DNA of 64,000 bases from Thermotoga caldifontis AZM44c09. GTDB taxonomy: Bacteria > Thermotogota > Thermotogae > Thermotogales > DSM-5069. The notes under the pieces are model-generated. The model saw only the letters and a list, made by a program, of their open reading frames with translations, was not told where the DNA came from and searched no databases. Position numbers and translations under genes: made by a program. The stretch is taken from assembly GCF_000828655.1 (NCBI RefSeq), contig NZ_AP014509.1, positions 682,001 through 746,000 of the forward strand, in the 5' to 3' direction. Positions within the stretch are counted from its first letter, which is position 1. Each line of letters starts with the position of its first letter. Positions 1-64,000 of the stretch are shown here, piece after piece.

Positions 1-471
1 CACATATGCGACGGTCCAGAGGAACTCGAAGAGAGTTTGAAAACGGAACTGGAGCTCTATGGTGAGATGATCCTGCAACGATACATAAATGGTAGAGAGC
101 TCACGGTATCTGTGATAGAAATGGATGGTGAACTGAGAATACTTCCGATACTCGAGTTGAGGCCGAAGCGCAGGTTCTACGACTACATAGCCAAGTACAC
201 GCCGAACATGACAGAGTTCATCCTTCCCGCCCCACTGACGGAGGAGGAGTACAGAGCGGTCTGTGATTCCTGTTTGAAGGCCTTCAGGGCGTGTGAGTGC
301 AGAGGTTTTGCAAGGATAGACGGAATCCTGAAGGACGGCACGTTCTACTTTCTGGAGATCAACACGATACCCGGTATGACGGATCTGAGTGACATGCCAG
401 CGTCTGCACGTGCGGCGGGAATGAGTTTTGAAGACCTGATCGACGTGATAGTGAAGACGGTGAAGAGATGA
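1..471 (+). CDS. ddl: D-alanine--D-alanine ligase, C-terminal part (5' truncated by window)
   Basis: This is the C-terminal ATP-grasp part of D-Ala-D-Ala ligase, the cytoplasmic enzyme that makes the terminal dipeptide of the peptidoglycan stem. The reading frame is open from base 1, so the N-terminal half lies outside the window. The family signatures visible are the ILELRPK strand, the FARIDG segment and the Mg-binding LEINTIPGMT motif near the end, where the E and N coordinate metal. Its stop overlaps the start of the next gene (ATGA at 468-471), suggesting translational coupling with the clamp-like gene. An upstream internal TTG at 37 is not a believable start because homology continues before it. 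Confidence 0.93.
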   Translation, partial: HICDGPEELEESLKTELELYGEMILQRYINGRELTVSVIEMDGELRILPILELRPKRRFYDYIAKYTPNMTEFILPAPLTEEEYRAVCDSCLKAFRACECRGFARIDGILKDGTFYFLEINTIPGMTDLSDMPASARAAGMSFEDLIDVIVKTVKR

Positions 472-1493
472 GAGCGACTGTGGAACTACCACTGCTCTCT
501 TTCTGGCTGAGGTTCTGCGATAAACTGATTGGATCGTCCGAATACAGTTTCGGAAACGTCTATTTTTCTTACCAGGAAGGCCTCGTCGTACGCGCAACCG
601 ATGGCTGTCTGCACGGTTGGATGAGGGTGGGAAGCTGTGAACCGTTCGAAGGTGAAATCGCCATACCGCTGAGGCTGTTGAAGGGTTTCCTGGTCGGTGA
701 GAGTGGTGAATTTCTAAACTTGGTACTGACGGAAGATGAAATCGTGCTCAGTTCCGCAAGCGAAGCTCTGAGGATCAGGCTCGCGGCGAGGAGGGATAAA
801 CAGGTCCCGGTTGAGCACGAAACCGTGGCCCGGTCAAACGTGGCCAGCTTCAACCGCGCGCTGGACTTCGTGACGTCACCGCTCGAAGAAGGAGATTTCG
901 CCCTTTTCGGTACGTTTCAGAAAGAGTTGTTGCTCTTTGCCTCCACACGCACACTACTCTGTCTCACTCAGTTAAAGGGAGAGACCGTCAAAGAATTCGT
1001 TTTTTCTTTTCCTTACATGAGCGCGAGGCACATCGTGAAGGCTCTCGAAATTTACGGCAAAGACACCCAGCTGAACTTCGGTTTGGGTGAGGCACTTTTG
1101 CTGAGAACGGGCGATTTCACGCTGCAGCTGTGTGGAGAACAGGCTTCTTTCGATCTTAGGATAGGAAACTTTCTTGTGAGAAGGGAAAGCTATGTGCTTC
1201 CGAAAAACTTTCAAAGGTTCGTTTCCAAGGCGGCATGGCTCATGCCGAGGGAGAGTGTCCTCACGGTTGAGTGCGTTAAGAACACCCTGAGGTTTTTCGG
1301 GGGCTACGGCACGGTGGCGTACAGGGCGATTCTGCCGTTCGAATGTCCTTTGAGGTTCGAGGTCGAATTCTCCCCACACAAGTTGAGGTCTGCGCTCGCA
1401 CGGATGGGCAGCAAACTCTTTCTGAGCGCTGGAGATGGGTTCGTCAAGATAGAGGACAGTTCATCCAGAACGGTGGTGTTGAAGAAGCGATGA
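468..1493 (+). CDS. Divergent DNA sliding clamp-like (DnaN-fold) protein
   Basis: A 341-residue protein of no standard family that I can name, but its layout matches the bacterial beta clamp. Residues about 1-115, 125-235 and 240-341 each show the strand-helix-strand pattern of one clamp domain. Stretches such as GLVVRATDG, GEIAIPLRLLKGFL and LTEDEIVLSS line up with the 'F.L.ATD', 'G...VPG..' and 'L.I..G' parts of DnaN domain 1, and FEVEFSPHKLRSAL lines up with IAAFNPKFLIEAL of domain 3. The C-terminus ends in VVLKKR, where true DnaN in this window (53566-54675) ends in VVMPIR, so the client-binding end is altered. It is coupled to ddl and to chrA1 by ATGA overlaps. Function unknown; clamp fold is inference. 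Confidence 0.6.
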   Translation: MRATVELPLLSFWLRFCDKLIGSSEYSFGNVYFSYQEGLVVRATDGCLHGWMRVGSCEPFEGEIAIPLRLLKGFLVGESGEFLNLVLTEDEIVLSSASEALRIRLAARRDKQVPVEHETVARSNVASFNRALDFVTSPLEEGDFALFGTFQKELLLFASTRTLLCLTQLKGETVKEFVFSFPYMSARHIVKALEIYGKDTQLNFGLGEALLLRTGDFTLQLCGEQASFDLRIGNFLVRRESYVLPKNFQRFVSKAAWLMPRESVLTVECVKNTLRFFGGYGTVAYRAILPFECPLRFEVEFSPHKLRSALARMGSKLFLSAGDGFVKIEDSSSRTVVLKKR

Positions 1494-2023
1494 GCGATGG
1501 TGTGTGGAAACGCACGTTGAAAGTTTTTTGGGTTTTCCTGAAGGTCTCCTCGCTGACGCTCGGCGGAGGTTACGCGATGGTTCCCGTGATACAGTGGGAA
1601 GTTGAAAGGCTGGGCTGGATGAAAAAAGAAGAATTCCTCGTCCTGTTGTCTGCCGCACAGAGCATGCCGGGACCGATCGCGTTCAACACCGCCGTCCTTG
1701 CAGGCAAGAGGGTGGCAGGTGTACTCGGGGCCATCCTGGCTGGCGTTGCGATCGCACTGCCTCCGTTCTTCGCGATCGTGGCCGTTGCCAGCGCACTCAA
1801 GCCTTTTTTGAACAACACGTACGTCAGAGCTTTTTTGCTCGGTGTCTACGCGGCAGTTGTGGGTCTGGTCTTCAACGTACTTCTCGGTCTGCTCAAAAGA
1901 CAGAGATGGGGAGTTCTGAAAGTTGTGGTAGTTACTCTTGGAGTGGTGCTGCTCATGGTCAGTAAAAACTTGCTGTACGCGGTCTTCGTCGTGAGCATCG
2001 TTGTACTCTATCTGTGGGAGTGA
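1490..2023 (+). CDS. Chromate transporter, half-size subunit 1
   Basis: A 177-residue membrane protein of the CHR (ChrA) family in its short form, where two half-length proteins together make one transporter that moves chromate, or possibly another anion, across the inner membrane. The family signature is clear: SLTLGGGYAMVPV near residue 20 and SMPGPIAFNTAV near residue 60, followed by several hydrophobic helices. I chose ATG 1490 because it overlaps the preceding stop (ATGA); the longer frame upstream only mirrors the preceding gene. The second half follows after 4 bases. The true substrate cannot be told from sequence, and chromate resistance is not certain. Confidence 0.88.
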   Translation: MSDGVWKRTLKVFWVFLKVSSLTLGGGYAMVPVIQWEVERLGWMKKEEFLVLLSAAQSMPGPIAFNTAVLAGKRVAGVLGAILAGVAIALPPFFAIVAVASALKPFLNNTYVRAFLLGVYAAVVGLVFNVLLGLLKRQRWGVLKVVVVTLGVVLLMVSKNLLYAVFVVSIVVLYLWE

Positions 2024-2027
2024 GGTT

Positions 2028-2546
2028 GTGAGTCTGTTCAGGTTGGCTCTCATCTTCCTGAAGATCGGTTTTCTTTCTTTCGGTGGTGGTTGGGCGGTTG
2101 TTGGCGTACTGAAAAAAGAACTCATATCCGTGGGGATCCTCTCTGCGGAAGAGTTCACCGAAATGGTATCGATAGCCCAAATAACGCCTGGGCCGATCGC
2201 GCTCAATCTGGCCACTTACGTAGGTTACAAGTATTTCGGTTTCTTGGGTGCATTGCTGAACACGTTCTTCTTTCTGCTCGCCCCATCGCTCACCATCGTC
2301 GCTGTTTTCACGATTGGAAAGAAAACGAAGCTGGACTCTGCCAGGTTGTCTCGAGCACTGATGGCGTTCGCAACGATCATGGTGATCGTTACGTTGCTCT
2401 CACTCTCGAGTTCCAGGCTCACCGATGTGCGTTTCTTTCTCATCGCAGCGCTCGTCTTCTTCGCGCTGAACAGGTTCAAGGTCCATCCGCTCGTTTTGAT
2501 GTTCGTAGGGGGCTTTCTGGGCGTTCTTCTGTACACTAATCTGTGA
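2028..2546 (+). CDS. Chromate transporter, half-size subunit 2
   Basis: Second half-size CHR-family membrane protein, 172 residues, partner of the gene just upstream. It has the matching motifs FLSFGGGWAVVGV near residue 15 and QITPGPIALNLATYVGYK near residue 55, and four to five hydrophobic segments. GTG 2028 is taken as the start because it gives an N-terminus equivalent to that of its partner and lies 4 bases after the partner's stop; the longer frame from 2001 would run back inside that gene. Paired short CHR genes are well known in bacteria and are thought to act as a heterodimer. Its 3' end overlaps the convergent nadE gene by 11 bases. Confidence 0.87.
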   Translation: MSLFRLALIFLKIGFLSFGGGWAVVGVLKKELISVGILSAEEFTEMVSIAQITPGPIALNLATYVGYKYFGFLGALLNTFFFLLAPSLTIVAVFTIGKKTKLDSARLSRALMAFATIMVIVTLLSLSSSRLTDVRFFLIAALVFFALNRFKVHPLVLMFVGGFLGVLLYTNL

Positions 2547-3396
2547 ATCGAACGTTGGCGATTCTTCTGCGCTGTGCCGCGGAAACTATTTGTTTCACGC
2601 GCTGTACTAGTCCTGGATCTTCGTTCGAAAGGTCCTCGTTCATTTCGAACTTCATCAGTATTCGATCGAGTTCTTCGTAGTTCAAACCCAGGATGAACTC
2701 ATCCGTCAGCCCGGGTATGAGGTCTGGTGTGGGTGGCCTCTCCACGATCTTTCGTGGCACGCCGATCAACTTTGCGAGCTCCATAACCTGTGTTTTGTAA
2801 AGGTGTGCTATGGGTTCGAAGTCGGCAGCACTGTCACCCCACTTGACGTACAGACCCGTCTTCAGTTCGGTTTTGTTCACGCAACCTGCAACTGCGTAAC
2901 CTCTTCTTTCTGCTTCGAAGTAGAGAAGGCACATTCGGATCCTGTGTTTTATTCTGTAGTAGGCGAGACCTTTTTTGAAAAACGCGTTACCGGCATCCAG
3001 AAGATCGTCCAGGTAGGGATCTCTTGAAAGTGTCCTCCATTTGTTCTTCACGTAGTTTTCCTGAATTCTTCTCGGAAAGATGAAGGCGGGAGGAAACATC
3101 CTGTAAATTCCCACCTTCCTGAGCAACGGTGTGATTGAAAAGATACGATGTGGAACGCCGAATTCTTCGCAGAGTTCGACGGCCAGTCGCGTGCTGGTTC
3201 TCGAAGAGTCGCGGTCTGGTAGTATCAATCCGAAAACGCGCTGAGCCCCGAGGGCTTTCGCACACAGGACTGTCACGACGGCGGAATCCACTCCACCGCT
3301 GACACCCACGACGACACCGTGATAGTTGTTGGTTTCAACGAACCTTCTGATGAATCCCTGTATCTCCTCAGAGACTGTCAGCGGATCGAAAGACAT
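2536..3396 (-). CDS. nadE: NAD+ synthetase, ammonia-dependent type
   Basis: NAD synthetase amidates nicotinate adenine dinucleotide with ATP in the last step of NAD formation. The ATP pyrophosphatase P-loop SGGVDS lies at residues 33-38 and the C-terminal part carries WGDSAADFEPIAHLYKTQV and PPTPDLIPGLTDE, both NadE signatures. At 286 residues there is no glutaminase domain, so free ammonia, or ammonia from a partner, would be the donor. The usual GTGNRSE motif reads GCVNKTE here and there is a longer mid-section with YRIKHRIRM, so this is a somewhat divergent branch and could be a paralogue. It overlaps the end of rnhA by 29 bases, so the two are probably one operon. Confidence 0.85.
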   Translation of the reverse strand: MSFDPLTVSEEIQGFIRRFVETNNYHGVVVGVSGGVDSAVVTVLCAKALGAQRVFGLILPDRDSSRTSTRLAVELCEEFGVPHRIFSITPLLRKVGIYRMFPPAFIFPRRIQENYVKNKWRTLSRDPYLDDLLDAGNAFFKKGLAYYRIKHRIRMCLLYFEAERRGYAVAGCVNKTELKTGLYVKWGDSAADFEPIAHLYKTQVMELAKLIGVPRKIVERPPTPDLIPGLTDEFILGLNYEELDRILMKFEMNEDLSNEDPGLVQRVKQIVSAAQRRRIANVRFTD

Positions 3397-4018
3397 CTTT
3401 CAACTCCTCCCAGTTCCAGTTGGTGTTTGAGTTCTTACTGACTGCTAACTTTGCGAGTTCGTCGGCCCTCTGGTTGCACGGGTCTTTCGAGTGTGCTTCG
3501 ATCTTTTCGAAATCGATGCGAACACCTTTTTTCTGTGCGAGTTTCACACTCTGCACGTAGATCGTGGTGAGTGATGTTTTCGCACTGTACTCGCCGCTGG
3601 CCCACTTCTGGAGGTTCTCAAAGTCATGTTTGATGATGAGATGCCTTGCACCCTTTCGGAGGGCATAATCGATCGTGAAGAGCACGGCGAGAACCTCTCC
3701 CGCCACGTTCCTCATTGTGGCAAGATCTGGTTTGTCTGTCCAGAAATAAAACTCGTGCAGGCCTTCGTCGTCACACAGCACGATCGCCGAACCGCAGACA
3801 CCGTCCCTGTAACTTCCATCGACACACGCGAAGATCGTACGTTCAGGCATTTTCGGACATCGCCAGGATTCACCCTTCAGGTACGCGAGCGCATCTTCTT
3901 TCGACGCAAAAGAGCGATATTCGGCGTTTGGATAACCTTCAACCTGTTGTTTTGCAATCTCCCAGTTCTCGTATACACCCGGCACTCTACCACGTTTCAC
4001 GGCGTAGTACTTGCGCAC
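3368..4018 (-). CDS. rnhA: Ribonuclease H with N-terminal hybrid-binding domain
   Basis: A type 1 RNase H that cuts RNA in RNA-DNA hybrids. The first 50 residues (RKYYAVKRGRVPGVYENW) form the small RNA-DNA binding domain also found in eukaryotic RNase H1. The catalytic domain follows from about residue 65: CVDGSY gives the first Asp, GEVLAVL the Glu, KHDFENL the third acid and NQRADELA the last Asp, so the active-site set looks complete. I chose GTG 4018 because GGAAGTG lies six bases before it and the resulting start matches family members; a TTG at 4033 is the alternative. The gene sits between a DUF368 gene and nadE in a tight minus-strand cluster. Confidence 0.85.
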   Translation of the reverse strand: MRKYYAVKRGRVPGVYENWEIAKQQVEGYPNAEYRSFASKEDALAYLKGESWRCPKMPERTIFACVDGSYRDGVCGSAIVLCDDEGLHEFYFWTDKPDLATMRNVAGEVLAVLFTIDYALRKGARHLIIKHDFENLQKWASGEYSAKTSLTTIYVQSVKLAQKKGVRIDFEKIEAHSKDPCNQRADELAKLAVSKNSNTNWNWEELKDVFRSADSL

Positions 4019-4023
4019 ACGGA

Positions 4024-4800
4024 TCACTTCCAAAAAGACCTTTTCGAAAGTCTGAAAGACGAATAGCTCGTGAGTGCAACGATCGAAAGGATTGCGATCA
4101 GTTTTGGAAGGTCGGTGTGCTCCTTCGTGAAAGGTTCTATCTTGAAGATGGAAGCCACGACCAGGCCGAACGTGAAGCTTCTGGTCTGGCTCGGAAATGT
4201 CTTGGTGAACCAGTCCATGATGATCGACATCAGGGCTATACCGAGGATCACACCAATTCCAAACGGAACAACGATTGAAAGATTCAGTTTCGCCACGCCT
4301 TCAATCACGGGACTGTAAGCACCGAGGATCAGGAGCACCAGAGAACCGCTGATACCAGGAAGAACCATCGCACATGCTGCAACGACGCCCGCCAGGAACA
4401 GGAAAGTCTGAGAAAGTTGCACCGCGCGAGACATCAACTCAACGGCAATCATCAACGTCGCACCGATCGTGAAGTGAATGACTTTGAATTTTCCAATCTC
4501 TTTGAACAATCCTGGTAACGAGCCCAGAATGAAGCCGAAGAAAACGGCATAGGCCACCGCGGGATAAACTTCGAGCAGTTTTTTCATACCGATGGAACCG
4601 ACGAATATCGCTGTGACGATCCCCAGGCCAACGGTTGCGATGAAAAAGATTTGTTCTCTCGTGAATCTGAACTTCATGAGGTTCGAAACCGCTCCGATCA
4701 GCTTTTCATAGATACCGAGTATGACAGCCATCGTAGCACCGCTCACACCGGGAATCAGGTTTGCGAGTCCTATCAAAAAGCCTCTGAGGATGTTCAGCAT
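4024..4800 (-). CDS. DUF368 membrane protein, likely polyprenyl-phosphate carrier
   Basis: A 258-residue, roughly eight-helix membrane protein of the DUF368 family. Two related signatures are visible, PGVSGATMAVILGIYE near residue 19 and PGISGSLVLLILGAYSPVIE near residue 150, consistent with an internally repeated transporter fold. Members of this family (PopT) have been linked to returning undecaprenyl phosphate to the inner face of the membrane for new rounds of wall and glycan synthesis; applying that role here is inference. ATG 4800 is preferred over TTG 4803 because GGAGG lies seven bases upstream. The gene begins one base inside the ABC ATPase stop codon. Confidence 0.85.
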   Translation of the reverse strand: MLNILRGFLIGLANLIPGVSGATMAVILGIYEKLIGAVSNLMKFRFTREQIFFIATVGLGIVTAIFVGSIGMKKLLEVYPAVAYAVFFGFILGSLPGLFKEIGKFKVIHFTIGATLMIAVELMSRAVQLSQTFLFLAGVVAACAMVLPGISGSLVLLILGAYSPVIEGVAKLNLSIVVPFGIGVILGIALMSIIMDWFTKTFPSQTRSFTFGLVVASIFKIEPFTKEHTDLPKLIAILSIVALTSYSSFRLSKRSFWK

Positions 4801-5495
4801 CAAAGGTCCTCCTGTTCACTCATGTACGACAGGATCGTTTTTTCAATCTCGAGGAAGGAAGGACTGAAAAAATTCAGTTTTGTGCTGAGTTCCATCCGAT
4901 GAACGAATTTCGCGGGCCGGCCGTGCATCACGTAGATGCGCTTTGCCAGGCTCAGTGCTTCCCTTATGTCGTGTGTCACCAGGATGTAGCTGATTTTCAC
5001 GTTTTCCAGCAACGACGAGATGTCCTGTATCAATTTTGTCTTCGTGGGAGTATCCAGGCTTCTGAAAGGCTCGTCGAGCAATAAAAGGTCCGGTTCCACG
5101 ACGAGAGCACGTGCTATGTTCAACCTCTGTCTCATACCACCGCTCAGCTGACCTGGTTTATAATGTTCAAAACCCATGAGCTTCACCTGTTTGAGTACCT
5201 GCAGTATCTTATCACGATCTTCACACACGAATTCGAGGTTCCTGTAAGCGTCACACCAGGGGATCAGTCGATCTTCCTGGAAGACGAAACCTACGCGCGC
5301 ATAATGTCTTCTTATTGCTCCGCTGTCAGGTTGTTCCAGGCCGGCGATGATTCTGAGCAGGGTTGTTTTGCCACAACCCGACGGTCCAACGATCGCGACT
5401 GCGTCGGATTCAAAAATCTGTAGATCTATTCCACCAAGTACGGGAAGCTTTCCGTAACTTTTGAAGATCCCTTCAAGTTCAAGAATGCACTTCAA
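4800..5495 (-). CDS. ABC transporter ATP-binding protein, nitrate/sulfonate/taurine type
   Basis: ATPase subunit (231 residues) of a binding-protein-dependent importer in the SsuB/TauB/NrtD group. Walker A is GPSGCGKTT near residue 38, the signature LSGGMRQRLNIARAL is near residue 117, and Walker B LLLLDEPFRSLD follows, with the H-loop in ILVTHDIREAL. The first codon is TTG at 5495 with GAGAGG seven bases upstream. It overlaps the permease gene by 17 bases. The order on the transcript is binding protein, permease, ATPase, so this is a complete import system. Its substrate is not evident. Confidence 0.92.
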   Translation of the reverse strand: MKCILELEGIFKSYGKLPVLGGIDLQIFESDAVAIVGPSGCGKTTLLRIIAGLEQPDSGAIRRHYARVGFVFQEDRLIPWCDAYRNLEFVCEDRDKILQVLKQVKLMGFEHYKPGQLSGGMRQRLNIARALVVEPDLLLLDEPFRSLDTPTKTKLIQDISSLLENVKISYILVTHDIREALSLAKRIYVMHGRPAKFVHRMELSTKLNFFSPSFLEIEKTILSYMSEQEDL

Positions 5496-6231
5496 AAGGT
5501 TTCCTCTCCCAGATCAACGTGAACAGACCTTCCAGGATCAGTCCAAAGATGACGGCCACGAACGTGTAGGAAAATACATCGACCGTGTTGACGTAGAACT
5601 TGGCCTGCATGATCTGCACCCCGAGTCCCGTTTCACCTATGAGGTATTCTGCCACGATCGCCACCTTCCACATGTTACCGATGCTCAACTTTAGAGAAGA
5701 AAGCAAGAACGGCCACACGGAACCCATGTAGATGACCTTGAACACTTTCATTTTCGGCACGGTGTATATCCTGGCCATCTCCAGAAGTTTCTTGTCTACG
5801 ATCCTTACACCTTCGCAGACGTTGAACGTCACGATGGGAAGAAGTGAGATGAAGACTATGAAAACCACACCGCGCCATCCTATACCCCAGGCGAGGATCA
5901 CGGTTGAAAGCCACGAAACGATCGGGACAGACCTGATCACCATGTTCAGCGGCTGAAGCAGAAGGTAGATCTTATCGGATATGCCCATGAGAAATCCAAG
6001 CGCTGTGCCCGCGACGAGGGCCAGACCCATGCCGAAGAAGGCCCTGAGGAAGGTGAGACCAACGGGTCTGAGCAATTTGCCCTCGATCAAAAGCCAATAG
6101 GATCGGGCCAACACTTTCAGTGGCCCTGGAAAAATGAGGTCGGACGAGACGAGCTTTGATGCAACGAACCAGATGCAGAAGAGAAGGGCTACTCCCAGCA
6201 GGGAGAATTTAAAACGTGAAGAACTTCTCAT
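5479..6231 (-). CDS. ABC transporter permease, SsuC/TauC type
   Basis: Inner-membrane permease of 250 residues with about six hydrophobic helices. The cytoplasmic EAA-type loop that docks to the ATPase reads GVRIVDKKLLEMARIYTVPK, which is typical of the nitrate, sulfonate and thiamine-precursor branch of BPD_transp_1 permeases. It is flanked by its ATPase (17-base overlap) and its binding protein (23-base overlap), so the three genes are almost certainly one operon. The ATG at 6231 has only a weak ribosome binding site, consistent with coupling to the upstream gene. Confidence 0.9.
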   Translation of the reverse strand: MRSSSRFKFSLLGVALLFCIWFVASKLVSSDLIFPGPLKVLARSYWLLIEGKLLRPVGLTFLRAFFGMGLALVAGTALGFLMGISDKIYLLLQPLNMVIRSVPIVSWLSTVILAWGIGWRGVVFIVFISLLPIVTFNVCEGVRIVDKKLLEMARIYTVPKMKVFKVIYMGSVWPFLLSSLKLSIGNMWKVAIVAEYLIGETGLGVQIMQAKFYVNTVDVFSYTFVAVIFGLILEGLFTLIWERKPFEVHS

Positions 6232-7123
6232 CTGGCAACGTGGGCATCGCGTCGGGATCCACCTGCTGTGTGACGGTCAGATAGCGTATCACTTCGTCCA
6301 TCGCTTCGCTCGCTGGCGTGTACTCGTACAGCGTTCTTGCGAGGGATTCTTCGATGATCTCAGCCGGCATGCCACCCAGGTAATTGACGGACAGTTGCGC
6401 CGCTTCACGTTTGTTCTCCATAGAGTATCTGAGAGAATTTTCTATCGCTTTCAGAACGGCTCGAAGTGTTGTTTCGTCCAGATTCTTCACCACGAACACA
6501 CCGGTTATGGGTATTCTGGCAGGAAGGTTGGTGTACTTCGACCAGAGAATCTGTAGATCCTGTGCGATGCGTGCCTGCGCCCGTTTCACTGCAAGCGTGG
6601 CATAAGGTTCGGGAAGCACAGCGATTTTGACCTTTCCGGCGCTCATGAGCGAAACTATTTCAGCGGGAGCGGCATATCTGATTTTGACATCGGTGTCTGG
6701 CTTCAGCCCAGCTTGTTCGAGAAAGTATCTGATCAGCACATCACCCGTCTGCCCCTTACCCTGAGGCGTGTAGACTTCCTGACCTGACAACATTTTCAAA
6801 TCTGTGAGATCGAAATCTCTCGTGACGATGTAGAAGCCACTCCAGAGGGTCACCGCGGCGAGCCTTACGTCTATTCCCTTGGCGTACAGGGAGGCTCCGA
6901 TCGATACAGGCAGAACGATCAGATCGACGTTTTTCGACGCGATCTGTGAGCTCACCTGATCGAGCGTTCTCCAGAAATCGATCTTGAGTTCCACATCGCT
7001 GTCCACTCTCTTCTCGAGTAGTCCAACGAAAGCAACCACCGTCGGGCCGACGGGTACGAGCACATTCACCGCCATGCCGACAGAGACTGCGATTAAGAGC
7101 AAAAGCGAAAGGTACTTTCTCAT
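6209..7123 (-). CDS. ABC transporter substrate-binding protein, NMT1/SsuA-like
   Basis: Secreted solute-binding protein of 304 residues. A signal peptide is clear (MRKYLSLLLLIAVSVGMAV), and the mature part has the NMT1/SsuA pattern: a VPVGPTVVAFVGL opening, NVDLIVLPVSIGASLYAKG, VYTPQGKGQTGDVLIRYFLEQAGL and a late VLPEPYATLAV segment. Proteins of this group bind nitrate, alkyl sulfonates, taurine or thiamine precursors; the ligand cannot be read from sequence, and no metabolic gene nearby gives a clue. It is the first gene of the importer operon, starting 15 bases after a strong hairpin terminator, with a good GGGGTGA site before the ATG. Confidence 0.85.
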   Translation of the reverse strand: MRKYLSLLLLIAVSVGMAVNVLVPVGPTVVAFVGLLEKRVDSDVELKIDFWRTLDQVSSQIASKNVDLIVLPVSIGASLYAKGIDVRLAAVTLWSGFYIVTRDFDLTDLKMLSGQEVYTPQGKGQTGDVLIRYFLEQAGLKPDTDVKIRYAAPAEIVSLMSAGKVKIAVLPEPYATLAVKRAQARIAQDLQILWSKYTNLPARIPITGVFVVKNLDETTLRAVLKAIENSLRYSMENKREAAQLSVNYLGGMPAEIIEESLARTLYEYTPASEAMDEVIRYLTVTQQVDPDAMPTLPDEKFFTF

Positions 7124-7137
7124 GGTTTCACCCCTTC

Positions 7138-7169
7138 AAAAAGAGGCGAGGAACACACCTCGCCTCTTT
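7138..7169 (-). terminator. Intrinsic terminator after hydA
   Basis: On the minus strand a 12-base-pair stem (AAAGAGGCGAGG against CCTCGCCTCTTT) with a six-base loop is followed by a run of T (complement of 7138-7142). It lies between the stop of hydA at 7190 and the start of the ABC importer at 7123, so it should separate the two units. The stem is nearly symmetrical and could also work weakly on the plus strand, but no plus-strand gene needs it. Confidence 0.8.
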
Positions 7170-7189
7170 CATTTCTTAGTACTTTCCTG

Positions 7190-8938
7190 TCAGATCTGGG
7201 CGGCTTGCGATACCTTCTTTCTGGATCTATCGACGTAGGTCGTGTGGAGCAGTTCGTGCGAAACGTGACTGAGAGGATGTTCTAAGAACTCTTCGTAGAG
7301 CTTCTTTATAGACGGGTTCTCGTGGGATTTTCTCAGCACGCTTCTTTCATCGATCGTGTAAATGGCTTCCATGCGTTTGATCAACACGTCTTTGTCCAGG
7401 CTCTTTGGCTGACCTCCGCCACCGATGCATCCACCCGGGCAAGCCATGATCTCGACGAAGTCGTAGTAAACTTCTCCTCTCGTTATCTTGTCGAGCAGCC
7501 TCCTGACGTTTGCTCCACCGTGGGCAACCGCCACTTTGAGTTGCTTACCATCGAAATCGATCGTGGCTTCCTTTATGCCTTCCAGGCCACGCACGTTGGT
7601 GAACTCTATCCTGGGCAGTGGTTTACCCAATCCAAGCTCGTACGCCGTTCTGAGGGCGGCCTCCATCACGCCACCGGTGGCACCGAATATGGCCGCAGCA
7701 CCAGTGGATTCACCGAGGGGATCGTCGTAGTTTTCCTCTGGCAAGGAAGCGTATGGGATCTTTCTCATCTTTATCAATCTTCCGAGCTCGCGCGTCGTCA
7801 AGACAACGTCCACCGCCGGCACGCCGTTGACCATGTGCTGTGGTCTTGTGATGTCATCTTTCTTCGCGGTGCACGGCATTATGGATACAACGAAGATCTT
7901 CTCGGGTGGTACGTTTATCTTCTTGGCGAAATAAGACTTGATGACGGCACCGAGCATCTGGTGTGGTGACTTCGCGCTTGAGAGGTTCTTCAAAAACTGT
8001 GGGTACAGCTTTTCAGCCAGATTGATCCACGCTGGGCAGCACGAGGTGAACATGGGGAACGGCCCGCCTTTCTTGAGCCTTTCGAGGAACTCCGATCCTT
8101 CCTCCATGATGGTCAAATCTGCCGCGAAGTTGGTGTCGAACACGTAGTCGAAACCGAGTCGTCTCAGTGCCGCGACCATTTTTCCGGTTGAAATGCTGCC
8201 CACTTCCATACCGAATTCTTCACCCAGCGCCACGCGTGTTGCTGGAGCCGTCTGAACCACGAGGACTTTGTCGTGCTTTTCAAGTTCTTCGAGTACTCTC
8301 CTTATATTCACGTTCTCCGTGATGGCTCCGACAGGACAGAACGCAGAACACTGACCGCAACCTATGCAATCCGTTTCGTAGAGCGGCATCTCAAAAGCTG
8401 TCTGGGGTAGTGTTTCGTAACCTCTATCGACCATCGAGTAGATATCCATTCCTTGAAGCTCCGAGCACGCCCTGACGCATCTACCGCAAACAACGCATTT
8501 CTCCAGGTCCCTCACGACGGCTGGTGAACTCAGATCTTTTGGAACGGCTCTAACCTCGCTCGGAAAGATGTCTTGAACGTCGTAAAGGTAAATCAAATCC
8601 TGGAACTCACATCTGCCGTTCACGTCGCACGTCATACAATCTTTTGGATGGCGGGACAGCAGCAGCGCGAGGTTGAACTTAACGGCGTTCGTCACGCGTG
8701 AGGTGTTCGTTTTGATCTTCATTCCATCCTGAACCTTTGTTACGCAAGCTGGCTGCAGGTTCCTGGCGCCCTCGACTTCTATCACACACACCCGGCAGGC
8801 TCCCGTCGGTTCGAGACGCGGATGATTGCACAGCGTTGGAACGTACACACCGGCTCGGTTGCACGCTTCGAGGACCGTCACGTCCGCCGGTACTTCGTAG
8901 CTTTTCCCGTTGATTTCGATCCTCACACTGGCCACCAT
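7190..8938 (-). CDS. hydA: [FeFe] hydrogenase, single-subunit (CpI-like) form
   Basis: Iron-only hydrogenase of 582 residues that would couple a reduced carrier to H2. From the N-terminus I see a plant-type 2Fe-2S domain (C37, C48, C51, C65), a His-Cys3 4Fe-4S site (H97, C101, C104, C110), two 4Fe-4S ferredoxin sets (C148-C158 and C191-C201) and the H-cluster domain: TSCCPAW at 298-304, MPCTAKK at 354-360 and the ACPGGCIGGGGQP motif near 499-511. All cluster ligands and the proton-transfer Cys300 are present. Length and layout resemble clostridial CpI rather than the subunit of the trimeric electron-bifurcating enzyme, and no hydB or hydC is adjacent. ATG 8938 follows GGAGGG; TTG 8941 is the alternative. 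Confidence 0.93.
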   Translation of the reverse strand: MVASVRIEINGKSYEVPADVTVLEACNRAGVYVPTLCNHPRLEPTGACRVCVIEVEGARNLQPACVTKVQDGMKIKTNTSRVTNAVKFNLALLLSRHPKDCMTCDVNGRCEFQDLIYLYDVQDIFPSEVRAVPKDLSSPAVVRDLEKCVVCGRCVRACSELQGMDIYSMVDRGYETLPQTAFEMPLYETDCIGCGQCSAFCPVGAITENVNIRRVLEELEKHDKVLVVQTAPATRVALGEEFGMEVGSISTGKMVAALRRLGFDYVFDTNFAADLTIMEEGSEFLERLKKGGPFPMFTSCCPAWINLAEKLYPQFLKNLSSAKSPHQMLGAVIKSYFAKKINVPPEKIFVVSIMPCTAKKDDITRPQHMVNGVPAVDVVLTTRELGRLIKMRKIPYASLPEENYDDPLGESTGAAAIFGATGGVMEAALRTAYELGLGKPLPRIEFTNVRGLEGIKEATIDFDGKQLKVAVAHGGANVRRLLDKITRGEVYYDFVEIMACPGGCIGGGGQPKSLDKDVLIKRMEAIYTIDERSVLRKSHENPSIKKLYEEFLEHPLSHVSHELLHTTYVDRSRKKVSQAAQI

Positions 8939-8977
8939 CAACCCTCCCCTTCTGCGGAGTGAACACCTTCCAAGTTC

Positions 8978-8986
8978 ATTTTATCA
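8978..8986 (-). promoter_or_regulatory. Extended -10 promoter element before hydA
   Basis: The minus strand reads TGATAAAAT here, an extended -10 (TG, one base, TAAAAT) about 40 bases before the hydA start. The surrounding 15 bases TGTGATAAAATGAAC recur exactly before the LCP gene at 50235-50249, which supports a real promoter. No good -35 is seen. Confidence 0.5.
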
Positions 8987-8993
8987 CAAAGGT

Positions 8994-9359
8994 TCAAGCG
9001 GTGACCTTCTTCAAATGTTGCTTGGCGAGTTCGACGTAGGATTCGAATGCTGCCGGGTCGTTGACGGCCAGTTCGGAGAGCATCTTTCTGTTGATGCTCA
9101 CGTTCGCCAGCCTCAAACCGTGGATCAGTTCGCTGTATTTCAATCCGTACTTCCTCGCGGCGATGTTTATTCTCGTGATCCAGATCCTTCTGAAGTCTCT
9201 CTTCTTTATCTTCCTGCCAGCGAAAGAATACCATTTCGCCCTGACGTAGTGCTGTTTCGCCAGTTTGTATCTCCTGCTGATGGCACCTCTGAATCCCTTG
9301 ACGGCTTTCAGAATTTTCCTTCTTTTCTTCTTGGCGTGTAACGCCCTCTTGACTCTCAT
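8994..9359 (-). CDS. rplT: 50S ribosomal protein L20
   Basis: Ribosomal protein L20, 121 residues, a large-subunit protein needed early in 23S rRNA assembly. The basic start MRVKRALHAKKKRRKILK and the central YAGRK-like stretch (SFAGRKIKKRDFRRIWITRI) are diagnostic, and the length is normal. It is the last gene of the classic infC-rpmI-rplT operon, 16 bases after rpmI. In several bacteria L20 represses this operon by binding its leader; the sequence here shows a leader hairpin but no proof of that control. Confidence 0.98.
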   Translation of the reverse strand: MRVKRALHAKKKRRKILKAVKGFRGAISRRYKLAKQHYVRAKWYSFAGRKIKKRDFRRIWITRINIAARKYGLKYSELIHGLRLANVSINRKMLSELAVNDPAAFESYVELAKQHLKKVTA

Positions 9360-9375
9360 GGTTCAACCTCCTTCC

Positions 9376-9576
9376 TCAGACACCGAGCAGTCTCTTGATT
9401 CTCTTGGCATCGCCTTTGTGCAGAACGTCCTTCTTCCTCAGCTCACGCAGAGTGGACCTTCTCCTTTTTCCTGTGGTGTGCCTCGTTCGCGCGTGGTTGA
9501 AAAGGATCTTCCCATTCTTTGTGACACGAAACCTCTTTGCGGCTGTCTTGCTGGTTTTCATTTTGTTCTTGGCCAT
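9376..9576 (-). CDS. rpmI: 50S ribosomal protein L35
   Basis: Ribosomal protein L35, 66 residues, read as MAKNKMKTSKTAAKRFRVT and ending KRIKRLLGV, both typical. I chose ATG 9576 as the start because GGAGGTTGAAGTT lies just upstream and the family begins there; the frame stays open for six more codons to 9594 but that would overlap infC and add residues absent from L35. It sits between infC (stop at 9591) and rplT, the universal order of this operon. Confidence 0.97.
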   Translation of the reverse strand: MAKNKMKTSKTAAKRFRVTKNGKILFNHARTRHTTGKRRRSTLRELRKKDVLHKGDAKRIKRLLGV

Positions 9577-9590
9577 AACTTCAACCTCCT

Positions 9591-10112
9591 TCACCCTTCC
9601 TTAGGCTTGATCTGCATCCACATGTCTCTACCTTCGAGCTTGGGTTCCACTTCGACAACGCCTATGTCGCTGACGTCCTGAGCGATTCTCTTCAGGATCT
9701 CCTCGCCTTTCTCCGTAAAAGCGATCTCCCTACCCCGGAACATCACGGTCACCTTGACCTTGTTGCCCTCTTCGAGGAAACGTCTGATGTGCTTGAGCTT
9801 GGTCAAATAATCGTGTTCGTCGATCTTGACTCTGAATTTCATTTGCTTGATTTCCTGAACCTTTTGCTTTTTCTTGGCTTCCTTCTGTTTCTTCGCGAGC
9901 TGGTACATGTACTTGCCGAAGTCCATGATCTTCGCGACGGGTGGATCACTGTTGGGAGAAACCAAGACCAAATCGAGCCCTTCTCTCCTCGCGAGTTCCA
10001 AAGCTTTGTAAGTTGGCATGATGCCTAACTGCTTTCCATCCTGTCCAACTACTCTGACCTTTGGCACCCTTATTTGTTCGTTTTTCAGGAAAGTCTGTTC
10101 TTTTTCGATAAT
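9591..10112 (-). CDS. infC: Translation initiation factor IF-3, ATT start codon
   Basis: IF-3 checks start codon and initiator tRNA pairing on the 30S subunit. The N-terminal domain (NEQIRVPKVRVVGQDGKQLG) and the C-terminal domain with the MFRGREIAFTEKGEEIL segment are complete. There is no ATG, GTG or TTG at the right place: the strong AAGGAGG at 10118-10124 is five bases from an ATT at 10112. Upstream in-frame TTG codons at 10130 and 10142 lie before the Shine-Dalgarno, within the leader hairpin. IF-3 genes are known to use ATT in E. coli as the basis of autoregulation, because IF-3 rejects such codons, so ATT is my choice here. The protein is then 173 residues. Confidence 0.93.
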   Translation of the reverse strand: MIEKEQTFLKNEQIRVPKVRVVGQDGKQLGIMPTYKALELARREGLDLVLVSPNSDPPVAKIMDFGKYMYQLAKKQKEAKKKQKVQEIKQMKFRVKIDEHDYLTKLKHIRRFLEEGNKVKVTVMFRGREIAFTEKGEEILKRIAQDVSDIGVVEVEPKLEGRDMWMQIKPKEG

Positions 10113-10117
10113 CTCTA

Positions 10118-10124
10118 CCTCCTT
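10118..10124 (-). promoter_or_regulatory. Shine-Dalgarno fixing the infC ATT start
   Basis: The minus strand reads AAGGAGG, a full match to the 16S tail, five bases before ATT 10112. It lies downstream of the only in-frame TTG codons, so it cannot serve them and it decides the start of infC. Confidence 0.8.
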
Positions 10125-10128
10125 AAAC

Positions 10129-10151
10129 AAAAAGGCGGGCAAAGCCCGCCT
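10129..10151 (-). terminator. Hairpin terminator or attenuator between tRNA-Lys and infC
   Basis: On the minus strand GGCGGGC-TTT-GCCCGCC is followed by TTTTTG, a textbook intrinsic terminator. It sits 79 bases after tRNA-Lys and only 16 bases before the infC start. It may end the tRNA transcript, with infC reached by read-through, or may be a regulated attenuator in the infC leader. I see no separate promoter between the hairpin and infC. Confidence 0.75.
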
Positions 10152-10230
10152 CCCTGATTTCTTTCAGGTACCGCTCTGAACCCCTTCGACCGAGTCTCGG
10201 GGTGGGAAGCAAGGCTTCCGCTTCTGCATC

Positions 10231-10306
10231 TGGTGGGCCGTGCAGGATTCGAACCTGCGACCCCCTGATTAAGAGTCAGGTGCTCTACCTGCTGAGCTAA
10301 CGGCCC
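10231..10306 (-). tRNA. tRNA-Lys (anticodon CTT)
   Basis: A complete 76-base tRNA read on the minus strand, starting GGGCCGTTAGCTCAG and ending with an encoded CCA. The acceptor stem GGGCCGT pairs with ACGGCCC, the T-arm is GCAGG-TTCGAAT-CCTGC and the anticodon loop is CTCTTAA, giving CTT for lysine AAG codons. It lies six bases after tRNA-Arg on the same transcript. Confidence 0.97.
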
Positions 10307-10312
10307 ACACTA

Positions 10313-10387
10313 TGGTGCCCCTGGGAGGAATCGAACCTCCATTTGCGGATTAGGAATCCGCCGTTCTATCCATTGAACTACAGGGGC
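10313..10387 (-). tRNA. tRNA-Arg (anticodon CCT)
   Basis: A 75-base tRNA on the minus strand, beginning GCCCCTGTAGTTCAA and ending in an encoded CCA. The acceptor GCCCCTG pairs with CAGGGGC, and the anticodon arm GGATT-CCT-AATCC reads arginine AGG codons. A good promoter lies 16 bases upstream and tRNA-Lys follows, so the pair is co-transcribed. Confidence 0.97.
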
Positions 10388-10402
10388 TTTGTACCTTTAA
10401 GT

Positions 10403-10431
10403 ATCCTACCATGCACTCAACGAAAAATCAA
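10403..10431 (-). promoter_or_regulatory. Promoter of the tRNA-Arg/tRNA-Lys transcript
   Basis: On the minus strand TTGATT (complement of 10426-10431), a 17-base spacer and TAGGAT (complement of 10403-10408) form a sigma-70-type promoter. The spacer ends in TGG, giving an extended -10. It lies between the TetR gene and tRNA-Arg. Confidence 0.7.
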
Positions 10432-10448
10432 GTGGTTAGAACTCGCTT

Positions 10449-11018
10449 CTAAGACTCTGTTTTTCCCATCAGTCCGGACAGGATGAACGATTCGATCGAC
10501 TGTACAGCGGAACCCGACGATGCCGTAGCCACGAGGGCCTCGGTGATCAGTCTGGCTGTGGTTTGTGAGTCCAGCTCCGGGTTGATCAGCTCACTCTTCT
10601 TGCCCTCCTCTATGAGCTGCGCCACTCTGTTGAGGAAAGCATCGTAACGCCTTTTGAGCCTCTTCCAGACGTCTCCTTCTCCAGATTCGTCCATCACGCT
10701 CGCTCGTTCTTTTTCTATCACCTTCGATAGAACCTTCCTGCTCGTCACGAAATCTATGTAGGCCCTCAGGAACATCTTGATTTTTCTAACGTAGTAGCTC
10801 TCGCCCTCGACTTCTCTGAAGATGTGGTTCTCGAGTTCTTCCAGCGCCCTGTTCCAGACTTCTTCGAAGAGCACCTCTTTGCTCGGAAAATAGTAGTATA
10901 TGAGGGCTTTTCGCACGCCAGCGCGCTGGGCGATCTCTTCCATGCTCACGCCATCGAAACCCTTTTCAGAGAAAGCCGCTTTCGCCGCCTCCAGAATTTT
11001 CTCTCTGGCGCTGGACAA
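10449..11018 (-). CDS. TetR/AcrR family transcriptional regulator
   Basis: A DNA-binding repressor of 189 residues. The N-terminal TetR helix-turn-helix is clear: AREKILEAAKAAFSEKGFDGVSMEEIAQRAGVRKALIYYYFPSKEVLFEEV over the first 55 residues. The C-terminal ligand domain is not recognisable as any known sensor. It is the second gene after the radical SAM gene and ends just before the tRNA promoter. A near-perfect palindrome in front of the radical SAM gene (12498-12517) has the look of a TetR operator, so the regulator probably controls its own operon. TTG 11018 is preferred because GGAGAG lies eight bases upstream; GTG 11027 has no spacing from it. Confidence 0.85.
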   Translation of the reverse strand: MSSAREKILEAAKAAFSEKGFDGVSMEEIAQRAGVRKALIYYYFPSKEVLFEEVWNRALEELENHIFREVEGESYYVRKIKMFLRAYIDFVTSRKVLSKVIEKERASVMDESGEGDVWKRLKRRYDAFLNRVAQLIEEGKKSELINPELDSQTTARLITEALVATASSGSAVQSIESFILSGLMGKTES

Positions 11019-11036
11019 GTTCTTCACTCTCCATTT

Positions 11037-12485
11037 TTACTTCAGAGTTTTGTCAACGGCCAGGGCTTCTTCTCTGTTCATGTAGCGCTTCATTCTCGTC
11101 TCGTAGTTGTAGATTCCCCTGTTGACAGGATAGCGATCGACGTAGCCATGCTCGTACCAGAGCTTATCGGCGTAAACTTTCCATTCTTCGGCGAGCTTGT
11201 CTATCTCCGGGGCCAGCTCTTCAACGACGCGTTCGGAACCTTCGTGCTGTGGGATCGCATTGAAGTGCTTGACCATCGCCCTGTAGACCTTCGGATTGTC
11301 GATGATCGGACACGGTCTGAACAGGTTGTTGGAATACGGAACCATGCGCTTGTAAGCTTCGAAGAACGGTGATTTGAGTATCTCTATCAACGATTTTTCC
11401 CTTATGCTGTCCACGGCGTACTGCTGGAACACGCAGGGCTCAACGTAACCTTTCGCATTCACGTGGAAGTACTTCGCACCGGCGGCGAGACAGCCGTGAG
11501 TCAGGAAGCCGTGGTTCCAGAAGTCCGCAACGAAAGCGAATCTACCACTGAGTCTGACCTCGTCGGTCTTGAAGAACCTTTCGTACCTCTGTTGCGGCGT
11601 TGGTACCAAGTCCATGGATGCGTTCATGCCGACGGGCATGTACTGGAAGACCCAGGCGTACACTACCTGCTGTTCCTCGAGGAACTGCCAGAATTCGTCT
11701 TTCATCAACGTGTCGTGGTTCATCCTCGTTGCCGTTATCGAAGCACCGAACGGTACCCCGTATCTTCTCAGCCTTTCCCACGCTTCGAGCACACTCTTGA
11801 AGACTCCTCTACCCCTTCTCCAGTCCGTATCGAGTTCGAACCCTTCCACGGATATCGCGGGCGTGGCGTTGCCGAGCTCAGACAGTTTCTTGGCGACTTC
11901 TTCTGTTATGAGTGTGCCGTTCGTGTAGATCAGGAAGTAGTTGTCGTTGAACTCTTCGAGTATCTCCATCAGGTGTGGCCAGTAGAAAGGTTCGCCTCCG
12001 GTGATGACCCAGAAATACAGTCCGAGTTCGTTTCCTTCCCTTATAACTTTGCTCACTTCTTCTTTCGTGAGCTCGTACTTTCTTCCGTAGAGTCCCGCAT
12101 AACAACCGACGCAGTTCAAATTGCACGCGTAAGTTGGACTTATGACACCGAGTTTCGGTAAAACGACTTTGTACTCGTGCATCTTCTGTTGTCTTATGGG
12201 TTCACCGAGCGCGAACTCGTTGATGATCAGGTTGTTGATGATCTTTTCAACGCACTTGGGACTGGAGCGTCTGAACACCTTGACCCAGCTGGTGATCATG
12301 GGGTGTTTGTCCTTGGCCATGAGCGCGAGTTTCTTCAAGCCACTCTTGGAAGGTTCCTTCGTCAAGGCGCTGAGGGTTGAAAACAGTCTGTACAGACCCT
12401 CTTCGTCCGTGTTGCGCAGCACAGAAGCGACGAGCTTTCCAGCCTGATGGTATATGAAACCTTTCACTCCTCCAACAGTTGCCAT
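11037..12485 (-). CDS. Radical SAM enzyme with N-terminal extension, function unknown
   Basis: A 482-residue radical S-adenosylmethionine protein. The 4Fe-4S motif CNLNCVGC spans residues 121-128, and ITGGEPFYWPHL near residue 165 binds SAM. A 115-residue N-terminal region with no familiar motif precedes it. After the barrel, HGCLAAGAKYFHVNAKGYVEPCVF and RPCPIID supply Cys residues that could hold an auxiliary cluster, as in SPASM/twitch enzymes that modify peptides or cofactors, though the set is short. No precursor peptide gene was seen nearby. The start ATG has AAAGGAGG seven bases upstream, and a TetR-type palindrome directly overlaps that site. The TetR gene follows. Substrate unknown. 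Confidence 0.85.
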   Translation of the reverse strand: MATVGGVKGFIYHQAGKLVASVLRNTDEEGLYRLFSTLSALTKEPSKSGLKKLALMAKDKHPMITSWVKVFRRSSPKCVEKIINNLIINEFALGEPIRQQKMHEYKVVLPKLGVISPTYACNLNCVGCYAGLYGRKYELTKEEVSKVIREGNELGLYFWVITGGEPFYWPHLMEILEEFNDNYFLIYTNGTLITEEVAKKLSELGNATPAISVEGFELDTDWRRGRGVFKSVLEAWERLRRYGVPFGASITATRMNHDTLMKDEFWQFLEEQQVVYAWVFQYMPVGMNASMDLVPTPQQRYERFFKTDEVRLSGRFAFVADFWNHGFLTHGCLAAGAKYFHVNAKGYVEPCVFQQYAVDSIREKSLIEILKSPFFEAYKRMVPYSNNLFRPCPIIDNPKVYRAMVKHFNAIPQHEGSERVVEELAPEIDKLAEEWKVYADKLWYEHGYVDRYPVNRGIYNYETRMKRYMNREEALAVDKTLK

Positions 12486-12497
12486 GTCGATACCTCC

Positions 12498-12517
12498 TTT
12501 ACCGACCGGTCAGTAAA
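12498..12517. promoter_or_regulatory. Candidate TetR operator
   Basis: TTTACCGACCGGTCAGTAAA is a 20-base inverted repeat with one mismatched pair, centred on ACCGGT. It ends where the Shine-Dalgarno of the radical SAM gene begins, so a bound repressor would block transcription through the leader. The core resembles operators of other TetR-family proteins, and the TetR gene is in the same operon. Binding is inferred. Confidence 0.65.
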
Positions 12518-12545
12518 ATGCTAACAACACTGGTTTTCTTTTGCC

Positions 12546-13784
12546 TTACTTATTTGTAACACTCTCCTGACACGACAGCGATTTCATCTTTTCGACGACG
12601 AGCCGTGTGGCGCGTACATCGTCTTCGTTGTATTTCAGAACCGTGTCGAGCAGGGAAGGTTCCTTAGTCACGAGCCACAGTTGAAAGTACTTGCACGCGC
12701 GCCAACCGTCTAATTTCGTTCTCCATTCAAAATTCCAGTATCGGGCCACGCTCTTGAGGGAATAGCTGAACAGTGGAAGCGCGACGTGGCTCGACAGGAT
12801 CTGGTAAACATCCACGAAACGTTTCTTCATCTGATGGTACTTTTTCTCTAAGCCGTAGGTTTCCGCGAGCTGCCTGAAATGTGCTGGTTCGTACGCGCAG
12901 TAGTGATAGATGGGCCCGTTCTCTGAAAGAAGAAAATCGAGGACTCGGTTGAAAACCACACCTTCCTGATCTTTGTCCTCGCACAGGAACGGTATGTACT
13001 CGTCTTTCTTGAGGATTCCGAAGAGGTAATCGTATCCTGCTGTAACGTGGGACTCTATGTCGAGAAACAATCCCTCGGGGAAAGAGGGCAGCGGTTGAAG
13101 AAGGATCGGACGTCTTTCGAGCAACGCCTGCGCTTTCTTTTTCAGTTTTTCCAGCATTTCCTTTGAAAAATCCTTCAGTTTCTGGACCTGAACCAGATCC
13201 TGCAAATCTTCGATCCCTTCTCTGAGTAGCCTCAGTCTCGTTCGTTCGTTCAGACCGTGGATTGCGATCAGATCCTTTTTCTGGATCAAAGCCTCGCTGC
13301 ACTCCACCACGTAGGGGCAGGTCTTGCACAGTGACGAAGGTTTCGGATCGTAAAGTTCATCGCGAGTCGTGGTGATGAGTTCGAGCAGAGACATCAATCT
13401 TGGAAGATAGTTCCGCCAGTCGAGATCAACTTCGAAGTATGGAGACGTGACGGTCACACCCGTCACGGGAAAACCACGCTGGGAAAAGATGTAGGCATGA
13501 TAGGCTGCTTCGATCGCGTATTTTTGCTTGAAATTTTTTGCATCCTTTTTCAGAACCAAACGCCAGCCATCCTTTTCCGGTACCGCAAGGTCTGGATCCG
13601 CCACGAACCTTTTCCCAAAGATTTCAGCTTCGAGCACTGGTTTTTCGACGCTGAAACCGAGCCTGAGCAGCTGTGAGGAGTCTGGGATCTGCTCAGACTC
13701 ATCCATCACGTTCCTTTCTAACTGGAATCTCCTGGGACACATCAGAAACTGTTCAAGATCGTCGTACCAGATGGGTTCATTCAT
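12546..13784 (-). CDS. TM0106-type RecB-like nuclease with RNase H-like domain
   Basis: A 412-residue protein matching the TM0106 family of putative nucleases. The N-terminal 190 residues form a Cas4/RecB-like PD-(D/E)xK domain, with Cys15 in FLMCPRRFQLE and a later CKTCPYVVEC set that probably bind an iron-sulfur cluster. A short helical region follows (residues 190-250). The C-terminal part is a YprB-like DEDD exonuclease domain: GLFLDIESH gives the first acids, and YNEDDVRAT near the end the last. The combination suggests DNA or RNA end processing in repair, but no target is known. It overlaps hutH by 8 bases, so they may share a transcript; no link in function is evident. Confidence 0.8.
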   Translation of the reverse strand: MNEPIWYDDLEQFLMCPRRFQLERNVMDESEQIPDSSQLLRLGFSVEKPVLEAEIFGKRFVADPDLAVPEKDGWRLVLKKDAKNFKQKYAIEAAYHAYIFSQRGFPVTGVTVTSPYFEVDLDWRNYLPRLMSLLELITTTRDELYDPKPSSLCKTCPYVVECSEALIQKKDLIAIHGLNERTRLRLLREGIEDLQDLVQVQKLKDFSKEMLEKLKKKAQALLERRPILLQPLPSFPEGLFLDIESHVTAGYDYLFGILKKDEYIPFLCEDKDQEGVVFNRVLDFLLSENGPIYHYCAYEPAHFRQLAETYGLEKKYHQMKKRFVDVYQILSSHVALPLFSYSLKSVARYWNFEWRTKLDGWRACKYFQLWLVTKEPSLLDTVLKYNEDDVRATRLVVEKMKSLSCQESVTNK

Positions 13785-15294
13785 ACTCCGTCCACCACTC
13801 GGTGTGTACCACTTTCAGTTTTTGTTCAACGAATCGTTCGATCTTCCTGAAAGATTCCTGCCAGTAAGTATCGTCCGAAGCGGGTTCCAAGAGATCCTCC
13901 ACCTGCGAAAAGAGTTCTTCGTTTTTCTTAGACGACCGCATGGGCCGTCTGGCTTGTAGAGCCCTCGCGGCGCACATGAGTTCGATGGAAAGCAGGGTTT
14001 CGACGTTTTTGAGAACCTTCATGAGCTTCAGACACGCGTTCATGCCCATGCTCACGTGATCCTCCTGGAAACCGCTCGTCGGAATGGTGTCGACCGAGGC
14101 AGGGTGCGACAGGACCTTGTTTTCGTTGCAGAGTGCGGCGGCGGTGTACTGCCATATCATGAACCCGGAATTGACGCCGGCTTCTCCGAAGGCGAGGAAA
14201 GGGGGTAAGCCCTCGTTAAGTTTTGGGTTGAGGAGCCTGTCTATCCTGCGTTCGACCATGTTTCCAAGGTCTGTCAAGGCTATGCACAGGAAATCCGCCG
14301 CGAGAGCGAGGGGCTCTCCATGGAAGTTACCCTGCGAGATCAGTCTGTCTCCGTAGACGATCGGGTTGTCCGTCACAGAGTTTATCTCATCCTCAACGAC
14401 CTTCTTCGCGAAAAACAGTACGTCGAGAACCGCTCCGTGAACCTGTGGTATGCAGCGAAGCGAGTAGGGATCCTGAACTCTGGGACAATCTACATGTGAA
14501 GCTCTGAGCTCGCTGCCTTCGAACCTTTCTCGCAAAAGTCTGGCCACGATGCCCTGGCCACGGTGCCTTCTGGTTTTTGCCACAGCTTCGTCGTAAGCAT
14601 CCGGAGAGGCAAAAAGTACATCTGCGCTGAGCGCGGCAACTTCCGTCGAGAATCGCAGTAGGTTGAGGGCGTCGTTTATGACCAACGCCAGACAGGCCGA
14701 CATCGCCTGGGTACCGTTCACCAGGCTGAGTCCTTCTTTCTCCAACAGCTGGATAGGTTCGAAGTTGAACAGATGCAAAACTTCCCTGGTCGGTCTTGGT
14801 ACGCCGTTGATGAGCACCTCCCCTTCTCCTATGAGCACGAGCGCGATGTGTGCCAAAGGCGCAAGATCGCCGCTTGCGCCCACGGATCCCTTCGATGGTA
14901 CGTAGGGTACGATCGATTTGTTCAGAAGCTCGCACAGCTTTTCGACGACGATGGGTCTCACTCCAGAATGACCGAGTGCCAGCGTGTGAGCCCTCGTCAG
15001 TATGATCGCACGGACCACGTCTTCTGCCAGAGCTTCCCCCACCCCACAGGCGTGAGACAGGAGTATGTTTCTCTGTAATGAGAGCAACCTCTCTTTGGGT
15101 ATCTTAACGGTGGCGAACGCCCCGAACCCGGTGTTCACACCGTACACAGGCTTTTCCGAACCAACGATCCTTTCAACGAGACATCTTGAAGCCTTCATTC
15201 TTTCGATTGTTGACGGGGCCAGCAACACCTGTTCGTTGTATCTCGCGACTTTAACGAGTTCCCTCACATCGAGATCGTGCTCACCCAAAAGCAA
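13777..15294 (-). CDS. hutH: Histidine ammonia-lyase
   Basis: Removes ammonia from histidine to give urocanate, the first step of histidine breakdown. The ASG tripeptide that forms the MIO cofactor is at residues 140-142 in GSVGASGDLAPLAH, with the conserved YGVNTGFG at 51-58, and GNFHGEPLALAAD and QEDHVSMG further on. Length (505) is normal for the aromatic amino acid lyase family; histidine rather than phenylalanine or tyrosine is the likely substrate from overall likeness. No hutU, hutI or hutG is present in the window, so the pathway may be elsewhere or incomplete. TTG 15294 is the start, with GGGGTGA upstream. Confidence 0.88.
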   Translation of the reverse strand: MLLGEHDLDVRELVKVARYNEQVLLAPSTIERMKASRCLVERIVGSEKPVYGVNTGFGAFATVKIPKERLLSLQRNILLSHACGVGEALAEDVVRAIILTRAHTLALGHSGVRPIVVEKLCELLNKSIVPYVPSKGSVGASGDLAPLAHIALVLIGEGEVLINGVPRPTREVLHLFNFEPIQLLEKEGLSLVNGTQAMSACLALVINDALNLLRFSTEVAALSADVLFASPDAYDEAVAKTRRHRGQGIVARLLRERFEGSELRASHVDCPRVQDPYSLRCIPQVHGAVLDVLFFAKKVVEDEINSVTDNPIVYGDRLISQGNFHGEPLALAADFLCIALTDLGNMVERRIDRLLNPKLNEGLPPFLAFGEAGVNSGFMIWQYTAAALCNENKVLSHPASVDTIPTSGFQEDHVSMGMNACLKLMKVLKNVETLLSIELMCAARALQARRPMRSSKKNEELFSQVEDLLEPASDDTYWQESFRKIERFVEQKLKVVHTEWWTEYE

Positions 15295-15315
15295 GATGCC
15301 ATCACCCCAACAGGA

Positions 15316-15343
15316 AATTTATCACACGACGAGTGAAAGACAA
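15316..15343 (-). promoter_or_regulatory. Promoter of hutH
   Basis: The minus strand carries TTGTCT (complement of 15338-15343), a 16-base spacer and TAAATT (complement of 15316-15321), preceded by TGA for an extended -10. It lies 22 bases before the hutH start in the divergent region shared with the cell division operon. Confidence 0.6.
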
Positions 15344-15359
15344 AAATTTGTATTCCTTG

Positions 15360-15368
15360 TGATATCAT
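15360..15368 (+). promoter_or_regulatory. Extended -10 element for the zapA-murI operon
   Basis: TGATATCAT at 15360-15368 fits TG, one base, TATCAT. It lies about 38 bases before the TTG start of the coiled-coil gene. A clear -35 is not seen. It is one of several TGATAnnAT elements in the window. Confidence 0.45.
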
Positions 15369-15406
15369 TATTCGTGAAAAAGCACACTGGAGAGGGGTGT
15401 GCGAGT

Positions 15407-15637
15407 TTGGACAGGATCGCCGAACTCGAGGAACTCATCGATAAGCTTTTAGAAGATTACAAACGCTTGAAGGAGGAGAACGAGCAGCTCTGGAGCCAGA
15501 TGAACGAGGTGCTCAGCAAGCTCGAACGGGTGGAAAATGAAAAGAGAGAGTTGGAAAAGCTGGTGGAGACCTACAGGAACACGATGAATTCGCTGGTGGA
15601 AAAGCTTCAGAAAATGATAAGTATGGCGGGGAATTGA
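15407..15637 (+). CDS. Small coiled-coil protein upstream of ZapA
   Basis: A 76-residue protein that is almost entirely a predicted coiled coil: LDRIAELEELIDKLLEDYKR and onward has leucines and other hydrophobic residues in heptad spacing with many Glu and Lys. I chose TTG 15407 since AGGGGTG sits seven bases before it; the open frame upstream is non-coding hydrophobic sequence antisense to hutH. It is followed after 5 bases by a ZapA-like gene. Enterobacterial ZapB is also a short all-coiled-coil partner of ZapA, so a ZapB-like role is possible, but coiled coils are poor evidence for homology. Confidence 0.7.
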   Translation: MDRIAELEELIDKLLEDYKRLKEENEQLWSQMNEVLSKLERVENEKRELEKLVETYRNTMNSLVEKLQKMISMAGN

Positions 15638-15642
15638 TTGCC

Positions 15643-15900
15643 ATGAAAAGGACTCTGACGCTCAAGCTGGGTGAGAAATCTTACGAGTTGTTGACGGACG
15701 CGTCTGAAGAAGCTGTGCTCGCGGTGGTCAACAGGATACAGAATCAGTTTGCCCAGATCAGAAATGATTCCCCGGATGCCAGTCTGGACGAGATTTTGGT
15801 AGTGATGCTCGCAAACTCGGTTTTGAACGAGATACGTTACGAAGAAACTATCTCGAGAATAACCAACAGGCTCAAGAATTTTGTACCCCACAAGAGGTGA
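15643..15900 (+). CDS. zapA: Cell division protein ZapA-like
   Basis: An 85-residue protein with the ZapA fold signature: a short beta-rich start (LTLKLGEKSYELLTDASEE) and a long helix (VLAVVNRIQNQFAQIR ... IRYEETISRITNRLKN). ZapA binds FtsZ and bundles its filaments at the division site in the cytoplasm. ATG 15643 is taken as the start; TTG 15634 in the same frame is possible. It is in an operon with the coiled-coil gene before it and murI after it, which ties division to wall synthesis. Its stop codon TGA forms part of the murI ribosome binding site. Confidence 0.75.
   Translation: MKRTLTLKLGEKSYELLTDASEEAVLAVVNRIQNQFAQIRNDSPDASLDEILVVMLANSVLNEIRYEETISRITNRLKNFVPHKR
15894..15900 (+). promoter_or_regulatory. 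Shine-Dalgarno fixing the murI CTG start
   Basis: GAGGTGA, overlapping the zapA stop codon, lies six bases before CTG 15907. With the in-frame TGA at 15898 it leaves CTG as the most likely start codon for murI. Confidence 0.65.
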
Positions 15901-15906
15901 TTCTCC

Positions 15907-16665
15907 CTGAAGGTAGGGCTTTTCGACTCGGGGTTGGGTGGCCTCACAGTTCTATTGCGGCTCGCCGAGCACGGAATAGGTTCGGAGTACGTGTATCTCG
16001 CCGATACGGGCCGGGCACCCTTCGGTACGAAGAAGATCGAGGAGATCAGGGACATCGCGCTGGACTGTGTCAGTTTTCTGTTCAAGAGGGGTGCGGATGT
16101 GGTGATCTCAGCGTGCAACACGGCCCAAGCCGCTTTGATGGTTTCCAACGCTCAACCTCGGGAGAACTTTTTTGGCATCCTCGATTTCGATTTACCGACT
16201 GGTTTGAGAAGAGTGGGTGTGCTGGCGACCGTGACGACAGTGAAGAGCGGTATCTACTATAAAAAGTTGAGCGATGCGGGTGTTGAGGTGATCCAGCGTC
16301 CGTGTCAGGAACTGGTCACGGCGATCGAATCTTTCGCCCCGGATACCGAGATCGAACGCATCGTGAGCGAGGCCGTGTTTCCTTTTCGCAAGGAAGGAGT
16401 TGACGCGATAATTCTTGGTTGCACACATTTCCCGCTGGTCAAGCACGTTTTTGAGAAATTTTGCGATGGAATCTCGGTGCTCGACCCGGCTGAACTTCTG
16501 GCTGAAAAGCTCAAAGAGATCTTTCCTGAAAGCACCGATCGCGCAGTGCGCGTCACCTTCTGTGTCACGTCTGACGCGAAAACTTTCTGTGAGAAGCTGA
16601 AGCGGTACTTTTCGCATCTTCCTTACACGGTCGAGGAATTTTCATGGGGTGAAGTAAAAGAGTGA
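15907..16665 (+). CDS. murI: Glutamate racemase, apparent CTG start
   Basis: Interconverts L- and D-glutamate to supply D-Glu for peptidoglycan. The essential FDSGLGG motif (Asp7, Ser8) is at the very N-terminus, the catalytic Cys70 is in SACNTAQ and Cys172 in GCTHFPLV, so the active site is complete. The first standard start codon in frame (TTG 15934) would remove the FDSG motif, and an in-frame TGA lies at 15898. Between them only CTG 15907 is a reasonable start, six bases after GAGGTGA, giving a 252-residue protein. It shares the frame of zapA, so rare read-through could fuse the two. Its end overlaps rapZ by four bases. Confidence 0.9.
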   Translation: MKVGLFDSGLGGLTVLLRLAEHGIGSEYVYLADTGRAPFGTKKIEEIRDIALDCVSFLFKRGADVVISACNTAQAALMVSNAQPRENFFGILDFDLPTGLRRVGVLATVTTVKSGIYYKKLSDAGVEVIQRPCQELVTAIESFAPDTEIERIVSEAVFPFRKEGVDAIILGCTHFPLVKHVFEKFCDGISVLDPAELLAEKLKEIFPESTDRAVRVTFCVTSDAKTFCEKLKRYFSHLPYTVEEFSWGEVKE

Positions 16666-17498
16666 AGCGAATAGTCGTAGTATCTGGCCTTTCCGGTGCT
16701 GGCAAAAGTACAGCGATAAGAGTCCTCGAAGATCTCGATTTTTTCTGCATAGACAACCTTCCCCCATCGTTGCTGAACGACTTCATAACCGTCGTCATGA
16801 ATTCGTCTATAGACAAAGTCGCCCTCGTGCTCGATGTGAGGAGCGCCCAGTTCGGAGATCTGACGAGCGCGGTGATGAAGTTGTTGCGAACCTACGAGGG
16901 CTCTGTCACGGTGCTTTTTCTGGAAGCTTCGAAGGAGGAACTGATCAGAAGGTTCTCCGTGACTCGCAGAAAGCATCCTTTGGAAGGGAAGATGAGTTTA
17001 TCCGAAGCCATAGATGCGGAAAGGAAAATGCTCGAAGAGATAAGGAACGTATCGCTGATCATAGACACCACAGACATGGACATACAAACGCTCCGTGAGC
17101 GTGTCAGCAGCCTGCTGGCCTTCGAAAGGACATTCCTCATAAGACTGAGGAGCTTCGGTTTCAAGTACGGTTTACCCACCGACACGGATTTTCTGCTCGA
17201 TACTCGGTTCATGCCCAATCCTTACTATCGAGCGGAACTCGCTCCGCTGGATGGTCGTGATGAGAGGATCAGAGATTTCTTCCAGTCCCAGGAATGCGTA
17301 TCCGAGTACATAGATCACGCTGTGAACCTGATCCGGATCGCGGCCAGACAGTATGAGAAAGTTGGTAGAGCCAGCATGACTGTGTCTGTAGGTTGCACTG
17401 GCGGTAGGCACAGGTCCGTTTACGTTGTCGAACAGATAGCGGAGAAACTTTCAGGCGAGTTCAAGGTTGAGGTTGAACATCGGGATGTGAACAAATGA
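16662..17498 (+). CDS. rapZ: RNase adapter / nucleotide-binding protein RapZ (YvcJ)
   Basis: A 278-residue P-loop protein. Walker A is GLSGAGKST at residues 8-16 and the second part contains the conserved VSVGCTGGRHRSVYVVE block of the RapZ family. In E. coli RapZ senses glucosamine-6-phosphate and guides RNase E to the GlmZ RNA; in Bacillus the homologue YvcJ binds GTP. Its neighbours yvcK and whiA are the conserved partners in Gram-positive bacteria, so the YvcJ-YvcK-WhiA unit is intact. Start GTG 16662 overlaps the murI stop. Confidence 0.93.
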   Translation: MKRIVVVSGLSGAGKSTAIRVLEDLDFFCIDNLPPSLLNDFITVVMNSSIDKVALVLDVRSAQFGDLTSAVMKLLRTYEGSVTVLFLEASKEELIRRFSVTRRKHPLEGKMSLSEAIDAERKMLEEIRNVSLIIDTTDMDIQTLRERVSSLLAFERTFLIRLRSFGFKYGLPTDTDFLLDTRFMPNPYYRAELAPLDGRDERIRDFFQSQECVSEYIDHAVNLIRIAARQYEKVGRASMTVSVGCTGGRHRSVYVVEQIAEKLSGEFKVEVEHRDVNK

Positions 17499-18448
17499 AA
17501 GTGGTGGCCATAGGCGGTGGAACAGGCCTTTCGACCATCTTGAAGGGTTTGAAAAATAAAGGGATCCAACTCACCGCAGTGGTTGCCGTCACGGATGAGG
17601 GAGGCAGCTCCGGGAAAATCAGACAAGAGCTCAACGTGCCTCCACCCGGTGATGTGAGGAACAACATCATCGCCTTGGCGAAATCTGAAAGTTTGATGAG
17701 CAAACTCTTCTCTTACAGGTTCACCACGAACGGCACCCTTTCGGAGCACAGCGTTGGCAACATAATCCTTGCGGCCCTCACGATGATGACTGGAAGTTTC
17801 GCCAAGGCTGTGCGGTACGCTTCCGACATACTCGCTATCGAAGGAAAGGTGCTACCAGTGTGTGAGGAACTCATAAGACTGGTGGCGACATACAGCGATG
17901 GTTCCGTTGTTGTCGGAGAAACCGAGATAGCTAAAAAAGTTGACGCGAGGATCGTTTCTGTACACCTTGACAAAAAAGCGCGTGCCCTTGAAGAGGTGAT
18001 ACAGGAAATCTCTGAGGCGAACGCGATCGTGCTCGGTCCAGGTAGCCTCTACACGAGCGTTATCACCAACCTTCTGGTTGAGGGCGTCACCGAGGCTGTA
18101 CGCAGCAACGAGAGGGCGAAAAAGATCTACATAGCGAACATCATGACGCAACCTGGTGAGACCATCGGTTACAGCCTGGAAGATCATGTGCTGGAGGTGG
18201 AACGGTACTTGGGGACCGAGCTGGATCACATCATCGCCAACAGAGCGACACCATCGCAGGATGTGCTGGAATCGTACGCGAAACAGCGTTCAGAACCGGT
18301 GTTACCACGCGGCCCTGTGGACAAAAGGTACCATTTCTATGACCTTCTGAAAGTCACTTACGACGCGAACGATCCCAGGCCGAAGGCGCGGCACGACCCG
18401 GACAAAACCGCCAGGGTCGTGATAGATTTGCTCAGGGGTGGTCCCTGA
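17495..18448 (+). CDS. yvcK: YvcK/CofD-like protein (gluconeogenesis factor)
   Basis: A 317-residue protein of the UPF0052/CofD fold. The opening VVAIGGGTGLSTILKGLK, PPPGDVRNNIIALA and LGPGSLYTSVITNLLV are family signatures. In Bacillus YvcK binds UDP-sugars and is needed for wall synthesis and shape under gluconeogenic growth; in mycobacteria the homologue CuvA has a similar envelope role. It overlaps rapZ by four bases and directly precedes whiA with no gap. Confidence 0.93.
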   Translation: MKVVAIGGGTGLSTILKGLKNKGIQLTAVVAVTDEGGSSGKIRQELNVPPPGDVRNNIIALAKSESLMSKLFSYRFTTNGTLSEHSVGNIILAALTMMTGSFAKAVRYASDILAIEGKVLPVCEELIRLVATYSDGSVVVGETEIAKKVDARIVSVHLDKKARALEEVIQEISEANAIVLGPGSLYTSVITNLLVEGVTEAVRSNERAKKIYIANIMTQPGETIGYSLEDHVLEVERYLGTELDHIIANRATPSQDVLESYAKQRSEPVLPRGPVDKRYHFYDLLKVTYDANDPRPKARHDPDKTARVVIDLLRGGP

Positions 18449-19378
18449 ATGAAGAATGCGGGTAACTTTTCCGAATTCGTTCGAAACGAACTCTGCTCTC
18501 TGAACGTTGAAGATCAGATGTTTGCGATGAGTGAAGCGTACGGCTTTGTCAAGGCGAGGGGTTCTTTGAACATTTCACGTTCCGGAACAGAGCTTCTACT
18601 CAGATTTCCGAACATTCAAACTGCGCGCAGGTTCCTGAAGCTGTTGAAGGCTCTTTCAATAGGAGATTACCGAATGGTCGTTCTCTCCAGCAAAGGGTTG
18701 TGGCCGGCCAGGGGAGCGGAAATCAGGCTCGAAATGAGCTTCCTGGAAAAAATCGGTGTGAGAGAATCTCTGTGGGAAAACATGGTTGAACGGAACGATC
18801 CCGCGATGTTTGGAGCCTTCTTGAGGGGATTTTACCTGGGTTGTGGTTCTATTCTGAATCCCACGCGTACGTATCACTGGGAACTCACCTACCACGATGG
18901 GAAATTTCTGGAAGAGATAGCTGACGTTCTGAGCCATACCTTCGGTTTAGAACCAAAGATCAGACGTATCAGACACACCTATCGACTCTTGTTGAGAAGA
19001 GCACAGGACGTTGTGGAAGTCCTGCACCTGATCGGCGCCGTGGAGGCTGCCAGCTATATCGAGGAACTCGTTCAGCAACGTTCCATCGCGGCTGATGTTA
19101 ACAGAAGTATGAATTTCATTTCTGCGAATGCTGATAGAATAGGTGAGAGTACGATAGAACAGTTGAAAGCCATAAGGATCATAGAGGAAACTGTAGGTAT
19201 AGATTCGCTGGATGAGGAGCTGAAACAGCTCGCAAAGTTGAGGCTGGAAAATGAAGATCTGAGCCTGAGGGAACTCGGCGAGCTCATGACACCGAAGATG
19301 AGCAAATCGATGGTTTACTCAAGGATGAAAAAGATCATGAATATAGCTAAAAATCTGGATCGGGAGCGAGTACAATGA
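18449..19378 (+). CDS. whiA: DNA-binding protein WhiA
   Basis: WhiA, 309 residues, joins an N-terminal LAGLIDADG-like domain ([19 protein letters not shown], lacking the catalytic acids of homing endonucleases) to a C-terminal helix-turn-helix ([25 protein letters not shown]). In Streptomyces it controls sporulation division genes and in Bacillus it affects FtsZ ring formation and chromosome segregation. In Thermotoga the protein is known structurally, but its targets are not. It follows yvcK without a gap and its stop overlaps nrdR. Confidence 0.95.
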
Positions 19379-19842
19379 AATGTCCGTACTGCGGACATCC
19401 CGACAGCAGGGTTCTCGACTCGAGACCTACCCTGGATGGTACGGCAATAAGACGCAGAAGGGAATGTTTGGAATGCGGCGCTCGCTTTACAACGTACGAG
19501 CGTTATGAGCTTCTTCCGATCATCGTTGTTAAAAAGGATGGAAGAAGGGAGACCTTTGATAGGAACAAAGTTTTGAACGGGGTTCTGAAAGCGTGCGAGA
19601 AGAGGCCCGTACCATACGAAACGCTGGAGAAACTCGTGGAGGAAGTCGAGCTCACGATACAGAAGATGGGTTATACGGAAGTTCCTTCTAAGGTGATCGG
19701 TGAGCTGGTCATGCAGAAGCTCAAGAACATAGATCAAGTCGCGTACGTGAGGTTTGCGTCGGTTTACAAAGATTTCAGGGAAATAGACCAATTTCTGGAA
19801 ATCGTGAAAGAACTGAAAAAGAGCGAGGAGGGAAAAGCATGA
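19375..19842 (+). CDS. nrdR: Transcriptional repressor NrdR
   Basis: NrdR senses dATP/ATP and represses ribonucleotide reductase genes. The 155-residue protein has an N-terminal zinc ribbon ([13 protein letters not shown] ... CLECGARF, four Cys) and an ATP-cone domain ([26 protein letters not shown]). It overlaps whiA and greA by four bases on each side. I saw no reductase gene or NrdR box in the window, so its targets lie elsewhere. Confidence 0.97.
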
Positions 19843-20312
19843 AAAAGAACGTGATCAAGCTCACTAAGGAAGGTTACGAAGCGCTCAAGCAGGAGTTGGA
19901 GAGTCTGAGACATAAGCTCATGTACGAAATCTCTCAGCGTATAAAGGAAGCGAGAGAGCTCGGTGATCTTGCTGAAAACGCAGAGTACGATGAGGCGAAA
20001 AACGAGCAAGGCAGGATCAGTGGCAGAATCGCTGAGCTGGAAGAGATCCTGAACAACGCTGAGATCATAGAATCAACGGAGTCGGATGTTGTCTCCATCG
20101 GCTCCTGGGTGGTGATCAAGAACCTCAACACGGGTGAAGAGAGGACGATAAGGCTCGTCAACCCACAGGAATCGGACATCTTTTCGAACAAGGTGAGCGT
20201 AGATTCGCCCGTGGGCAGGGTGCTCTTGGGCAAAAGGATCGGCGAGGTAGTTCGTTTGAAAACACCGGCAGGACAGGTGAGATACGAAATAATAGGTATA
20301 AGGACGGAATGA
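19839..20312 (+). CDS. greA: Transcription elongation factor GreA
   Basis: GreA rescues backtracked RNA polymerase by helping it cut the RNA 3' end. The N-terminal coiled coil carries the tip acids in [16 protein letters not shown], and the C-terminal FKBP-like domain ends with [20 protein letters not shown]. Length of 157 is standard. It overlaps nrdR by four bases and is nine bases from lysS, an order seen in other bacteria. Confidence 0.98.
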
Positions 20313-20321
20313 GGTGATCGT

Positions 20322-21827
20322 GTGGCTCACGAGATCCGCAATCAGAAACTGCAGAAAATAAGTGAAGTAAGGAAAATAGGGATCAATCCCTATCCTTACA
20401 GGTTCGAAAAAACTCACTCGAGCGGCCAGATACGGGAAAAGTTCGGACATTTGAATCCATCAGAGGTTCTTGAAAACGAAAAAATCGCCACCGCGGGCCG
20501 CATAATGACCATCAGACTGCACGGAAAATCCTGTTTCTTCACCATTAAGGATTTCGATGGGAGGATCCAGGCCTACATCAAGCAGGATGCGGTCGGTGAA
20601 GCCGCCTACGAATTTTTCAAAAAGTACATCGACGCTGGTGACATCATCGGAATCAAGGGTTTCCCGTTCAAGAGCAGGACCGGTGAGCTGACGATATTCG
20701 TCGAGGAGTTTCAACTTTTGAGCAAGGCTGTGAGACCCCTTCCGGAGAAATGGCACGGGCTTAAGGATAAAGAGCTGGCGTACAGGCAGAGGTACGTCGA
20801 TATGATCGCGAACGACAGCACCATAGAAAGGTTCAAGATCAGATACAGAGCCATAGCCTTCATCAGACAGTTCCTCACGGAGAGAGGATTCGTGGAAGTC
20901 GAAACGCCCATCTTGAACTTCATACCCGGCGGTGGAAGTGCGAAACCCTTCGTAACGAGGCTGGAAGCACTCGATTGTGATGTTTATCTCAGAATCGCTC
21001 CGGAGCTTCACTTGAAACGTTACATAGTCGGCGGTTTCGAGAAGGTTTTCGAGATAGGAAAGAACTTCAGGAACGAGGGAATATCCTATAAGCACAGTCC
21101 AGAGTTCACATCGATCGAGATATATCAGGCCTATGCCGATTACAGCGATATGATGGAACTCACCGAGCAGATGGTTTCGAGTCTTGTCCATCACCTTTTT
21201 GGCACCTACAGGATCCGTTACCAGGGTGTTGAACTCGATTTCACACCACCGTGGAGACGCATAAGAATGCACGAGTTCATCAAAGAAAAACTTGGGGTGG
21301 ACATTCTTGAGGACAGTGATGAGCAGCTGTACTCTTACTTGAAGGAAAGGGGTGTCGAACCAGAGCTCAAGGTCAGGGGCAAGATGATCGAGAAGCTGTG
21401 GGACCTCGTCGAAGATCAGATCGTTCAGCCGACCTTCCTGATGGACCACCCGGTCGAGATATCACCACTGGCGAAGAGACACAGGCAAGATCCCAGACTC
21501 ACTGAGAGGTTTGAGCCCATCGTTTGTGGTATGGAGCTCGGTAACGCTTTCAGCGAATTGAACGATCCTCAAGAGCAACTGGAACGTTTCTTAGCGCAGG
21601 CGAAGCTCCTCGAAGCCGGTGATAAGGAAGCACACCGATTGGACTGGGATTTCGTGAGGGCGCTGGAGTACGGCATGCCTCCGACGGGTGGTTTGGGTAT
21701 AGGCATAGATAGGCTCATCATGCTTCTGACGGATTCACCCTCAATAAGGGACGTTATCGCGTTCCCACTCGTCAGCCAGCGTTTGGATGAAGCCTTGGAT
21801 GAAGAAGAAGGGAGTGCTGGGTCATGA
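20322..21827 (+). CDS. lysS: Lysyl-tRNA synthetase, class II
   Basis: Charges tRNA-Lys. The 501-residue protein has an N-terminal OB-fold anticodon domain ([21 protein letters not shown]) and a class II core with motif 1 around FVEVETPIL, motif 2 [21 protein letters not shown] and motif 3 [16 protein letters not shown] 20322 is preceded by GAGGTGATC. Its stop overlaps the next gene by four bases. Confidence 0.97.
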
Positions 21828-23428
21828 GGGAATGGTTCAAGAAGTGGCAGAACGTCATTGTCTGGATCATTGCGGCTTCGTTCATCGCGGGAATCGCTTG
21901 GTGGTCGGTCGCAGAGTACATATCCGCGAGGTCCAGAAGCAGCGAAGCTGAAGTGGAAGCGGTAGGATACGTGGTCGTCGGTGGGCAGATACCGAAAGAT
22001 TCCTGGAGCAGGGTTTCAAGGATCGAACTAGAATCGGAGTATTCAAACTTCCTTGCGAACTATGGAGTGGGGAGTTTTGATCCATTGTTCGAAGAGCCCC
22101 CACAGAAGGCCAATTTGCTGAAGGAAATGTTGAAGGAACGTGCCATTTTACTGTACGCGAAAGAAAACAAGCTCTTGCCGGCGAAGAAGGAGATCGAGGC
22201 CAAGCTCGAAGAATATGTGAACGAAATAAAGAAAAATGAAGCGTTCGCGCAGTACGTCAAACAGCGTTTCGGTTCGGTTGAGACTTACGTGGACAAGATG
22301 TTGAAGCCGTCGGTAGAAAAACAGATGATCCTCGACAAGGTGAAGAACAAAGTGGCAGATATCAGCGAAGATGAAATGAAGAAGTACTTCGAGGAACACT
22401 TCGAGGATATCAGGAACAGGTACGACTCGGCCAACCTTGACGTGGCATGGTTTGAGAAAGAAGAAGATGCGAAAAAGTTCGTCTCGATGCTGTCGAACTT
22501 GACGTTCGACCAGGCTGCGAGTCAGATGAACCTTGAAACGACGCCTTTGAACAACTTTAAGAGGGGTATCTTTGATAAAGAAATCGATGAAAAGCTGTTC
22601 TCCGCAACTCCGAACAGCGTCGTCGGTCCCTTCAAGCTGTCCGATCTCTGGCTCGTGGTACGGGTGAAAGATGTTACGACCATTAAAGATTTTGCGAGCT
22701 TTGCGCTCAGCGAGTTTTACGAAACAGAGCGATCCACCCTTCAGAACGAAGCGATGGAGAAATGGTACGAAGAATACGTGAAAAACAAGAGCATCGAGCT
22801 TCGCATAGTCGACGAGGTTTTGTCCTACTGGGACAGGATCAGCGAAGCTGCCAGTCAATCCGAGCTGGTGGAACTCGAAAAGGAGCTTGCAAAGAAGATC
22901 TTTCTCGAAGATGGAAGTGTGTCTCCCGAAGCACCAGATACACTCAAGAGCGCCTACGTTGTGCTCGCTGAGAAGATGGAGGATTTGGGTGACGTGGAAG
23001 AAAATCTCAAGGGCAAGAAGCAAGCCCTGGTACGTTACCTTTATGAACAGTACCCATCGTTGCTGCAGGTGGCCAGAAGGATGTACGAGATCGATAGAAA
23101 AGATCCCCAGATCAAATACAATTACTTCACGCAGCTCTATTCGGCCATCAAACCTTACATCTCGATCGTGGGTGCTCAGACGTTGCTTCAAAGCATACTC
23201 GAAATAGAAGCTGGACTGGCTTCAATAGTTCTGGATACATCCGTGGCGACGGAACTGCGCACCAGCGCCTGTTACAATCTTTACGATTTGTCAAAGGAGC
23301 TAAAGGACGCAACGTCTGCCAAGTTCTATCTCGATCAGCTCCAGAGACTCAACCCCAACTACATAGACTTTGAGGCGGCGATGAAAGAGCTCGAAGAAAT
23401 GTCACAGAGCTCTTCACAGCAAAAATGA
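21824..23428 (+). CDS. SurA/PpiD-like membrane-anchored chaperone or peptidyl-prolyl isomerase
   Basis: A 534-residue protein with one N-terminal membrane helix (about residues 10-32) and the rest outside the cytoplasm. The region from about residue 60 resembles the SurA_N/PpiD helical chaperone domain, and residues 190-300 may be a degenerate parvulin domain ([21 protein letters not shown], then [18 protein letters not shown]). The last 200 residues are helical repeats of TPR type. A folding role for exported proteins under the toga is likely; isomerase activity is uncertain. It is the last gene of the plus-strand operon, followed by a terminator. Confidence 0.7.
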
Positions 23429-23430
23429 AA

Positions 23431-23453
23431 GTGGGCCTTCGGGCCCACTTTTT
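23431..23453 (+). terminator. Intrinsic terminator of the zapA-lysS operon
   Basis: GTGGGCC-TTCG-GGCCCAC followed by TTTTT begins two bases after the chaperone gene stop. The T-run abuts the 3' end of tRNA-Gln on the other strand. The complementary strand also has a T-rich stretch after the stem, so the hairpin may end both transcripts. Confidence 0.9.
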
Positions 23454-23528
23454 GGCTGGGGCGGGAGGATTCGAACCTCCGAATGTCGGATCCAAAGTCC
23501 GATGCCTTACCAGCTTGGCGACGCCCCA
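23453..23528 (-). tRNA. tRNA-Gln (anticodon TTG)
   Basis: A 76-base tRNA on the minus strand beginning TGGGGCGTCGCC and ending with an encoded CCA. The acceptor TGGGGCG pairs with CGCCCCA, the T-arm is GGAGG-TTCGAAT-CCTCC and the anticodon loop CTTTGGA gives TTG, for glutamine CAA codons. It has its own promoter upstream. Confidence 0.97.
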
Positions 23529-23538
23529 ACGTTCACCG

Positions 23539-23547
23539 TGATATAAT
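23539..23547 (+). promoter_or_regulatory. Extended -10 promoter for the nucleoside kinase operon
   Basis: TGATATAAT is a perfect extended -10 (TG, A, TATAAT) 45 bases before the nucleoside kinase start. No -35 is visible, as expected for an extended -10. It overlaps the tRNA-Gln promoter on the other strand. Confidence 0.65.
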
Positions 23548-23574
23548 TCTATCACTGATCGCGAAGTCATTCAA
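23546..23574 (-). promoter_or_regulatory. Promoter of tRNA-Gln
   Basis: On the minus strand TTGAAT (complement of 23569-23574), 17 bases and TAGAAT (complement of 23546-23551) form a strong promoter placed so that transcription begins about ten bases before the tRNA. Confidence 0.75.
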
Positions 23575-23591
23575 GTGTGGGGTGATCCGCC

Positions 23592-25265
23592 TTGAGGCTT
23601 TTCACCCTCAAGATACTGGACACGAACGAGGAGATCCAAATTCCAGCCGGGGAGAAACTCTTGGAACACGCGAAGCGATGTTGGAAATACCACGATACAC
23701 CTATAGTGGCCGCGAGGCTTGACAACACGATCGTCGAGCTCACGAGGCCTCTGGATAGGGGTGGCACGGTTGAATTCATAGACCTTCGCTGCCTGGATGG
23801 TCTGAGGATATACCAGCGCGGGGTGCTCTTCGTGCTGAACATGGCACTGAAGGAACTCTATCCCGGATGTCAGCTGTGGGTGTTGCACTCTCTTGGTAAC
23901 GCGCTCTACTGTGAACTCAGGTGCGATGGGAAGGTTCAACCACTTTCCGAAGAAGAAATTCAAAGAGTGAAGGCCAGAATGAATCAGATCGTGGCGCACG
24001 ATCTTCCCTTCGAGAAAAACGAGTATTACAAGGATGAAGCGTTCAAGATCTTCATTCAACAGGGTGACGAAGACAGGATCAGGCTTTTCAGGTTCAGAAA
24101 GAAGAAATCGATAAAGTTGTACAGATGCGGTGATCACTACGATTATTATTACGGTTACATGCCACCGAGCACGGGGGTACTGAAATGGTTCGATCTGGTG
24201 AAGGAGAACGACGGTTTTCTGCTTATCTTGCCAGATCAAAAAGATCCTTTGAACGTCAACCCACCGAAACCGCTGGTCAAGCTCTCTTCGGTCTTTCACG
24301 AGTACGCCAGGTGGCTCGATGTGATAGGCATCAGAACGGTGGCGGATCTGAACGAGATCATTTCCAAGGGTGAACGTGAAGTTGCTGAGCTGATGATCAT
24401 AAACGAAGCACTGCACGAGAAAGTGATCTCTCAGATCGCCGAACAGTTTGCGAACAGCAAGGCGAGGTTGATACTGATAGCCGGCCCTTCTTCGTCGGGG
24501 AAGACCACGTTCGCCAAGAGGCTTCTGGTCCAGTTGCGCGTCCATGGATTCAAACCCCTCGTCGTGTCACTCGATGATTACTTCGTGGACAGAGAGCTGA
24601 CTCCAAGGGATGAGCAAGGCAATTACGATTTCGAAGCCTTGGAAGCGATAGATTTGAAACTGTTCAACGAACATCTTTCGATGCTCATCGAGGGAAAAGA
24701 AGTGGAGCTACCGAAGTTCGATTTCAAACTTGGCAAACGCATCTGGACGGGACAGAAGATAAAGCTGGACAAAAACCAGCCGATAGTGGTCGAAGGAATC
24801 CATGGGTTGAACGAGAAACTCACCGAGAGCATCGATAGGTCGATGAAGTTCAAAATTTACGTCAGTGCTCTGACGCAGCTGAATTTGGATCCACACAACA
24901 GAATAACCACCACGGACACACGTCTTCTGAGGAGGATCATAAGAGATTACAAGTTCAGAGGTCACAGTGCCTTAGACACGCTCAAGATGTGGCCGAGTGT
25001 GAGGAGAGGCGAAGAAAGGTACATCTTTCCTTTCCAGGAAGAAGCCGATGTGATGTTCAACTCCGCCATCGTCTACGAATGGGCTGTTCTCAAAGTCTTC
25101 GCCGAACAATTGCTCGTTCAGGTGCCACCGGAGGAGCGAGAATACACCGAAGCGCTGAGACTGATGAAGTTGCTGGATTATTTCTTACCCATCACGAACT
25201 TGGAGGACATCCCCAGGACTTCCATACTGAGGGAATTCATCGGAAGGAGTGCGTTCAAGTATTGA
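23592..25265 (+). CDS. Nucleoside (uridine) kinase fused to TGS and ThrRS-like domains
   Basis: A 557-residue fusion. The N-terminal 60 residues form a TGS domain (LKILDTNEEIQIPAGEKLLEHA), followed by a region like the second N-terminal domain of threonyl-tRNA synthetase (about 65-215), and then a phosphoribulokinase/uridine kinase domain with Walker A AGPSSSGKTTFAKRL near residue 297 and the substrate strand VVSLDDYFVDRE. This architecture is widespread in Thermotogales and Firmicutes and is annotated as nucleoside kinase; phosphorylation of uridine is likely but untested here. Start TTG 23592 follows GGGGTGA. Confidence 0.88.
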   Translation: MRLFTLKILDTNEEIQIPAGEKLLEHAKRCWKYHDTPIVAARLDNTIVELTRPLDRGGTVEFIDLRCLDGLRIYQRGVLFVLNMALKELYPGCQLWVLHSLGNALYCELRCDGKVQPLSEEEIQRVKARMNQIVAHDLPFEKNEYYKDEAFKIFIQQGDEDRIRLFRFRKKKSIKLYRCGDHYDYYYGYMPPSTGVLKWFDLVKENDGFLLILPDQKDPLNVNPPKPLVKLSSVFHEYARWLDVIGIRTVADLNEIISKGEREVAELMIINEALHEKVISQIAEQFANSKARLILIAGPSSSGKTTFAKRLLVQLRVHGFKPLVVSLDDYFVDRELTPRDEQGNYDFEALEAIDLKLFNEHLSMLIEGKEVELPKFDFKLGKRIWTGQKIKLDKNQPIVVEGIHGLNEKLTESIDRSMKFKIYVSALTQLNLDPHNRITTTDTRLLRRIIRDYKFRGHSALDTLKMWPSVRRGEERYIFPFQEEADVMFNSAIVYEWAVLKVFAEQLLVQVPPEEREYTEALRLMKLLDYFLPITNLEDIPRTSILREFIGRSAFKY

Positions 25266-26188
25266 AAGCCAGATTCACCGTGATTTTTTCTCTGCTCTTT
25301 CTACACGTTTTTGCTGTTCAAGTATTCTTCGGAGATCAGCCGATCCTCAATCTGCCCGAGGGTAAGTTGCTGGAATGGGATAAATTCGTAGGACTCGTGG
25401 AACGCTACTTCGAACTCATGGGTTTTGAACCTCCTGTGGTTGGGAACGTTGGGAATTTCAACTACATCGTCTGGAACGGGCACACGGTCGGTTTTGACTC
25501 GTTTTCGAAGTTCATCAGTTTGGATGGGGTGAGTAAACGCAGCGAAGGCGTCGATCTGATCGAGACATTGAAGATCTTCGGATTACCGTTCGTGATGGGA
25601 GAGGAAAAATTGATTTTACCAAACATGTGGATTTACGAAATTCAAAAGGTTCAGGATGTCATCGAAGTTCACTACGGGGGAGAAGAAAGGTTGAAGGTAT
25701 CGCAGGACGTGGAAAGCATACTTTTCAACAGTGATGGGTACGTTTTCTACAATAACAGGTTGTACCCACCGGGTCAGACGGTGGCCAGATTTGCACGCGA
25801 TCAAGGTGAGTCGATCAAGCAACAGATCAGCTTCAAAGGGCTCATTCGTCTCGTTATCGGAAAGGAATTTTCCGTTTCCAGAGTGCGCATCTTAGAGCTG
25901 AGTGACAAGTCGACAACCATCAACGCTGACGAACTCGTACTTTTCTATGCTCGGGGGGACAACAGGGTCATAATTCGACCGTACGTACCGGAGTATGACG
26001 GCGTCGACTGGCCCACTTACGCTGAGGTTAGAAAATTGGCAGGAATGCTCTGCGAGAGATTTTCTCTGAAACTCGAAATCTGTCCCCTGATCGTCTTACC
26101 ACCTCAGACTATGACGATGTTGGTTCTTCTGGAAGACGAAACGAAGCTTCCCGACTTGGAGAAGTTCCTGGAGGAACTTTTGCGATGA
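25262..26188 (+). CDS. Secreted protein of unknown function
   Basis: A 308-residue protein that I do not recognise. TTG 25262 overlaps the kinase stop (TTGA) and gives a clear signal peptide (LKARFTVIFSLLFLHVFAVQVFF), so the product is exported. The mature region has two beta-rich halves with stretches such as NYIVWNGHTVGFDSF, KLILPNMWIYEIQ and GYVFYNNRLYPPGQTV, loosely like the stalk or copper amine oxidase-N type domains of envelope proteins; this likeness is weak. It overlaps the next gene by four bases and shares its operon with a GerMN-like protein. Confidence 0.65.
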   Translation: MKARFTVIFSLLFLHVFAVQVFFGDQPILNLPEGKLLEWDKFVGLVERYFELMGFEPPVVGNVGNFNYIVWNGHTVGFDSFSKFISLDGVSKRSEGVDLIETLKIFGLPFVMGEEKLILPNMWIYEIQKVQDVIEVHYGGEERLKVSQDVESILFNSDGYVFYNNRLYPPGQTVARFARDQGESIKQQISFKGLIRLVIGKEFSVSRVRILELSDKSTTINADELVLFYARGDNRVIIRPYVPEYDGVDWPTYAEVRKLAGMLCERFSLKLEICPLIVLPPQTMTMLVLLEDETKLPDLEKFLEELLR

Positions 26189-26643
26189 GGAAAATAGCGA
26201 TCCTCATCCTGTTGGGATTGTCAGTTACGTTACTGGCGAGACAGCTGGTGCTGTTCTATCTCAACGATGAACTCAAACCTGTTCGCGTCGAAGAGAATGT
26301 TGATGAAAACTCAGATCTGGTGAAATCCATCTTCGACAGGCTGGCCAGTCCGCCGAGAGGCCTGAAGAGTTTTGTCCCGAACGATGCCCTCAGGGCTTAT
26401 TTCTTCGTGGAGCAGCGTTTGATCGTGGATCTGAAGAGTTCTGCTGTCAGTATCTTCGATTTCACACAGGAACGGTACTTCGTGCATCAGGTTCTGAGAA
26501 CCATTTTTGAGAACTTTCCAGGTATAGAAGCTGTCTATTTCTTGCTGGACGGTTCCAGGCGCGATGTGCTCAGCAGGATGGTAGATATCAGGTTCGGTTT
26601 TGCGAGACATTTCTGGACTCGCTGGCCTGTGGAAGGTGAATGA
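26185..26643 (+). CDS. GerMN-domain-like exported protein
   Basis: A 152-residue protein with an N-terminal signal or anchor (RKIAILILLGLSVTLLARQ). The rest fits the GerMN/sporulation domain: LVLFYLNDELKPV, a central LRAYFFVEQRLIVDLKS and the end FPGIEAVYFLLDGSRRDVLS. Such domains in spore formers bind peptidoglycan-associated partners; in non-sporulating Thermotogota the role is unknown but an envelope location is expected. It is coupled by four-base overlaps to the secreted protein before it and trmI after it. Confidence 0.65.
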   Translation: MRKIAILILLGLSVTLLARQLVLFYLNDELKPVRVEENVDENSDLVKSIFDRLASPPRGLKSFVPNDALRAYFFVEQRLIVDLKSSAVSIFDFTQERYFVHQVLRTIFENFPGIEAVYFLLDGSRRDVLSRMVDIRFGFARHFWTRWPVEGE

Positions 26644-27419
26644 TCGTGAACTCTGTTCGACTCGGTGACAGAGTCTTGGCGGTGTTCGAAGATGGACGTT
26701 CTTTTCTTTTCACGGTTCAGGAAGGGAAACTTCAGACACATCATGGCGTGATAGACTTACCTTCGCTCGTGGGGAAAAGTTATGGAAGTGTTTGTGAAAC
26801 CCATACAGGAAAACGTTTCTACGTCATGAAGCCACGTTTCGTCGATGAAATCTACAAGATGAAACGACAGACGCAGATAGTTTATCCAAAGGATATGGGC
26901 TTCGTCCTGCTCATGCTCGATGTTCAGGAAGGAAAAACCGTCATCGATGCCGGTGTGGGTAGCGGGGCCATGTGTGCCGCACTGGCTCGAGCGGTGGGCA
27001 CCACTGGAAAAGTGTATGCTTATGAAAGGAGAGAAGAGTTCAAAAGGCTCGCGGAAGAGAATCTGAAGAAGTGGGGATTGATGGACAGGGTGGAGATCAA
27101 GTTGAAGGATATCTCTGAAGGTTTTGACGAAACGGTCGATGCGATCTTCTTGGACGTTCCAGATCCGTGGAACTACGTTCGTCAATGTTACGAAGCTTTG
27201 AATGGTTCTGGGAACTTCGCGATCGTGTGCCCAACAACTAACCAGGTTCAGCGGGTGCTCGAAGAGCTTTCGAAGTTTCCCTTCCTGAACGTTGAGGTCT
27301 GGGAGAGTCTTTTCAGACAGTACAAGCCTGTTGCGGAGAGACTCAGGCCTTTCGACAGGATGGTCGCGCACACGGCTTACATGGTGTTTGCCAGGAAAGC
27401 GATGGATTGGAGGGATTAA
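26640..27419 (+). CDS. trmI: tRNA (adenine-58-N1)-methyltransferase
   Basis: Methylates N1 of adenine 58 in the T-loop of tRNA, a modification important for tRNA stability at high temperature. The 259-residue protein has a small N-terminal beta domain and a Rossmann methyltransferase domain with SAM motif VIDAGVGSGAMCAALARAVG near residue 100 and YAYERREEFKRLAEENL after it, and the catalytic region DAIFLDVPDPWNYV. Family enzymes are tetramers. It starts four bases inside the GerMN gene. Confidence 0.93.
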   Translation: MIVNSVRLGDRVLAVFEDGRSFLFTVQEGKLQTHHGVIDLPSLVGKSYGSVCETHTGKRFYVMKPRFVDEIYKMKRQTQIVYPKDMGFVLLMLDVQEGKTVIDAGVGSGAMCAALARAVGTTGKVYAYERREEFKRLAEENLKKWGLMDRVEIKLKDISEGFDETVDAIFLDVPDPWNYVRQCYEALNGSGNFAIVCPTTNQVQRVLEELSKFPFLNVEVWESLFRQYKPVAERLRPFDRMVAHTAYMVFARKAMDWRD

Positions 27420-27420
27420 C

Positions 27421-28629
27421 ATGAGGAAAAACGTTTTTGTCGTCGTAGTGATCGGTGTTGTCGTCCTGCTGACGAGCTGGCTTTTGAGTGGCGCGGTGAG
27501 CCCGAAGGATGTAGACAAGGCGTTGACGCCTTTCTACCAGACGCTCTCCTACATCCTGAACGCGTACTATGAAAGGGACAACATCGATCTCAACAAGCTC
27601 ATCGACTCTGCTATCGACGGTTTGGTGAAAGGTCTTGGAGACGATTTTTCTTACTACGAGGGACCGGAAGAGGTTGAGGAAAAGCAGATAGAAATGGAAG
27701 GCGAATACGGTGGACTGGGCATAGAGGTGACTTACGACAGCGAGTACAAGGCGGTGAAAGTCATAGCACCCATGTACGGAACACCCGCGTGGCGTGCCGG
27801 TCTGAAACCTGGAGATAGGATCGTCTCCATAGACGACCAGCCCGTGAGCGAGATGCAGTACATGGAGGCGGTTAGAAAGCTGAGAGGCCAGCCCGGCACG
27901 ACGGTGAAGATAAAAGTTCTGAGAGAGGGTGTACAGGAGCTCTTGACGTTCGAGATCACCAGGGAGGTCATACAGATCATACCTGTGAAACATGCCTACA
28001 TCGAGACTCAGAAGGGACGGATCGGTTACATCATGATCACCCGCTTTGGCGCAAAAACTTCCCAGGAAATGGCTTCGGCGCTGAATGAGATTTTCCAGAA
28101 GGGTGTTCGAGGTATCGTACTGGATCTCAGGAACAATCCGGGAGGTTATCTCAACAGTGCGATAGACGTCGCGAGTTACTTCATCGACAAGGGAATAATC
28201 GTGAAGACGAGGAACGCTTACGGCGTCGAAGAAGTGTACGAATCGAAGGGAAACAATTACCCCAACGTCCCAGTGGTGATCCTGGTTAACAGGGGGTCTG
28301 CATCCGCATCCGAAATCCTCACGGGGGCCCTGAAAGATCACAACGTGGCAAAGATCGTCGGTCAAAGAACGTTTGGAAAAGGTTCGGTTCAGACGGGATT
28401 CCCCCTGGCCAACGGAGGAACACTCTATCTGACAACGGCAAGGTACATGACACCTTCTGGTAAAGATATCCACAGGATAGGAATCGAGCCAGACGTCCTG
28501 GTTCAGGAGGAAAGTGAAAAACCAAGAGAAGCTCTCGTGTACGACTACACGAAAAAGATCGTTGAGGTCAACTTGGAAGATCCATTCATCGCTAAGGGTC
28601 TGGAAGTTCTGCTGGGGCTGATCCAATGA
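27421..28629 (+). CDS. ctpA: C-terminal processing protease, S41 family
   Basis: A 402-residue serine protease exported by an N-terminal helix. In order it has a helical dimer region, a PDZ domain (about 90-175: GGLGIEVTYD, AWRAGLKPGDRIVSIDDQPV) and the S41 domain. The nucleophile Ser is in NRGSASASEILTGALKDHN and the Lys in FGKGSVQT, the usual Ser-Lys pair; GIVLDLRNNPGGYL is also diagnostic. ATG 27421 follows trmI after one base. Its cell target, often a wall hydrolase or a lipoprotein, is unknown. Confidence 0.93.
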   Translation: MRKNVFVVVVIGVVVLLTSWLLSGAVSPKDVDKALTPFYQTLSYILNAYYERDNIDLNKLIDSAIDGLVKGLGDDFSYYEGPEEVEEKQIEMEGEYGGLGIEVTYDSEYKAVKVIAPMYGTPAWRAGLKPGDRIVSIDDQPVSEMQYMEAVRKLRGQPGTTVKIKVLREGVQELLTFEITREVIQIIPVKHAYIETQKGRIGYIMITRFGAKTSQEMASALNEIFQKGVRGIVLDLRNNPGGYLNSAIDVASYFIDKGIIVKTRNAYGVEEVYESKGNNYPNVPVVILVNRGSASASEILTGALKDHNVAKIVGQRTFGKGSVQTGFPLANGGTLYLTTARYMTPSGKDIHRIGIEPDVLVQEESEKPREALVYDYTKKIVEVNLEDPFIAKGLEVLLGLIQ

Positions 28630-29201
28630 CGCCCTTCGGTTTTGCCACGATCTGTTTTTCGTTCTGTCTGATCGTGGCGTTGTTTTTTCAGTTCCAGGCA
28701 GGGGCAGGCAAGGAGATCTTTGAAGTACAACCTTTCCCAAAGGTAGTGCTGATTTCGCCCATTCAGCAGTTTCTGATGACGCTGAGACAGAGAATGAATC
28801 TGATGATGGAAGTCAGGCAACTTCCCGCTGGAAGTTTTTCTGCCAGTTCGGGCGGGGCCGCAATGACTGTGAGGCTCGATCGAATTTCGGATTACATGTC
28901 TCTTCTTGCGAAAGAAGGAAAACCCTTTGAAAACAGGATCGAGGTAAACGTGGCGGGCTCGAAGAAGCTGGTGCGTGCAGCGTTCCAGAAAGAAGGATTG
29001 CGGGTGGTCTATTCGGCCACGATATACTTCGGTTCTGAAGGGCAAGTGCTCACAAGTCATTTGGACGTTGCGAGGATTTTGAACCAGGTTTTGAACGGAG
29101 AACCGCAGTACGTGAACGTCAAAAGTAGCGGTGAAGAATACGTTGAATCTTTGAAGATGCTCGCACAGAGGTACGGCGTAGAGGTGCGCACGACGGAATG
29201 A
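28626..29201 (+). CDS. Membrane-anchored protein of unknown function
   Basis: A 191-residue protein with one N-terminal hydrophobic helix (residues 5-24) and an otherwise soluble domain that should face outside. No known motif is visible; segments SGGAAMTVRLDRISDYMSLL and LRVVYSATIYFGSEGQVL suggest a mixed alpha/beta fold. It overlaps ctpA and the next small membrane gene by four bases each, and leads into an RND exporter gene. I infer it may be an accessory piece of that exporter, on context alone. Confidence 0.6.
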   Translation: MTPFGFATICFSFCLIVALFFQFQAGAGKEIFEVQPFPKVVLISPIQQFLMTLRQRMNLMMEVRQLPAGSFSASSGGAAMTVRLDRISDYMSLLAKEGKPFENRIEVNVAGSKKLVRAAFQKEGLRVVYSATIYFGSEGQVLTSHLDVARILNQVLNGEPQYVNVKSSGEEYVESLKMLAQRYGVEVRTTE

Positions 29202-29644
29202 AAGTCCTGAAAGCACTTTTCGTGAGAGATGCTTTCATCAAAATTCGGGAACCGTGGTCCTTCTTGGCTGCGTTCGTGGTCTTCAACGTGGTTGTTGTTG
29301 CCTTCTGGAAACACGTGCAGCTCACGTTCGTGGGGAGTAACCCTTTGGAGGTCTGTGCAGAGCTCAACGTGGCCTTTTTAGTTTATATGTTTCTACTCTG
29401 TGGTTTGACAATTTTGCGCTCCGGGAGTCGGAAAGTATTCTCAATTCCGGCACAGTTCTTTCCTTACGTTCTCACACCAATTTATGCGGTCATACTCACG
29501 TGGCTCAGACTTCCGAAGGCTCTGTCTTTCGCGATTGCATTCCTCCATTCGATCCTCCTGTCCAGTGAACATGACATCTTGGTTCTGTCAGTGAGGATCG
29601 CCGCTTATGGCGCTCTACTGACGGTGGTGAGGCACTGGATATGA
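29198..29644 (+). CDS. Small integral membrane protein of unknown function
   Basis: A 148-residue protein with about four hydrophobic segments (near 18-38, 52-70, 80-100 and 125-145) and few charged residues. I recognise no family. It is coupled by ATGA overlaps to the anchored protein before it and to the RND exporter after it, which suggests that all three act together. Confidence 0.6.
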   Translation: MKVLKALFVRDAFIKIREPWSFLAAFVVFNVVVVAFWKHVQLTFVGSNPLEVCAELNVAFLVYMFLLCGLTILRSGSRKVFSIPAQFFPYVLTPIYAVILTWLRLPKALSFAIAFLHSILLSSEHDILVLSVRIAAYGALLTVVRHWI

Positions 29645-31959
29645 TGGGGCTCGTCACGAAGCACCCCAAAGCTGTCGTGATCGTGTTCTTGCTCTCCACC
29701 GTGATCTTTGGCCTTTTTGGTTTCACGAGGCTCTCGATAAATTCAGATCTAACGAATCTGGCGGACAAATTCGACGAGGCTTACAAGGAGCAGATAGATT
29801 TCCTCGCAGAAAAGCTTTCTTCGAACACCCTGATAGTGCTCGCCTACACTGATGGAAACGTCGAGAAAACGAAGAGAGCCATCGAATTGCTGAAGGAACG
29901 ATTCGAAGAGAGTGGATACATAGCAGAAACACTGAAGATGGACAATCCTGAGTTGTTCGTGAAGTACGGCTTTCTCGGCTTCGACACGGAGATGTTCCGG
30001 CAGGTGGGGAACCTTCAGGATCTTGGTAAAGGTGGTTTCCTGGATTTCGTTTACTGGAGAAAGGTATTCACGACTCTATCCATGCTTTCTGATTTTGCCG
30101 AAGCGTACACCAGAAGAAAGGGTATAGAACAGTACGTGCTGGTCTCTCCAGATCAGAAAATAATGCTCATCAACTTCACGCTGAATCAGAATCTGGGCGA
30201 TGTTGGATCTATCAGCCGGGCCGTTGGTGAACTTCGCAGCATAGCGAGGCAGATCACTAAAGCCACGGGAACGAAATTTGTGTTCACCGGAACCCCAGCA
30301 GGCGTGTACGAGTCGAACAGGCAGGTGCAGAAAGATTTCACTATCACGTCCGTGGTGTCGTTGACTGGTATCACTCTGCTCGTTTATCTGGGTTATGGAA
30401 GCTGGGGTGTTCTTCTGTGCTTGTTCGTTTCCATGATAATTGGCATGTGTTTGACCTTGGGTCTGGCAGGATTAATCGTCGGTGAAATCAACATAGTGAC
30501 TTCTTTCGTGAACGCGATGGTGCTCGGGCTCGGAATAGACTACGGTATACACATGATGTCGCGAATAGCAGAACATGCGAAGGAGCTGGAAATCGAACAG
30601 AGCATTCGGGAAACTTTTTCCGAACTGACCAAGCCGAGTCTGGCGGCCCTTTTGACGACCATCGGCGCGTTCAGTTCGATGTATCTTGGATTGTCCAGAC
30701 CCTTCGTTCAGATGGCCACCTTTTCCATCCTGGGGATGATCTGCTTTTATCTAACGATGATGTTCTTTTTACCTTCCCTCGTACTTGTGTTCAAAGTCCA
30801 GCCTTCAGAGAAAGAGAAACTTGGATTTCTGAAAAAACTGTTCCTGGCTGGAAAGTCCAGAAAGTTCGCCATAGTTGTTTCTATCATCTTCGTCGGCTTG
30901 ATCCCTCTTGGAATTTTGAACCTGAAGGAGTACTGGTACACTCCTTCGGGACTGGTTTCCAAAAACGCAGAATCCGCCATCGCTTTCGCAGAGTTGAAGA
31001 GGAGCTTTCAGAGGGTTGGATTCGGGGAAGTGTGCGTAGTAGCAGAGGATCTCGAAGAGCTGAAGAGAATCGATGAACTGCTGAGAAAATCGAACCTCTT
31101 CATTCCTCCACTGTCTGTGCTGAGCTTGATGGAGTTCTCCAAGTTCAACCCCAGCGGTGGCACGCTCGACCTATATGCGAGCCTCAGTGAAACCGTTAAC
31201 AATCCGTTTCTTGTGGCCCTTTTCAAAAGGATCGAGATGTATCCTCAAATACTCGATATGTTGAGGTTGTTGAAGAGTTCGAAGGATCTGAACGATATCC
31301 TGAACGAACTCAAAAAGGACGTGCCGCTTTTCTTCTACGAAAGGAACGGTCGCACGATGTACGTTCTGTACACCGACACGGTGAAAGATCTGTACAAGGG
31401 CAACCATTTGAAAACTGTTCACAACTTTCTCGTGGCGAACGGCGTCAAATTCTTTGGAACACCCGCGATGCTTTACATGATCATGGAAGACATGAGAAAG
31501 AGCATGTACAAGCTGACCTTTCTGACCATTTTCGGTGTGCTTGTGATGCTTCTGCTGAGCATCAGATCGATTAAAGGAAGCTTGCTGATATCACTGGGAG
31601 TCCTGTCATCAATAGTGATCACTTTCGGTGCCGGAACGATCTTCGGCATTCATGCGACCTTCATGACTCTACTGTCGGTACCCCTGTTACTGGGGCTCGG
31701 GGTTGATGGTTTGATCCACATGAGACACGCTATTTTGAGACGGGATGAATCTCATACGTACAGGACCTTCAAGTCCGTGTTTCTGTCGAGCGCAACCACG
31801 ATAGTGGCCTTCGGGAGCTTCTCGGCTGCCCAAGGTGAACTGTTGAGGGAGTTCGGCATACTCATGAGCATAGGATTCGTCGTCTGTTTCTTGATCACCG
31901 CACTTCTGAGTTTTCATGTTTTCGGGGGTGAAGTCCGTGAAAATAGCGATGTTCACTGA
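29641..31959 (+). CDS. RND superfamily exporter (MMPL/HAE3-like)
   Basis: A 772-residue inner-membrane transporter with the twofold RND layout: one helix, a large outer domain, five helices, then repeated. The two halves carry the matching motifs MVLGLGIDYGIHMMSR near residue 300 and LLLGLGVDGLIHMRH near 690, where the second half has Gly in place of Tyr. Proteins of this HAE3/MMPL branch move hopanoids, lipids or other hydrophobic compounds to the outer layer and lack an outer-membrane channel partner. With the two small genes before it and a lipid-type glycosyltransferase after it, export of a membrane lipid is a fair guess, but unproven. Confidence 0.85.
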   Translation: MMGLVTKHPKAVVIVFLLSTVIFGLFGFTRLSINSDLTNLADKFDEAYKEQIDFLAEKLSSNTLIVLAYTDGNVEKTKRAIELLKERFEESGYIAETLKMDNPELFVKYGFLGFDTEMFRQVGNLQDLGKGGFLDFVYWRKVFTTLSMLSDFAEAYTRRKGIEQYVLVSPDQKIMLINFTLNQNLGDVGSISRAVGELRSIARQITKATGTKFVFTGTPAGVYESNRQVQKDFTITSVVSLTGITLLVYLGYGSWGVLLCLFVSMIIGMCLTLGLAGLIVGEINIVTSFVNAMVLGLGIDYGIHMMSRIAEHAKELEIEQSIRETFSELTKPSLAALLTTIGAFSSMYLGLSRPFVQMATFSILGMICFYLTMMFFLPSLVLVFKVQPSEKEKLGFLKKLFLAGKSRKFAIVVSIIFVGLIPLGILNLKEYWYTPSGLVSKNAESAIAFAELKRSFQRVGFGEVCVVAEDLEELKRIDELLRKSNLFIPPLSVLSLMEFSKFNPSGGTLDLYASLSETVNNPFLVALFKRIEMYPQILDMLRLLKSSKDLNDILNELKKDVPLFFYERNGRTMYVLYTDTVKDLYKGNHLKTVHNFLVANGVKFFGTPAMLYMIMEDMRKSMYKLTFLTIFGVLVMLLLSIRSIKGSLLISLGVLSSIVITFGAGTIFGIHATFMTLLSVPLLLGLGVDGLIHMRHAILRRDESHTYRTFKSVFLSSATTIVAFGSFSAAQGELLREFGILMSIGFVVCFLITALLSFHVFGGEVRENSDVH

Positions 31960-33214
31960 AACCTATGTGCCTCAGAAGAACGGTGTGGCAATCTCGGTCT
32001 TCCTATACAAAAGGGCGCTGGAGCAGCGCGGGCATCAGGTGTACGTGGTCACAACAGTTGGCAACAGCAATGACGAGATTCTCGTGCTGAAGAGCACCCA
32101 GTTCAAGTACGAGTCCAACCACGTGATTCCGGTGGATGGTCGTTTGCTCCCCGTTTTCGATTTTGTACGTTCCAAGAACGTGGAAATCGTTCACAGCCAT
32201 GCTCCGTTCGCCCTCGGATTGAGGGCTTTGGCGGTACAGAAATATCTGAAGCTCCCGCACGTTCATACGTACCATACCCTTCTGGTGGAGTACAGACATT
32301 ACATTCCAAAACCCCTGACGCCTTCCAGAAAGAGCGTGGCAGAGTTTTCAGCCTGGTTCTGCAACATGGTCAACAGGATCGTCGCACCGACCGAAAACAT
32401 CAAGCGAGAACTCGAAAGTTACGGTGTCGTGAGACCCATTCACGTTATACCGACGGGCATAGATGTGGACTCTTTCGATAGACCTCCGCTTATCGATGTC
32501 CGCAAAGAGCACGGAATATCGTCAAAAACCAGACTGTTGCTTTATGTTGGGAGAATGGCGAAGGAAAAGAACGTGTCTTTCTTGCTGCGTGTGCTTGCAC
32601 ACCTGCTGCAGAAAAAGCACGATGTGCACCTTCTGCTCGTCGGTGATGGACCCGAGAGGAACCAGCTCGAGGAAGAAGCGAAGCAGCTCGGAATCGAGGA
32701 TAGAGTGACCTTCACAGGTGCCTTACCGAGAGAACGGCTCGTCGATTATTACCAGCAGGCCGACGTGTTCGTTTTCGCTTCCATGACCGAGACGCAGGGA
32801 TTGGTGGTGCTCGAATCTCTTGCTGCAGGAACCCCTGTCGTGGCCGTGGCGAAGATGGGGGTTGCGAACGTTTTGAGAGATAAGGAAGGTGCGTTGTTGC
32901 TGGAAGAACCAGTGCTGGAGGAGTTCGTTGAAAAAGTGGAGATGTTGCTTTCCGATCCAAAACTCTACGACGAGATGAGATCGAGAGGTAGAATCTACGT
33001 GAGACAGCACTGGTCGATAGATAAGACCGTTCAGGAACTCGAAAGGGTGTACGAAATGGGAGTCGAAGAGGGGCCAATCGAGGTGGAGTACTACACCAGC
33101 GTATGGATCGAGATCATGGTGGAGAAGATGAAGCAAATTTCGAACAAGATCTTCACCGCAGGAGGTGGCAGGCGTGTTACCTTTGCACCTTTTTCTCGGA
33201 CACGTGGTCGCTGA
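31937..33214 (+). CDS. Glycosyltransferase family 4, probable lipid glycosyltransferase
   Basis: A 425-residue GT-B enzyme. The N-terminal nucleotide-free domain starts KIAMFTETYVPQKNGVA and the C-terminal domain has YVGRMAKEKNVSFLL and the donor-binding motif FVFASMTETQGLVVLESLAAGTPVVA. This combination is typical of diacylglycerol glucosyltransferases and related GT4 enzymes, so the product may be a glycolipid of the membrane. GTG 31937 is chosen with GGGGGTG upstream, inside the end of the RND gene. The adjacent exporter may act on related lipids. Exact acceptor unknown. Confidence 0.82.
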   Translation: MKIAMFTETYVPQKNGVAISVFLYKRALEQRGHQVYVVTTVGNSNDEILVLKSTQFKYESNHVIPVDGRLLPVFDFVRSKNVEIVHSHAPFALGLRALAVQKYLKLPHVHTYHTLLVEYRHYIPKPLTPSRKSVAEFSAWFCNMVNRIVAPTENIKRELESYGVVRPIHVIPTGIDVDSFDRPPLIDVRKEHGISSKTRLLLYVGRMAKEKNVSFLLRVLAHLLQKKHDVHLLLVGDGPERNQLEEEAKQLGIEDRVTFTGALPRERLVDYYQQADVFVFASMTETQGLVVLESLAAGTPVVAVAKMGVANVLRDKEGALLLEEPVLEEFVEKVEMLLSDPKLYDEMRSRGRIYVRQHWSIDKTVQELERVYEMGVEEGPIEVEYYTSVWIEIMVEKMKQISNKIFTAGGGRRVTFAPFSRTRGR

Positions 33215-33803
33215 CCATGCGTTCACCAACAATGCGAAGATAAGGACCTACAGGGGTTCAAAGCTTCTTGGGCACATCATCTGGTCGCTTTTCGCAATCT
33301 TAGCCTTCACGTTCGACACCTTTCTGCGCTCAAGACTGGGCACAGTGCTGTTGATAGCGTTTTTCACCGTTCACGCGTTGCTGGACATCGTCAGGGTGAA
33401 GGTCTATCCAAAGGGTAACCTCCTCAACCTGGTGGAACTCGTCGGCCTGGCCTCGGCGTTCGTCTTCAACATCGTGGGTGTAAGGTTGCTGAAAGGTTCA
33501 TACCTGTCGAACGAGTTCGTTCTGTATCTGCTCGGCATGTCGGTTGTGTCAACTGGTGTAACGTATTTCTTCAGAAATTTCTATCCGAAAGACGAGTTCA
33601 TGTCTGACATAGAAGGCATCTCGGAGAGATTGGCAGTTTTCATATTCTTACTCGCATCGAAACCATTGTTCGTATTTCTCTCCCTCTTGATAGCACTCTT
33701 CTACCGGCTGATCTTCGTGAAAAGGTTTGACCACACTTGGTGGATCAGTCCTGTCAGTGGTTTACTGATCAGCTTCGCCTGGAGGCTGATGCTCTACGGA
33801 TGA
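33174..33803 (+). CDS. DUF3307-like membrane protein
   Basis: A 209-residue membrane protein with about six helices. The start LPLHLFLGHVVADHAFTNNAK, then LLGHIIWSL, matches the DUF3307 pattern of His and Asp residues in early helices. Function of this family is unknown. I chose GTG 33174 because GGAGGTG is six bases before it; GTG 33165 lies within that site. It overlaps the glycosyltransferase gene by 41 bases and birA by four. Confidence 0.7.
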   Translation: MLPLHLFLGHVVADHAFTNNAKIRTYRGSKLLGHIIWSLFAILAFTFDTFLRSRLGTVLLIAFFTVHALLDIVRVKVYPKGNLLNLVELVGLASAFVFNIVGVRLLKGSYLSNEFVLYLLGMSVVSTGVTYFFRNFYPKDEFMSDIEGISERLAVFIFLLASKPLFVFLSLLIALFYRLIFVKRFDHTWWISPVSGLLISFAWRLMLYG

Positions 33804-34513
33804 TCGGTGAAAACATCGTAAGGGTTCCGATCATAGGTTCAACGAACGACTTTCTGAAAGAAAACTGGCGAACGTTTCCCCATGGCACAGTTGTGGTGGC
33901 CGATGTACAGACTGCGGGTCGAGGCAGGTTCAACAGGTTGTGGCATTCACCGGAAGGTGGTCTGTGGTTTTCGATACTTTTCAAACCCAGGAAGCGTGTC
34001 CGACCGAACTTCTACACGAAGTTGTGTGCCGTTTCGATCGTCAGAGCGTTGAAGCGTACGAAAATCGATGCGAAACTCAAGTGGCCGAACGATGTTTACG
34101 TGGATGGGAAAAAGCTGGCAGGAATACTCACAGAAACCGTCTTCGAAGAAGAACAGATCAGGGCCGTCATCGTTGGTATCGGCCTGAACGTGAACAACGA
34201 GATTCCACAGGAACTGGAAAAGAAAGCCACCAGTTTGAAGATCCTGACAGGAGAGGAATTCGAAAAGCTGTCCATTATGACGTCAATCCTGAAACAGATC
34301 AACAAAGCGCTGAAGGTTTACTCGAAAAAACCAGAGGCGCTCACGCGGGTTTGGAAGAACATGTTGATCCAGAAAGAAGGGCAGATGATCGTTTTCAAGA
34401 CCGCTAACGGCGTGCTGAGAGGCAAGCTTCTGAAAATAAATGAAGAAAGTCTAACGCTGAGTACCGAAAACGGTCCTGTGGAACTATCATCGCTCGAGTT
34501 AATGGACGAATGA
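33800..34513 (+). CDS. birA: Biotin--[acetyl-CoA-carboxylase] ligase
   Basis: Attaches biotin to carboxylase carrier protein via biotinyl-AMP. The 237-residue protein has the catalytic signatures GSTNDFLKE, AGRGRFNRLWHSPEGGLWFS and KLKWPNDVYVDGKKLAGIL, and a small C-terminal SH3-like domain. The N-terminal winged helix that makes E. coli BirA a repressor is missing, so this is the enzyme-only type. ATG 33800 overlaps the preceding stop (ATGA). An ATGA also occurs at its own stop and leads into a short broken frame (see findings). Confidence 0.92.
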   Translation: MIGENIVRVPIIGSTNDFLKENWRTFPHGTVVVADVQTAGRGRFNRLWHSPEGGLWFSILFKPRKRVRPNFYTKLCAVSIVRALKRTKIDAKLKWPNDVYVDGKKLAGILTETVFEEEQIRAVIVGIGLNVNNEIPQELEKKATSLKILTGEEFEKLSIMTSILKQINKALKVYSKKPEALTRVWKNMLIQKEGQMIVFKTANGVLRGKLLKINEESLTLSTENGPVELSSLELMDE

Positions 34514-34545
34514 AGATACTCGTTCGCGCACCTGCTTCGATTTGA
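34510..34545 (+). pseudogene. Possible remnant of a GHMP-kinase-like gene
   Basis: An ATG overlapping the birA stop opens an 11-codon frame, MKILVRAPASI, then TGA. The APASI pattern is typical of the N-terminus of GHMP kinases, and the ATGA overlap is how genes are joined throughout this operon. The next 150 bases contain no continuing homology that I can see. It may be the trace of a deleted gene, or chance. Confidence 0.25.
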
Positions 34546-34691
34546 ACGGCGCATGTGTCTTGCAGCATGCCGAATCGACTTCGTTTCCAAATTCAACTTG
34601 ACTGAGTGAACTTCGTGACCCGGCGCTGTTTGAAATTGGATGAGTCCATCGGGAATACTTCTGAAACATCGCGTGTCGTTCTCTAAGGAAC
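34514..34691. other. Intergenic region between birA and the S4-domain gene
   Basis: 178 bases between two convergent genes. No hairpin with a T-run, tRNA, repeat or long frame was found, which is unusual because convergent genes normally have a terminator between them. The first 32 bases hold the rest of the short APASI frame. Confidence 0.5.
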
Positions 34692-34955
34692 TCAGCTGTC
34701 TGCCGGATCCGCATAATCAATGTGGTCCTTTTTTGTTTCGTTCAAAAGTTTGGGTTTACCCTGCTGATCGACGAGCAGTTCCACTTCCTTGAAAGGAAAG
34801 ATTATCTTTATCTTGTCACCGATTTTCACTTCATAAGAGGGTTTAACAATCCTTCCATTCACAGAAACTTTTCCGCTCTCTATCATCCTCTGAGCGACCG
34901 TTCTCCTCTTGATCATCCCGGTCTGTTTGAGGTACTTGTCTATTCTCACACTCAT
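34692..34955 (-). CDS. rqcP: S4-domain RNA-binding protein, RqcP-like
   Basis: An 87-residue protein starting MSVRIDKYLKQTGMIKRRTVAQRMIESGKVSVNGR, a classic S4 RNA-binding domain at residues 1-60, with a short acidic tail. Length and sequence resemble RqcP (YabO), which helps RqcH add alanine tails to stalled nascent chains on the 50S subunit; the related Hsp15 (HslR) has a longer basic tail. No rqcH is in the window. ATG 34955 is used; GTG 34958 and GTG 34949 are other options. Confidence 0.8.
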   Translation of the reverse strand: MSVRIDKYLKQTGMIKRRTVAQRMIESGKVSVNGRIVKPSYEVKIGDKIKIIFPFKEVELLVDQQGKPKLLNETKKDHIDYADPADS

Positions 34956-34993
34956 CACCCATTCGTAGTATACTTTTTCAAGAGGTGAACTGA

Positions 34994-36187
34994 GTGCCTT
35001 ACTTCCAATACACGGCTCTAACCCCCGATGGGAGAAGAATAAAAGGGACGGTTCAAGCCAACAGCGAGTCTCAGGCCGCCGATCTCATCAGAAGAAGGAA
35101 CTACGTCGTGTTGAAGCTTCAGCCTGTCGCTTCGAAAAGAGATTTCGTTTTGTTCGGCGTCCATCTGAACGAGCTCGTGGTGTTCTGTCGCCAGCTGGCG
35201 ACGATGGTGAGCGCCGGTGTGAGGCTCAAGGACGCTTTGTCCATTCTGTCAAGACAGGACGTGTTCTCGTCGCGTTTCAGGAGGATCATCACCAACCTGG
35301 TACTATCACTCGAAATGGGTATGTCCTTCTCGGAAGCTTTGAGGAACGAGAAGGTGTTCGATTCCATATTCATCAACCTCGTTTCGTCGGGTGAAGAAGG
35401 TGGCGTACTCGACAGAGCTCTGGAAAAGGCTGCGGACTTTTACGAATCTTCGAAAAAGCTCCAGGACGAGGTCAAATCCGCCATGGCTTACCCAACCTTC
35501 GTTCTACTGTTCGCGATAGGAGTGATATTCCTTATAACGTTTTACATCTTGCCAAGGTTGATTTCAGTCTTCGGAAGCATACCAACCAGTGGAATCGTCA
35601 GATTTCTCATGAACGCGAACAGGTATCTCTCTGAGCACTGGCTCTCCGTTTTGATCACAGTGGTTTTGGTCGTCGTTGGGATCGTCATCTTCTCGAGGAC
35701 CAGGTACGTCAGTTACGTGAAGGAATGGCTCGCAACGCTGTTTCCTCCACTCGCCAAGCTTCGCAACATGATGGCGGTAGAGCGTTTCTGCAGGATTTTG
35801 GGGACGCTGACTGGTAGTGGCGTTCTTCTGACGAGGGCTGTCGAAATGGCTGCTGCCGCATCGAACAGTCCCAGGCTGATCAGGTTGAGCAAGCGCATAA
35901 GCGAAAGGGTACGTGAAGGTGCAAGTCTTAGACAGGCGATGCTCGAAAGCGGAGTCTTTCCGCAACTGGTTTACGAGATGGTGGGAACGGGTGAAGAGAC
36001 GGGAAAGCTCGAGGAAGTGTTGCTCAAGGTGGCGGACTTCTACGAAGATCAGATAAGAACGGGTGTGAAAAGGTTGGTTTCTTTAGTCGAACCGATGCTG
36101 ATCGCGGGCGTTGGAGGATTCATAGCGTTCATGGCATTGACCATGTATTCAACGATCTTCCAGCTACAGCAAACCATAGGCAGGTGA
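34994..36187 (+). CDS. pilC: Type IV pilus / type II secretion inner-membrane protein PilC (GspF)
   Basis: Polytopic platform protein of the pilus machine, 397 residues. It has two T2SSF domains: the first around ELVVFCRQLATMVSAGVRLKDALSIL and the second around VERFCRILGTLTGSGVLLTRAVEMAA, each followed by hydrophobic helices and the GEETGKLEEVL or GEEGGVLDRAL motif. GTG 34994 follows GAGGTGAACTGA. It heads a cluster with PilM, N, O, P-like and Q genes. No PilB or PilT motor ATPase gene is in the window. Confidence 0.93.
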   Translation: MPYFQYTALTPDGRRIKGTVQANSESQAADLIRRRNYVVLKLQPVASKRDFVLFGVHLNELVVFCRQLATMVSAGVRLKDALSILSRQDVFSSRFRRIITNLVLSLEMGMSFSEALRNEKVFDSIFINLVSSGEEGGVLDRALEKAADFYESSKKLQDEVKSAMAYPTFVLLFAIGVIFLITFYILPRLISVFGSIPTSGIVRFLMNANRYLSEHWLSVLITVVLVVVGIVIFSRTRYVSYVKEWLATLFPPLAKLRNMMAVERFCRILGTLTGSGVLLTRAVEMAAAASNSPRLIRLSKRISERVREGASLRQAMLESGVFPQLVYEMVGTGEETGKLEEVLLKVADFYEDQIRTGVKRLVSLVEPMLIAGVGGFIAFMALTMYSTIFQLQQTIGR

Positions 36188-36193
36188 TCTTCA

Positions 36194-36595
36194 ACGTTAG
36201 TCGAGATCGTTGTCAAACTGCTGGTTCTGGTCTCGTTTGCCGTGGGGATCTTTTCGTGTTTGCCCGTCCTGGACAGGGTCATGAGTTACGTTGAGCCGCT
36301 CTATCTGAAATGTCTGGTTTATTCGGCGTTGCGTTACGTGAACGGTGTTAATCCATCTGGGAGCGTGACGATAAGCGTGATCAACGATGAAATAAGGCTG
36401 AGGTGTGTTCCTTCGGATAAAGGCAGAAAAGTTGTCACGGTCACTCTCGTTCCAAAAGGATCGGTCAGGATCGTGACCGATGGTGGGCCGATAACGTTAT
36501 CACCTGTTGCTGTCATGAGAGCGGGAAGTATTCTGAGTGACGAGTGGACTGTCAGCTTTCCACCTGTGGTTTTGAGGATGAACATCAAGAGGTGA
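36194..36595 (+). CDS. Pilin-like protein with single N-terminal helix, start uncertain
   Basis: A small protein (about 133 residues) whose N-terminus reads LVEIVVKLLVLVSFAVGIF, like the hydrophobic helix of type IV pilins with its Glu near position 5, followed by a soluble domain with repeated short beta strands (GSVTISVINDEIRLRCV, KVVTVTLVPKGSVRIVTD). There is no standard start before that helix: an in-frame TGA, the pilC stop, lies at 36185, and AGGTGA is six bases from ACG 36194. GTG 36242 is the first normal start but lacks a ribosome site and cuts the helix. A minor pilin or pilus accessory role fits the location. Confidence 0.6.
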   Translation, partial: TLVEIVVKLLVLVSFAVGIFSCLPVLDRVMSYVEPLYLKCLVYSALRYVNGVNPSGSVTISVINDEIRLRCVPSDKGRKVVTVTLVPKGSVRIVTDGGPITLSPVAVMRAGSILSDEWTVSFPPVVLRMNIKR

Positions 36596-36599
36596 TGTT

Positions 36600-37580
36600 G
36601 TGCAGATATTTCACAAGATGATAACCGCGATCGATGTGGGAAAAAGCTGGATAAGTGGGGCGAGGGCGAGAAAGTTCAGAGGTATCATCTCGAAACCAGT
36701 CTTCGCGAGCGTCAGAAACGAGGGGAACGTTGTGGAACATCTGAAGACGCTGAAAGAGAAACTGAGACCAGACGTGGAGGACATAGTCGTAACGAACTTT
36801 CCGGTGGAGGAAGTGCTCTTCAACACCTTAGAGATTCCCAAGGAATTGAGGAAATCGGAGCTCAGAACGTACATAACCGCTGAGATGTCGAGGATTCTGA
36901 ACCTTTCTTCATCGGAAATAGCACTCGATTTTGTGAGAAATCCCATCGGAAAAGCGCTCGTGATGGTGACGAAGACTCGTCGCCTCAACGAATGGATAAG
37001 CAACATCACTGCCGCGGGCTTTCCGCTGCCAGACGTGGTGATACCCGACGTCTTCAAGTATCTGCAACTGTTGAAAATACCTGGGCCTGAGGCGTGCGTG
37101 CTGGTGCTCCTGACGCGCGATTACAGTGTGGTCGCCGTGTGCGTATCTGGCTCACCGCTGGGCATCAGGACGTTCTCTTATTCTCTGGATGAGACCATCT
37201 CGATAGTCAGTGAAGAGACGGGTCTCAACGAGACGGAGATAGTTCAGGAGCTATCCAAGCAAGAATCCAGCAACGCGAAGAACGTTTTCGAATCCATAAC
37301 GGTTGACTTGCCCTACTCTGTGGAGAGGGAGATCATATTCCTGCTCAGCTCAGCCCTGCCAGGATCGTCCATAAGGGATGTTGCGAAATTCTACATCTTC
37401 TGTGATCCTTTAGGGTTTACACCCCATTATGTGAAACTCTTCGAAGCAGTTGAAACCATGCAGGGAAAGATCCAGCCATTAAGCTTGAGCATCGATGCGA
37501 AAGACTTGCCTGCGGGAACGATCGGTCTTCTGGTGCGTGGAGGTGAAGAATTTGGAAAGAATAAACTTGTTCAGATATAA
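36600..37580 (+). CDS. pilM: Pilus assembly protein PilM-like
   Basis: A 326-residue cytoplasmic protein of the actin-like PilM/GspL group. The start MITAIDVGKSWISGARAR matches the phosphate 1 loop of the fold, NFPVEEVLFNTLEIPKELRKSELRTYI the PilM segment, and PDVVIPDVFKYLQLL the later region. PilM binds the N-terminal tail of PilN on the inner face of the membrane. GTG 36600 is 4 bases after the pilin-like gene. The gene overlaps pilN by 29 bases. It is more divergent than proteobacterial PilM. Confidence 0.75.
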   Translation: MQIFHKMITAIDVGKSWISGARARKFRGIISKPVFASVRNEGNVVEHLKTLKEKLRPDVEDIVVTNFPVEEVLFNTLEIPKELRKSELRTYITAEMSRILNLSSSEIALDFVRNPIGKALVMVTKTRRLNEWISNITAAGFPLPDVVIPDVFKYLQLLKIPGPEACVLVLLTRDYSVVAVCVSGSPLGIRTFSYSLDETISIVSEETGLNETEIVQELSKQESSNAKNVFESITVDLPYSVEREIIFLLSSALPGSSIRDVAKFYIFCDPLGFTPHYVKLFEAVETMQGKIQPLSLSIDAKDLPAGTIGLLVRGGEEFGKNKLVQI

Positions 37581-38127
37581 AAGACCCGTTTTGAAGTTTT
37601 CTTCCTTCTTGATCCTGATGCTCGCGTTGCTCGCGCCAGTTCTCGCCATGCGGTTCACTTTGGATTTTTACAAGCGCTCCGTTATCGACTCTATTTACAT
37701 CAGTCATGGAAAGATCGCCGAGAAATACAGAATCAGTCGTACCACATCTCTAACTACCATCATCGCGACGCTGGATTCTATCAACAACCAGCTCGTTCAG
37801 ACCAGTAAACGTCTGCAAGCGCAGATAGACGTTCTGGAAAATCACATCAAAAACTTCAACGACAGAATGCAGCCACTGCACAGGATTTTGGAGACGTTGC
37901 AGAAGACCGATCAGAACTGGATCGTCCTGAAACAGCTGATCTTCGGTGACTCTGTGAGGATCGATCTGTACGAACTCTACGATCCAGCCATAATCAGAAC
38001 GGCCGATCGGTTAGAAAAAGCCCTGTTAGAGCTGGGATACAAGGTGAACAAGAGTGAGGAGTACGACGTTCTCATGCAATTTCTTGGCAGAAGGATTTCC
38101 AGCGTTTCTGTGGAAGGAAGGAGATAA
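37552..38127 (+). CDS. pilN: Pilus assembly protein PilN-like
   Basis: A 191-residue bitopic membrane protein. The start ERINLFRYKRP is the PilN tail that fits into PilM (INLxxx), then a membrane helix (about 16-34) and a coiled-coil domain (DSINNQLVQTSKRLQAQIDVLEN). TTG 37552 is selected because GGAGGTG lies six bases before it and gives the INLF motif near the N-terminus; the longer frames run back into pilM. It connects PilM to PilO across the inner membrane. Confidence 0.78.
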   Translation: MERINLFRYKRPVLKFSSFLILMLALLAPVLAMRFTLDFYKRSVIDSIYISHGKIAEKYRISRTTSLTTIIATLDSINNQLVQTSKRLQAQIDVLENHIKNFNDRMQPLHRILETLQKTDQNWIVLKQLIFGDSVRIDLYELYDPAIIRTADRLEKALLELGYKVNKSEEYDVLMQFLGRRISSVSVEGRR

Positions 38128-38129
38128 CT

Positions 38130-38594
38130 ATGCCAAGAAGGTTGGCCATCCTGCTGGCCTTGCTCATCGCGTTAGGTTCTGCGCTCTATTTAGACGTGTA
38201 CGAGTATTTCAGATCCAGGGTTCTCGTCCTCAAACTCGAAAATTCTTTCATAAAGCTCGAAGAATACGACAGAAACGTGGAGCAGAAGAGAGAGTATCTG
38301 GCAAAACTTGAAAAAACCGTTCAACCTCGTATGACACTGAAAGAGCTCGAAAATCTTACGAAAACTTCGAATCTGTCGTTTTCACCACAGAAGGACGGAA
38401 CTTATCTCGTTGAGGGAACCTGCAGAGCCGATCAGCTGGTGAATCTGCTGAACGAGTTGCTGAAGAGTGCGAACTTGACCGTTCAGCTGCTCCAGATAGA
38501 AGCAAAGGAGCTCGTGCCCGTGGTCACAGATCAAGCGCAGAGATACGCGAACTTGAGTGTGAAGATGATCTTAAAGGGTGTGATGCTGCAATGA
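38130..38594 (+). CDS. pilO: Pilus assembly protein PilO-like
   Basis: A 154-residue protein with one N-terminal helix (residues 5-22), a coiled coil (LENSFIKLEEYDRNVEQKREYLAKLEK) and a ferredoxin-like C-terminal domain (YLVEGTCRADQLVNLLNELLKSANLTVQLLQIEA). This is the layout of PilO/GspM, the partner of PilN. It is shorter than typical PilO, so identity rests partly on position between pilN and the next genes, with a two-base gap and a four-base overlap. Confidence 0.75.
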   Translation: MPRRLAILLALLIALGSALYLDVYEYFRSRVLVLKLENSFIKLEEYDRNVEQKREYLAKLEKTVQPRMTLKELENLTKTSNLSFSPQKDGTYLVEGTCRADQLVNLLNELLKSANLTVQLLQIEAKELVPVVTDQAQRYANLSVKMILKGVMLQ

Positions 38595-39055
38595 ACAAGC
38601 GCCTAATAGTCTTACTTCTGGTTCTCGTTGCAGTTTGGTCTGTGGCCATCTACATGCTGTTCTTCTATCGAAAATCACCCGCAGCTGCTCCTGCAGCACG
38701 TGCTGGTGAAGCTGTCATCCAGCCTTTGATCAAGAGGTTGAACGATCCAGATATCGAGAGGTTCAGAACGCTCGTTGAGACGTCGAAGCCAATTGAGAAC
38801 ATCTTCGAACCTTACGTGTTGAAGCTCGACAGAGAGCGACTGATGCGTCAGGCGCTCTCAGAACTGGAAGTGCTGCCCAGTTACAAATTCAAAGGTTACT
38901 TCGTGGGCGGGAACGAAAACTTTGTGATGTTTTCGAACGGTATTGCAATACCTGTTGGATCGATCCTTGAGAATAGATACCTGATAGTCCACGTGGTGAG
39001 CTTCGCTGCGGTAGTTATGGACCTGTCCACGGGGAACCTTTTGGTTGTAAAGTGA
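38591..39055 (+). CDS. Possible PilP-like periplasmic linker
   Basis: A 154-residue protein with one N-terminal membrane helix (residues 5-26), an Ala/Pro-rich linker (SPAAAPAARAGEA) and a small C-terminal beta domain (YKFKGYFVGGNENFVMFSNGIAIPVGSILENRYLIVHV). PilP and GspC have such a domain that binds the secretin. The sequence is not a firm match, but the place directly before the secretin gene is where PilP is expected. Confidence 0.6.
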   Translation: MNKRLIVLLLVLVAVWSVAIYMLFFYRKSPAAAPAARAGEAVIQPLIKRLNDPDIERFRTLVETSKPIENIFEPYVLKLDRERLMRQALSELEVLPSYKFKGYFVGGNENFVMFSNGIAIPVGSILENRYLIVHVVSFAAVVMDLSTGNLLVVK

Positions 39056-39066
39056 GGAGGGGGACA

Positions 39067-42000
39067 ATGAGGAAGACCGTTTTCCTGCTGGTTCTAATTG
39101 CGAGCATGATCAGCTTCGCAGCTTCTCTGATCACGATCTCTCCAACCTTCAGCACCGCGGGTGTCACATTAACGATGCAGTTCGATACGGACATAAGCGA
39201 GAAGAACGTGTATCTGGAGAAAAACGCCTCGGGGTCTCTGATTTCGATTTATCTGCGGGACGTGAGACCCGTTTCGGATTCTTTCTTCCTGCCCATCGCC
39301 TATGGACCTGTTGAATCTCTGAGGGTCATCAACACACGCCAGGGCAGTCTCGTCCTGGTCCAGCTGCTCGTTCCGAGGGAACCTGAGACAATCCTCACTG
39401 GAAGAACGCTGAAACTCTTTGTTCCATCTTCTCAGAAAAGGCTGAGCCTCGCGCTGGTGGATGGAGATGTGGAAACGGCGGTGAAGTATCTGTGTGAGGA
39501 GCTGAAATTGAACGTTGTGCTGTCAGACAGAGTGAAAACCCAGAAACTCTCGTTGAAACTGGATGACGTGCTGCCAGAAGACGCACTGAGAAATGTCCTC
39601 GTCACCGTGAGAGTGAACAATGAACCGCTCGCTTACAGTTACATGCCCGACGGAACGCTTCACGTGGGCACGCGCAGCGATATCGCCGCACGTTTCCAAA
39701 AGTTCTGGGGAGTCTTCGAGGTGAAAGATGAGAGCTTAGTTCAGAAGATCGAGTCTTTGCTATCGCCGAACGTTGTCATGAGCTATCTTGCGAACAGGTC
39801 GGTGCTGTTCGTCTATGGAGACGTCCAGGAACAGGAAATAATAGCCAAAATCCTTTCACTGACACCACAGGTGGAGACCAGAGAGTTTTCTTGTCCAGGT
39901 TTCATAGAAGAGACAAAGAAACTGCTGGACGCGTTGAAGGGTCTTTACAGCTTCGAATATCATTTGCTCGAAGGTCTGGACAGGTTCGTTCTGAAAGCCG
40001 ACCCACAGACTTTAGACAGGGTGTTCATTTATCTGAGAGAGCTCGAAAGGATTGTCAGATCGAGACAGGTTCAGCAAGAAGTTCAGCAACCTGAGGTAGT
40101 TCCAGAAACGGTCAACGAGAGAATTCGAGTCATTTACCCGAAGGAAGCGATCGAAATTCTTAAGAGGTTCAATGTGGGAATCGAGGAGATGCCCTTCGGC
40201 GAGATCGTGATGAGTGGTGAGAAAGAAAGGATAGAACTCGTGAAGGGAGTTCTGAGAGACCTTGGATTTTTCGATTCCCAGCAGATGAGGAGGTTCGTTG
40301 TACCAAAGACTCACTCTGAAAAAGTCTTGAACGCACTGACGCAGATCCTCGCCATACCGAGTTCGCGGATCGTGATTTCCGAAGATGGTAGCAACATCAA
40401 CATCGTTCTGTTGGCACCGGAAAGGGTTCAGGAAACCGCTGAAGATCTCATAAGAGGTTTGATGATGTTCTTGACGTCTTCGAGACTCTCAGAGGTGTTC
40501 TTCCTCAGAGACAGGGAAACGACCCAGCAGGTCTCGGCGATCCTGAACCAGGTGTACGGAATAGAAACGAGCGGCGTTGAGAACGTGCTGAAAGTTGTTG
40601 GTACGAAGGATGAGATAGAAAAAGCCAGGAAGTTCATAGATATGTTCGTGAGGGAGAAACACACCAGGGCCCTTCCACTCGCGATAGATCAGGAACTGTT
40701 CGCCGAGCTCAAGACACTCGTTGAGTCCATGTTCGATGTTAAGCTGGAGGCGAATCTGAGGTCGCTCGGCCTGTTACTGATGACTTCTGAAGACAGAGAC
40801 CAGCTTGAATCCGCGGCACGGGAGATCGAATCTGTCGTGAAAATGTTGCCCGAAAAGCCCTCCGAGACGTACGAGCTGGTCCCTGCGATCGAGAACGTTG
40901 ACTTCAACGATCTGAAGCTCTTACTGTCCGAGATCTACAGGGTGAGGATCGAAAGAACTCAGTTCTTCTACCTGCTGGTTGGACAGAAGCAAGCCCTGGA
41001 CGGAGCCAAACAGCTTCTGGAAAGGATCAGAAGCTTGGTCGGTAAACCTGCCGAGATCACGTACAGGCTCGTGAAGGTCAGGGAGGATATCTCAATTGAA
41101 GCTCTGACCCGTGCCATCGGCAGTGTTGCAAAGGTCGAAGCCATCAGTATCGAAAACCTTCTCCTGCTGAAGGGTGAGGAGTTACAGATTTCGAAGGCAC
41201 TCGAACTGATGAAGCTCATCGAAGAGAACGTGCCCGTCAAGGTTGAAGAACCGAAAAAAGTGACCGTGGTGGTCAGGCAACTCGTACCGGAGTTCCCGGC
41301 GAGCGAGTTCAGGGTGTACCTCGAGAAGATAGGTCTGAAGGTTGATTTCGAAGCTTTCACGTCTCTGAACGTAGTGGTCATTTCGGGTGAAGAAGGGACG
41401 GTTAACAGAGCAGTTGAAGAGTACGAAAGGTTCGCCGGAACGATCCTGAAACAGCTGCAGGCGCGTGCAGAGGAGGAAAAGAAAAAGCAGGAAAAACCTT
41501 TGAAGGTGCAGAAGGTGTCTGAAAACACCGTTTCAATAGATTGCGACGGAATCCCGCTCAAGGATGTTGTGGAGGCTGTATCGCGGGAACTCGGGATTTC
41601 GTTGATCTTTGTGACCTTCCCGCAGGAGACCGTCACGATGAAGGTTTCTTCCATGAGCTGGGAACAGTTCAAGGATGTCGTACAGAAAAACTACGGCTAC
41701 AGCTTCGTCGAATCAGAAGGTGTAACCGTTCTGCTGAAACCTGTTCCTACACCCGACACGACCGTGGAGCAGAAGTTCATCTACAGAGTCTCCCACAACC
41801 TCGATCGGATCAAATCCGTGGTGGAATTTTACGGGGGAAAGGTGTACGTGGACGATCTGAACGATTTGATCATCTTGACGAACATCAGTGCTGAAGCCAA
41901 GCGAGAAGTGGAAAAACTCATAGATGAGTTGTCCAAGCCTTTGAAGCAGGTGGAGATAGAGGCACAGTTCATCGACAGGGCTCTGACGGACGAGCTCACC

Positions 42001-42639
42001 AGAAGGGCTAACCTCAACTTGACCATGCCACCTGCGACGATCGACGTCGGTAGCTCAGGCAGTTTGAACCTTTCGACTTCGGTGATCGACCTGGTGGATT
42101 ACAGGAATCTGCTGAGCATACTTGGAGGGGCCCAGTTGACTTTGAACGCCGAGGCGCAGAAGTCCAACAGCACGACGGAGTTGCTGGCGAGTCCAAGAAT
42201 GGTCACCGTGAGTGGCAAGGAAGCCAAGATATTGATAGGTGAGCGTGTACCGTTCGTTGCCGGTATCGACGAAAACGGTCGGATCATAATCGATTACATG
42301 GACGTCGGTATTCAGCTGAGGATCACACCAGTGGTGCGCAACGACGGTAGCATACAGCTGAAGGTTTACACCGAGGTCAGCGAAGTCAAAGAACGGGCAC
42401 TCTCAGGCATGAACACCTACGGTAAGATCACGAGGCAGGCTGAAACAGAGGTGATCCTGAAGAACAACCAGACTCTGGTGATAGGTGGCCTGGTCCAGGA
42501 TAAGTCTGTCAAAACTGTGGCGAAGGTCCCGGTGCTCGGTGAACTTCCTTTCATAGGTCAGATTTTCAGATCCGTGACCGACAGAAAAGACAAAACGGAA
42601 CTGCTCATCTTCATCACCGCGCGGGTGATCGAGCCGTGA
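39067..42639 (+). CDS. pilQ: Giant PilQ/GspD-type secretin
   Basis: Outer-membrane channel of the pilus or secretion machine, 1190 residues and far longer than the usual 600-750. After a signal peptide (RKTVFLLVLIASMISFAAS) there is an AMIN-like domain (25-120), a first STN/N0 domain (about 130-205), then about 600 residues of repeated N1-type modules (each with a DxxxLxxLL or similar helix-strand pattern), a second STN/N0-like domain near 820-890 (GIPLKDVVEAVSRELGISL), an N1 module and the C-terminal secretin ring: ASPRMVTVSGKEAKILIGERVPFV and VPVLGELPFIGQIFRS. The extra modules may span the wide periplasm under the toga. Start ATG 39067 after GAGGAGGGGG. Confidence 0.92.
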   Translation: MRKTVFLLVLIASMISFAASLITISPTFSTAGVTLTMQFDTDISEKNVYLEKNASGSLISIYLRDVRPVSDSFFLPIAYGPVESLRVINTRQGSLVLVQLLVPREPETILTGRTLKLFVPSSQKRLSLALVDGDVETAVKYLCEELKLNVVLSDRVKTQKLSLKLDDVLPEDALRNVLVTVRVNNEPLAYSYMPDGTLHVGTRSDIAARFQKFWGVFEVKDESLVQKIESLLSPNVVMSYLANRSVLFVYGDVQEQEIIAKILSLTPQVETREFSCPGFIEETKKLLDALKGLYSFEYHLLEGLDRFVLKADPQTLDRVFIYLRELERIVRSRQVQQEVQQPEVVPETVNERIRVIYPKEAIEILKRFNVGIEEMPFGEIVMSGEKERIELVKGVLRDLGFFDSQQMRRFVVPKTHSEKVLNALTQILAIPSSRIVISEDGSNINIVLLAPERVQETAEDLIRGLMMFLTSSRLSEVFFLRDRETTQQVSAILNQVYGIETSGVENVLKVVGTKDEIEKARKFIDMFVREKHTRALPLAIDQELFAELKTLVESMFDVKLEANLRSLGLLLMTSEDRDQLESAAREIESVVKMLPEKPSETYELVPAIENVDFNDLKLLLSEIYRVRIERTQFFYLLVGQKQALDGAKQLLERIRSLVGKPAEITYRLVKVREDISIEALTRAIGSVAKVEAISIENLLLLKGEELQISKALELMKLIEENVPVKVEEPKKVTVVVRQLVPEFPASEFRVYLEKIGLKVDFEAFTSLNVVVISGEEGTVNRAVEEYERFAGTILKQLQARAEEEKKKQEKPLKVQKVSENTVSIDCDGIPLKDVVEAVSRELGISLIFVTFPQETVTMKVSSMSWEQFKDVVQKNYGYSFVESEGVTVLLKPVPTPDTTVEQKFIYRVSHNLDRIKSVVEFYGGKVYVDDLNDLIILTNISAEAKREVEKLIDELSKPLKQVEIEAQFIDRALTDELTRRANLNLTMPPATIDVGSSGSLNLSTSVIDLVDYRNLLSILGGAQLTLNAEAQKSNSTTELLASPRMVTVSGKEAKILIGERVPFVAGIDENGRIIIDYMDVGIQLRITPVVRNDGSIQLKVYTEVSEVKERALSGMNTYGKITRQAETEVILKNNQTLVIGGLVQDKSVKTVAKVPVLGELPFIGQIFRSVTDRKDKTELLIFITARVIEP

Positions 42640-43469
42640 GGAGGAGTCCTGTTGTCTCTGGCAGTTTTTACCCTGCATCGGTCAGGGAATTGACGAAGCT
42701 CATCGAAATCTGTTTCACCTCGGAGCTGGGTCCAGGAGAGCTACCCAAGAAGCCAGAAAAACTTCTTGAAAGGTGTGTCGGGTTGATAGTCCCACACGCC
42801 GGGTACATCTACAGTGGTCCCGTGGCGGCGCACGGTTATTTGGAGGCGGCGAAGTTTGGCAATCCGAAACTGGTCGTACTGCTTGGCCCAAACCACACAG
42901 GGTACGGTGCCCGGATTGGCGTCTGGAGCGAGGGTAGCTGGCTCACACCGCTCGGTGAGGTTCGTGTTTGCAGTCAGGCGGCCGAGCTGTTCCTGAGCAA
43001 CTGTAAGGAGGCTTCGGCGGACGTCCGAAGCCACATGGCCGAACATTCTCTCGAGGTCCAGTTGCCCTTCCTTCAGTACGTTTTCAAAGACTTCGAGATA
43101 CTCCCAATAACGATGTTTCCCGTCGGGCTGACTGTGTGCAGATCGGTCGCGAACGCTCTGGATCAGTTGCTGAGAGATCATCCTTCAACTCTCGTCATAG
43201 CTTCCAGCGATTTCAACCACTACGAGGATGATCGAACCACCAGGTGGAAGGACCAGCTCGCGATAGATGAAATATTGAAGAAAGATCCCGAAGGTCTGTA
43301 CCAGGTGGTGGCCAGAGAGAGGATCACGATGTGCGGCCTATCGCCTGTGGCGAGTTTGCTTTACATGCAGAGCTTTTCGAAGGTGAGATTGTTGAAGCAC
43401 GCGACGAGCGGTGACACGTCGGGCGACAGGTCCCACGTCGTGGGATACGCAAGTTTCATCTTCGAATGA
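42636..43469 (+). CDS. amrB: MEMO1 family protein (AmmeMemoRadiSam system B)
   Basis: A 277-residue MEMO-family protein. The conserved parts are SGSFYPASVRELTKLIE at the start, VPHAGYIYSGPVAAHGY, LGPNHTGYG, EHSLEVQLPFLQY and ASSDFNHYE, with the His residues that bind metal in this dioxygenase-like fold. In many bacteria and archaea it accompanies an AMMECR1 protein and a radical SAM enzyme (AmrA/AmrS); neither is adjacent here. GTG 42636 overlaps the secretin stop. Biochemical role not established in bacteria. Confidence 0.88.
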   Translation: MRRSPVVSGSFYPASVRELTKLIEICFTSELGPGELPKKPEKLLERCVGLIVPHAGYIYSGPVAAHGYLEAAKFGNPKLVVLLGPNHTGYGARIGVWSEGSWLTPLGEVRVCSQAAELFLSNCKEASADVRSHMAEHSLEVQLPFLQYVFKDFEILPITMFPVGLTVCRSVANALDQLLRDHPSTLVIASSDFNHYEDDRTTRWKDQLAIDEILKKDPEGLYQVVARERITMCGLSPVASLLYMQSFSKVRLLKHATSGDTSGDRSHVVGYASFIFE

Positions 43470-44898
43470 ACTTGAAGAGTTGATGGGCCTCTTCCACTTT
43501 CAGAACCAGACAAAGCGAAAGATAGACGATCGCGCCGATCATGACCAGTGCTACGGTGAAGAGCCTTGACGGACTCACGTGGTCCAGTACCATGAGCACA
43601 GACCCCATCACGAAGGATGAGAGCAGCACCTTTTGAAAGTGCTTGACATCGAAATCTGGTCGGATCTTGAACAGTAAATATGCCATTCCGATGACACCAG
43701 AAAGGGCCGTGGCCAGTGCGATGCCTGCGGTTTTGAATGTCAGGCCGAGCACGAAGTCCAGTACCGCGTTGGACGCAAAAGAGATCACTGTGGCCTTGAA
43801 CGGAAGTTTCATGTCTTTCTTTGCGTGGCACGTCCTTGAAAGAAGAGCCATCATTGAGTAGAAAGGAAGTCCTAACGAATAGAAGAGCAAAGCCGTGGCA
43901 GTCTTGATCGCATCCGAATGTGTGAAAGCGCCGTGCTGGTATACGAGAACTATCAGCCTTTCGCTGAGCACTATCAAACCGACTGTGGATGGAATACTCA
44001 AAAAGAAGGTAGTTCTCATCGCATCTTTCAAATGTTGCCGTCCACTTTCTCCCTCACCGCTCATGAGGGGCAAAATCACCGTCGAGATCGCCACACCGAA
44101 AACTCCAAACGGTAGCTGGTAAAACCTGTTCGCGTACTGCAATATTGAAACGCTTCCCGGGCCAACCAGCGCGGCGACGTTCACATCGATGAGAACGTTG
44201 AACTCAGAAACCGTCATGGCGAGGAGGGCGGGGAAGAACAGTTTGAAAAAATCACGAACGCCAGCGAAGGTCGGTCTGTAGGAAAATCCTGCCTTCCTCG
44301 CTCCAGGTATCAGGCTCAAAAACATCGCCGCACCGCCGAGGGTGAAACCAAGGGTCGGTCCCACGATGCGTGGACTGAAGAATTCGCATGAGATCACCCC
44401 GAGTATGATGCCCAGATTCATGAACATCGGAGAGAGTGCGGGGAAGAAGAATCGCTCGCTCGTGTTCTGTATGGCGTAAAGTACGGCCCAGAGGAATATG
44501 AAAACGATGAAAGGCATGCTTATGCGCGCGAGCTCGGCGGCCAGCAGCTTCGTTTCCATGTTCGCACCGCTCGCAAGGAGTGCGGGCACGAACTGTGGAA
44601 AGATCTCCACAAAGATCGTCAAACCAATGGTCACTATGCCAAGGCTCGTTACGACGGCCGATGCGAACTCGTTTTTGTCTGGCTTTTCTTTGTAGAGCGG
44701 TATGAAAGCTGAGGTCATGGCGCCTTCTGCGAAGGCTCTTCTCAAAAGGAAAGGAAAGGCAATGGCGATGGAGTAGGCATCGAACTCAACGCCAACGCCG
44801 AACCTGTTCGCAAGAAAAACGTCCCTCAGCAGACCTGTGACCCTGGAGATCAGCGTTGCCAAAGCGAACAGACTACCGTATTTCAGAACTTTGGTCAT
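43456..44898 (-). CDS. murJ: Lipid II flippase MurJ
   Basis: MurJ flips lipid II to the outer face of the membrane for wall synthesis. The 480-residue protein has about 13-14 helices and the conserved N-terminal LISRVTGLLRDVFLANRFG with the essential Arg residues, ILYAIQNTSERFFFPALSPMF and FGVAISTVILPLMS. It overlaps the aminotransferase gene by four bases upstream and the MEMO gene by 14 bases at its 3' end on the other strand. Together with murI and ddl, wall precursor genes are repeated themes in this window. Confidence 0.95.
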   Translation of the reverse strand: MTKVLKYGSLFALATLISRVTGLLRDVFLANRFGVGVEFDAYSIAIAFPFLLRRAFAEGAMTSAFIPLYKEKPDKNEFASAVVTSLGIVTIGLTIFVEIFPQFVPALLASGANMETKLLAAELARISMPFIVFIFLWAVLYAIQNTSERFFFPALSPMFMNLGIILGVISCEFFSPRIVGPTLGFTLGGAAMFLSLIPGARKAGFSYRPTFAGVRDFFKLFFPALLAMTVSEFNVLIDVNVAALVGPGSVSILQYANRFYQLPFGVFGVAISTVILPLMSGEGESGRQHLKDAMRTTFFLSIPSTVGLIVLSERLIVLVYQHGAFTHSDAIKTATALLFYSLGLPFYSMMALLSRTCHAKKDMKLPFKATVISFASNAVLDFVLGLTFKTAGIALATALSGVIGMAYLLFKIRPDFDVKHFQKVLLSSFVMGSVLMVLDHVSPSRLFTVALVMIGAIVYLSLCLVLKVEEAHQLFKFIRR

Positions 44899-46091
44899 GG
44901 CATTTTCTTTCTATAGGCTTCTATTCCCAGATTCAGAATTCTGACCGCATCTCTCAGCTTCTCGCAGTCCAGAACATAGGCGATCCTCATCTCGTTGACG
45001 CCGGCACCCGGAGTTATGTAGAACCCGTCCAGTGGTGCCACCATGGTGGTTTTGCCATCCACTTCGAACTCGGTGAGCATGAACTTGACGAAGTTCTCCG
45101 TGTTGTCGATAGGAAGCTTGGCAGCTATGTAGAAGGCCCCGTTGGGTTTTTTGAACACCGCACCTTCTATTTTCGAGAGCTCCTCGTACACTACATCCCG
45201 CCTCGCCTGGTACTCGAGTCTTATCTGCTGGAAATAGTTCTCATCCAGCGTCAGCAGTCCTATCGTACCGTACTGAGACATCATCGATGGGCAGAGGCGT
45301 GCCTGGGCGAACTTCATCGCTGCCGCGTAGAGGTCTTTGTTCTTCGTCACGAACGTTCCAATCCTCGCACCACACGCACTGTATCTCTTCGAAATGCTGT
45401 CAACAACGATGATCCTGTTTGAAATCTCTTCAAAGGTCAGCATTGAGATGGCTCTGTAGCCGTCAAAGACGAACTCTCTGTAAACTTCATCAGAAATGAT
45501 GAACAGATCTTTCTCTACCGCAACGTCTGCGATGGTCCTCAGCTGCTGCTCATCGTACACCGCACCCGTAGGGTTGGAAGGGTTTGAGAAGATGATCGCC
45601 TTCGTTTTCGGCCCGATCACTTCAAGGAATTTCTCTTTTTTCGGTACCGCATAGCCATCTTCAGGGTAGGTCCGCACCGGCACGAGTTTTATACCGAGCT
45701 GGCTGGCGAAACCGGCGTAGTTCGCGTAGAACGGTTCGAGCACGACGATCTCATCTTCAGGGTCTGCGACCACCGACATGGCGAAGATCACAGCTTCACT
45801 TCCGCCGTTGGTGACTATTATGTGTGAAGGACTGACTTGGATACCGAACCTCTCATAGTAACGTGCGAAGGCCTCTCTCAGCTCCAGCAAGCCGGCCGAG
45901 TGTGTGTAAGCTACCACCGAGGGTCTGTACTTCTCGGCGTACTCAAAATACACCTTAGGTGTGGGTATGTCGGGCTGGCCTATGTTCAGATAGTAGATCT
46001 TCTTTCCTTTTCTCGCTGCTTCTTCGGCGTAGGGTATGAGTCTCCTTATAGGGCTCGCCGGGGCTTCAACGGCACGCTGTGAAAGTTGCAT
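44895..46091 (-). CDS. Aspartate-type aminotransferase, class I fold
   Basis: A 398-residue PLP enzyme. The internal lysine that holds PLP is in DSISKRYSACGARIG near residue 238, and SNPSNPTGAVYDEQQL gives the conserved Asn-Pro-Thr-Gly. The start SPIRRLIPYAEEAARKGKKIYYLNIGQPD is like the aspartate and aromatic aminotransferases of the I-gamma group. Actual amino donor is not fixed by sequence. It begins one base after rlmI and overlaps murJ. Confidence 0.88.
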   Translation of the reverse strand: MQLSQRAVEAPASPIRRLIPYAEEAARKGKKIYYLNIGQPDIPTPKVYFEYAEKYRPSVVAYTHSAGLLELREAFARYYERFGIQVSPSHIIVTNGGSEAVIFAMSVVADPEDEIVVLEPFYANYAGFASQLGIKLVPVRTYPEDGYAVPKKEKFLEVIGPKTKAIIFSNPSNPTGAVYDEQQLRTIADVAVEKDLFIISDEVYREFVFDGYRAISMLTFEEISNRIIVVDSISKRYSACGARIGTFVTKNKDLYAAAMKFAQARLCPSMMSQYGTIGLLTLDENYFQQIRLEYQARRDVVYEELSKIEGAVFKKPNGAFYIAAKLPIDNTENFVKFMLTEFEVDGKTTMVAPLDGFYITPGAGVNEMRIAYVLDCEKLRDAVRILNLGIEAYRKKMP

Positions 46092-46092
46092 A

Positions 46093-47253
46093 TCAGTATC
46101 GCCTCCTGACTTCGGTTATGATGAACTTCAGATACCTTGTTTCTGGAACTTCGAGCAAGAAAGGATGATCGAAACCCTGACCACCCCTGTAAAGAACGTT
46201 CAGCAGAACTTTTGTATCCTTCGCTGCGTCGCTCAGCAACGATTCAAATTCCATTTCCGACAGAACCTGGGTGCAGGAAGCCGTGGCGAGGACGCCGGGT
46301 TTTCTTAGAATCTTCATCGCTCTGAGGTTTATCTCCTTGTGGCCACGTATCGCAGAATCTTTCGAAGCGGAAGTTTTGGCAAAAGAGGGCGGATCCAGAA
46401 CGACGAGGTCGAACTGTTCAGAACGGGAGTTTTCCCTCAACCAGTCGAAGGCGTTCGCCTGAACGATCCGGTAATTCGTGAATCCGTTCAGATTCAAAAG
46501 CTTTTCTGCGATGGACAAACTCCGCTCCGAATAATCGACCAGAGCAACGGTTCGTGCACCGGCTTTCAGAAGGTGCAACGCGAAGTTTCCCGTGTAGCAG
46601 AAAATGTCTGCACACTCTCTATCCTTCGCGAACGCCGAGCAGATGTAGCTGTTGTAGAGATGATCTAAGAAAGCTCCCGTCTTCTGACCCCTCAAATCCG
46701 CCGCCAGCAACAGTCCGTCGTGTTCGAAATAGATGATGTCGGGTCCTTTACCGAGGAGCCAGCCACAGTTTTCCTGTAAACCTTCCTTTGCCCTTGCTGG
46801 GGCATCCGACTTTTCGTACACGCCGATGGGATTCACGTACTTCACCAGTTTCTGAACGATCAAATCTTTCAGCCTTTCCATGCCGAGCGTGTTGATCTGT
46901 ATCACGAGATAATCTGCGTACTTGTCCACCACCAATCCCGGTAGTCCATCGGCTTCACCGTTCACGAGACGATGAGCTTGTCCTGAGATGAGTGCATTCT
47001 TTCGTCTTTCAATCGCCTCCGCGATTCTCCTGTCTATGATCTGTTCGATTGAAAGCGGTTGCAGAGACAGCAATCTAACTGTGATCTTTGACTTCGTGTT
47101 GATGTAACCAACTCCATAGAATTTTCCATCGGAGAGATGCACGTTGACCACGTCTCCATCTTCGAACTCTCCTTCAAATTTCGCTATTTCGTTCCGGAAT
47201 ATCCACGGATGGAAATCCCTGTGATTGTTCTTCAGAAAGACGCGTGCTTTAAT
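46093..47253 (-). CDS. rlmI: 23S rRNA m5C methyltransferase RlmI-like, apparent ATT start
   Basis: An rRNA large-subunit cytosine-5 methyltransferase of 386 residues. It has an N-terminal PUA domain (ARVFLKNNHRDFHPWIFRNEIAKFEG), the middle EEHB region (LVNGEADGLPGLVVDKYADYLVIQ) and a SAM domain with DIFCYTGNFALHLLKAGA and LDPPSFAKT, and the later TASCTQ cysteine. The first standard start in frame (GTG 47151) would cut the PUA domain; between it and the in-frame TGA at 47260 only ATT 47253 stands six bases after GAGGGTGA (47260-47267). The start overlaps the end of the alcohol dehydrogenase gene. Confidence 0.88.
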   Translation of the reverse strand: MKARVFLKNNHRDFHPWIFRNEIAKFEGEFEDGDVVNVHLSDGKFYGVGYINTKSKITVRLLSLQPLSIEQIIDRRIAEAIERRKNALISGQAHRLVNGEADGLPGLVVDKYADYLVIQINTLGMERLKDLIVQKLVKYVNPIGVYEKSDAPARAKEGLQENCGWLLGKGPDIIYFEHDGLLLAADLRGQKTGAFLDHLYNSYICSAFAKDRECADIFCYTGNFALHLLKAGARTVALVDYSERSLSIAEKLLNLNGFTNYRIVQANAFDWLRENSRSEQFDLVVLDPPSFAKTSASKDSAIRGHKEINLRAMKILRKPGVLATASCTQVLSEMEFESLLSDAAKDTKVLLNVLYRGGQGFDHPFLLEVPETRYLKFIITEVRRRY

Positions 47254-48340
47254 GGATCTTCACCCTCTCGTAGAGATACCTGATCAATTCTTCGGTGAAG
47301 TTGCCGCGTGTCCACTGGAGGTGTGGAGCGTTCTTAGCCCTTTTTGTCCAGACCTCGAGCTCCTCTTCGTTTATTTCAACTCGCACGTTGAACCCCACCA
47401 GCTTCAGGAAGTTGGAGACACCCCCGAGAATCGAATTCACAAACTCAACCTTTTCCGGCACCTCCATCGAAGCCTGCTCAACGACCACGTCCAGGAAAGC
47501 GGCGGTCGCTTCACCGTGCCTGATGTTCTTGAAAGTCGTCAGAGGATAACCGAGCGCATGCGCGACGGTCGTGCTGGTCTGACTGATCACCATTCCTGCG
47601 AGGCACGACGCCAGGAGCATGTTCTCACGTGCGCGCAGGTTTTCGGGTTCTCTCAGAACTATCGGCAGGTTCTCCGCGATGAGTTCGATAGACTTTTTCG
47701 CGTAGAGATCAGAAATGGGGGTCGCTCTTTTTGAAAGAAAACCTTCAACCGCATGGCACAGCGCATCCAGGCCAGTGGACCTCGTCAGAGGTTCGCTCAA
47801 CTTCAGCGTGTAGCGGGCATCGAGAAACGCGAGCTTTGGGAATGTCAGAACAGGATGTGAAAATCCCCTTTTGAAACCTGCATCGTCTGTCAGCACCGAG
47901 TACTGAGTCACCTCGCTCCCCGTTCCCGCGGTGGTCGGAATGGCAACGATCGGCAAGGTTTCGCTGTATTTCGACGGATCGTAGAGGTCTTCCACCTTCA
48001 GTGAAGGGTTCTTCAACAGCACCGCGACAGCCTTTGCTGTGTCCATCGGACTGCCACCACCGAGACCTACAACGAAATCGAAAGATTCCTGCGCAAACTC
48101 GGAAACGATGGTTCTCACAAGGTTGAAGGTTGGATTTTCTTCAACGTCATCGAAGAGCACCATTTCAACGCCAATCTCGCTGAACACTTTCATCAGATCA
48201 TCGAGCGAGCCGTTCTCCTTTGAAGATCTCTTACCGGTCAAAACGAGCGCCCTTTTACCGAGCGACTTCAACGCATCCTTTCCCTGCTCGATACACCGCT
48301 CACCGAAGTAGATTCTCGTGGGCATGAAATACTGCCACAT
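47249..48340 (-). CDS. Iron-containing alcohol dehydrogenase
   Basis: A 363-residue group III alcohol dehydrogenase that uses NAD(P) and a divalent iron. NAD-binding VGLGGGSPMDTAKA lies near residue 92, IPTTAGTGSEVTQYSVL near 135, and the metal ligands are in LDALCHAVEGF and AHALGYPLTTFKNIRHGEA. Length and sequence are close to the Thermotoga enzyme known as TM0920, thought to be a propanediol or lactaldehyde-type dehydrogenase; the natural substrate is not certain. Its last codons contain the start of rlmI. Confidence 0.92.
   Translation of the reverse strand: MWQYFMPTRIYFGERCIEQGKDALKSLGKRALVLTGKRSSKENGSLDDLMKVFSEIGVEMVLFDDVEENPTFNLVRTIVSEFAQESFDFVVGLGGGSPMDTAKAVAVLLKNPSLKVEDLYDPSKYSETLPIVAIPTTAGTGSEVTQYSVLTDDAGFKRGFSHPVLTFPKLAFLDARYTLKLSEPLTRSTGLDALCHAVEGFLSKRATPISDLYAKKSIELIAENLPIVLREPENLRARENMLLASCLAGMVISQTSTTVAHALGYPLTTFKNIRHGEATAAFLDVVVEQASMEVPEKVEFVNSILGGVSNFLKLVGFNVRVEINEEELEVWTKRAKNAPHLQWTRGNFTEELIRYLYERVKIH
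47260..47267 (-). promoter_or_regulatory. Shine-Dalgarno for the rlmI ATT start
   Basis: The minus strand reads GAGGGTGA inside the last codons of the alcohol dehydrogenase gene, six bases before ATT 47253. No ATG, GTG or TTG is in frame downstream until 47151. Confidence 0.6.
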
Positions 48341-48352
48341 CCTTTCACCTCC

Positions 48353-49030
48353 TCAACCGAACAACGTGGCTTGCTTGTACTTCTGGGTCAGTTCGTGTGC
48401 CAGTCGCGTTGGTTCTGGCAATCGGTGATTCACACAGCAACGCAACGTCAACTTCAGGGCAGACAGCACGTCACACTTGTGACCGGGCGATACAAACAGG
48501 GGCTTGTTGCCAACCTTGGTCCTCACGACAACGCCGATCACCTCGTTCTTGTCGTAAAGAAAGGTGTAAGAACCCTGAACGTTCGGAGGTTCGATGAAAC
48601 TGCCGTAGAGGTGGGATTTCGCGATGCCAACCGTGGGCAGGTCTATGAACAGTCCCATATGCGACGCAATGCCGAGTTTTCTCGGGTGTGCGATGCCCTG
48701 ACCGTCGAACATGACCACGTCGGGTAAAACGTTCAGTTGCTGCCATGCCTTCAAGAACACTGGTCCTTCTCTGAAAGCCAGTAAACCTGGCACGTACGGA
48801 AATGTCACTTTCTCGTGAGCAACGACCTGCTCGATCACGCGCATGGTCGTGATGTCCAGGACCACGATCGCTGCGACACCACTTTCCTTGTCCGGAAAAG
48901 CAAGATCGACACCGGCGACGTACCGTATGTCTTCCAGTGGCGTCAATTTTATCAAAGATCTGAGTTGCTTCTGAATCTCAACGGCTTCTTCCGCCGTGAC
49001 ATCCCACGAGTGAAGGTTTCTGTAATTCAT
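48353..49030 (-). CDS. nfi: Endonuclease V
   Basis: Cuts DNA one phosphodiester bond 3' to a deaminated base such as inosine, important at high temperature. All known active-site residues are present: Asp42 in GVDLAF, Glu88 in FREGP, Asp109 in FDGQG, and the wedge motif FPYVPG at 77-82. Sequence runs in step with the well-studied Thermotoga enzyme from MNYRNLHSWD onward, which is why I start at ATG 49030 rather than GTG 49036. It is in an operon with the LCP protein gene upstream. Confidence 0.96.
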   Translation of the reverse strand: MNYRNLHSWDVTAEEAVEIQKQLRSLIKLTPLEDIRYVAGVDLAFPDKESGVAAIVVLDITTMRVIEQVVAHEKVTFPYVPGLLAFREGPVFLKAWQQLNVLPDVVMFDGQGIAHPRKLGIASHMGLFIDLPTVGIAKSHLYGSFIEPPNVQGSYTFLYDKNEVIGVVVRTKVGNKPLFVSPGHKCDVLSALKLTLRCCVNHRLPEPTRLAHELTQKYKQATLFG

Positions 49031-49032
49031 AT

Positions 49033-50214
49033 TCACCTCACCACTACCAGGGCGTCTATGGGAAATCTGGGATAAATCCTGTTCTTCGATAACCTATCGA
49101 TCAGATCGAAGTACGTTTTCAAAGCATTTGGATCGGAATTCACAGAAATGAAAGTGAACTTCCTGTCTGGATAAACGTTGCTCAAAAGCTTTTCCAGGCT
49201 TTCTTTCATGCCCGCGTTCAGTACGAGAACGCTGTTTTCTGTGAAAGATAAGCCCAGGTCCTCCCAGACGATGAGGCTCGGCTCGACTCCGACCTCGTTC
49301 CAAAGGTTCATCTGTTTCTCCAGAAAGCCCCTCGTCTTGTCGACGGTGGCGTTCATCAAAATGATGCGTGGTGTGCTCGTTGCTTGCTGGACTTTCATTT
49401 CCTTCAAGGCTTGCTTGTAAGTCTGCAGTTTTTTCTCGTCGAGGATCACGTCACCCTTTTCGTTGATCGCGTATGGAAAAGACAAGAACTCGACGGAAAA
49501 TCCCTTCCTCAGTCTGGAAAACAGATACACCAGTTCACCCGTGGAAACTCTCAGGTCGATGTTCTTCTGAAGGTTGTTGAAGATGGACAACAACTTTTGA
49601 AAGCTCACGTGCCTGGCATTTTCCAACAATTTCATCAACACTTCCTTCTGTCTCTCTATCCTCGCCAGGTCACCCATCGCATCCTTCCTGTACCTTATGT
49701 AAGCGAGCAGTTCGTCGCCTCTCATCTGATACACACCCGGTTGGAAGTCTATGTAAAGTTTCTGCACGCTGTCAGAGTACTTCATGGGCTCTTTCACGTG
49801 TATTTCAACGGGTCCAAGTTCATCGCCGAGGTATTTGAACGCCGCGTAATCCACGATCACCGCTCCGTTGAAATCGATGTCCAAGAGCTTGGACAGGGTT
49901 TGTTTCAAACCTGGAATCCGGGACCTCGCATAAATTGCGTTTATCTTGCTGTTCCCTACGAGCAGATCTCGCGGAACGTTGCTGATCAGAATTTTCCTCT
50001 GTTCGTGATCCACGAGCGCGATCATGATCACATCTGCCCGGCGCGTGCCTTGGATCGCCGCATCCACACCCACGACCAGCAACGAATAGGGATTGACCTG
50101 TGGTTTTCTGTAAAGGAAGAATTGAAACAGCCAGCCTGAGAACAGCACCAAGAACAGTACGACAAGAAGAATGACTGTCAGAGTTACGATCGATAAGACC
50201 TTTGCAAGCTTCAC
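49033..50214 (-). CDS. LytR-CpsA-Psr (LCP) family protein with LytR_C domain
   Basis: A 393-residue membrane protein with one N-terminal helix (residues 7-33) and an outer LCP catalytic domain: LLVVGVDA, GTRRADVIMIALVDHEQRKILISNVPRD and YIRYRKDAMGDLARIERQ with the conserved Arg and Asp that bind polyprenyl pyrophosphate. A LytR_C domain follows from about residue 270 (TPRIILMNATVDK). LCP enzymes transfer glycopolymers from lipid carriers to peptidoglycan; the polymer in this organism is unknown. It is led by a TGATAAAAT promoter element. Confidence 0.9.
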   Translation of the reverse strand: MKLAKVLSIVTLTVILLVVLFLVLFSGWLFQFFLYRKPQVNPYSLLVVGVDAAIQGTRRADVIMIALVDHEQRKILISNVPRDLLVGNSKINAIYARSRIPGLKQTLSKLLDIDFNGAVIVDYAAFKYLGDELGPVEIHVKEPMKYSDSVQKLYIDFQPGVYQMRGDELLAYIRYRKDAMGDLARIERQKEVLMKLLENARHVSFQKLLSIFNNLQKNIDLRVSTGELVYLFSRLRKGFSVEFLSFPYAINEKGDVILDEKKLQTYKQALKEMKVQQATSTPRIILMNATVDKTRGFLEKQMNLWNEVGVEPSLIVWEDLGLSFTENSVLVLNAGMKESLEKLLSNVYPDRKFTFISVNSDPNALKTYFDLIDRLSKNRIYPRFPIDALVVVR

Positions 50215-50238
50215 CTTCGAAGGCTTCCTCCATCGTTC

Positions 50239-50247
50239 ATTTTATCA
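50239..50247 (-). promoter_or_regulatory. Extended -10 promoter element before the LCP gene
   Basis: The minus strand reads TGATAAAAT, in which TGA is the stop codon of the DUF167 gene. The enclosing TGTGATAAAATGAAC at 50235-50249 is identical to that before hydA. It lies 25 bases before the LCP start. No -35 was found. Confidence 0.5.
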
Positions 50248-50526
50248 CACACCGTCTTGATGGATGCCGAGTCTCCGTCGTATTTCTTCCGTGTCGAGAG
50301 GTAAGTCGATTTGCTTGAACCTCGAGGTCCGGCCATTCACTATTCTCACATCGGATTTGCTCAGGGAAAATTTTTCAGCGAGCAATTCACGAACCGCCTC
50401 GTTGGCCTTCCCTTCAACTGCGGGGGCGGTGACGCTCACCTTCAAGGTTCCATCTGCCATGAGCTCTATCGATTCACTCTTTGCGCCAGGTTTGACCTTC
50501 ACGAGGATCCTCACCAGCTTGATCAC
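50245..50526 (-). CDS. DUF167 (YggU-like) protein
   Basis: A 93-residue protein of the DUF167 family: RILVKVKPGAKSESIELM, then LKVSVTAPAVEGKANEAVRELLAEKFSLSKSDVRIVNGRTSRFK. The fold is known but the role is not. GTG 50526 is a likely start (GTG 50514 is another); the much longer open frame to 50853 runs antisense to the next plus-strand gene and is not coding. It precedes the LCP gene and is divergent from the Mrr-fold pair. Confidence 0.85.
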   Translation of the reverse strand: MIKLVRILVKVKPGAKSESIELMADGTLKVSVTAPAVEGKANEAVRELLAEKFSLSKSDVRIVNGRTSRFKQIDLPLDTEEIRRRLGIHQDGV

Positions 50527-50569
50527 ACCCCTCAACCATCGTGTACAATGTGGTTTGGGAGCAGGCTTG

Positions 50570-50968
50570 ATGAAGGTTCTGTTCGAAACAATCATCGCGA
50601 TCTGTCTGAGCTTTCTGTTCATCATTTTAATCAGGAAACGTAAAGCCAAGCTGAAGAATATCGAAAACATCGTTTTTGAGAAGTTCAGCAAGAACGGTTG
50701 GACGCAGAAGCTGTCTTCCAGCCAGAACGGTGCCAGATACGTGCTGTTCGTTCGCGGGAATAAAGCGGCTGTTGTTGTCTTCGTTCGGAATTTCAACTTT
50801 GAGGTGTTCAAGCGCACCGTGATCCTGGCGCTTTTGAACCGTGCAGGACACATAGAAGTCTACCACTCGACGATCACCCACCATGTGCGAAAGGCTGTGG
50901 ACTTCTTCAACAAAAATAGAAGGCTTCACAAAATGAAAATGATCGCCGTCCGGAAAGGGATCACATGA
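50570..50968 (+). CDS. Membrane-anchored protein, degenerate Mrr-like fold
   Basis: A 132-residue protein with an N-terminal membrane helix (MKVLFETIIAICLSFLFIILI) and a basic stop-transfer RKRKAK. The soluble part can be laid over its neighbour at 50965: GNKAAVVVFVRNFN matches [12 protein letters not shown], and VILALLNRAGHIEVYHSTITHHVRKAVDFF matches [28 protein letters not shown]. The catalytic Asp and the QxK are missing, so it would be inactive. I chose ATG 50570. This relation is by eye only. No other family is recognised. Confidence 0.6.
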   Translation: MKVLFETIIAICLSFLFIILIRKRKAKLKNIENIVFEKFSKNGWTQKLSSSQNGARYVLFVRGNKAAVVVFVRNFNFEVFKRTVILALLNRAGHIEVYHSTITHHVRKAVDFFNKNRRLHKMKMIAVRKGIT

Positions 50969-51429
50969 TGTTGCAGCTCTTCGTTTTCGTTTCGCTCACA
51001 CTGTTCTTTTTGATGGTTCTGATCAAACGGAAGAAACCGGGAAAAAAGATTCGCACAGGATTTGTTCAGAACGGTCAGCAGTTCGAAGCTTATCTGTGCG
51101 AAATCTTCAGGAGGGCAGGCTACAGAGTCCGTCCTACCAAGCTCTCGCACGATTTCGGTGCCGATCTTTTGATCGAGAGCAGCGGAAAACTCGTGGTACT
51201 TCAAGCCAAGTATTGCAACAAACCGATCGATACCGGCGCGGTTGAGGAGGCCGTCGTTGCGGGGACAATATACGGGACAGGGTTCGTTGGCATCGTGACG
51301 AACAACGAGATACCGGAGCGGGTCAAAGAGTTTGCGAGGCAGTTCGAAGGTAAGACGTTCGTGAGGAAGATTTACCTCATCGACGGTCCGGCTCTGGAGA
51401 GGCTGAGGAGGAAGGAAAGGATCGTTTGA
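50965..51429 (+). CDS. Membrane-anchored Mrr-type restriction endonuclease-like protein
   Basis: A 154-residue protein with an N-terminal helix (residues 3-19), basic RKKPGKK, then an Mrr_cat domain: [19 protein letters not shown], the catalytic Asp in [11 protein letters not shown] and the Gln-x-Lys in [10 protein letters not shown], followed by [21 protein letters not shown]. Thus the PD-(D/E)xK nuclease site is present. Mrr-like nucleases cut modified or foreign DNA or process ends; tethering to the membrane suggests action on incoming DNA, which is inference. It overlaps the preceding degenerate copy by four bases and precedes kamA by 13. Confidence 0.8.
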
Positions 51430-51442
51430 GGGAGGAGAAAAC

Positions 51443-52699
51443 ATGCGTGACTTCAAGCAGATAGCACTCTGGAGGAACGTGAGTGAAAAAGAGTGGCGTG
51501 ACTGGAGATGGCAGCTGGCAAACAGGATAATGACGTTGGAACAGCTCGAACAGGTGATCAACCTGACGGACCAGGAACGTGAAGGTATAAAGCATTCACT
51601 GAAGTTTTTGAGAATGGCCATAACACCCTACTATGCGAGCCTCATGGATCCGGACGATCCCAACTGTCCGATAAGAAAACAAGCGGTACCCACGTCCAAG
51701 GAACTGCACATAAGCGATGGTGAAATGGTGGACCCATTGCACGAAGATGTCGACTCCCCCGTGAAAGGACTGACCCACCGTTACCCGGACAGGGTGTTGT
51801 TTCTGGTTACGGACCAGTGTGCGATGTACTGCAGGCACTGTACCCGCAGGAGGTTTGCGGGGGAAACCGACGCCCCGCTCGATCGAAAATACATCGATGC
51901 AGCCATAGATTACATAAAACAGAACAGAAAGGTGCGGGACGTGCTGATCTCCGGGGGAGACCCGCTGACTCTGTCTGACGAGAGGCTGGAGGAGATCATC
52001 TCGAGGCTCCGCGAGATAGAACACGTGGAGATCATACGTATTGGTACGCGCGCGCCTGTGGTTCTCCCCATGAGGATCACGGAATCTCTGGTGAACATGT
52101 TGAAGAAGTACCACCCGATATGGTTGAACACGCACTTCAACCATCCAAAAGAGTTCACAGAAGACTCGAAAAAAGCCCTCGCGATGCTTGCGGACGCAGG
52201 AATACCTTTGGGTAACCAGACGGTGCTGTTGAGGGGTGTCAACGACTGCCCAAGGATCATGAAACAACTCGTGCATGAACTCGTCAAGAACCGTGTCAGG
52301 CCTTACTACATATACCAGTGCGATCTGTCCAGAGGGCTTTCACACTTCAGAACCAGCGTCGCGAAGGGTATAGAGATCATAGAATACCTGCGGGGTCACA
52401 CCTCAGGGTTCGCCGTGCCGACGTACGTGATCGATGCGCCTGGTGGGGGAGGAAAGATACCGGTTGGTCCGCAGTATCTGATATCCATGGGTGAGGGCAA
52501 GGTGGTTCTGAGGAACTACGAAGGTGGCATCTTCGTCTATCAGGAGCCGAAAGACTACAGGAGCAACTGCGAACCTGATGAAGAAGTTGAAGGAGTGGCT
52601 TCGTTGCTCTCTGGGAAAGATAAATATCTGCTCCCACAGCAACTCGAAAGGGCCAGGAGGATCAGAGAGTGGAAGGAAAAGAGATCGTCTACATCGTAG
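51443..52699 (+). CDS. kamA: Lysine 2,3-aminomutase
   Basis: A radical SAM and PLP enzyme that turns L-lysine into beta-lysine. The cluster motif is C126-x3-C130-x2-C133 ([13 protein letters not shown]), [12 protein letters not shown] follows, and the PLP lysine is expected in [15 protein letters not shown] near residue 335. At 418 residues it is a full KamA rather than the shorter EpmB type. Uses could be lysine fermentation or making beta-lysine osmolytes; no abl or other kam genes are here. It overlaps the P-loop gene by 31 bases. Confidence 0.9.
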
Positions 52700-53553
52700 G
52701 TACCAAGAAGGGTGCCGGCAAGACCACGGTGCTGAACAGGATACTGAGAGATTGCGAAGGTTGTTGCGTCACGAGCGTGGGTATGGACGGCGAAGAGAAA
52801 GACAGTTTGACGGGTGAACCCAAACCTCGGGTGAGGGTCAACACGGCGCAGTTCGTTCTCACAGGCGAAAGGTTCCTCGATCTTTCGAGGTTCGAAGTTC
52901 TGGAGGTTTTCTCTTACAATCCGATCGCGGGTTACGAAACACTCGCCCGGCCGCTGATCGAAACGGACGTCATTGTGGCAGGAACGAGCGGTTCCACGAT
53001 CAGGCAGCTCTCACAGAATTTTCATTTTGCCCGGATCATCGTCGATGGGGCTTTGGACAGACTCGTTCACGCGGGAGTCGTGGATGGAGCGAAGATCTTC
53101 CTGGTGGTTCACGGTGAAGGCGCCGATAGCCTGAGGATCCTCAGGAAGGTTCTTTTCGCCTCGAAGTTGGCCAAGCCACCCAGCGAAGTTGAGATTATCG
53201 TGAAAGATCTGGAGGGTGTGTGGGCCATAACGAAATCCGGTCAACTTGTGAAGATTTCAGATTCCTGTCTGACGCTCAGACAAACGAACTACGATGAGTT
53301 TGAGTGGCTCTACGTTTCAGGTATCGTCACAACGTCGGTGCTGAGGTTGAGGGACAAATTGAACCTGTGTCTGAACAATCCTCTGGCCGTTGCAGAAGTG
53401 CCGGACAGTTTTGATAACATATATACTGTGAACAAAGTTGCGCTCGAAAAGGTTTTCATCAATTCATCCTCTCAACGTGGTTTGTCAACGACTTTGCGAA
53501 GGCTCTTGAAGGATTCATCCATCGAGATCGAGGATGTACTCACTCTCGATTGA
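52669..53553 (+). CDS. P-loop NTPase of unknown function coupled to kamA
   Basis: A 294-residue protein with Walker [12 protein letters not shown] near residues 10-20. Later parts include [37 protein letters not shown] and [28 protein letters not shown], which resemble a dethiobiotin synthetase/MinD-like fold with a DGxxDR motif. I do not recognise a named family. GTG 52669 follows AGGAGG and lies inside kamA, so the two are coupled; a role in activating, loading or protecting the aminomutase is possible, but this is context only. dnaN follows. Confidence 0.65.
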
Positions 53554-53565
53554 GGAGGTGTGATC

Positions 53566-54675
53566 GTGGCGAGGATAGCTGTGGACACGCAGGAGCTGGT
53601 GAACAAAATATCTGTGGTTTCGAAGGTGGTTCCTTCCAAAGCGATAAAACCGATCCTCGGTTGCGTCCTGTTCGATCTGAACGAGGACGGGGTATACCTT
53701 CTGGCTTCGGATCTTGAGACAGGCGTCAAGGCGAGACTGAACTGTGAGTACGAAGGTTTCGGAAGGTTCGCTGTGGATGGGAAAGTTCTCTACGAGGTCG
53801 TGAAAACGTTGCCGTCGGACGTTGGAGCTAACCTCGAGATCACCCCCACGAGTCTTTCCATCGAGTGCGGCAGGAGCAAGTTCAAGCTGTCTGTTGTGGA
53901 TCCGAGCGATTTTCCAGAAGTGTCCCTATCCGAGTCCAGCGTGAGTTTTGAGATCGAAGCGGGCGTTCTTCACAGCATGATCGATAGGGTCATCTTTTGT
54001 GCCGCCACCGACGAATTCATGAGAAACCTCAACGGGATCTACTGGGAACTTGGCAACGGTTTTCTCAGGCTGGTGGCGTCGGACGGTTTCAGGCTCGCCC
54101 TGGCAGAAGAAAGACTTGACATACAGACTGAGGAAGGCTTAGGTTTCCTGCTGTCCCTCAAGAGTATGAAGGAGCTCATGAACGTTGCACAGAGCTGTGA
54201 GGGGAAGAGCCTGAGAGTTGAATACGACGGAAAGAGGATCGGCATCCTGGCGACGGATGTGGAAACTTTGATGAGGATCGTCGAAGTGGAATTTCCCGAT
54301 TACAAGAGGGTTCTACCGAAGGCGTTCAAGACGAAAGTCGTGGCATCGACCAACGACCTCGTGGAAGCTCTCAGAAGAACGATGGTGATAGCCAAACGCG
54401 GCAGCGAATCCATAAGGGTTGAAGTGATGGAGAACACGCTCGTTTTGAGCAGCAGAAGTCCGGACTTTGGCGAGGTGAGTGAGGAATTAGAGGTGAAAAA
54501 GGAAGGCGAAGACGTGATCGCGGCTTTCAACCCAAAGTTCCTCATCGAAGCGTTGAGGCGTATAGAAACAGAGGAAGTGGAGTTGAACTTCATAGACAGC
54601 ACCAGCCCGCTGCAGATCAACCCGCTCGAGGTTGAAGGATATCTCTACGTCGTGATGCCGATAAGGATCGTGTGA
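53566..54675 (+). CDS. dnaN: DNA polymerase III beta subunit (sliding clamp)
   Basis: The ring-shaped processivity clamp of the replicative polymerase, 369 residues in three similar domains. Signatures are LVNKISVVSKVVPSKAIKPILGC, FILL-type strands with AATDEFMRNLNGIYWELGNGFLRLVASDGFRLALAE, FPDYKRVLPKAFKTKVV and the C-terminal MPIRIV that lines the client pocket. GTG 53566 is chosen because GGAGG lies seven bases before it; GTG 53560 is closer to the site. Unusually it is not beside dnaA but between a P-loop gene and an ABC ATPase. Confidence 0.97.
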   Translation: MARIAVDTQELVNKISVVSKVVPSKAIKPILGCVLFDLNEDGVYLLASDLETGVKARLNCEYEGFGRFAVDGKVLYEVVKTLPSDVGANLEITPTSLSIECGRSKFKLSVVDPSDFPEVSLSESSVSFEIEAGVLHSMIDRVIFCAATDEFMRNLNGIYWELGNGFLRLVASDGFRLALAEERLDIQTEEGLGFLLSLKSMKELMNVAQSCEGKSLRVEYDGKRIGILATDVETLMRIVEVEFPDYKRVLPKAFKTKVVASTNDLVEALRRTMVIAKRGSESIRVEVMENTLVLSSRSPDFGEVSEELEVKKEGEDVIAAFNPKFLIEALRRIETEEVELNFIDSTSPLQINPLEVEGYLYVVMPIRIV

Positions 54676-55352
54676 GAAAGATGGAGTTGATTTTCGAACG
54701 TGTAACGAAGAAGTTTTCAGACACCGTGGCCATCAAAGATGTGAGCTTCGACGTTCGAGCATCCTGTATAGCCTTTGTTGGTGGAAACGCTGCGGGTAAA
54801 TCCACACTGCTCAAGCTGATCGCCACCGTTCTCAAACCTGACGAAGGCAGAATCGTGATAAACGGTATCGATGCTGTGAAGCGACCCGGATTGATAAGAA
54901 AAAATCTGTCGTACGTGCCCGAAGAACCTGCCCTCGTGGAGACGTTGACGGCGCGTGAGAATCTCGCACTGTTCAGCAGGATCAAGGGAAGCAAATGTGA
55001 TCATAGATTGATCCAACTGCTGCAGTTAGAAATCAACGGTAGAAAACTCGTCAGGAAACTGTCCAAGGGAACGCGCAGGAAACTATCTCTCTGCATGGCT
55101 CTACTTGGAGAACCAAAAATCTTGGTGCTGGATGAACCCACGAACGGGCTGGACGAGGAAGCGAAGCGGATTTTCTGGAAAGAACTGGCTGAACTGAAAG
55201 AAGAAGGCGTGGCGCTGGTCATCGCCACGCACGATGTTGAAGAGGTGCAAACGCTGGCAGATGTCATAGTCAACCTGGACAGAGGCAGGGTTGTGAGCAT
55301 CCAGCGTGTGAATTCAGCTGCCAGCCACGTCCAACTCCGATACGATCACTGA
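54672..55352 (+). CDS. ABC transporter ATP-binding protein without adjacent permease
   Basis: A 226-residue ABC ATPase. Walker A reads GGNAAGKSTLLKL near residue 39, the signature LSKGTRRKLSLCMAL near residue 128, and Walker B ILVLDEPTNGLDEEAK, then THDVEEVQTLAD. The single-domain form resembles ABC-2 type exporters. No permease lies next to it: the convergent pmbA follows with a 39-base overlap. Its partner must be elsewhere, or it may work without one. GTG 54672 overlaps the dnaN stop. Confidence 0.88.
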   Translation: MRKMELIFERVTKKFSDTVAIKDVSFDVRASCIAFVGGNAAGKSTLLKLIATVLKPDEGRIVINGIDAVKRPGLIRKNLSYVPEEPALVETLTARENLALFSRIKGSKCDHRLIQLLQLEINGRKLVRKLSKGTRRKLSLCMALLGEPKILVLDEPTNGLDEEAKRIFWKELAELKEEGVALVIATHDVEEVQTLADVIVNLDRGRVVSIQRVNSAASHVQLRYDH

Positions 55353-56636
55353 TGGTCCATACCAGTTGACGGAAACTACGTCGCTGTCGGCGCCCACCAT
55401 TTCGATTCTCTGGAGTAGTTCGAGGAAATTGCCAGAAATTGTGAACTGTTCGACGGGCTCAACGATCTCACCGCCCGCCACTCTGTAACCGTTGGCGCCC
55501 AGAGAAAATTCCCCGGATACCGGTCTGACACCCGAGTGCAGCCCATCGAGCGCGATGACTATCAAACCCTCGTTCAGGTGCTTGACCAAACCTTCGTAAT
55601 CGAGAGAACCTGCGGGCAGAACCACGTTCAGAGGCACACACCTCTGGCCGAACACGTTTCCGGTGGGCATCACGTTGTCCTTCCTGGCCGACTTTATGGA
55701 ATGAAAGAAGGTGGTGAGCACGCCGCGATCGATGAACGTCTTCCTCGACGTTGCCACACCTTCATTGTCGAAAGAACGTTTCAGTGGAAGCTTTTCGAAA
55801 AACGGATCTTCCACCAAATTCAACACTTCTGCGCCGATCCTCTGACCCAGTTTTCCCTTCAGTGGGGAAAGGCCTTTCTGCACGGCTTCGGCGGAGAAGA
55901 TGGATGAGAACGCGAAGAAAAGCTGCGCGAAGACATCCCGACGTAGCAAAATTCTGTACTTCCCACTCTTCACGTTTTGGGCGCCGAGCTGTGAAACTGC
56001 TTCAGAGGCTGCCTCCTCTGCGACCCTGTCGACGTCGATCTCGCTCGGCTGCGAACCGTATCTGGAGCGAAAGCCCCTCTTAGGTTTTTTCCCATCGGAG
56101 GCCACCAGATAGACGAAGGCTGCACCGTAACCGAAGCTTTCTTCCAGCTCCAGACCCTTCGTGTTGAACAGAAGAATTTCAGAGTTCTGATGGCCATAAC
56201 CGCTCATGATGACGTTCTGAATCCTTTTGTCGTACGATAACGATTTTTCTTCCATTCTTTTCGCCAGTTCTATCTTCTCCCTGACCGACATTCTTTCGAA
56301 AGGATCGTCGTAGCTGAAAGGTTCACGTTCTGGAGGTTCGTGCCAGACATCGTCCTCATCGAGGGTGTCCGTGATCATGAAGTTCTCGTAAGCGCTCTCG
56401 ACGAGGAATTTTGCGGAAGTTTCGTCCATGATCTCCGTGGTCGCGAAGCAGGATTTCTTGTTCTTCACAGCTTTCAACGTGACCTTTCTTGAGGAAGCGT
56501 CTGTGTAGTTCTCGATCTTTCCCTTGCTGACAACGACCTCGAATTCTTTCTGGCTGGAGATGAGCACTTCGCAATCGTCGAATCCCTTCTTCTTTGCCAG
56601 GGAAAAAACGGTTTCGGCGAACTGTTTCTCTCTCAT
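55314..56636 (-). CDS. pmbA: PmbA/TldE metalloprotease subunit
   Basis: PmbA (TldE) is the partner of TldD in a heterodimeric protease that opens unfolded peptides and matures some peptide antibiotics. The 440-residue protein has the shared N-terminal part (DDCEVLISSQKEFEVVVSKGKIENYTD) and C-terminal ISGNFLELLQRIEMVGADSD, while it lacks the HExxxH motif as expected for TldE. ATG 56636 overlaps the tldD stop (ATGA), so the longer frame to 56723 is not needed. Its 3' end overlaps the ABC ATPase gene. Confidence 0.92.
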   Translation of the reverse strand: MREKQFAETVFSLAKKKGFDDCEVLISSQKEFEVVVSKGKIENYTDASSRKVTLKAVKNKKSCFATTEIMDETSAKFLVESAYENFMITDTLDEDDVWHEPPEREPFSYDDPFERMSVREKIELAKRMEEKSLSYDKRIQNVIMSGYGHQNSEILLFNTKGLELEESFGYGAAFVYLVASDGKKPKRGFRSRYGSQPSEIDVDRVAEEAASEAVSQLGAQNVKSGKYRILLRRDVFAQLFFAFSSIFSAEAVQKGLSPLKGKLGQRIGAEVLNLVEDPFFEKLPLKRSFDNEGVATSRKTFIDRGVLTTFFHSIKSARKDNVMPTGNVFGQRCVPLNVVLPAGSLDYEGLVKHLNEGLIVIALDGLHSGVRPVSGEFSLGANGYRVAGGEIVEPVEQFTISGNFLELLQRIEMVGADSDVVSVNWYGPSVIVSELDVAGS

Positions 56637-58021
56637 CTCTTTCGCCCCCCAACGATCAGCTCCTTCACGCGGATCGTAGGTTGTCCGACGTCTGCAGGTA
56701 CAGAACCGGATATGGAACCGCACATGCCTTGACCCCTCGCGAGGTCGTTCCCGACCATGTCTATGTTGTTTATCACTTCGATACCTTTACCTATCAGTGT
56801 CGCACCGCGTACGGGCTTGGTGATCCTGCCTTTTTCGATCAGGTAACCTTCCATGACGGCGAAGTTGAACTCGCCCGTGGCAGGATGCACCGAGCCGCCT
56901 CCCATGCGCTTGGCGTAGAGTCCGTAATCCGTGGCGGAGATGATCTCTTCCGGCAGATACTTACCTGGCATTATGAAGGTGTTGCTCATTCTGGATGTCG
57001 GTATGAACTTGTAACTTTCCCTGCGTCCACAGCCGTTGGGCTTCATGTTCATCTTCTTCGCGTGGAACCTGTCAACCAGATAGTTTTTCAGCACACCGTT
57101 TTCGATCAACACGTTGCGCTGGGTTGGAGTTCCCTCATCGTCGATGTTGCTCGAACCCCACGCGTTCGGTATCGTCCCGTCGTCCACGGCCGTGACGCAG
57201 TCCGCGGCGACTTTCTGACCGAGTTTGTTCGCGAAAACCGAGGCACCCTTCGCGACGGATGTCGCTTCCAGGGCATGCCCGCACGCTTCGTGGAAGATGA
57301 CACCTCCAAATTCGTTCGCTATCACCACGGGCATCTTGCCGGCCGGTGCGTGCTCGGCTCGAACCATTCTGTCCGCTATCCTCGCGGCCTCCGCACCTAT
57401 GTCTTTCGGGTCGTGAAGGTTGAAAAACTCAAGTCCCATGGAAGCACCAGGTCCGTAGAAGCCCGATTCCTGCTCTCCATCCTTCGATGCGACTGCGGTG
57501 ACCATCAGCCTCGTCTTGATACGTCTATCGCTCGCCATGGTCCCTTCAGAGTTCGCGATGAAGACTCTCTGATCGTAATCCCAGTACCGGACCACGACCT
57601 GTGAGATGAGGTTCGAATAGTTCTTCGCTCCTTCGTACGCGAGTTTCATGATCTTCGCTTTGTCCATTTTCGAAACTTCCAGAGGGTGCAGAACGATGAT
57701 GTGAGAATTCTTCACGTCTAAATTCGTGAGGTTCATCGGTTTGAACTGCGCAGGCTGTGTTTCCAGCACTTCGATCAACCTGTCCACCATGGCGAAAAGT
57801 TGCTTCTCCGATGGATCGTTCGTGTAAGCGTAGACCTGCTGATCTTCCTTGAACAATCTCAAGCCGAGCCCGAAGTCTCTCTCGCTGCTCGCAGAGTCGA
57901 TCCTTCCGTCGATCAGGGTTATCCTCGTGTCGAACCTGTCCTCCACGAAGATCTCGACGAAATCTGCACCCTTACTGAGACCGTAATTGATGATTTTCTC
58001 CACGAGACTGGCTTCGAGCAA
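56633..58021 (-). CDS. tldD: TldD metalloprotease subunit
   Basis: Zinc protease subunit of 462 residues. The metal motif HEACGHALEA, an HExxxH, lies in GGVIFHEACGHALEATSVAKGAS, and further family blocks are GTPTQRNVLIENGVLKNYLVDR, ESYKFIPTSRMSNTFI and GEFNFAVMEGYLIEKG. It works with PmbA encoded just after it. TTG 58021 is the start, five bases after GGGGTG; an upstream ATG at 58051 has no ribosome site. An extended -10 (TGGTAGAAT) lies about 20 bases upstream. Confidence 0.93.
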   Translation of the reverse strand: MLEASLVEKIINYGLSKGADFVEIFVEDRFDTRITLIDGRIDSASSERDFGLGLRLFKEDQQVYAYTNDPSEKQLFAMVDRLIEVLETQPAQFKPMNLTNLDVKNSHIIVLHPLEVSKMDKAKIMKLAYEGAKNYSNLISQVVVRYWDYDQRVFIANSEGTMASDRRIKTRLMVTAVASKDGEQESGFYGPGASMGLEFFNLHDPKDIGAEAARIADRMVRAEHAPAGKMPVVIANEFGGVIFHEACGHALEATSVAKGASVFANKLGQKVAADCVTAVDDGTIPNAWGSSNIDDEGTPTQRNVLIENGVLKNYLVDRFHAKKMNMKPNGCGRRESYKFIPTSRMSNTFIMPGKYLPEEIISATDYGLYAKRMGGGSVHPATGEFNFAVMEGYLIEKGRITKPVRGATLIGKGIEVINNIDMVGNDLARGQGMCGSISGSVPADVGQPTIRVKELIVGGRKR

Positions 58022-58041
58022 ACCGATCACCCCTAAAACAG

Positions 58042-58050
58042 ATTCTACCA
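58042..58050 (-). promoter_or_regulatory. Extended -10 promoter of tldD-pmbA
   Basis: The minus strand reads TGGTAGAAT, which is TG, one base and TAGAAT. It sits in the divergent gap between tldD and the methyltransferase gene, about 20 bases before the tldD TTG start. A -35 is not clear. Confidence 0.5.
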
Positions 58051-58104
58051 TTTTAAGTTCGCATCCCGTACTTGTTTCGTCTTATACTCTTGGGGGTGAG
58101 AGTT

Positions 58105-59178
58105 TTGGAGCTGGTCGCGCTCTGCACGTCCGGGCTGGAAGGAGCAGTTTGTAAAGAGCTGAAAGATATGAACTTCAAGATTTTGAAAGTGACCGCGGGT
58201 CACATACACTTCGCCGGTGAGCTTTCTGACGTCGCGAAGCTCAATCTGATGTTGCGCAGCGCGGAGCGCGTGCTGATAAAGATGGCCGAGTTTGAAGCAA
58301 AGACCTTCGACGAACTCTTCGAAGGAACCTTCAGCGCCGACTGGCAGGACCTGGTCCACGATCGGGCCACGCTGATCGTTGAGAAGGTGAAAGTGCGTAA
58401 CTCCAAGCTCTCAGCAACCGGAGCGATCGCTTCGGTGGTCAAAAAGGCCGTCTATGAAAAAATTGAATCCAAGAACGAACCGGACGGAACCGTCTATCCC
58501 CTGTACGCGTACCTGAAGAACGACATCGTGAGCGTGTTTCTGGACACCACAGGGTCACGCGCGCTGAGCAAACGGGGCTACAGATTGAAAACTTCGATCG
58601 CTCCCTTGAGAGAGACGATAGCGGCTGGCTTGATCATCGTGAGCGGTTGGAACACTCAGAGACTGCTGGTCGATCCTTTCTGTGGCAGCGGAACGATCTG
58701 CATAGAGGCCGCGCGGATGGCACTGGGTATCCTCAACGATGGGAGGGAGTTCGCGTTCCAGAGTTGGCCGATCTTCAAAGATGTGAGGATGGAAAAGGTA
58801 GATACCAAGAAGCGGGAGAATCGACTCGTTTCGCTCGGTTTCGACAAAGATCCATCGATGGTATCGATTGCCCGTGAGAACGCACTGAGGGCGGGTGTGA
58901 ACGATTCTGTCAGATTCTTAAACAAGGCTTTCGAAGAGCTGGAAAGCTTCAAAAATGTTCATGTGGTGACTAATCCCCCGTACGGGCTCAGGATCAAAAA
59001 CGTTGACGAAGATTTTCACTCACACCTTGCGAGGTTGTTCGACATTTTCGAAGACTCGACCGTCTGCTTCCTGAGTCCAGCAGCGGATCTGGAACGTGTT
59101 TTCAAGCGGAAGGCATCGAAGAAGATCAAGTTTCAAAACAGCGGTGTGTGGACCTACTTTTATATCTTCGAATCCTGA
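58105..59178 (+). CDS. THUMP-domain RNA methyltransferase (RlmL/TrmN-like)
   Basis: A 357-residue RNA guanine-N2 methyltransferase type protein. The N-terminal ferredoxin-like plus THUMP region covers residues 1-150 (LVALCTSGLEGAVCKELKDM, then KVKVRNSKLSATGAIAS), and the catalytic domain has the SAM motif DPFCGSGTICIEAARMALG and the NPPYGLRI motif typical of N2-guanine or N6-adenine methylation. Whether 23S rRNA or tRNA is the target cannot be told. TTG 58105 lies six bases after GGGGGTG. The gene is convergent with rpoC. Confidence 0.88.
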   Translation: MELVALCTSGLEGAVCKELKDMNFKILKVTAGHIHFAGELSDVAKLNLMLRSAERVLIKMAEFEAKTFDELFEGTFSADWQDLVHDRATLIVEKVKVRNSKLSATGAIASVVKKAVYEKIESKNEPDGTVYPLYAYLKNDIVSVFLDTTGSRALSKRGYRLKTSIAPLRETIAAGLIIVSGWNTQRLLVDPFCGSGTICIEAARMALGILNDGREFAFQSWPIFKDVRMEKVDTKKRENRLVSLGFDKDPSMVSIARENALRAGVNDSVRFLNKAFEELESFKNVHVVTNPPYGLRIKNVDEDFHSHLARLFDIFEDSTVCFLSPAADLERVFKRKASKKIKFQNSGVWTYFYIFES

Positions 59179-59181
59179 TGT

Positions 59182-59209
59182 GAAACAGAAAGGGCCCCAC
59201 GCGGGGCCC
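59182..59209 (-). terminator. Intrinsic terminator of rpoC
   Basis: On the minus strand GGGCCCC-GCGT-GGGGCCC is followed by TTTCTGTTTC. It begins eight bases after the rpoC stop. The T-stretch is interrupted but the seven G-C pairs are strong. On the plus strand no T-run follows, so it belongs to rpoC. Confidence 0.8.
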
Positions 59210-59217
59210 CGACATGT

Positions 59218-62200
59218 TCACGCCATCTTTTCTTCTTCCGCTGCGCGTGGAGTTTCTTCGATCTGAATGTTCGCGAATATCTCCAGACCCGTACCGGATG
59301 GTATGAGCTGGCCCACGATCACGTTTTCTTTCAATCCTTTCAGGTAATCGATCCTACCTTCGATCGCGGCTTCCGTTAGTACCTGTGGCGTTTGCTGGAA
59401 CGAGGCCGCGCTGAGCCATCCTTCCTGTTCCAGCGATGCTTTGGTGATTCTCAGCAGCCTCCTTCTGTACTTCATGGGCTCTTTGGGTGCGATCTGGTAG
59501 GTCGTGGGTCTGCCTTCCTCCATCACAACGATCTCTTTCACGCCTGCGGCGACAGCTTTTTCAACGATCTCTTCTGTGACTTCTGCACCCTCTGGAGCTA
59601 TTTCCTCAACCTCGTCTTTGAGCTTCGCCACGATCTTCTTGGCGAGAATTTTTCCAACCACGGCGTTTCTGTTGCTCTGCACGTGTGCGTTCGCTTTCAG
59701 TATTTCGTCGTTTATTCGTCTCGCTTCGGCTAACGTCAGCAGCTCACCGGGCAGATAATCCGTATCTCCAGGATCGATGACTTCCACCCTGCTGAGCATC
59801 TGCCTGATGATTATTTCGAAGTGTTTGTTGTGTATCTCCACACCCTGTTCGTGGTAAACTTTTTGCGTTTCCGTGAGCAGGTACATCGCCGTGGCTTCAA
59901 CACCGAGCGTGTCCATGAGTTTTCTGAGTTTTACGGCTCCAGTGGTGAGCATCTGACCGGGCAGCACTTTCTGACCTCTGCTCACATTCTCTTTCACCTT
60001 TTCAGGGACCTCGTACTCGTGTATCTCACCGGAGAGGTCTTCGACGTAAATCTTCTTCTTTCCATCGACTTCCTTTATGTCCTTCACCCAGCCAGAGACA
60101 GTGCAGAACACTCCTTCTGGCTCCTTGAGCTTCTTTCTCGCTTCGAAGAGTTCTTCAGCCCTCGGCAGACCCTGTGTTATGTCGGCCGCCGTCGCGATAC
60201 CACCGGTGTGGAAGGTTCTCATGGTGAGCTGTGTTCCAGGTTCTCCTATGGATTGCGCCGCGATTATTCCCACAGCCTCACCGACGTTGACCACTTTGTG
60301 GTTCGACAAGTCCATGCCGTAGCACATCGCACAAACACCGTGTTCAGCTTCGCAGGTCAGCGGCGATCTCACGTAGATGTTCGGCCTTACTTTGACGGAA
60401 CTGACACCGTTCTGTTCGAGCACCATCGCCGTCACTTCATCGATCTCTTCCTGGAACACGAGCAACTGCTTCTCACCTTTCTTGTCCATGACCGTTTCCT
60501 GAGCGATCGTTCCGACGACGGGATAGACCTTTATCTTGATCTGTTTCTTACCCGCGTTGCGAGCGTTTCTAACCAGGTCCCAGGTGACCTCACTTCCGGC
60601 CTCGTAAACAGAACCATCCTCGAGCCTGATTTCTTCATCCGTAATCGCGTATGCAGATGGTAACTGCAGGCTCTGCAGATCCAGGACCTGTTCAACGCAA
60701 ACGGGAACAGAAACGACGTATTCTGAGAGGAACTTCGCATCATCGTCGGACAACATCGTGTTTCTGACGTACTCGCGGCCCGTATTCGGATTCTTCACGA
60801 CTTCTCCTGTGAGCGGATCGATGACGTCCCTTGCGAGAATTCTACCGAACAGGAAATCCTTCAACTCCTGCACAGTCAAGGTACCACTTATGAGTTTCAT
60901 CGCTTTGATACCGTTTTCTGTACCGCAGTCGGTCATCGTTATGAACACGCCCTGAGCCACGTCGACGAGCCTCCTGGTGAGGTATCCTGCCGAAGATGTC
61001 CTGAGTGCGGTGTCAGCGGCTCCTTTTCTTGCACCGTGCGTCGAGATGAAGAACTCGAGTGAACTCAAACCTTCGCGGAAGTTCGAGATTATGGGTATTT
61101 CGATCGTTTTTCCTGACGGGTCTGCCATGAGGCCCCTCATGCCTGCGAGTTGCTTGACCTGGTCTATGTTACCCCTCGCACCGGACTTGACCATCATGAA
61201 CACGGGGTTGAACGGATTCTCACCGAGCGCTTCATAAGTGACCTTCTGCACTTCCTTTGTCGCGTCTGTCCATATCTTTATGATCTCCTTGTACCTTTCT
61301 TCATAGGTGAGGAACCCTTCCAAGTACTCTTGTTCGACCTTTTCAACCTTGCTCAGGGCATCTCTTATGATCTCGTCCTTCTTCGGTGACACAACCAGGT
61401 CTTTGAGCGAGATCGTGAGTCCAGAAACGGTCGCGTAGTGGAAACCGAGATCTTTTATGTCGTCGAGCAGATCTGCCGTCGTTTCCATGCCGTGCCGCTT
61501 GAAGGTTTCGTATATGAGCTCTTTGATCTCGTTCTTGCCGAACGTCTTGGAGTAGTCCCTCAGATCTTCCGGAACGATCTCGTTGAATATGATGCGCCCA
61601 ACGGTGGTTTTGACTATTCTTTCTTCACCGTTCTGTTTGACTCTGGCCATCACGGGTGTGTGCAATCCGACCCAGCCCAGCGAATGGGCCAAGATGGCCT
61701 CTTCAGGCGAGCTGAACCTGAACTTGATCCTGTCGATGCTCATAGAGTCGTAGTCTCTGTTCACTGCGGTGAGATAGTAGATACCGACTATGATATCCTT
61801 TCCCGGCATAGAGATGGGCTGCCCGTGCGCGGGAGATATGATGTTGTACCTCGACAGCATCAGATAACGAGCCTCTGCCTGTGCGGCGGCCGAAAGAGGT
61901 ACGTGCACTGCCATCTGGTCTCCGTCGAAGTCAGCGTTGAAGGGTGGACAGACCAGAGGATGCAACTGTATCGCGTTGCCTTCTATCAGCTTCGGTTCGA
62001 AGGCCTGTATCGACATTCTGTGCAGTGTCGGAGCGCGGTTGAGGAGCACGGTTTGCCCTTTGATGACTTCCTCCAGAACGTCCCATGCTTCAGGCATCTC
62101 GCGTTCTATGATGGCTTTCTTCAGTTTTCTGGCGGTCCTGCTGCTTTCTCCACTATCTTCAAGCAGCTTCGCGAGCACGAACGGTTTGAAGAGCTCCAGA

Positions 62201-64000
62201 GCCATCTTCTTCGGCAAACCGCACTGGTGGATCTTCAGCTCCGGACCGACCACTATGACGGCCCTTCCGGAATAATCTACGCGCTTACCCAGCAAGTTCC
62301 TCCTGAAGCGACCCTTCTTGCCCTTCACGAGATCTGTTAGGGATTTCAGGGGCCTGCCGTTTCTGTCGGTGACGGGTCTGCCGATCCTACCGTTGTATAT
62401 CAGACTGTCAACGGCTTCCTGGAGCATCCTCATCTCGTTTCTGATCATGACTTCAGGTGCGTTCAGTTCCAGGAACCTCTTCAACCTGTTGTTCCTGTTT
62501 ATAACCCTCCTGTAGAGATCGTTCAGGTCAGTCGTTGCGAACCTGCCTCCGTCGATCTGGATCATGGGTCTCAGTTCAGGAGGTATCACCGGGAGTGCTT
62601 CCAGAACCATCCATTCAGGTCTCGTACCGGATTTGATGAGACTCTTGACGATCTTCAACCTTCTCAACAGCTTCAGAGCCCTACCACTGCTCTTTGGAAG
62701 CTCTGCGAGCTCGGCCTCTATCTGCGCTCTCAGTTTTTCGAGATCTATCATTTCGAGCAGTTTCTTCACGGCAGCGGCCCCGTAATGTGCTTCGATCTTG
62801 CCAGGATAGAGCTCTTTGTAAGCCTCGTATTCATTCTCCGTTATGATGGAACCTACCGTCAACCCGGTTTCCTTGGCGAGTTCTTCGTCTATCCTGGTGA
62901 TGGCGAGGATAGGTCTATCGTTCTCAACTTCCGTTTCCACGGTGAACTGATCGGGATAGTATTCTTGGAAGATCCTGTACTCACTCAGAGACAGATGTTC
63001 ATCTTCAAAAAGGAACCTGTCCGCGAGGTAGTCGCCAGCCTTCACCTTGTCACCATCGTTGACGTATGCGAGAGCGCCCTCGAATATGGGATACTTCTTC
63101 TCTGCCGCAACCTGTTCGATGTAGACAGATCCCGAGGACAGAACTTCGTAAGAACCGTCCTCGAGAGGTCTGACGTTCAGTTCTTTTCCAAACACGACCC
63201 GTCCTGAGGCAGGACTCTTTACGGCCTGAATCACTCCTGCGGTCCAGATCTGGTCTCCAGCTTTGACCTTCGCCCCATTCTTAACGGTGAGTCGGCAGCA
63301 GTAGGGGATGGAAAGCGTCAACGGTTGTTCTTTGCTCGTCGCGTGTGGTTTCAAAGTCAGGCTGGAAGTCAACTCATCGATCTCGACAGTTCCATCGAAC
63401 GGAGCGTAGAACGCTGGTATCTGTTTTTCGGCGACCAGGATGTCGTTCTCGGATACCTCCTGGTTGTTCTTAACCAGAAGGATCATCCCGGGGAAGAGCT
63501 GCACCTGCGATTTGACAACGTTCCTGACGGTGATCCAGGTTATGGTCCTTCCAGTGTTGGAACGCTCGTTCTTCACGCTCACTTCACCGTCTATTTCGGA
63601 TATGACCGGGGTCTTCGGGTTCTTAACTATGACCGCCTGTTCGGCTTCGAAGTCCAGAACTTTCTTGTATATGTTGTACTCCGTTTCGTATATTATGTCG
63701 CCTTCGGCGAACTGCGTCTTCTTCGAATTGGTAACGATGTAAGCCTTCTCTATGATGCGCCTGCTTCCGTAGTAGATGATGTTTTCAAGGTCCCGTGTCG
63801 GTATGTTCAGCAGAGTGGACAGAATGCTCGGTGTACTCTTCAGATACCATATGTGAACTACCGGTGCGGCGAGCTCTATGTGCCCCATCCTCTTCCTTCT
63901 GGATTCTTTCGATTCCACTCTCACGCCGCACCTCTCGCAGACCGTTCCTTCATATTTCTTGCCTTTGTACTTTCCGCAGGCGCACTCATAATCTTTCGTG
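59218..64000 (-). CDS. rpoC: DNA-directed RNA polymerase beta' subunit (5' end outside window)
   Basis: The largest RNA polymerase subunit, about 1594 residues present, with its first residues beyond base 64000. The window edge begins in the N-terminal zinc ribbon ([20 protein letters not shown]). After [19 protein letters not shown] a long insertion of about 300 residues made of sandwich-barrel motifs appears ([29 protein letters not shown]), as in other Thermotoga beta' subunits. The catalytic [12 protein letters not shown] with its three Asp, the bridge helix region ([30 protein letters not shown]) and the second zinc site ([13 protein letters not shown]) are intact. A terminator follows. 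rpoB should lie just outside. Confidence 0.97.

Follow-up and report, generated by a model that had tools for sequence, protein, structure and literature searches.

Two overlapping genes in the window (the whole stretch of 64,000 nucleotides analysed, from Thermotoga caldifontis AZM44c09) encode proteins, P1 and P2, which we read as the two subunits of a single DNA nuclease, tethered to the membrane and facing the cytoplasm, P2 being the part that would cut and P1 the part that would bind or position the DNA; our belief in this reading and our doubt about it are evenly balanced. The earlier note on this DNA, which had proposed an active and an inactive nuclease copy joined in a regulated complex at the membrane, is partly supported as a whole. 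Of the two sites of action that it had considered, nothing points to the division site, while entering DNA is possible.

Anatomy of the gene pair

As the earlier note had described, the genes overlap and each product combines an N-terminal membrane helix with a domain of about 110 residues, which is borne out by the open reading frames, a 4-base overlap and hydropathy (Table 1). Both proteins open with a hydrophobic helix, about 18 residues long, after which comes a cluster of Lys and Arg, and the same arrangement is found in the orthologues, except for one P1 truncated by the end of its contig. Because of the cluster behind each helix, both domains should face the cytoplasm, and the predicted topology is that of a helix with its N-terminus outside and the domain inside the cell. 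Upstream of the pair, a TGTACAAT/TGTAAAAT box resembling an extended -10 element is present in Pseudothermotogaceae genomes (window 50542-50549, about 20 bases 5' of P1), in or next to the beginning of the divergent yggU gene, and suggests that P1 and P2 are transcribed from a promoter of their own, with a very short leader.

Table 1. Features of the P1/P2 gene pair. Positions refer to the window; open reading frames are given from the ATG to the last base of the stop codon.
Feature	Position	Strand	Evidence
P1, 132 aa: membrane helix and catalytically dead PD-(D/E)xK-like domain (predicted)	50570..50968	+	ORF, AlphaFold2, Foldseek; no Pfam family
P1 membrane helix, residues 4-21, then RKRKAKLK	50579..50632	+	hydropathy/charge; AlphaFold2 helix 2-41
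P1 soluble domain, residues 31-132, strongly basic	50660..50965	+	AlphaFold2, charge
ATGA start/stop overlap of P1 and P2, 4 bases	50965..50968	+	
P2, 154 aa: membrane helix and Mrr-like nuclease domain	50965..51429	+	ORF, Pfam Mrr_cat, AlphaFold2
P2 membrane helix, residues 3-20, then Lys/Arg cluster	50971..51024	+	hydropathy/charge; AlphaFold2 helix 2-21
P2 Mrr_cat domain, residues 36-147	51070..51405	+	Pfam
P2 Glu41 codon, invariant	51085..51087	+	
P2 Asp67 codon, catalytic Asp, invariant	51163..51165	+	
P2 Gln80-Ala81-Lys82 codons, QxK motif; Q and K invariant	51202..51210	+	

An Mrr-like nuclease and its putatively dead partner

P2 matches the Pfam family Mrr_cat (PF04471) with 54.4 bits (cut-off 21, E 1.7e-14), and so do all 19 P2 orthologues, in which E41, D67, Q80 and K82 are invariant (19/19). 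Its AlphaFold2 model, built from the 19-sequence alignment (mean pLDDT 86.2), is matched in Foldseek by AF1548 (PDB 1y88) and Hjc; sequence searches of the PDB with P2 gave weak matches only. By its modelled core fold, together with the catalytic Asp and QxK, P2 is a member of the PD-(D/E)xK superfamily and, as judged from sequence, apparently a working DNA-cutting enzyme. Domain, fold and the E/D/QxK residues are thus shared with Mrr-like and Hjc-like nucleases (PF04471, archaeal Hjc and AF1548). Mrr itself and Hjc are soluble and self-pairing, whereas P2 has a membrane helix as its tether and is accompanied by an obligate, putatively dead partner.

For P1, no match to Mrr_cat was obtained in any of its 19 sequences, no Pfam or NCBIfam family was assigned, and a PDB sequence search returned nothing usable. 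The AlphaFold2 model (19-sequence alignment, mean pLDDT 91.5) nevertheless has the order of elements seen in the P2 model, namely helix, three strands, helix, strand, helix, strand. The top PDB match of the P1 model in Foldseek is the restriction endonuclease EcoT38I (E 9.4e-4), weaker than the matches of P2, with entries for RPB5, Avs3 and Cap4 lower in the list; the N-terminal domain of RPB5 we take to be an inactive relative of the PD-(D/E)xK fold. As unrelated folds also appear in this list, the fold assignment is good but not overwhelming. At the aligned catalytic positions, Asp and QxK are lacking in 19/19 P1 sequences, so that P1 can at most be an inactive member of the superfamily, and predicted fold and residue checks support its being a catalytically dead PD-(D/E)xK-like domain. 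Family search and single-chain models hence agree with what the earlier note had seen in the letters, that is, a second protein retaining the Mrr catalytic Asp and QxK and a first one with the same order of strands and helices but neither motif; P1 is not modelled as an unrelated fold.

At the sequence level, homology between P1 and P2 is weak and close to noise, with an hhalign score of 22.3 for the soluble domains, where 200 column shuffles reached at most 18.5, so that common ancestry rests mainly on the fold. Including the membrane helix gives probabilities of 89-92, which overstates the homology because the helices align; the soluble-only comparison is the fair one. This low similarity, and the fact that P1 has conserved residues of its own (F77, A109 and H120), would suit a P1 that shares the fold but works as a distinct membrane protein, independent of P2 and merely co-transcribed. 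Such independence is very unlikely, considering that P1 is never found apart from P2 in 103 genomes despite a changed neighbourhood and that a similar pattern appears again in a second lineage, the Bacillaceae (see below). The pair is under purifying selection, with dN/dS values of 0.11-0.39 for P1 (12 genome pairs) and 0.06-0.24 for P2 (pairs with unsaturated synonymous change). P1 as a decaying pseudogene was rejected on its dN/dS and on its reading frame, which is open in 19/19 genomes, one copy being cut by a contig end.

The soluble domain of P1 has a net charge of +8 to +15 and a pI of 9.7-11.5, that of P2 a net charge of -1 to +8. Expressed per 100 residues, the P1 domain carries +7.8 to +14.7 charges and exceeds all of 265 neighbouring proteins (median -0.3, maximum +6.3). 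This positive charge could instead serve binding to anionic lipid or RNA, not DNA. In the heteromeric nuclease that we favour, we infer a physical P1-P2 complex, DNA binding by P1, nicking and the kind of substrate. P2 would provide the sole active site and P1, as a pseudo-nuclease, a basic DNA-binding surface and the dimer partner. With a single active site in each dimer, nicks or single-strand cuts would be favoured over double-strand breaks, and tethering of both subunits at the inner membrane face would confine cutting to DNA that is held at the membrane or passing through it, sparing the nucleoid.

With an apparently active and a putatively inactive domain that share a modelled fold, the pair would fit the type of heteromeric active/dead nucleases to which Can1 and XPF-ERCC1 belong. 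In XPF-ERCC1 and MUS81-EME1, an active nuclease is likewise combined with a catalytically dead paralogue, which contributes DNA binding; these enzymes are soluble eukaryotic structure-specific nucleases and differ from the pair in this solubility, in their catalytic motif and in their helix-hairpin-helix domains. In Can1, an active PD-(D/E)xK domain nicks DNA together with an inactive one, whose basic residues are required (PMC6981274), so that a division of labour into cutting and gripping does exist between domains of this superfamily. In contrast to the two membrane proteins described here, Can1 is a single soluble chain that contains CARF domains and has cyclic tetra-adenylate as its activator (PMC6981274). 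If our reading is true, the active-plus-dead principle of Can1 and XPF-ERCC1 would be extended to a resident two-gene bacterial membrane system, and P1, belonging to no known family, would gain a testable role. In the open-licence PMC papers searched, no paper on a membrane Mrr with a dead partner was found, in line with the earlier note, which knew of no system with this makeup; nobody appears to have described the pairing of a membrane nuclease with a dead twin.

Distribution and co-inheritance in Thermotogota

Profile searches of 103 Thermotogota genomes detected P1 in 19 of them; a 20th match (E 0.004) lies inside a 313-residue sugar-kinase-like frame and was judged unrelated. The P2 orthologue, defined by a group with E values of 1e-55 or better (next group 1e-22 or worse), is present in exactly the same 19 genomes and in no others. 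In each of these, P1 and P2 are adjacent, neither orthologue standing alone, so that the genes are not separate in most relatives and the adjacency that the earlier note had proposed to check holds. The genes overlap by 4-35 bases in 18 genomes, an arrangement typical of translational coupling, and abut in the remaining one.

The pair is found in all members of two genera and keeps a constant place within each family. In one family (f1), a divergent LytR-family/YggU region lies on one side of it and a KamA-like gene on the other; in the other family (f2, including Thermotoga maritima) it stands alone, flanked by an AAA/VWA gene pair and a PD40 protein. Chance pairing was dismissed on the adjacency in 19/19 genomes, kept across both contexts, and this togetherness through two unrelated surroundings is the best sign that both proteins work together. 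The distance matrices of P1 and P2 correlate with r = 0.96, which is expected under vertical co-inheritance and alone no proof of interaction. A functional tie to the downstream KamA-like gene is weakened by the Thermotoga copy lying between unrelated genes, and a link to DNA uptake via ComEC proved uninformative, ComEC being encoded in 98/103 genomes. Between the KamA-like gene and dnaN, a gene at window positions 52669-53553 shows a P-loop-like start and no significant Pfam match, and is conserved in 10 of the compared neighbourhoods. In T. maritima (G021), a CBS neighbour of the pair gives a full-length match to the TM0935 structure entry 1o50; counting from TM0935, the pair should correspond to TM0931 and TM0932, and a search for these two names in open-licence PMC papers gave nothing. 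Since structural biologists have often worked with T. maritima, the two proteins are within experimental reach.

That the pair is inherited vertically and stably speaks against a mobile defence gene of the usual kind and, together with the lack of recognisable defence genes nearby, for a resident function. This has to be weighed against resemblances to SNIPE, whose topology (one helix, N-terminus outside, cytoplasmic nuclease domain) is the one predicted for P1 and P2 and which demonstrates that membrane tethering can spare the chromosome yet expose entering DNA (PMC13190303). Accordingly, the pair might form an anti-phage barrier of this type, with the tethered nuclease cutting phage DNA during injection and P1 recognising the entry machinery or the incoming DNA. 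Moreover, P2 of T. maritima resembles the PADLOC candidate defence family PDC-S02 (E 4.4e-14) and the nuclease part of ZorD. These matches, however, are confined to the shared Mrr-like nuclease domain, while the PDC-S02 profiles are 300-390 residues long. SNIPE is also one protein, with DUF4041 and a GIY-YIG nuclease, and of patchy occurrence (PMC13190303), whereas here two proteins, one of them an Mrr-like nuclease, are inherited vertically, neither DUF4041 nor GIY-YIG is present, and Pfam gives Mrr_cat in P2 and nothing in P1. Since the pair is, in addition, fixed in place in all members of two genera, with no defence genes among its identified neighbours, we regard a SNIPE-like barrier as unlikely.

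Bacillaceae counterparts and other relatives

Scanning genome contigs with P2 revealed membrane Mrr-like genes in haloalkaliphilic Bacillaceae, several of which have a second, divergent Mrr-like copy adjoining the intact gene; P1, having no conserved stretch for such a scan, was sought outside Thermotogota only beside P2 relatives. All of these degenerate copies (8/8) keep the Asp but have Q, H, K or N at the Glu position and F, H, Y or L in place of the QxK Gln, and by these substitutions the copies are probably, albeit not certainly, inactive. A profile of the degenerate copies found them in 12/17 genomes, in each of which the intact gene is encoded on the other strand at a distance of 0.1-6.6 kb; of the remaining genomes, four have an intact-type gene only, and in one a weaker match lies some 20 kb from the intact gene. 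The two kinds differ in charge, the degenerate copies being basic and the intact ones acidic. Comparing soluble domains by hhalign, P1 scores 30.5 against the degenerate copies, and a profile comparison of P1 with the intact Bacillaceae nucleases gave no signal. P1 and the degenerate copies fall into separate groups of the tree, a placement limited by few columns and long branches, and the putatively dead partner of the Bacillaceae was apparently recruited separately from P1. At seven loci (L134, L135, L139, L140, L141, L142 and L144, at about 3000-4600), an intact membrane nuclease and a basic, degenerate paralogue with two helices are divergent neighbours.

The recurrence argues that the dead partner is selected for and not a decaying copy, and the Bacillaceae would offer a mesophilic test system. 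Membrane-tethered combinations of a cutting and a dead, DNA-gripping Mrr-like nuclease may constitute an unrecognised class that arose at least twice, in Thermotogota and in haloalkaliphilic Bacillaceae, and in which the positive charge missing from the live subunit is found on the dead one, a generalisation we put forward tentatively and with somewhat more doubt than belief.

The Bacillaceae genes also bear on whether P1 acts as an inhibitor or immunity partner, holding P2 inactive at the membrane by pseudo-dimerisation until phage entry, envelope stress or a similar signal releases or activates the nuclease. The P1 gene lies upstream of P2 and overlaps it, the usual gene order for a neutralising partner, and neither P1 nor the P2 orthologue ever occurs without the other. 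However, as intact membrane Mrr-like nucleases exist elsewhere without a dead partner, the enzyme family as such does not require one. Furthermore, transcription of the two Bacillaceae genes is divergent, and several genomes have 5-7 kb between them, unlike a toxin-antitoxin operon, and among the 103 Thermotogota genomes the pair is inherited vertically and stably and lacks the patchy, mobile distribution of toxin-antitoxin systems. An inhibitory P1 is therefore improbable in our view.

Besides the subunits of the favoured heteromeric nuclease, further Mrr-like sequences were noted. The T. caldifontis genome has two more weak Mrr_cat matches (L151, G000:C1:877118-877348, and L152, G000:C1:227327-227665) in frames of 128 and 470 residues, respectively. 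A membrane Mrr-like gene is present in another Thermotogota family (f11; L050, L093 and L095) in a genome without P1; outside the Bacillaceae group, nothing matches the degenerate Bacillaceae profile better than this gene. Searching viral contigs with the P2 alignment returned no relative; Mrr-like relatives are nevertheless encoded at the viral contig loci L173 (2962-3603) and L174 (1888-3369), one of them having a membrane helix and the other forming the C-terminal part of a 494-residue frame.
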